A DNA stretch of 20,246 bases from positions 1 through 20,246 of the IMG/VR virus record IMGVR_UViG_3300034198_006218. One strand, 5' to 3'. The translations under genes were made by a program, and so were the position numbers. The notes beneath the pieces are model-generated. The model saw only the letters and a list, made by a program, of their open reading frames with translations. It did no database searches and had not been told where the DNA came from. Shown in pieces: positions 1-20,246 of this stretch (position 1 is its first letter; every line of letters begins with the position of its first letter). This stretch comes from a virus.

Positions 1-504
1 ACAAATGCTAGACTTGACCCACAAAGACTTCATCACATTTATGAATGGTATCTAACAGGTAGTCCAGATGCAAGACTTTATGATATTGACTATACCGTAT
101 CTAACAGTAGGGTTGCATTCAAACATTCGTTCAAACAGTCTCAGTCTGTCAGCAGAGGCTCTACAACACCATTCTACAATAAAGCAGAAGTTATGGAAAG
201 TGGCATTGCAGTTACCATTAAGCCAAAGTCTGCAAATGTTTTAGTGTTTGACGATAATGGAGAAACATACTTTAGACCAGGACCAATCAAAGTGGATAAT
301 CCTGGTGGACAAGTGCAAGGACAGTTTGAAAAGGTGCTAAATATATTCTTTAATCAGTATTTTACACAATCTTTCCTAAGAGCATCTGGAATTGCCTTTA
401 ATCTAGAAAATCCAGCAGAATTCCACAGAAATCTAAGAAAGCGTAGTGGTCGTGCAGAAGGAATTAAAGCAGGGTATAATTGGATAGTAGGAGCAGTTAA
501 ATGA
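1..504 (+). CDS. Head-tail joining / minor capsid-type protein (5' partial)
   Basis: The reading frame is open from the first base of the window, so the gene starts upstream; 167 codons are visible. The visible part begins TNARLDPQRLHHIYEWYLTG and continues with a mixed alpha/beta pattern, ending in a basic stretch (RNLRKRSGRAEG). The HHIYEW...G.P.ARLYDIDY pattern and the position before a tail terminator and a tube gene resemble HK97 gp10-like neck proteins, which join the portal/connector to the tail. An internal ATG at 193 could be taken as a start, but the in-frame coding pattern upstream of it shows that the gene is longer. The stop codon overlaps the ATG of the next gene (ATGA at 501-504), which implies translational coupling. 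The coding call is firm; the function is inferred from context and weak motif similarity. Confidence 0.85.
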   Translation, partial: TNARLDPQRLHHIYEWYLTGSPDARLYDIDYTVSNSRVAFKHSFKQSQSVSRGSTTPFYNKAEVMESGIAVTIKPKSANVLVFDDNGETYFRPGPIKVDNPGGQVQGQFEKVLNIFFNQYFTQSFLRASGIAFNLENPAEFHRNLRKRSGRAEGIKAGYNWIVGAVK

Positions 505-1031
505 CAACAACATCAATCTTAAATACACCAATGCTATGGGTTAATCATTACCTAAAAGAAAAGCTAGAAACGCTAGGCTTTGACACAGTGCCATTTTTTC
601 CAAGCATACCATCAACTATTGACAACCTAACATCAAGTTTTCCAGAGGGTGGGGTTATGTGTACATACGATAGACTTATCCGTATGCGTAGAAGACCATT
701 TCCACACATTAAGTGTGAACAAGCAGTTTATTACTTTTATGCTACAGCAGAAAACTCAGTTGTAAATATGGTCAAGATTACTGAAAAGATTCTCAGACTT
801 ATGGACCGTGAAGATGAAACAGCAGAAGAAATAAATAAATGGCAAAAAGCAAAAGGCTCAATTAACGTAGAGGGTATCACCATTGAGCCAAATTTCTACT
901 TCCACAATTTCAAGGTATATCAGCTTGAAGAAGTGCGAGACATCATTGACTTTGGTACTGCTAGAACCTATGGCGGTAACAAGATTATTATTGAGTATGA
1001 CTACCACATGGTTGACCAAGAGTCAATTTAA
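501..1031 (+). CDS. Probable tail terminator / tail completion protein
   Basis: The gene encodes 176 residues. Its start overlaps the upstream stop (ATGA), so translation is probably coupled. The protein has an N-terminal helix-like segment (MLWVNHYLKEKLETLGF), then a beta-rich core containing RLIRMRRRPFPHIKCEQ and a helical VVNMVKITEKILRLMDRED, and ends in strands (YGGNKIIIEYDYHMVDQE). Size and position directly before the tube gene fit a tail terminator, which caps the head-proximal end of the tube and joins it to the neck. I recognise no catalytic motif. The function is inferred mainly from gene order, which is strongly conserved in long-tailed phages; a second head-tail connector is the main alternative. 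Confidence 0.85.
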   Translation: MTTTSILNTPMLWVNHYLKEKLETLGFDTVPFFPSIPSTIDNLTSSFPEGGVMCTYDRLIRMRRRPFPHIKCEQAVYYFYATAENSVVNMVKITEKILRLMDREDETAEEINKWQKAKGSINVEGITIEPNFYFHNFKVYQLEEVRDIIDFGTARTYGGNKIIIEYDYHMVDQESI

Positions 1032-1045
1032 TCATAAAAGGTATG

Positions 1046-1051
1046 TATACT
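1046..1051 (+). promoter_or_regulatory. Weak candidate -10 box upstream of the tube gene
   Basis: The hexamer TATACT at 1046-1051 is preceded immediately by TG, without the usual single spacer base of an extended -10. There is no good -35; a TTGACC at 1012-1017 is too far away. It would give a leader of about 45 bases carrying the GAGGTG ribosome binding site at 1091-1096. A dedicated promoter for the very abundant tube protein is plausible, but this match is weak. Confidence 0.3.
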
Positions 1052-1104
1052 TATATTGAGGAAACACCCCCCATAATTCCATAAGAATAAGAGGTGAAAA
1101 AATT

Positions 1105-1827
1105 ATGGCATATACACGTGGTACAAGTGCTAACATTATTGTTGGTGCAGCAGCCCTCTTCGCATTCGAAGATGGCGAAATGGCTTATTCAGACCTTCCA
1201 AAGGCTGTAACAAACGTATCGTACAAGGAAACACTGTCTTCAGACGTAGACTTTAGAAATGTTGGTTACACCAGCAATGGTCTAGAGCTAACCTTCGCTC
1301 CAGATTTTGGTGAGGTATCTGTTGACCAGGTTCTTGACGTAGCAAAACTCTACAAGCAGGGTATGACAGTTAATCTAAATACTAGCTTTGCAGAAGCTAC
1401 CCTAGAAAACTTGCTTCTTGCTTTGGCTCGCCCAAGCACAGACGCATTCGTTTCTGGTGGTAAGGTTACAGGAGTTAGCTCGGCAACAAGAGAAGCTGGA
1501 AATGGTCTTGCAAACGAAGACACTCTAAACCTCTCTGCTGGAGAGCTTGGAGAATGTCCAATTGAACGTGGTCTAGTTGCAGTAGGTCCTGGTACAGGAG
1601 ACTGTGAAGTAGGCTCGGCAATTGAGCGTATCTATGTTGCATACCGTGCTGTTTCAATCGAATCAGTTACAGTTGCAGCAAAACGTGACGAAGCAACAAT
1701 GTTTGACGTTTCGTTCCGTTTGCTTCCAACTAACTCAGCAACATACGGAAGAATTGTTGACAGAACTCTGGCAACAGGCTTCAAGGGCGGATTCCCTAGC
1801 GATTCAACCGTTAGCAACTCTCTCTAA
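1105..1827 (+). CDS. Major tail protein (tail tube subunit)
   Basis: The gene encodes 240 residues. The protein is expected to polymerise into the tail tube around the tape measure. The core contains VGYTSNGLELTFAPDFGEVS followed by VDQVLDVAKLYKQG and TSFAEATLENLLLALARP, a combination I associate with tube proteins of actinobacteriophage-like siphoviruses. The start is supported by GAGGTG at 1091-1096, eight bases before ATG. Codon use differs from the neighbours: more C-ending codons (TTC, GAC, AAC, CTC), as expected for a very highly expressed gene. A strong intrinsic terminator follows 17 bases after the stop, and the next gene has its own promoter, so the tube gene can be expressed at a level of its own. 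The gene order (terminator protein, tube, chaperones, tape measure) supports the call. Confidence 0.93.
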   Translation: MAYTRGTSANIIVGAAALFAFEDGEMAYSDLPKAVTNVSYKETLSSDVDFRNVGYTSNGLELTFAPDFGEVSVDQVLDVAKLYKQGMTVNLNTSFAEATLENLLLALARPSTDAFVSGGKVTGVSSATREAGNGLANEDTLNLSAGELGECPIERGLVAVGPGTGDCEVGSAIERIYVAYRAVSIESVTVAAKRDEATMFDVSFRLLPTNSATYGRIVDRTLATGFKGGFPSDSTVSNSL

Positions 1828-1843
1828 ACACAATTTAATAGTT

Positions 1844-1880
1844 GAGGCTCCCCTTACTTCGGTAGGGGGAGTTTCTTTTT
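1844..1880 (+). terminator. Rho-independent terminator after the tube gene
   Basis: A ten-base-pair stem pairs 1848-1857 (CTCCCCTTAC) with 1862-1871 (GTAGGGGGAG), with a single G-T wobble. It closes a TTCG tetraloop at 1858-1861 in the stable C(UUCG)G context. Weaker pairing extends the stem to 1844 and 1875, and the T-rich tract TTTCTTTTT at 1872-1880 follows. It lies between the major tail protein gene and the long chaperone gene and should separate their transcription. Confidence 0.93.
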
Positions 1881-1888
1881 GGTATACT
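1880..1888 (+). promoter_or_regulatory. Extended -10 promoter, predicted leaderless start
   Basis: TGGTATACT is an extended -10 (TG, one base, TATACT). Its last base is six bases before the ATG at 1895, so a transcript starting at the usual distance would begin at or next to that ATG. No Shine-Dalgarno sequence precedes the ATG. The box overlaps the end of the terminator's T tract, and the -35 position falls inside the terminator hairpin, so no -35 is expected. The same spacing recurs at 18875-18890. Confidence 0.7.
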
Positions 1889-1894
1889 ATATAG

Positions 1895-2587
1895 ATGGCT
1901 ACTAAAATATATGAATCTGGGTATATAGAACTCACAGACGGAACAAGACTACACATAACACCATTAAAAATACTTTATCTTAGAGATTTAATGGATGTGT
2001 TCAGCGACTTTAAAGATGCTGTATCAGAAGACGATACAGTAAATATGCTACTTGAATGTGGAGCAATTGCTATGAAGCAATACTATCCGTTAATTACAAG
2101 TGCAGAAGAGCTAGCAGATAGCTTAGATATGGATACCCTGTACGAACTTCTTGACCTGTCTGCAGGAATTAAGCTAAAAAATAAAGAACAAACAGAAGAC
2201 ACTCCACAAAAACAAGTTTCGGACAATCCACCTGGCTGGGAATCTATGGACCTTGCAACATTAGAGTCAGAAGCATTCCTGCTCGGTATCTGGAAAGATT
2301 ATGAAGAGCTAGAACGCTGCTTATCCTTACCAGAACTAATGAGTACACTAAATGCAAAAAGAGATGCAGACTATAATGAAAAAAAGTTTTTCGCTGCAAT
2401 TCAAGGGGTAGACCTTGATGCCCAGTCTGGTAAAAAAGAACAAGACCCATGGCAAGCAATGAAGGCTAGAGTATTTAGCGGTGGAGCAACTAGCGACCCA
2501 GATGATATTTTAGCACTGCAAGGACAAAATGCACAAAAGGCTGGATTTGGTATTGGTATGGGGATTGGCTATGAAAAATGGGATTAA
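1895..2587 (+). CDS. Tail assembly chaperone, long (G-T-like) form
   Basis: The gene encodes 230 residues. The N-terminal ~95 residues are clearly homologous to the next gene's product: both have DGT, then PLK followed by LR, then a LLIEC/LLECG...IAM.QY.P block. The C-terminal half holds WKDYEELERCLSLPELMSTL followed by KFFAAIQGVDLD, typical of the T-like extension of tail assembly chaperones, which bind the tape measure and recruit tube subunits. In most long-tailed phages the long form is made by a programmed frameshift; here it is one continuous frame. No ribosome binding site precedes the ATG, and the extended -10 at 1880-1888 predicts a leaderless mRNA. A homopolymer heptamer at the domain boundary is annotated separately. 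Confidence 0.9.
   Translation: MATKIYESGYIELTDGTRLHITPLKILYLRDLMDVFSDFKDAVSEDDTVNMLLECGAIAMKQYYPLITSAEELADSLDMDTLYELLDLSAGIKLKNKEQTEDTPQKQVSDNPPGWESMDLATLESEAFLLGIWKDYEELERCLSLPELMSTLNAKRDADYNEKKFFAAIQGVDLDAQSGKKEQDPWQAMKARVFSGGATSDPDDILALQGQNAQKAGFGIGMGIGYEKWD
2176..2182 (+). other. Possible -1 slippery heptamer at chaperone domain boundary
   Basis: A AAA AAT lies in frame across codons 94-96 of the long chaperone. A -1 slip here would place TAA (2182-2184) as the very next codon, giving a product of about 96 residues that ends where homology to the short paralog ends. No downstream stimulatory structure is evident, and A-runs are common in a lysine-rich linker, so chance is quite possible. 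Confidence 0.25.
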
Positions 2588-2600
2588 TAAACCTCTTTTG

Positions 2601-2609
2601 TGTTATAAT
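2601..2609 (+). promoter_or_regulatory. Extended -10 promoter for the short chaperone
   Basis: TGTTATAAT is a perfect extended -10 consensus in the 48-base gap between the two chaperone genes. No convincing -35 is present. The predicted start near 2615 leaves a leader of about 20 bases with the strong ribosome binding site AGGAGG at 2626-2631. Unlike the other two extended -10 boxes next to genes, this one gives a leadered transcript. Confidence 0.7.
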
Positions 2610-2625
2610 TTATTTATCAACCTAT

Positions 2626-2631
2626 AGGAGG
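2626..2631 (+). promoter_or_regulatory. Strong Shine-Dalgarno (AGGAGG) of the short chaperone
   Basis: AGGAGG four bases before ATG 2636 is the best ribosome binding site seen in the window. It contrasts with the absence of any such site before the long chaperone, fitting much greater synthesis of the short form. Confidence 0.8.
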
Positions 2632-2635
2632 AACA

Positions 2636-2953
2636 ATGGCAACAACCATTAACGAACCAAATGAAATCACTCTGCCAGACGGAACCGTTCTTGCAGTACG
2701 ACCACTAAAAATCTCAATTCTTCGTGAGTTTATGAAGACCTTTGCAAGCATCGAAGAAGTTGCAGAAGACAACGATAAATCAATGGACCTTCTAATCGAA
2801 TGTGTTAGAATCGCCATGCGTCAGTACAAGCCAGAGCTTGCAGAAGACGCAGCAAAGCTAGAAGACCTTCTAGACTTGCCAACCGTATACCGCATTATTG
2901 AAGAGGCATCTGGAACTGCCATGGGCAACCAGTTTCTTGGCGGTAGAGGCTAA
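2636..2953 (+). CDS. Tail assembly chaperone, short (G-like) form
   Basis: The gene encodes 105 residues over the same domain as residues 1 to ~95 of the preceding protein (shared pattern DGT, RPLK/TPLK, LREFM/LRDLM, LLIEC/LLECG, IAMRQY/IAMKQY). It stops where the long form continues into its T-like half, so the two look like a duplicated pair acting as the G and G-T forms of the chaperone. They are expected to coat and stabilise the tape measure during tail assembly. The gene has its own extended -10 promoter and a strong AGGAGG. Codon use is richer in C-ending codons than in the tape measure, as in the tube gene, which suggests high expression. No T-like domain lies in another frame downstream; the tape measure follows after 24 bases. 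Confidence 0.9.
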   Translation: MATTINEPNEITLPDGTVLAVRPLKISILREFMKTFASIEEVAEDNDKSMDLLIECVRIAMRQYKPELAEDAAKLEDLLDLPTVYRIIEEASGTAMGNQFLGGRG

Positions 2954-2977
2954 TAACTAAAAAAGAGGTAATGATGA

Positions 2978-5900
2978 ATGTCTGATTTCGAGTCTAAAAT
3001 TGATATCAATATTGATGCTGGTCAAGCACTAGCAGCAATTAAGACACTTCAAAGACAGATTTCAGACTTTCATACCTCCTTGGCTAAGGGTAGTGCAACA
3101 GCCAATATAAAATCACTACAAATGCAGCAATCGCTAATTGACACAATTAATGCAACTGGTCAATATTCAGCATCAATGAAAACTGTTGCATCATCAACAC
3201 AAACTTTTACTACAGCACTTGAAAAGAATAAACTGTCAATGGGACAGTACTTCAAATATGCTGGTGGAGCATCTAAGAGCTTTGGAAAATTCTTTAGAAC
3301 AGAAATGGACACTATCCAGAAGGTAGCCATTGAAAGAGTTAAAGACCTACAAACACAGTACGTCAAAATGGGGCGTGATGCTAATGGAGCAATCAAAACT
3401 ATTGCTATACGACCACTGGCACTTGACATGGAAAACCTGTCAACAAAAACACAAATTGCTGCACAAAAACAGCAGCTTCTAAACCAACTTCTAAAGCAGG
3501 GTTCTACAAACCTTCTAAACTTTGGTAAGAATACCCAGTGGGCTGGTCGTCAGCTTATGGTTGGTTTTACCATTCCTCTTGGTATTCTTGGAACTACTGC
3601 TGCTAGAACATTTATGAACATGGAAAAGCAAGCAATTGCTTTTAAGCGTGTTTATGGAGATACCTTTACAGCAAGCAAAGAAACAGATGCAATGCTCAAG
3701 CAGGTCCAGCAACTTGCTTCTGAATTTACTAAATATGGTGTAGCAGTTGAAAAGACAATGGAACAAGCAGCTAAGGCTGCTGCCACAGGTAAAATGGGGG
3801 CAGACCTACTAGCCCAGGTATCAGAAGCAACAAGACTTTCTGTGTTGGGTAACGTAGAGCAAGCACAAGCACTTGAAACAACAATCTCTCTTACCAATGC
3901 CTTTGGAACTGCTGCAGATGAGCTACGTGGCAAAATTAACTTTCTAAACGCAGTTGAAAACCAAACTGTAACGTCTATTGAAGACCTTACAATTGCTATT
4001 CCAAAAGCAGCACCAGTAATTAAACAATTGGGCGGTAATGTAGAGGACCTTACGTTCTTCCTTACTGCTATGCGTGAAGGTGGCATTAATGCTTCTGAAA
4101 GTGCTAACGCACTAAAGTCTGGTTTGGCATCGCTTATTAATCCAACCAAAAAAGCTTCTGACTTTCTTCAAAGTTTTGGTATTAACATTAATAAAATTGT
4201 TGAAGGAAATAAAGGTGACGTACAGGGTCTGGTTGTAGACTTTGCTAAAGCACTTGACACCCTTGACCCACTAAATCGTGCTCGTGCTATTGAACAACTA
4301 TTTGGTAAGTTCCAGTTCTCACGTCTATCTACATTGTTCCAGAACGTAATTAAAGACGGTAGCCAAGCAGCAAGAGTTCTAGAACTAACTAGACAATCAT
4401 CTGCAGAGCTAGGTATTCTTGCTCAACGAGAGCTTAATAGAATTGCTTCGTCACCAATGTATAAGTTTGAAAAAGCGGTAGCAGACTTTAAGAAAGAACT
4501 TGCACCAGTTGGTGAAGAATTCCTAAAGGCAGTAACACCTATTATTAATTTTGCAACAGATGTACTAAAAGCTTTTAATAATCTTGATGGTGGTGTAAAG
4601 CAGTTTATTGTAAACTCTACTGGTCTAATTGCTGGTATTGGTCCAGTCTTCCTAATGACATTTGGTTTGCTTGCTAACGGTGTTGCAAATATTATTAAAG
4701 GTTTTACTTTTGTAAAAAATGTGTTTAATAAGGCTGCTTCAGCATCTACCGTTCTTGGTGAGACAACCGACTACATGACTCAGCAGCAGCTAGAGGCAGC
4801 ATCAGTAGCAGCATCTCTTGAGCAAGTACACAATAAGCTAACCCAAGCATTTACAGTAGAGGCTACCGCTGTTGGAAAGCTTGCTTCTGCTTATCAAAAA
4901 GCCATTGCTGCACAAGTGGCTTTTACTGGTCCAGCACCAGCAGGAAAAGGTAGAGCACCAAAGAAATATGCAGCTGGTGTCTTTAGCGTTCCAGGTCCAA
5001 AGGGTGCTGGAGACATTGTTCCAGCAATGCTTTCTCCAGGTGAAGCAGTTATTCCTGCAGGACCAGCACAAAAATATCGTGGTTTTATAAAAGGCATGAT
5101 TTCTGGAAAGATTCCAGGATTTAACGATGGCACAGAAGAAGTAAAGCCTAAAAACCCTAAAAAGGTGGTAACACTTGGAGCTGCAATTAGCAAGATGAGT
5201 TCAGACCAACCAACACATCTTACAAATCAAACTGCAGCTCTGATGCATGCAGACTTTCCTAACGAGCAAGAAATTGTTAGACAAGCTTTTGCAGCACAAG
5301 GATTTGACATTGTAGGAAATGACGATGACCGAAAAAGCTATGGCGGACTAATGCAGCCTCATGCAGCACACATTGGTGGAGAAGGCTCACGCCGTGCAGT
5401 AGCGATAAATACCAAAGGCGGATGGTTTGCAAGATGGATTAAAAACTGGGCAGCTAAATTTATTACTCCACAAATAGGCGTTATGAACAAGTATATGCAA
5501 GACATCTCTGACCCAGATATGGAAACAAAAGCAGCCGACCCTAAGCAAAAAGGAAAAAAGGTTGCTCTCTATAGAGACTTTTTGCGAGAAGACAATATAA
5601 AAAGAGTTGCAAAAGCCCTAAAAATTCCAGTTGCAGAAGTAATAAAACACGCAAAACATTTGTTTGCTGGAAATGAAGCACTAACTCCACAAGAAACTGC
5701 AGTTCTTGGAAAAATTGCAGAAACACACAGAGACAGTATAAGAGTTACAGACAGAATGGGTAAATCTGCACGTAGAAAAGCAAACGCTGAAATTGCAAGA
5801 ACTAGTTCTATTGTAAGTCTTGCTGCACGTAGAGTATCTATGGCTAACGACCCAGGAGGATATTTTCTTGGCAGGGGAAAATATAAAGATGACAAGAAAA

Positions 5901-8900
5901 AGAACGAAACCTTCGATAGAACCCAAGAAAGAAAACTAGAGGCTGCTACAAAAAGAGCCACAGTAGCAGAAATTAAAGCACGTAATGACCAGGAAGCACT
6001 AGCTGCAGCACAGTCTAAAGAAGCAGTCACTGAAACTAAAGGTGCCAAACGCAGAACAAGAAAAGCGGCAACAAACGCAAAGCCTAAAACAAAGCCTAAA
6101 ACAAAGCCTAAAGAGCCTCAGTCAAAAGTAACCCCAGTGCCAAAGGTAACTACAAGTGAAGACCTTGGTGAAGGACTCAGAAGAGTCGTTTCAACTGATG
6201 CAAATGGAAAACAAAAAGAAACTTATTACCAGCAAGGTCGTAGAGGTGCTCTATCAGCTACCGCAGCTCAAGCAATGCTTGCTGCTCGTTCTGGTGCTAC
6301 TGCTAGTCCTGGAGGAAGAGTAAAGAGATTCCTAACAGGAGCTACTGGCAAGGTTGCTGGTGGAAGCATGATTGGTTCTATGATTGCTCGTTCAGTAGGT
6401 GGCGAAGGTGGAGATGGGCTTGCAAACATCCTTGACATAGTAAGCACTGCTGCATTTGCTAAGGGAATGTTTCCAGAAAAACCTCTTGGTCCAGATGGCA
6501 AAAAGGTTCCTAGCCGTATTGGAACGGCAATTAGAGGCAGCACGATTGCTAAAAAAATAACACCATACCTAGATGACCTTGCAAGAGCTCTTAAAGTTGC
6601 TGCTCCAGGAATCCTAAGAGTTCTTGGACCAGTTGGTCTTGTTGTAACTGGAGGAACTATTGCATTCGATATCCTTACAGAAAAAGCAAGAAAACAGTCT
6701 GAAATCGCTGGTGCACTACTTGATACAGTTCTCGTTACAAAAGACAAGCTAGAAGCTGTAAACAACTTCTTTGGAACTGAAGCAAAGCTATCAAGTATTA
6801 GAGAAGCAGGTCCAGTTGGAATTGGAGAAACTCAAGGCGGTGCTTCTCTTGCAGAACAGTTTAGAACCAGCGAAGAATTCCAAAAAACCTATAAACCATT
6901 TGTTGAAAAAATTATTGAGGGCAGTGGCTCAGACATAACTCTAGCACTAAACTCACTAGCCGTTGAGCTAATGGCAAGCGGTCTAGACAAAGAAGTTGTT
7001 CAAATTATTATTGATGCTATCAAGCAAGAGGCAAAAAGAACAGACCTAGTAATTGACGTAAACAGCCTATCTCTTGATACAAAAGGAGGTCTAGAACAGC
7101 TAAGAAAGGGTATTGCTTCAGCAATTAGTGACTACAAGAGCAAGGTAAGCGAATTTGACCCATTTGGCTTTAATGCTAATTCTCTAAAACTATCGCTACA
7201 AGAAGTTACAAACTTCCTAAATGGTTTGGGTACAGCATATCAATCAACAGCAGTTAGCTCAAAAGACTTCAACAGACAGTATGACCTATTTATTCAAAAA
7301 GTAAATACTCTTTCATCAAAAGAAGATAAGCTAAAGTTCCTTAACGATTCGCTAAAGCTTCTTTCTCCAGAAATTGCTGCACTAACTCAAGGACTATATA
7401 ATTTAGACAGTGCAGCACTTCTTGTAAAACTTACTCTTGCTGGAATTGGCATAAGTAAAGAAGCTGCAAATATTCTAAGAGTTAATGACCCTAAAGACGT
7501 GAAGGCTTTTTATGAGGCTGCTGACAAGGCATTTAAAGCAAAAGATAAGCAGCTCGCTTCCTTAACTGCAAAACAAAAACAGCTTACGGATGCACAAGAA
7601 CAGCTAGAGAAAAAAGAAAGTGACATTAATGATAAGTACGACGAAAGAATTACAGCACTTGAAAGAATTAATGACCTACAAAAACAAATTGCAGAAAAAC
7701 AAAAGTCACAGCTTGACCTAGCAGATGCACTTTCAAGAGGAGATGTTTTTGCTGCTGCAAAAGCAGTTCAAGATATTAGAGCCAAGGATGCTCAGTATGC
7801 AATAGAGCAGCAAAAGCAAGCTTTAGAAGATGCTAGAGCAAAAGAGACAGGTGCTGTACAGGATAAAATTGGTGGAATTCAGAAACAGATTCAAAACATT
7901 GATTCTCAAATTTTGCAAATTCAGAATGCAAATATTACTATTGATACATACCTATCTAAAGAAGATTATGAAGCTGGCTACGAACTTCCTCCAATTAAAC
8001 CAGAACTAAGACCAGGTATTCCAAAGGGGCAAGGTATCCGTGTATTTAAAGACGACAAGGGAAAGCAGTATACCACAGTAGAACAGCTAAACCAATTCTT
8101 AAATGCTGGATGGAAGAGTACCACTAGGGTTGGTACAACCTTTCCAGATAAAGATGGCAAAACATGGAAGGTTACTCAGGCAGTAGATACCGATGGAAAC
8201 AATGAGCCAAATTTTGTATACGTTACTCCAGCCGAAGTTAAAAAGGCAGCTGGTGGATATATTTCTGGTCCAGGTAGCGGTACAAGCGATTCAATCCCAG
8301 CAAGACTTTCAGACGGTGAATATGTTATTAGAGCAAAGGCAGTACAAGCCCTAGGAACAAATGTTCTTGACAAAATGAACTACGCAGATAAATTTGCTAA
8401 GGGTGGAATTGTAAATAAGCCAAAAACTGGAAGCACAGCAAGCATTTACTCTGATGATAAATCAGTGGACATGAGTGATGGTAATGTTATTGGTCACGGT
8501 CTAAACTTTGTAATGAACAGCATTTACGAAATGTTGTTTGGTAAGTGGGCTGTAAAGACAAAACAGGGAACTCCTACTGCACCAGACCTTGAAGACATGG
8601 GAACAATGGCAATGAACATTGTTCCAATCCCAGGAATGAAAGGATTTAAGTCAGCCCAACTAGCAGCAAAGGGCTTTATGCAGACTGGAACAGTTGCTGG
8701 AGCAAAAGCTGCTCAGTCTGGAGCAAAGCTAAAAGCCCTAGATAGCTTTAGTCTTTCTAGCCCACTAACAAGGCAGGGTGTAGAAATTGGCGAAATGGCT
8801 AAATACACTCCAACACAATCAGACTACTACCTAAAAGCATACAAGAGCGATACAGCAGTTCAAATGCCATATAAGGGAATTAATGAGCCACTTGCCTACT

Positions 8901-11293
8901 GGCTTTCACAACGACTTGGGTCTGACGTAGTTCCCTATGAATTCCTAAAATTTGGTAAGGGTGCTGGAGAAACTATTGGTCCATTTGGAATGGTAAAAGA
9001 TAGTGCAACACTAGTTGCATCAAAAATAAATAAAAACCTAATAACTGGAATGCTAGGAAATAATGCCTTGATGAATTCCCCACAAATGGAAAAAATATTT
9101 TTGAATGCATATAAGCAAGGTGGTCCAGAAGCACTGAAAAAAGCAATTCAGGAATACTTAGCATCAATTCAAAAATATGCAGATAACACATCTCTATTGA
9201 ATACACTGTTTAGTAATGCCGATATTCATGGCAAGAATGTAATGTATGATACTGCTTCAAAAGCAATTACGCAATTGGACTTTGGTCACGCTGGACTTTT
9301 TACAGACCTTCTTAGTGGTAGTTACTCTAAGCTACCTACAAAATTTTCATACCTTAATGATTTTTATACTAAAAATCCTTTAGAAAGTTTAAGCCCAGGT
9401 GATTTGGGATACGACGTAATAAAGCTAGAGCAAGGCTTACAAAGTTTCTTGTTAGACGCTAGCAGAACAATACCAGAACTGCCAGAAATAATGTCTAGCA
9501 TTAATGCTGGCAAAACAATAATGAATCCAGACAATTTCTTAAAAGGATTGTCAAATTTGTATAAGTCTGGAGACCCACTAGAAGCTTTTGTTAAAGATGC
9601 TTCTATGGGCGACCGAGGTCTAGAAAAATGGCTAACAAGTATGTTGCTAAAAGACGTTCAAGGAATTTCTGGCAAAACAAATATATCAAAATCATTTGCA
9701 GATGTTGTAGATGATATGATTAAGTTTGTTCCAAGTCTTTTGAAAAAACTTCCAAAAGTAGAAAACTGGTTTAATGTTCCAGGTATGACACCTAAAAAAC
9801 CACTTGGCAAGAGTGGCGTAGTAGACATACAGGCACCAAATGTTGGTAACGAGTTTAAACCATGGCACACTGGACCACAAGCTAAAAATGGTGGACTTGT
9901 TAAGTTTGCTAAGGGTGGACTTGTTAAGCGAGACGTAACCTCATCAGACCCAGGTCTTGACTGGTTTAATAGCTTTATTCAAAACCTTCTAGGTGGTGGT
10001 AACCCATCTGCTGCTATGCAAAATGATGCCACTAAGTCATTGCTTGCTCAATCATACACCCAGGGTGCCAAGAACATGGGGGTAGACCCAACAGACCCAA
10101 TGTTCTATGCATCAATGTTTGCACCATCTATGGGTATCAAAGCTCTTGGTATGGCTGGTAAGGGTGTCTCAAAACTAAAGGGACTTTCTGCATCAAAGAA
10201 TACTGGACCACGTGTAACGCTTGCTAACTATATAGATACCCCAAGAGTTTCTCAAGCATATCTAAACTTTATGAGAACTAATCCAGCAATTTCTGTAAGA
10301 ATGAGAAGCGAGCAGCTTATCGACAAACTTGCTAAAAAAGATTTTGCTTATAGGAATGCATTTGAAGAAGGCATGGTTGTTGACGACTTAGACCCTAGAC
10401 TAGAAGTTGAGAATATGCTTTTTGGTTTGGGCAAGGATGCTCCAGCATCTTCTAGACCAATCTATGGAGCAGGAGTTAGCCCATATACTCCATGGAGCAT
10501 TAGAGGAAAGGCATCAAGAAATGACAATGCTTTTGAACGTTGGGCTTTAAGAAGTAAGTCTTCAAACATTAATTCAGAATATTTTGACCGATACGGAGAT
10601 ATTTCGCTACTGCTAAAGAATAGAGTAAAGAAGCGTTCTACCTTTACTCTTGGAGATAGTTTTGTTGCAAGAAAAACAGACTCTCTTGTTCCAGGTGGAA
10701 CAAAGAAAACAGTTGCAGCACCATTTGGAACAATGAGTCAATCAAAAATCCTTGGTGCATCAACAGCAATGAATAGACCAGAGTTGCAATTTGTTGAAGC
10801 ACAAATTTTTGGTGGACTTCCATTCTCTGACATTAAAAAGATTATTGTCAAAAATCCAGAAATGATTCCGTTGCTACAGCAAAAACTTGCAGAAGCTGGA
10901 CTAAAAATTCCTGTAGGGCAAACAAAGCTCAGTCCTCTAGGCAAGCTAAATGAAATGTTCTATAAGAATAAAGTTCACGGACCTACTGGATTACCCATGT
11001 TTATTCCTCAATATAAATCTGGTGGAATGTTCCGCACACCATATGCAAATGGTGGTCTTGCTATGCTTCACGATAAAGAGTTTGTAATGAACCCTGGGGC
11101 AGTTAAAGAATACGGTGTTGACAAGCTTAAAGCCATGAATAACGGTACATATAATGGTGGTTCAGTGTATAATAGTTATGGAGTAAATATTAGCGTTGAT
11201 GGTTCTAATACTAGTGCAAATGATATTGCAAGAACAGTAATTAAAGAAATCAAACGACTAGACTCACAAAATCTTAGGAGCACAGCGGTTTAA
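2978..11293 (+). CDS. Tape measure protein with embedded enzyme-like modules
   Basis: At 2771 residues this is a very large tape measure protein; it sets tail length and is ejected with the DNA. GAGGT at 2965-2969 supports the start. Residues ~200-520 are a TP901-type tape measure domain (NMEKQAIAFKRVYGDTF; later AIPKAAPVIKQLGGNVEDL), followed by a hydrophobic stretch at ~545-580 and another at ~1205-1240. Residues ~1510-1660 form a long coiled coil containing ADALSRGDVFAAAKAVQDIR. A recurring motif with LSPGEAVI, LSDGEYVI or LHDKEFVM (E689, E1781, E2701) flanks extra segments. These are a His-containing unrecognised module (~740-1010), a kinase-like module (~1926-2220) and an ADP-ribosyltransferase-like module (~2410-2660). 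The C-terminus (VNISVDGSNTSANDIARTVI) is typical of the family. The stop overlaps the next ATG (TAATG). The tape measure call is firm; the module calls are inferences. Confidence 0.95.
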   Translation: MSDFESKIDINIDAGQALAAIKTLQRQISDFHTSLAKGSATANIKSLQMQQSLIDTINATGQYSASMKTVASSTQTFTTALEKNKLSMGQYFKYAGGASKSFGKFFRTEMDTIQKVAIERVKDLQTQYVKMGRDANGAIKTIAIRPLALDMENLSTKTQIAAQKQQLLNQLLKQGSTNLLNFGKNTQWAGRQLMVGFTIPLGILGTTAARTFMNMEKQAIAFKRVYGDTFTASKETDAMLKQVQQLASEFTKYGVAVEKTMEQAAKAAATGKMGADLLAQVSEATRLSVLGNVEQAQALETTISLTNAFGTAADELRGKINFLNAVENQTVTSIEDLTIAIPKAAPVIKQLGGNVEDLTFFLTAMREGGINASESANALKSGLASLINPTKKASDFLQSFGININKIVEGNKGDVQGLVVDFAKALDTLDPLNRARAIEQLFGKFQFSRLSTLFQNVIKDGSQAARVLELTRQSSAELGILAQRELNRIASSPMYKFEKAVADFKKELAPVGEEFLKAVTPIINFATDVLKAFNNLDGGVKQFIVNSTGLIAGIGPVFLMTFGLLANGVANIIKGFTFVKNVFNKAASASTVLGETTDYMTQQQLEAASVAASLEQVHNKLTQAFTVEATAVGKLASAYQKAIAAQVAFTGPAPAGKGRAPKKYAAGVFSVPGPKGAGDIVPAMLSPGEAVIPAGPAQKYRGFIKGMISGKIPGFNDGTEEVKPKNPKKVVTLGAAISKMSSDQPTHLTNQTAALMHADFPNEQEIVRQAFAAQGFDIVGNDDDRKSYGGLMQPHAAHIGGEGSRRAVAINTKGGWFARWIKNWAAKFITPQIGVMNKYMQDISDPDMETKAADPKQKGKKVALYRDFLREDNIKRVAKALKIPVAEVIKHAKHLFAGNEALTPQETAVLGKIAETHRDSIRVTDRMGKSARRKANAEIARTSSIVSLAARRVSMANDPGGYFLGRGKYKDDKKKNETFDRTQERKLEAATKRATVAEIKARNDQEALAAAQSKEAVTETKGAKRRTRKAATNAKPKTKPKTKPKEPQSKVTPVPKVTTSEDLGEGLRRVVSTDANGKQKETYYQQGRRGALSATAAQAMLAARSGATASPGGRVKRFLTGATGKVAGGSMIGSMIARSVGGEGGDGLANILDIVSTAAFAKGMFPEKPLGPDGKKVPSRIGTAIRGSTIAKKITPYLDDLARALKVAAPGILRVLGPVGLVVTGGTIAFDILTEKARKQSEIAGALLDTVLVTKDKLEAVNNFFGTEAKLSSIREAGPVGIGETQGGASLAEQFRTSEEFQKTYKPFVEKIIEGSGSDITLALNSLAVELMASGLDKEVVQIIIDAIKQEAKRTDLVIDVNSLSLDTKGGLEQLRKGIASAISDYKSKVSEFDPFGFNANSLKLSLQEVTNFLNGLGTAYQSTAVSSKDFNRQYDLFIQKVNTLSSKEDKLKFLNDSLKLLSPEIAALTQGLYNLDSAALLVKLTLAGIGISKEAANILRVNDPKDVKAFYEAADKAFKAKDKQLASLTAKQKQLTDAQEQLEKKESDINDKYDERITALERINDLQKQIAEKQKSQLDLADALSRGDVFAAAKAVQDIRAKDAQYAIEQQKQALEDARAKETGAVQDKIGGIQKQIQNIDSQILQIQNANITIDTYLSKEDYEAGYELPPIKPELRPGIPKGQGIRVFKDDKGKQYTTVEQLNQFLNAGWKSTTRVGTTFPDKDGKTWKVTQAVDTDGNNEPNFVYVTPAEVKKAAGGYISGPGSGTSDSIPARLSDGEYVIRAKAVQALGTNVLDKMNYADKFAKGGIVNKPKTGSTASIYSDDKSVDMSDGNVIGHGLNFVMNSIYEMLFGKWAVKTKQGTPTAPDLEDMGTMAMNIVPIPGMKGFKSAQLAAKGFMQTGTVAGAKAAQSGAKLKALDSFSLSSPLTRQGVEIGEMAKYTPTQSDYYLKAYKSDTAVQMPYKGINEPLAYWLSQRLGSDVVPYEFLKFGKGAGETIGPFGMVKDSATLVASKINKNLITGMLGNNALMNSPQMEKIFLNAYKQGGPEALKKAIQEYLASIQKYADNTSLLNTLFSNADIHGKNVMYDTASKAITQLDFGHAGLFTDLLSGSYSKLPTKFSYLNDFYTKNPLESLSPGDLGYDVIKLEQGLQSFLLDASRTIPELPEIMSSINAGKTIMNPDNFLKGLSNLYKSGDPLEAFVKDASMGDRGLEKWLTSMLLKDVQGISGKTNISKSFADVVDDMIKFVPSLLKKLPKVENWFNVPGMTPKKPLGKSGVVDIQAPNVGNEFKPWHTGPQAKNGGLVKFAKGGLVKRDVTSSDPGLDWFNSFIQNLLGGGNPSAAMQNDATKSLLAQSYTQGAKNMGVDPTDPMFYASMFAPSMGIKALGMAGKGVSKLKGLSASKNTGPRVTLANYIDTPRVSQAYLNFMRTNPAISVRMRSEQLIDKLAKKDFAYRNAFEEGMVVDDLDPRLEVENMLFGLGKDAPASSRPIYGAGVSPYTPWSIRGKASRNDNAFERWALRSKSSNINSEYFDRYGDISLLLKNRVKKRSTFTLGDSFVARKTDSLVPGGTKKTVAAPFGTMSQSKILGASTAMNRPELQFVEAQIFGGLPFSDIKKIIVKNPEMIPLLQQKLAEAGLKIPVGQTKLSPLGKLNEMFYKNKVHGPTGLPMFIPQYKSGGMFRTPYANGGLAMLHDKEFVMNPGAVKEYGVDKLKAMNNGTYNGGSVYNSYGVNISVDGSNTSANDIARTVIKEIKRLDSQNLRSTAV
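5195..6007 (+). other. Unrecognised module inside the tape measure (residues ~740-1010)
   Basis: After the first LSPGEAVI motif the protein departs from the usual repetitive tape measure texture. It shows THLTNQTAALMHADFPNEQE, GLMQPHAAHIGGEGSRRAVA and a Trp-rich GGWFARWIKNWAAKF, then a helical, basic region with IKRVAKALKIPVAEVIKHAK. Clustered histidines (THLT, LMHAD, QPHAAHIGG) could bind a metal or form an active site, but I recognise no family. The segment ends in a Lys-rich linker. Confidence 0.35.
6079..6114 (+). repeat. Three tandem 12-base repeats (K-P-K-T linker)
   Basis: The unit AAAGCCTAAAAC occurs at 6079-6090 and 6091-6102 and, with its last two bases changed, at 6103-6114. It encodes a KPKTKPKTKPKE linker in the tape measure between the unrecognised module and the following hydrophobic region. 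Tandem repeats of this kind expand and shrink easily. Confidence 0.85.
8753..9637 (+). other. Kinase-like module inside the tape measure (residues ~1926-2220)
   Basis: The order of elements matches protein kinase-like folds of the HipA / PI3-4 kinase type. A possible nucleotide loop (RQGVEIGEMAKYTPT) leads into a strand with an invariant-type lysine (DYYLKAYK, K1953). A helix with a glutamate follows (INEPLAYWLSQRLG, E1970), then VPYEFLKF and a hinge-like GPFGMVKD. The catalytic loop NADIHGKNVMYD (D2082, N2087) comes next, and AITQLDFGHAG (D2101-F-G) ten residues after it. This combination is unlikely by chance. It lies after the LSDGEYVI motif, where tape measures of this style would usually soon end. 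Confidence 0.6.
10205..10957 (+). other. ADP-ribosyltransferase/toxin-like module inside the tape measure (residues ~2410-2660)
   Basis: RSTFTLGDSF (R2553) and, about 50 residues later, PELQFVEAQIFGGLPFSDIKKI (E2602, Q2604, E2607, Q2609) resemble the Arg / Ser-Thr / acidic E-x-[EQ] strand order of R-S-E class ADP-ribosyltransferases and related phage polymorphic toxin domains (DUF3626-like). The spacing is compatible, but the match rests on short motifs. It is followed by SGG, a Gly-rich linker and the last LHDKEFVM motif. Confidence 0.3.
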
Positions 11294-11964
11294 TGCCAAA
11301 TAACGCAGATTATATAGTAGGTAGAAAAAAGTATTCTCGTCCACAGGCTATGCTTTGGGCAGACAATAAGGGTACGCTAGCTGCCTACAATGGGCAAAAC
11401 TATTATGTTCCAACTGGCAACGAAGTAAATGCTGCAACTGGCACTGGCGATTTTCTAATCCTATCTGACGACAACAGAAGCCCCATAGATTTTGCTCAAC
11501 AAAGAATTGAAAATAGAAGAAGGACCGTTAACGGTCGTATGCGTTCATATCACATTGCAGACAAGCTACAGATATCTCTTTCTTGGGATATGCTTCCGTC
11601 ACGCTCTTTTTCTAATGACCCAAACTTTAATACTACAACTGGAAAACCAACAACTACTGGATATTCTGGTGTAGAAAAAACTAGTCTACCAGGAAACTAC
11701 CTTTATCAATATACAACCGATGGCGGTGCTGGCGGTGCAGAAATTTTAGATTGGTATGAGAACAACAAGGGTTCTTTTTGGGTATATCTTTCTTACGATA
11801 AGTATCCAAATTTTGAAGGAGTGGCACAAGGCAAGTACGCAAACTTAGGAAAATATAGCCAAGTTGTAGAGATGTTTATTTCTGACTTTAGTTATTCTGT
11901 TGTAAAACGTGGAGGCACTAATTTTGACTTTTGGAACATTAGTGTTACCTTGGAAGAGGCATAA
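11293..11964 (+). CDS. Distal tail (Dit-like) minor tail protein
   Basis: The gene encodes 223 residues and starts within the tape measure stop (TAATG), so it is probably translated by reinitiation. It follows the tape measure directly, the usual place of the distal tail protein that forms the hub between the tube and the tip. Sequence landmarks are SPIDFAQQRIENRRRTVNGR, then KLQISLSWDMLPSRSF, a mid-region AEILDWYENNKGSFWVYL, and a C-terminal strand pair (MFISDFSYSVVKR and FDFWNISVTLEE). The alternation of strands fits the beta-sandwich/galectin-like build of this family, and the closing FWNISVTLEEA is typical of actinobacteriophage-like minor tail proteins after the tape measure. I see no enzyme motif. 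Confidence 0.9.
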   Translation: MPNNADYIVGRKKYSRPQAMLWADNKGTLAAYNGQNYYVPTGNEVNAATGTGDFLILSDDNRSPIDFAQQRIENRRRTVNGRMRSYHIADKLQISLSWDMLPSRSFSNDPNFNTTTGKPTTTGYSGVEKTSLPGNYLYQYTTDGGAGGAEILDWYENNKGSFWVYLSYDKYPNFEGVAQGKYANLGKYSQVVEMFISDFSYSVVKRGGTNFDFWNISVTLEEA

Positions 11965-14900
11965 TGTTTACAACAGCAACAGAGTCTGCAACAATTACTG
12001 GTCTATCGGCTAACGGAACAAACATTGTTTACACTGCTGCTAACACTTTTGCTGTAGGAGACATTGTTCATATTTCTGGAATTAGTCCATCAAACTTTAA
12101 CATTCCAGATGCAGTAGTCACTGCAAGAACTTCAACAAATTTTACTATTGCTAATACAGAAACTGGAACGTATGTTTCTGGCGGTATAGCAGTCTATGAC
12201 GAACTAAAAAATCATACAGCAACATCTTCTGTCATTAGAACAAATACGGCAGTAATTGCAGAATGGAATCTAAACTCAGCAGATAACATTGCAAAAATTG
12301 GTAACTATAGATATAGACCAGATGATTCTGGAAGTGCTTATTACACAATAGCATCAACCTATGACCCATCTGACACAAACAATAATTATACTAATGCTAC
12401 ATTTGCAGACGTGCTAATTGATGGCGGACTAGAAGACGATGGGACACCATACTTTACAACATCAGAAAACCAAAAGCAAAGACTGCTATTCTCTCTTGAA
12501 GACTGTTTTGGAAAGAATAGACCACGCTCTGGAATTAACAAACTAGTTAATTTTCCTGGAAGAAAACTAAACTTTTCTAATGAAAACATGGCACTTAGAC
12601 CAAGGTATTACGTAGCAAGCAGAGACGATAAATTTAAGTATTGGTGTTCATATAGAAAAGAAATTGTTTCTAATGTTTCACAAGACAGAGGTATTTCTAA
12701 AAACGTTGGGGCAGACAACTATATTGACGACGCTGCACCATTTGTAGTTTACGAAACAGAGGTTCCAGCAAACAGAGTAGTAATTAAAATGCAAACTCAT
12801 GTTGGAACGTATCAAGCATATGCCACAGACCCATTTTATGGAGACTCAAACAAGCTTACACCAAGTGATTGGAAAATTCAAAGATTAAACCTGTCCAATA
12901 CTTGGGAAACTCTTAAGAATAGTGCTGGCTCGGACATAACCCTGTCCGACAGCGACATTCTAGAAGACGGCTATGTTGAGCTAGAGTATGGACTAAATAC
13001 AGATTCTTTTACAGGATACGAACAAACGTTTTTTTATGCAGGTGAGTACTCAACATCAGCTGACCTGCCAGTTTTATCCCCAGCCACTGGATATGCATAT
13101 CTTGTTGGTGCAGATACATCTAACGCTGGAACATATTATATTTATAATGGTGGCACTAGCACCACAAATACAGACAACTATGACGACTTTCCAGCGGTAT
13201 ATGGTTGGAAAATACACAATGAGTCTATAGATAGATTTACACCATTTGTAACAGACCTAACTAGCCCAAGCTACTACACATCATCTTCAATAAAAGTTTT
13301 TAGAGAGTTGCAATTTGTTAAAGGATTGAGAATAGTTGTTTCAAAAATGACAAATCCAAACGCAACACTAGACTTAATTGAGCTGTCTCCAAGACTAGCA
13401 GTTGACCTATCAGAAAAGACTGAAAACTTTTCAATTAAAAAACATGGTTCTGACCTTGGTTCTAGCGGTATGCCAGTAGGAAAATTGCTAGCTGGCAGTG
13501 GAGCCTTAAACCTATTTGACTATGACCAAGCATTTAATCCAAATAATGTTTGGAGTTATGCGTCAAATACTGGTAGCATTATTAGCAGTTTTATTTCTAA
13601 AAATCTTCAAGTAAAAATGTATGAAATTATTCGTGGAGTAAACAATAGCGATTACTACATTCCGATTAAAACTATGAACTGCATGGGCTTTCCACAATAC
13701 GACGCTGCCTCAAGAAGTGTATCAATAGAGCTTAGAGACCAATACATTATGCTTGAGTCAATGATGGCACCACAACTATTTGTTCCAAATGCGTCATTAA
13801 GCTATGCAGTATCGGTTATTCTTGACTCAGTTGGATTCTCTAACTATGTCTTTAAAAGAATTAATGGCATAGCAGAGCCAGTAATTCCATTTTTCTTTGT
13901 AGGTCCAAACACAAGTGTTGCCGAAATCTTGCAAGAAATTGCTGTATCAACACAAAGCATGATGTTCTTTGATGAATTTAATAACTTTGTTGTTATGTCA
14001 AAAGAATACGCAATGCCCACAGAAAGTCAAAGAAGTACTGACTATGTTCTTTATGGCTCACAAGACTATACAGAATCATCTGTTGCTGGAGAGCTTGGGG
14101 TAAAAACCAATAGCAAAAAGCTTTCAAACATAATTCAAATAGCATCAAAAGTACATGACGTTTACAATGATGGAAGGATAAACTATAGTGCTAGATATAT
14201 TCAAAAGTCTCCGTCAGAAATAAGGCAAGCCTATGCGGTTGATGCAGATAAAACCTGGATATATAAACCAGTTTTGCTTTGGGAGGCAACTGGAGAAGAC
14301 ACCACAAAATCTACAAATGGTGCCAGCAATATGTCAGAAGGATATGCCCTGACTGCAATACCACTAAACTCTTCTCTATCAAGCTCTGTTCCGCAATATG
14401 TTGCTGGAACAACTGGGCTTATCGCAACACTATCTTCTGGTAGCACAACAGTAACCCTAACAACTGGGTCAACGTCAAATTTAGTTATTGGACAATTGCT
14501 TACAAAAACTAGTGGCACAGGTGCTTTTGCATCTGGAGCAAAGGTTGCAGAAATTGTTTCTGGAACAGTTTTTAAAACAACAATCCCACACCAGACCAGT
14601 GGCTCCACCACATTTAGCACCAACGCAATTGTAAAAAATAACATAATTGATTTTGGAGATGCGGTATATTGGCTACCAAGATATAACGGATACTTTTATG
14701 CTAATGGAGAAGTAATCAAATACGATGCAGTAGAGTATGTTGTTCAGGGCATTGGCAGTGTATGGATAACTAACAAACTAGAGTATGAAAACTATTTCTC
14801 AAAGCTAGCTTTTGGAAAAAAGATTTTTCCTAGTGGCAAGGTAAGAATCTACTCAAAGTTAGACTCAGCACCAAGTGTAATTCGTCATGGTCGTGGTCAG

Positions 14901-16703
14901 TTTGGAACACAGATTGTTTCACATACTGCTGGCATTTCGTCACACTGGACAAATGCATCAAATAAAAAAGGTTTTGTTATGAACTCAGAATACATTTTTG
15001 ACGGAAAAACCTTGCCAACAAATCTAGTAAATGGAGCAGTTGGCAATCCAGCATCTGCAGCCTCAATTGCAAAAACATCAAAAGTGTCTGACTCATTAAA
15101 AAATAGCCTACTAATGTTTCCAGACGAAAGCGATTGGATTTCAAAAACCAAATCATCTCTTGGTGGTTCTGTACAGGCATCCGCAATGGTTTTAACTGGA
15201 CCATCTAAAAAAGCTTTAGCAAACAATGGTATTGCTGGCAAGAACTTTGTTACCTATGTTCACAAACAGCTAGACAATAAGTTTGTTCACTTTGGAACTA
15301 GGTTACGAATTGTTGGTTCAATTAAAAATAACAATAAGTTTTACACTCAAGAAGTAGAGAATGCAACTACATACTATAATGCTGACAAAATTGCTGGTGG
15401 TTCGGCAGGTATAGCCTTTATGCTAGACACTACCTCAAGTAAAAACAATGGATATTATTTTGAAATTGCAGCACTAGGTTTTAAAAACGTAAAAGATTTT
15501 GGTAAAGAAGATAATGTTTTCTTTTATAAAATACAAAAAGAGTCTGGTGATGCAGAAACAGATTCTGCAATTCCAGTAACTTTATTTAAGAGTACAGCCC
15601 AGGTTGTTGTAGACTCTGGTTCTTTTGCTACACAAGGACGACTAACTACAGAAGAAATTCCAACAGTTTATGACCTTGCCGTGGAATATGAAAAAAAGTC
15701 AAGCAAGTGGTTAAGATTTTACCTGTATCTAAATGGAAATCTGCTGGCTGTTGTTGACGACAAAGATGCTTTGCCAGTAAAGAAAAATATTGCAATGTTT
15801 GTTCGTGCTAGCACAAAGGCAATTTTTGAAAATGTTTATGCAATGAGAAATAGCTATGAAGATGCAGGTAACGCATCAATTGAAGTTGCACCAGGGCAAT
15901 CTAGAACAATATTTGACGACAACTCTATATCAGTTGCTGAAGCATTACACAAGTATGCTATTAGCGGTATTATTCAACAAACATATCTTACAAATATTGG
16001 AACAGATGGCTCTAGGTTTAAGATTTACTACGATGAATTTGGAACTATTATGAGAGAAGCAGCATACTTTGATATTAAATATGATAAGGCTTATCCAGCA
16101 CTTTCTGTAAAGCTGCTGCCAACATTTTCAAAAGAAAAAGGTTACGCTGTTTCTGGATTTAACTCAAATGCATATGGGGCAGAGTTTCTAGTGTTTAACT
16201 GTACAGATAATGTCCTTATGATTGACCAAAGTGTAGGAAATATGCTAAGGATTTCTGGAGTAACGCTGACAGATGAATCAAATAAAACATTAACGGTAGA
16301 TGACTACTACAACAAAAAAGCAGACTTTTCAAATCCTACATTTTCTGGAAACAATCTTGTAACCCAAAATCTTTATGAAGAATATCTAGATATTAAAAAC
16401 AGTAGAACTACTTATGGGATAAAGTCATTTGAGATTAGTCCAACATTTATTCAAAGCCAAGACTCTGCTAATGAACTTATGGGCTGGCTAATCTCAAAAA
16501 TATCTAAACCAAGAAATGCAGTTGGCATTGAAACGTTTGGTGTTCCATATGCACAGCTAGGAGACATCGTTAGAGTTGACTATATACAAGATTCTGTTGA
16601 CCAGGTATCACTAGCAGACTCAAGGTATGTTGTATATTCTATTGAATATTCATACAATACAGAGGGACCACAGACTACGTTATACCTAAGTGAGGTTCAA
16701 TAA
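11964..16703 (+). CDS. Large minor tail protein (tail tip/Tal-like, lectin-like insert)
   Basis: The gene encodes 1579 residues and starts in TAATG overlap with the preceding gene. Residues 1-80 form a small beta module (NTFAVGDIVHISGI...FNIPDAVVT) often seen in phage tip proteins. Residues ~612-690 contain a conserved-looking block (VILDSVGFSNYVF, then TSVAEILQEIAVSTQSMMFF, then DEFNNFVVMS) typical of tail-tip proteins of this group. At ~816-890 lies a second Ser/Thr/Gly-rich beta module (VIGQLLTKTSGTGAFASGAK). Residues ~1100-1295 look like a concanavalin/LamG-type sandwich (GIAFMLDT, GYYFEIAAL, LRFYLYLNGNLLAVV), which could bind surface sugars. The C-terminus (YAQLGDIVRVDYI, then YSYNTEGPQTTLYLSEV) matches the usual end of tip proteins. 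Likely role: tip assembly and host contact. Confidence 0.9.
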   Translation: MFTTATESATITGLSANGTNIVYTAANTFAVGDIVHISGISPSNFNIPDAVVTARTSTNFTIANTETGTYVSGGIAVYDELKNHTATSSVIRTNTAVIAEWNLNSADNIAKIGNYRYRPDDSGSAYYTIASTYDPSDTNNNYTNATFADVLIDGGLEDDGTPYFTTSENQKQRLLFSLEDCFGKNRPRSGINKLVNFPGRKLNFSNENMALRPRYYVASRDDKFKYWCSYRKEIVSNVSQDRGISKNVGADNYIDDAAPFVVYETEVPANRVVIKMQTHVGTYQAYATDPFYGDSNKLTPSDWKIQRLNLSNTWETLKNSAGSDITLSDSDILEDGYVELEYGLNTDSFTGYEQTFFYAGEYSTSADLPVLSPATGYAYLVGADTSNAGTYYIYNGGTSTTNTDNYDDFPAVYGWKIHNESIDRFTPFVTDLTSPSYYTSSSIKVFRELQFVKGLRIVVSKMTNPNATLDLIELSPRLAVDLSEKTENFSIKKHGSDLGSSGMPVGKLLAGSGALNLFDYDQAFNPNNVWSYASNTGSIISSFISKNLQVKMYEIIRGVNNSDYYIPIKTMNCMGFPQYDAASRSVSIELRDQYIMLESMMAPQLFVPNASLSYAVSVILDSVGFSNYVFKRINGIAEPVIPFFFVGPNTSVAEILQEIAVSTQSMMFFDEFNNFVVMSKEYAMPTESQRSTDYVLYGSQDYTESSVAGELGVKTNSKKLSNIIQIASKVHDVYNDGRINYSARYIQKSPSEIRQAYAVDADKTWIYKPVLLWEATGEDTTKSTNGASNMSEGYALTAIPLNSSLSSSVPQYVAGTTGLIATLSSGSTTVTLTTGSTSNLVIGQLLTKTSGTGAFASGAKVAEIVSGTVFKTTIPHQTSGSTTFSTNAIVKNNIIDFGDAVYWLPRYNGYFYANGEVIKYDAVEYVVQGIGSVWITNKLEYENYFSKLAFGKKIFPSGKVRIYSKLDSAPSVIRHGRGQFGTQIVSHTAGISSHWTNASNKKGFVMNSEYIFDGKTLPTNLVNGAVGNPASAASIAKTSKVSDSLKNSLLMFPDESDWISKTKSSLGGSVQASAMVLTGPSKKALANNGIAGKNFVTYVHKQLDNKFVHFGTRLRIVGSIKNNNKFYTQEVENATTYYNADKIAGGSAGIAFMLDTTSSKNNGYYFEIAALGFKNVKDFGKEDNVFFYKIQKESGDAETDSAIPVTLFKSTAQVVVDSGSFATQGRLTTEEIPTVYDLAVEYEKKSSKWLRFYLYLNGNLLAVVDDKDALPVKKNIAMFVRASTKAIFENVYAMRNSYEDAGNASIEVAPGQSRTIFDDNSISVAEALHKYAISGIIQQTYLTNIGTDGSRFKIYYDEFGTIMREAAYFDIKYDKAYPALSVKLLPTFSKEKGYAVSGFNSNAYGAEFLVFNCTDNVLMIDQSVGNMLRISGVTLTDESNKTLTVDDYYNKKADFSNPTFSGNNLVTQNLYEEYLDIKNSRTTYGIKSFEISPTFIQSQDSANELMGWLISKISKPRNAVGIETFGVPYAQLGDIVRVDYIQDSVDQVSLADSRYVVYSIEYSYNTEGPQTTLYLSEVQ

Positions 16704-17221
16704 TGGCTAAAATAAATGCAACTCCAGATGAAGGCTATGTTCCATTTAAAACTAAGCCAGCTGTAAATGTGCCAAGTACTAATACGGATATAGGAGAAAC
16801 AGATTATATTAGATATCAAATATCAGAAGAAGAAGTTGAAAATTTGTTGCTTCAAGATATTGGCGGCAGAGAGCTTATCACATTAACTAGAACTGACCAG
16901 ATTAATGGTATTGTTCAAGACTACTCCCCAATTAAAAATATCTCGGAACTAGCGTTAGAGTATAGCCCAACAGAAATATCAAAAAATCCAAACTCAACTG
17001 ACAACTTTTTAGATTTGTTTTATTATAATTTTAATGAATATCTTCCATCTATAGAAGATTTAGAACAACTTTATCCTAATGACGATTCTAAGTGGAAAGC
17101 TGTTTATTTTGACAATGCCACAAACTCAATAACAATTCACATTGCAAACGCATTTAATGGAGAGCAAGTTGAGATTGAGTTTTTATCATTTGATGAAGTT
17201 AAAGATGATACAATATACTAA
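16703..17221 (+). CDS. Tail/baseplate-associated protein of unknown function
   Basis: The gene encodes 172 residues and starts in TAATG overlap with the tip protein gene, so it belongs to the same translational run. I do not recognise the family. The protein is acidic, with an N-terminal extended region (PDEGYVPFKTKPAVNVPSTN), a helix-like ISEEEVENLLLQDI, a middle part rich in Asn and Tyr, and a C-terminal beta hairpin-like WKAVYFDNATNSITIHIANA followed by EQVEIEFLSF. Position between the tip protein and a baseplate-like protein suggests a small structural component of the tail tip. No signal peptide, membrane segment or catalytic motif is visible. Confidence 0.85.
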   Translation: MAKINATPDEGYVPFKTKPAVNVPSTNTDIGETDYIRYQISEEEVENLLLQDIGGRELITLTRTDQINGIVQDYSPIKNISELALEYSPTEISKNPNSTDNFLDLFYYNFNEYLPSIEDLEQLYPNDDSKWKAVYFDNATNSITIHIANAFNGEQVEIEFLSFDEVKDDTIY

Positions 17222-17233
17222 GAGGTTAAAACT

Positions 17234-18343
17234 ATGATTACAGATAAAGGGATTGAACTACTAGGTAGATACGTTGTTGGTCAGATACCAGCGTTTGCTT
17301 CGCATATTGCTATTGGCTGTGGAGAGCAAACGCTTCTTACAGCAGAAGACCTAGACGATTATTCATCAAGAAATTCACTAACTTTTGAGATGGCAAGAGT
17401 TCCAGTAATATCTAGAACTATTATAAATGATGGAACAACCTATGCTATTTTTACAGCAGAGCTGCCTTCTTTAGATAGATACGGAATTACCGAAATTGGC
17501 ATTTACCCAGCAGAAGAGAATAATGTTGCTGGCTCAACTCCAAGCCAAACTTTGTTTTCATTTTCGGATGCAGAAGATTGGCAAGAACACGATACTACAG
17601 GAGCCACATTTTCCGCAGTAGAGATAAAGCACGACTTAGCTGATACAGATGGCAACATAGACATTGCAGATACAGCATTTAAGCTAGCCTCAGACAATTC
17701 TATTTTTGGAAGCAACTATCGCTTAAACAGGCAAGAGCAGCCAAGGTTTTTAAATTATGCATTGGCTATGAAAGGCAATTATACTACAAGAACTGGGTCA
17801 GCACCAAACTATGCACTTAGCTATACTGCAAATCACATTGAGCTAAATACTGGAATAAACCTATCCAGCATTGACCAGGCTAACGAAGTATTAGACAAAA
17901 TTAAAGTTGCTTTTTCAATAGTTCCAACAGATGTAGATTCACCAGTAACGCCAACTTACACATTGATTACCGTTGAGTTTGCTACTGCAGATACTGGTGG
18001 CGAATACGCAAGGTTTCAAATGACCCCAAATGTAGATAATGAAAATAGATACATTGTTGAAGAATTATTGCTAAAAGATTTAACAAAATCATCTTCTGCC
18101 TTTAAGTGGTCAGATGTAACACACGTCAAGGTTTATGCAAATATTGATAATGCAACAGATAACTATGTTGTTCTAGATGGAATTAGGTTTGAAAATTTAT
18201 CTGATATAGATAATCAGTTTGGTCTTGTTGGCTATACAGTAATTGTCAGTTCTGATACCGATGTTTTAAATGAAAGACCAGTGGTTAAAGTTGAAAATAC
18301 AACTTCATATATAGAATTTAAATTTAAAATAGGACTGGTATAG
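17234..18343 (+). CDS. Baseplate/minor tail protein with phage tail N-terminus and beta-sandwich
   Basis: The gene encodes 369 residues, with ribosome binding site AGAGGT at 17221-17226, seven bases before ATG. The N-terminus (MITDKGIELLGRYVVGQIP, then SHIAIGCGEQ, NSLTFEMARVPVISR, then DRYGITEIGIYP) is the characteristic opening of phage tail fibre/baseplate attachment proteins, with the strand order seen in many unrelated phages. From ~165 a second domain begins (NRQEQPRFLNYALAMKG, then ELNTGINLSSIDQANEVLDK, then WSDVTHVKVYANID and DNYVVLDGIRFEN). It looks like a carbohydrate-binding jelly-roll ending in a beta-rich tail. Likely role: peripheral tip protein that contacts the cell surface. 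Its stop overlaps a GTG start of the next gene. Confidence 0.88.
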   Translation: MITDKGIELLGRYVVGQIPAFASHIAIGCGEQTLLTAEDLDDYSSRNSLTFEMARVPVISRTIINDGTTYAIFTAELPSLDRYGITEIGIYPAEENNVAGSTPSQTLFSFSDAEDWQEHDTTGATFSAVEIKHDLADTDGNIDIADTAFKLASDNSIFGSNYRLNRQEQPRFLNYALAMKGNYTTRTGSAPNYALSYTANHIELNTGINLSSIDQANEVLDKIKVAFSIVPTDVDSPVTPTYTLITVEFATADTGGEYARFQMTPNVDNENRYIVEELLLKDLTKSSSAFKWSDVTHVKVYANIDNATDNYVVLDGIRFENLSDIDNQFGLVGYTVIVSSDTDVLNERPVVKVENTTSYIEFKFKIGLV

Positions 18344-18870
18344 TGGCTATCCAAAAAGTCGTTATACCATCAGAATTTTTACCACTTCCTAAAAAAGATG
18401 GTAAGTTTTATTTTAGATATAGAATAAAGTCTCCAGATGGAGCTGCCACTTCTGCCTGGTCAGACATTAAAGATTTAGATGGAAACACAGCATCAAACTT
18501 TGAATACTACTCTGGGGCAGCTACAGCCAAAGCAACAGTATCTGTAGACAGCCTTTCAATTAACCTAGAGTGGGATGCTCTTGGTGGAGACGTTTTAAAG
18601 AATTCAAAATTTGACATTTTTGTTAAATGGGAATATCCAGACTCATCCTTTAATGATGCAGATTATTTTTATGTTGCAACAGTTTCTGCAACTAACTATT
18701 TTGTAACAATTCCATATGAAGATGGCGTTGGTCAAAAGGCAACAGCTGGATATTTTTCTATTCAACTTGCAACACAAGAAAAAGAAGTAGATGCGTTTAT
18801 GGAAGTAGCGAACGTATCTGTAATAAATACAACATATTCTGCACCAGATATTGATGGCGGAGAAATTTAG
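18343..18870 (+). CDS. Minor tail protein, Fn3/Ig-like, GTG start
   Basis: The gene encodes 175 residues and starts at GTG 18343, which overlaps the upstream TAG stop (TAGTG). AGGA at 18331-18334 gives a ribosome binding site with eight bases of spacing. The protein is predicted to be nearly all beta: KFYFRYRIKSPDGAATSAWS, then LSINLEWDALGG, then NSKFDIFVKWEYPDSSF, then YFYVATVSATNYFVTIPYE, then FSIQLATQEKEVDAFM. This pattern (WS at a strand end, LEWD, D-F-VKWEY) resembles a fibronectin type III-like fold, frequent in tail-tip proteins. Function is inferred from fold-like pattern and context; a structural or adhesion role in the tip is most likely. Confidence 0.85.
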   Translation: MAIQKVVIPSEFLPLPKKDGKFYFRYRIKSPDGAATSAWSDIKDLDGNTASNFEYYSGAATAKATVSVDSLSINLEWDALGGDVLKNSKFDIFVKWEYPDSSFNDADYFYVATVSATNYFVTIPYEDGVGQKATAGYFSIQLATQEKEVDAFMEVANVSVINTTYSAPDIDGGEI

Positions 18871-18874
18871 GGTA

Positions 18875-18883
18875 TGGTATAAT
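18875..18883 (+). promoter_or_regulatory. Extended -10 promoter, predicted leaderless start
   Basis: TGGTATAAT is a perfect extended -10. Its last base is exactly six bases before ATG 18890, the same spacing as at 1880-1888/1895. There is no Shine-Dalgarno sequence before this ATG and no -35-like hexamer. The predicted mRNA begins at or beside the start codon. It is placed just after the stop codon of the preceding gene. Confidence 0.72.
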
Positions 18884-18889
18884 TAAAGA

Positions 18890-19354
18890 ATGGGAATCAT
18901 TAACGAGCCATCAATTGGTCAAGCTATAGACGTAAATTATATTAGTCAAATTGTTAAAGAGCTTAACAGCCTTAACGGAACACTGGGAACCAAGCTAACG
19001 CAGTCTAGAATTCCAAAAAGTAATGCCAACAAGCCAACAGAGTCGTTTCTAACATCTAATCTTTCTATTGTAAGTGGTAGAACGCTGGTAACAACAGACA
19101 ACAGTAGCAAAACGGCAGACGTTAAACCTTTTATCTTTGAGTTTGGAAGAACTTTTAGATATGTTCCAATTGTTACTGCTACCCCACAAGTTATTGGTAC
19201 TGGAATTAAAGCAAAAACACTTGCAGTGTCTGTTATTATTCAAAATGTAACTACATCGCAAGTCACTGGATTACTAGTGTTTAATTCAGAAGCAAAAAAC
19301 ACTGGTGTGTATATTAACATTATTGCTGTTGGTGCTCCTGCTGGTGCAAACTAG
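18890..19354 (+). CDS. Small tail protein with H-type lectin-like C-terminal domain
   Basis: The gene encodes 154 residues. The N-terminal third is helical and linker-like (IGQAIDVNYISQIVKELNSL). The C-terminal ~75 residues are a beta-sandwich pattern: FIFEFGRTFRYVPIVTATPQ, then LAVSVIIQNVTTSQVTGLLV, then VYINIIAVGAPAG. The F..PF-like strand, the VP.VTATP turn and the final I..IA.G strand resemble H-type lectin / phage gp53-like C-terminal domains, which bind sugars at the distal tail. No ribosome binding site precedes the ATG; an extended -10 six bases upstream suggests a separate, leaderless transcript. Adhesin or fibre-tip role is inferred. The following gene starts nine bases after the stop. 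Confidence 0.85.
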   Translation: MGIINEPSIGQAIDVNYISQIVKELNSLNGTLGTKLTQSRIPKSNANKPTESFLTSNLSIVSGRTLVTTDNSSKTADVKPFIFEFGRTFRYVPIVTATPQVIGTGIKAKTLAVSVIIQNVTTSQVTGLLVFNSEAKNTGVYINIIAVGAPAGAN

Positions 19355-19363
19355 GACTGCCAA

Positions 19364-19885
19364 GTGGACAGAGAAGCATACAATAGTGCTCCAGTAATTC
19401 CAGGTAGCAAAAAGGTTTGGTTTTTAAACGGAGACTTGGTTAGGATACACCACCTAAATCGTTCTAACGGAATCATGTCTGTATACAACATAGTTAAAGA
19501 CCAAATTGAAAGCTGCCTTGTTACTGATTTTAAACGTAATCGCAAAAAAGCCTATACTGTTGGCGAGACAGCAATCCTAGTAAACCGCCACAAAAAGTAT
19601 ATGCCAAGCCTAATGAAACGTGGGATTATTCCACATCCAACAGGTGGTCAAAAAGGTGGGGCAACTGGATGGCAAGTTAGAAGCTATTACTCTGAGTTGC
19701 AGGTTCACGAAATTCGTGATATACTAGCTACCTACCACATTGGACAACCACGCAAAGATAAGCTGATTACCAATGATATAACTCCTACTAAACAGGAGTT
19801 GACAAGGCGTATGGGTGATGGTATACTTACTTATACAAGGACCGAAGACGGTCGCTTCATTCCTGTTTGGAACGAAGAAATTTAA
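19364..19885 (+). CDS. Helix-turn-helix protein (possible regulator), GTG start
   Basis: The gene encodes 173 residues from GTG 19364, with AGGA at 19353-19356 seven bases upstream. The central part KKAYTVGETAILVNRHKKYM followed by PSLMKRGIIPHPTGG has the shape of a MerR/excisionase-type winged helix-turn-helix (Y.VGE.A.L..RHKKYM..L...G.IP.P). The N-terminal region (KKVWFLNGDLVRIHHLNRSN) and the C-terminal region (SELQVHEIRDILATYHIGQP) have helix and strand character without a recognised family. It is the first gene after the tail cluster that is unlikely to be structural, so it may regulate late or following genes, or act in DNA metabolism. A promoter-like TGGTATACT lies near its 3' end. DNA binding is inferred from the motif only. 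Confidence 0.85.
   Translation: MDREAYNSAPVIPGSKKVWFLNGDLVRIHHLNRSNGIMSVYNIVKDQIESCLVTDFKRNRKKAYTVGETAILVNRHKKYMPSLMKRGIIPHPTGGQKGGATGWQVRSYYSELQVHEIRDILATYHIGQPRKDKLITNDITPTKQELTRRMGDGILTYTRTEDGRFIPVWNEEI
19819..19827 (+). promoter_or_regulatory. Candidate internal extended -10 promoter
   Basis: TGGTATACT, identical to the box at 1880-1888, lies inside the 3' end of the helix-turn-helix gene. A start near 19834 would give a leader of about 70 bases for the gene at 19903 and so could separate the next genes from the tail run. A coding coincidence cannot be excluded. Confidence 0.35.
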
Positions 19886-19902
19886 TGAGAGAGCAGTAGG
19901 GT

Positions 19903-20112
19903 ATGAACAACGAAGAAACTAAAGTAACAGTAGGTCTTGGCTATACGCTTAACCTAGGAAACTTCCAGTCGCTACGCATTGATATTAGCGTAACAGACAA
20001 CAAGCGTGAGGGTGAAAACACCAATGACGCATTTGAGCGTGTTTACGGATTTGTAGAAAAGAAGCTCACAGAAAAGGTAGCAGAAGCACAGTCAGAGACT
20101 GACGGTAAATAA
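19903..20112 (+). CDS. Small conserved-looking phage protein, function unknown
   Basis: The gene encodes 69 residues. The only upstream ribosome-site-like sequences are a weak TAGGG very close to the ATG and GAGAG further away, so initiation is not well explained. The protein begins with a strand-rich half (KVTVGLGYTLNLGNFQSLRI and DISVTDNKREGE) followed by one amphipathic helix (DAFERVYGFVEKKLTEKVAE). The compact beta-beta-alpha layout with a G-YTLNLGNF-S-RIDI motif reads like a conserved family, but I cannot name its function. Its stop overlaps the next ATG (TAATG at 20110-20114), so the two are coupled and may work together. It is probably not a virion protein, given its size and its position after the helix-turn-helix gene. 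Confidence 0.8.
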   Translation: MNNEETKVTVGLGYTLNLGNFQSLRIDISVTDNKREGENTNDAFERVYGFVEKKLTEKVAEAQSETDGK

Positions 20113-20246
20113 TGGCTGAACGCAAAGACCGAATGGCTTTGCTTTCTCGTTACGCAAAGCTTCACACCAAACACTATGAAGAACGAGTAACTCTCAACCT
20201 AAACGTTGAGCAATGGGCTGCAGACGCTCTAATTGAATCCTATGGT
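20112..20246 (+). CDS. Unknown protein, 3' partial
   Basis: An ATG overlapping the upstream stop (TAATG) opens a frame that runs for 45 codons to the end of the window. The visible part MAERKDRMALLSRYAKLHTK continues with a basic helix, then VTLNLNVEQWAADALIESYG, which looks like a helical, Trp-containing segment of a cytoplasmic protein. Codon use matches the preceding genes and the overlap pattern is the same as in the rest of the run, so it is very likely a real gene. I do not recognise the family from this fragment. Confidence 0.75.
   Translation, partial: MAERKDRMALLSRYAKLHTKHYEERVTLNLNVEQWAADALIESYG

Follow-up and report, generated by a model that had tools for sequence, protein, structure and literature searches.

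The window, by which we mean the whole stretch of DNA analysed (20,246 bases), is a complete virus record that is itself probably a fragment. On its forward strand, which bears all the tape measure features described below, a single open reading frame (ORF; positions 2978–11293) encodes a tape measure protein (TMP) of 2771 residues. The protein matches the Pfam family PhageMin_Tail (PF10145; E-value 8e-26, 91.6 bits against a cut-off of 33.2), which identifies its TMP core, and matches PHROG tape-measure families with E-values down to 1.1e-97. An earlier note, made from the DNA alone, had placed a kinase-like domain at positions 8753–9637, within a phage tape measure; this location holds, as the interval comprises codons 1926–2220 of the ORF. 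The opposite strand of the interval contains many stops in the one frame translated. The genes flanking the TMP are consistent with a siphophage tail module: the ORF at 1105–1824 matches the PHROG ‘protein with Ig domain’ (1.8e-29) and, more weakly, ‘major tail protein’ (1.8e-4), while the ORF at 11964–16700 matches ‘minor tail protein’. Upstream of the TMP gene, two adjacent genes (1895–2587 and 2636–2953) both match PHROG 10504 over their first ~95 residues, with E-values of 1.5e-17 and 1.5e-16, respectively; the pair may represent a duplication or tail chaperone-like genes.

The TMP contains a constant core (residues 34–648; positions 3077–4921), whose relatives, 62–97% identical, are encoded by the 47 loci kept and the best 80 of 589. 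A spacer motif of the MLSPGEAVI type (residues ~657–718; 4946–5131) opens a first variable region, zone A, which includes a putative cargo segment (residues 743–999; 5204–5974). This segment is mostly common to the related locus L006, partly to L115, L014, L122 and L123, and matches no Pfam family above cut-off. A constant anchor, probably a coiled coil (residues 1520–1655; 7535–7942), separates zone A from a second variable region, zone C, whose first part carries spacer motif 2, TSDSIPARLSDGEYVI (residues ~1755–1814; 8240–8419). Zone C holds two cargo domains, the kinase-like domain (residues 1926–2220; 8753–9637) and a DUF3626-like domain (residues 2433–2657; 10274–10948), the Pfam match of which (E-value 7e-4, 19.1 bits) lies below the cut-off of 27. 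The protein closes with a constant C-terminal anchor that includes spacer motif 3 (residues 2676–2771; 11003–11290).

To compare this arrangement across the family, we used 113 distinct TMPs, including that of the window, gathered by core similarity; L001–L003 and identical copies were dropped, and 81 of the proteins are complete. About 110 TMPs share sequence with the window TMP in the core and 73 near the C-terminus, compared with one over residues ~1900–2380. Among the complete proteins, the coil anchor is present in 76 and the C-terminal anchor in 80; zone A is defined as the region before the coil anchor and zone C as the region between the two anchors. Zone A has a median length of 1557.5 residues. 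For zone C, the median is 266 residues and the longest example reaches 1051; that of the window measures about 1020 by arithmetic from the anchors. The complete TMPs range from 1229 to 3667 residues (n = 81). Spacer motifs (LSxGEYVI and relatives) lie at or near the zone borders.

The nearest relative without the kinase-like segment, L006, has a core 87% identical to that of the window and carries an unrelated segment in the same slot. This zone C domain of L006 reappears in L017, in zone A, and in L204, between the coil and the C-terminus. Likewise, the DUF3626-like domain, located in zone C in the window, is found in zone A in L025, L028, L064, L075 and L027. In all, 28 high-scoring segment pairs of at least 120 residues (both directions counted) connect the two zones across different TMPs, zone A in one protein and zone C in the other; because these occur in 11 of 76 TMPs, cross-zone sharing is a minority feature. 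Judged by sequence comparison, the swapping of segments between constant anchors is cassette behaviour.

Pfam searches of 18 TMPs from about residue 700 onward returned three families at E ≤ 0.01, of which two are glycine zippers. The sole cargo above a Pfam cut-off is a CHAP domain (E-value 3.9e-8) in L219, an ORF with no detected TMP anchor. A further recurring cargo is present in L006 (residues 1864–2016), L204, L017, L081 and L165/L206, and a GPGTY motif is common to three aligned members. By eye, motifs of this type had suggested an ADP-ribosyltransferase, an assignment that we do not make: Pfam gave nothing for the segments of L204, L233, L165 and L135, NCBIfam listed no ADP-ribosyltransferase family for L006, L233 and L135, and a PDB sequence search found no ADP-ribosyltransferase for a profile of L006, L204 and L165, nor for L135.

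The hosts of this phage group are probably actinobacterial. A WhiB protein, an actinobacterial marker according to PMC6802176, is encoded in seven of 12 hand-chosen records of the group, which points to actinobacterial hosts; it is absent from G004, the record of L001. In the control, Corynebacterium glutamicum was the only positive among 14 genomes. The top named relatives of the TMP core, among the best 60 of 627, are Streptomyces phages (28–32% identical). A scan for the core in genome_contigs (84,980 species) yielded 17 stretches, with no relative among them at that scan’s sensitivity.

Within residues 1926–2220, the elements of a kinase signature follow one another: K1953, a putative beta-3 lysine (8834–8836); E1970, a putative helix-C glutamate (8885–8887); the catalytic loop D2082-I-H-G-K-N2087 (9221–9238); and the metal-binding D2101-F-G (9278–9286). 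The residues named in the earlier note, together with H2084, all read in frame at their positions, and the catalytic Asp, the metal-binding Asn and the DFG Asp stand in kinase-like order and spacing. PI3/PI4- and HipA-like kinases have the same motif order, DxHxxN...DFG. The pattern D.H..N.(8–30).hDFG arose in none of 20,000 shuffles of the window TMP. With a spacing of 9–24, the motif was found among the ORFs of loci below L124 in the window TMP, L001–L005 (a copy or close relatives of it) and L110, another TMP, and nowhere else. A rerun over 1,238 ORFs (595,474 residues) listed L003 alone, a copy of the window; this count is not a clean background because duplicate removal had renamed known carriers. 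K1953 and E1970 are common residues and on their own constitute weak evidence. No Gly-rich loop was seen in the segment, and N2087 is preceded by K in the window but by M in L001/L002. Residues 1926–2081 contain no His at all; the His of the catalytic loop stands two residues past D2082.

Two viral contigs (L001/L002) carry the segment at 89% identity. Their TMPs, of 2756 residues, collapse as identical on deduplication, and the occurrence of the same TMP on two contigs makes an assembly chimera unlikely. Between the window and L001, dN is 0.059 and dS 0.414 over 295 codons (dN/dS about 0.14), values that show purifying selection on the kinase-like segment. Scanning viral contigs for the motif returned 77 loci, including L142, whose wider region is L204. 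Its domain aligns with the window segment at 26% identity over 184 alignment columns (BLASTP), with an E-value of 3.7e-13 in the motif-selected set and 1.8e-12 when searched in its whole record. L204 encodes a 3122-residue TMP of the same core family, its core being 67% identical to that of the window. The window, L001 and L204 agree in having K, E, D, N and D; as L204 was found via the motif, its D, H, N and DFG were preselected, while the lysine of YLK, the glutamate of EP and the remaining similarity are independent. By this alignment, a second TMP carries a significant homologue of the window segment.

The earlier note had looked to related tape measures for conservation of D2082, N2087 and D2101. 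These residues are kept wherever the domain is present, but the domain itself is sparse: the signature is absent in 110 of the 112 other core-collected TMPs (32 of the full 113 being cut by a contig or locus end) and present in L004 and L110, and L006, a comparable close relative, has other cargo at this position. The segment, used as a 433-residue query at E ≤ 0.01, had no match in 50,697 phage records, and a search for its pattern in genome_contigs gave 30 stretches with no relative among them. For the domains of L110, L142 and L230, a threshold of E ≤ 0.1 likewise brought up no phage record. A relative scan with alignment A1 recovered just two loci, both known, and one with alignment A6 recovered four, one of them on a new contig.

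Profile searches agreed in part with the proposed link to HipA and PI3/4-kinases. HipA_C (E-values 0.059–0.076) and PI3_PI4_kinase (0.057–0.093), both kinase-fold families, are the only Pfam families listed for the window segment at E-values up to 1, but both remain far below their cut-offs (PF07804, 13.1–13.4 bits against 30.5; PF00454, 13.1–13.8 bits against 27.1), and both matches rest on the same motif. The HipA_C match with an E-value of 0.059 spans model residues 30–172, from the N-terminal part to the catalytic loop. The L204 domain (as L142) scores 21.2 bits with PI3_PI4_kinase (E-value 3.2e-4; cut-off 27.1), and that of L001 matches PI3_PI4_kinase (0.081) and DUF6645 (0.13). Over 16 members, which include the type c and d domains described below, Pfam listed ABC1 for seven (best 0.019), PI3_PI4_kinase for four (best 4.1e-4) and HipA_C for one, in addition to eight unrelated single matches. 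When a profile of the 16 TMP domains, 13 rows of which are types c and d, was compared with PDB sequences, 27 of 28 matches (E-values up to 10) were PI4K, TOR or mTOR, the best at 0.0073. A seven-member profile gave kinases in nine of ten matches, yet its top match was ClpX, and a profile of the window, L001 and L204 only gave three matches, none to a kinase. PHROGs and NCBIfam listed no kinase for the segment.

Structure prediction, which the earlier note had proposed as a check, gave AlphaFold models of very low confidence, with mean pLDDT values of 30.7 (two sequences) and 36.5 (16 sequences). For the second model, Foldseek found no match at E ≤ 0.001 in the PDB or BFVD. In the VIA table for this model, 27 of the 50 listed rows are kinase-fold chains by our own count, which excludes inositol hexakisphosphate kinase; most of these rows cover the part ahead of the motif, and the best Z, 3.9 over 58 residues, is too low to rely on. 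In this weak model, the elements run in the order strand, helix, two strands, long helix, two strands ending at DFG, and helices. The kinase-like reading is partly supported: its signature is real and kept in relatives, the Pfam scores fall below cut-off, and the models are too poor to give a fold. A hydrophobic translocation stretch just ahead of the domain was also considered and dropped, since none of the four peaks of a hydropathy scan falls at residues 1840–1925.

Two further groups of TMP-like ORFs with the signature emerged from two motif scans, so that D, H, N and DFG were preselected in the motif-found members. Type c comprises L165 (two copies), L135/L208, L110/L216, L207, L268, L259, L223 and L224, and type d comprises L230/L247, L217, L253, L219 and L233. 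At least one TMP anchor, in some cases weak, was detected in 14 of the 16 ORFs tested, the window included, and none in L219 and L223; in the eight ORFs that combine a core with the signature, the core precedes the signature by more than 1,400 residues. L206 (4557 residues) and L207 (4573 residues) are very long TMPs, and L206 has two kinase-signature domains in one chain.

Types c and d are 21–27% identical to each other and 11–17% identical to the window domain. In a 16-row alignment the invariant columns are K, E, P, D, H, N, D, F, G and L, with D, H, N, D, F and G preselected. The invariant K and E, in alignment A7, had suggested a common origin with the window domain, which neither a shuffle control nor HMM or hhalign comparisons support. 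When the front part of the window domain was realigned to types c and d, 11 of 200 shuffles matched both K and E, whereas the real alignment matched K and not E1970; 39 of 200 shuffles had as many invariant columns as the real sequence. For L204, neither K nor E was matched and 127 of 200 shuffles were equally good. An HMM of type c and L204, built without the window, matched the window only around the motif, and its E-value of 5e-4 was no better than those that many further motif-selected ORFs obtained; hhalign of the window and L001 against types c and d covered 28 columns with a probability of 4.9. Because the front-part alignment is no better than shuffles and the similarity is confined to the motif, this carrier may have recruited kinase-like domains more than once, with types c and d taken up separately from the window domain.

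The motif scans also met other kinase-like phage ORFs. L190, L130, L134, L169 and others are large, have no TMP spacers and carry AHGD/AHND...GN..DFG kinase-like motifs, three copies in the case of L130; L190 and L130 also have cysteine-rich stretches, and L134 has a Pkinase match (9e-6) below cut-off. A separate family of L212, L215, L244 and 23 others, mostly ~220–280 residues long, has DRHxxN, DFG and a lysine, with a glycine-rich loop in most members; the two members scanned matched no Pfam family above cut-off.

Taken together, we propose, with a probability of roughly 60%, that residues 1926–2220 form an atypical kinase-like domain that serves as interchangeable TMP cargo, is delivered with the DNA and modifies a host target early in infection. 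On this proposal the domain would fold as a kinase and be active. It would exit the virion as infection begins, together with the TMP, either refolding or staying folded on the way; several copies of a folded domain of this size would have to find room in or below the tail tube. At the host envelope or in the cytoplasm, it would phosphorylate, or otherwise modify with ATP, a host protein or small molecule, and this modification would favour takeover of the cell or block a defence. T4 Alt, described as injected with the DNA (PMC5512222) and acting by ADP-ribosylation, offers a comparison. Two further reports describe the lambda TMP beside inner-membrane proteins during injection (PMC13190303) and a gene transfer agent TMP proposed to be ejected with DNA (PMC7296036). 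Different phages of the family carry different cassettes, so the slot probably tracks host-specific targets. We extend the proposal, with slightly less than even odds, to the TMPs of a large phage clade, which could constitute a polymorphic effector-delivery system with a constant ruler and anchors, two cassette zones and spacer motifs as recombination points. Kinase-like, DUF3626-like, cell-wall-hydrolase and other domains would then be swapped into the TMP zones, and each infecting particle would inject a chosen set of enzymes before phage gene expression.

The enzyme could instead work in the producing cell or in the virion, modifying the TMP or tail proteins during assembly or gating DNA release, with no host target. 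A TMP is a structural protein made late, and the cargo is flanked by constant anchors, both of which would suit such a role; we nevertheless consider it unlikely. Relatives with similar cores, foremost L006 at 87% identity, lack the domain, and assembly in this family therefore does not need it. Moreover, the unrelated segments that occupy the slot in other phages suit effectors better than assembly factors.

Two other explanations concern the domain itself. It may be a relic of a kinase fold, or a pseudo-kinase, that is globular and without catalysis and is kept for its size, for envelope binding or as a tail-tip plug. The lack of a visible Gly-rich loop, the variable residue before N2087 and the weak profile scores point in this direction. 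However, the window, L001 and L204 all retain the five residues K, E, D, N and D (the last three preselected in L204), and the segment is subject to purifying selection, two observations that make a relic or pseudo-kinase improbable in our view. Alternatively, the segment may have another fold, unrelated to kinases, and the motif may have arisen by chance or convergence. Such an origin would accord with the very low confidence of both AlphaFold models, with the narrow profile that finds no kinase in the PDB and with a similarity to types c and d confined to the motif. We give it a low likelihood, in view of the motif’s absence from all shuffles, the kinase-fold nature of both listed Pfam families, the strand and helix order of the weak second model with DFG after two strands, and the 27 of 50 VIA rows that are kinase-fold and mostly lie ahead of the motif, though with a Z of 3.9 at best.

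Among known systems, the PI3/PI4-kinase-like and PIKK proteins (PF00454) share the DxHxxN and DFG order with the window domain and provide the best PDB matches of the 16-domain profile, but the likeness is seen in the catalytic segment and the window falls below the Pfam cut-off. The resemblance to HipA-like kinases (PF07804) is likewise weak and below cut-off, with the family listed for one of 16 members. Enzyme domains can ride in TMPs, since cell-wall hydrolase domains occur in those of mycobacteriophage TM4 and T5 (pb2). A CHAP domain is also present in L219, whose cargo is of a similar kind; hydrolases open the wall, whereas the kinase-like domain would act on another type of substrate. 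TMPs with cell-wall hydrolase domains are also the subject of an enterococcal survey (PMC10194240). In the window family, a tail protein holds the cargo, flanked on either side by a constant anchor. MuF toxins, in contrast, are C-terminal on their carrier, a head protein. Common to both, and to other phage polymorphic toxins (PMC5576092, PMC12226406), is a constant structural carrier with variable enzymatic cassettes.

Kinases in injected multidomain phage proteins have already been predicted, in other carriers and for another kinase group: the polyvalent proteins of phages and conjugative elements, described in 2017, include a group of kinase domains (PMC5512222). Polyvalent proteins resemble the window TMP in their large size, their multidomain make-up and their predicted entry into the host alongside the DNA, with swappable effectors that include kinases and ADP-ribosyltransferases. 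Their kinases come mainly from Verrucomicrobia-Chlamydia and Bacteroidetes (pro)phages, and in them a conserved His precedes the catalytic Asp, separated from it by an insert, whereas the window domain lacks this His and follows the order DxHxxN. The carrier differs as well, being here a tape measure, a term with no occurrence in PMC5512222. Among the papers listed, judged mostly by titles and the openings of abstracts in a literature that covers few subscription papers and no bioRxiv, none was seen to describe a tape measure with a kinase-like domain. In the examined sections of PMC7824862 and PMC8876498, kinase and tape measure appear separately, and the examined parts of two freshwater actinophage papers (PMC10202952, PMC6802176) do not mention ‘tape measure’. 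A 2023 survey could confirm no genuine recent case of TMP mosaicism (PMC10684548).

If the reading proposed here is true, the TMP family of the window would provide plain cases of such mosaicism, and its cassettes would help explain the spread in TMP length. Siphophage tails would deliver enzymes that are built into the ruler itself, which would permit an attack on the host in the first minute, without gene expression. The polymorphic-carrier reading of TMPs would be a larger novelty than the kinase-like domain alone, and the cassettes would represent a source of undescribed effectors that can be tested one by one.
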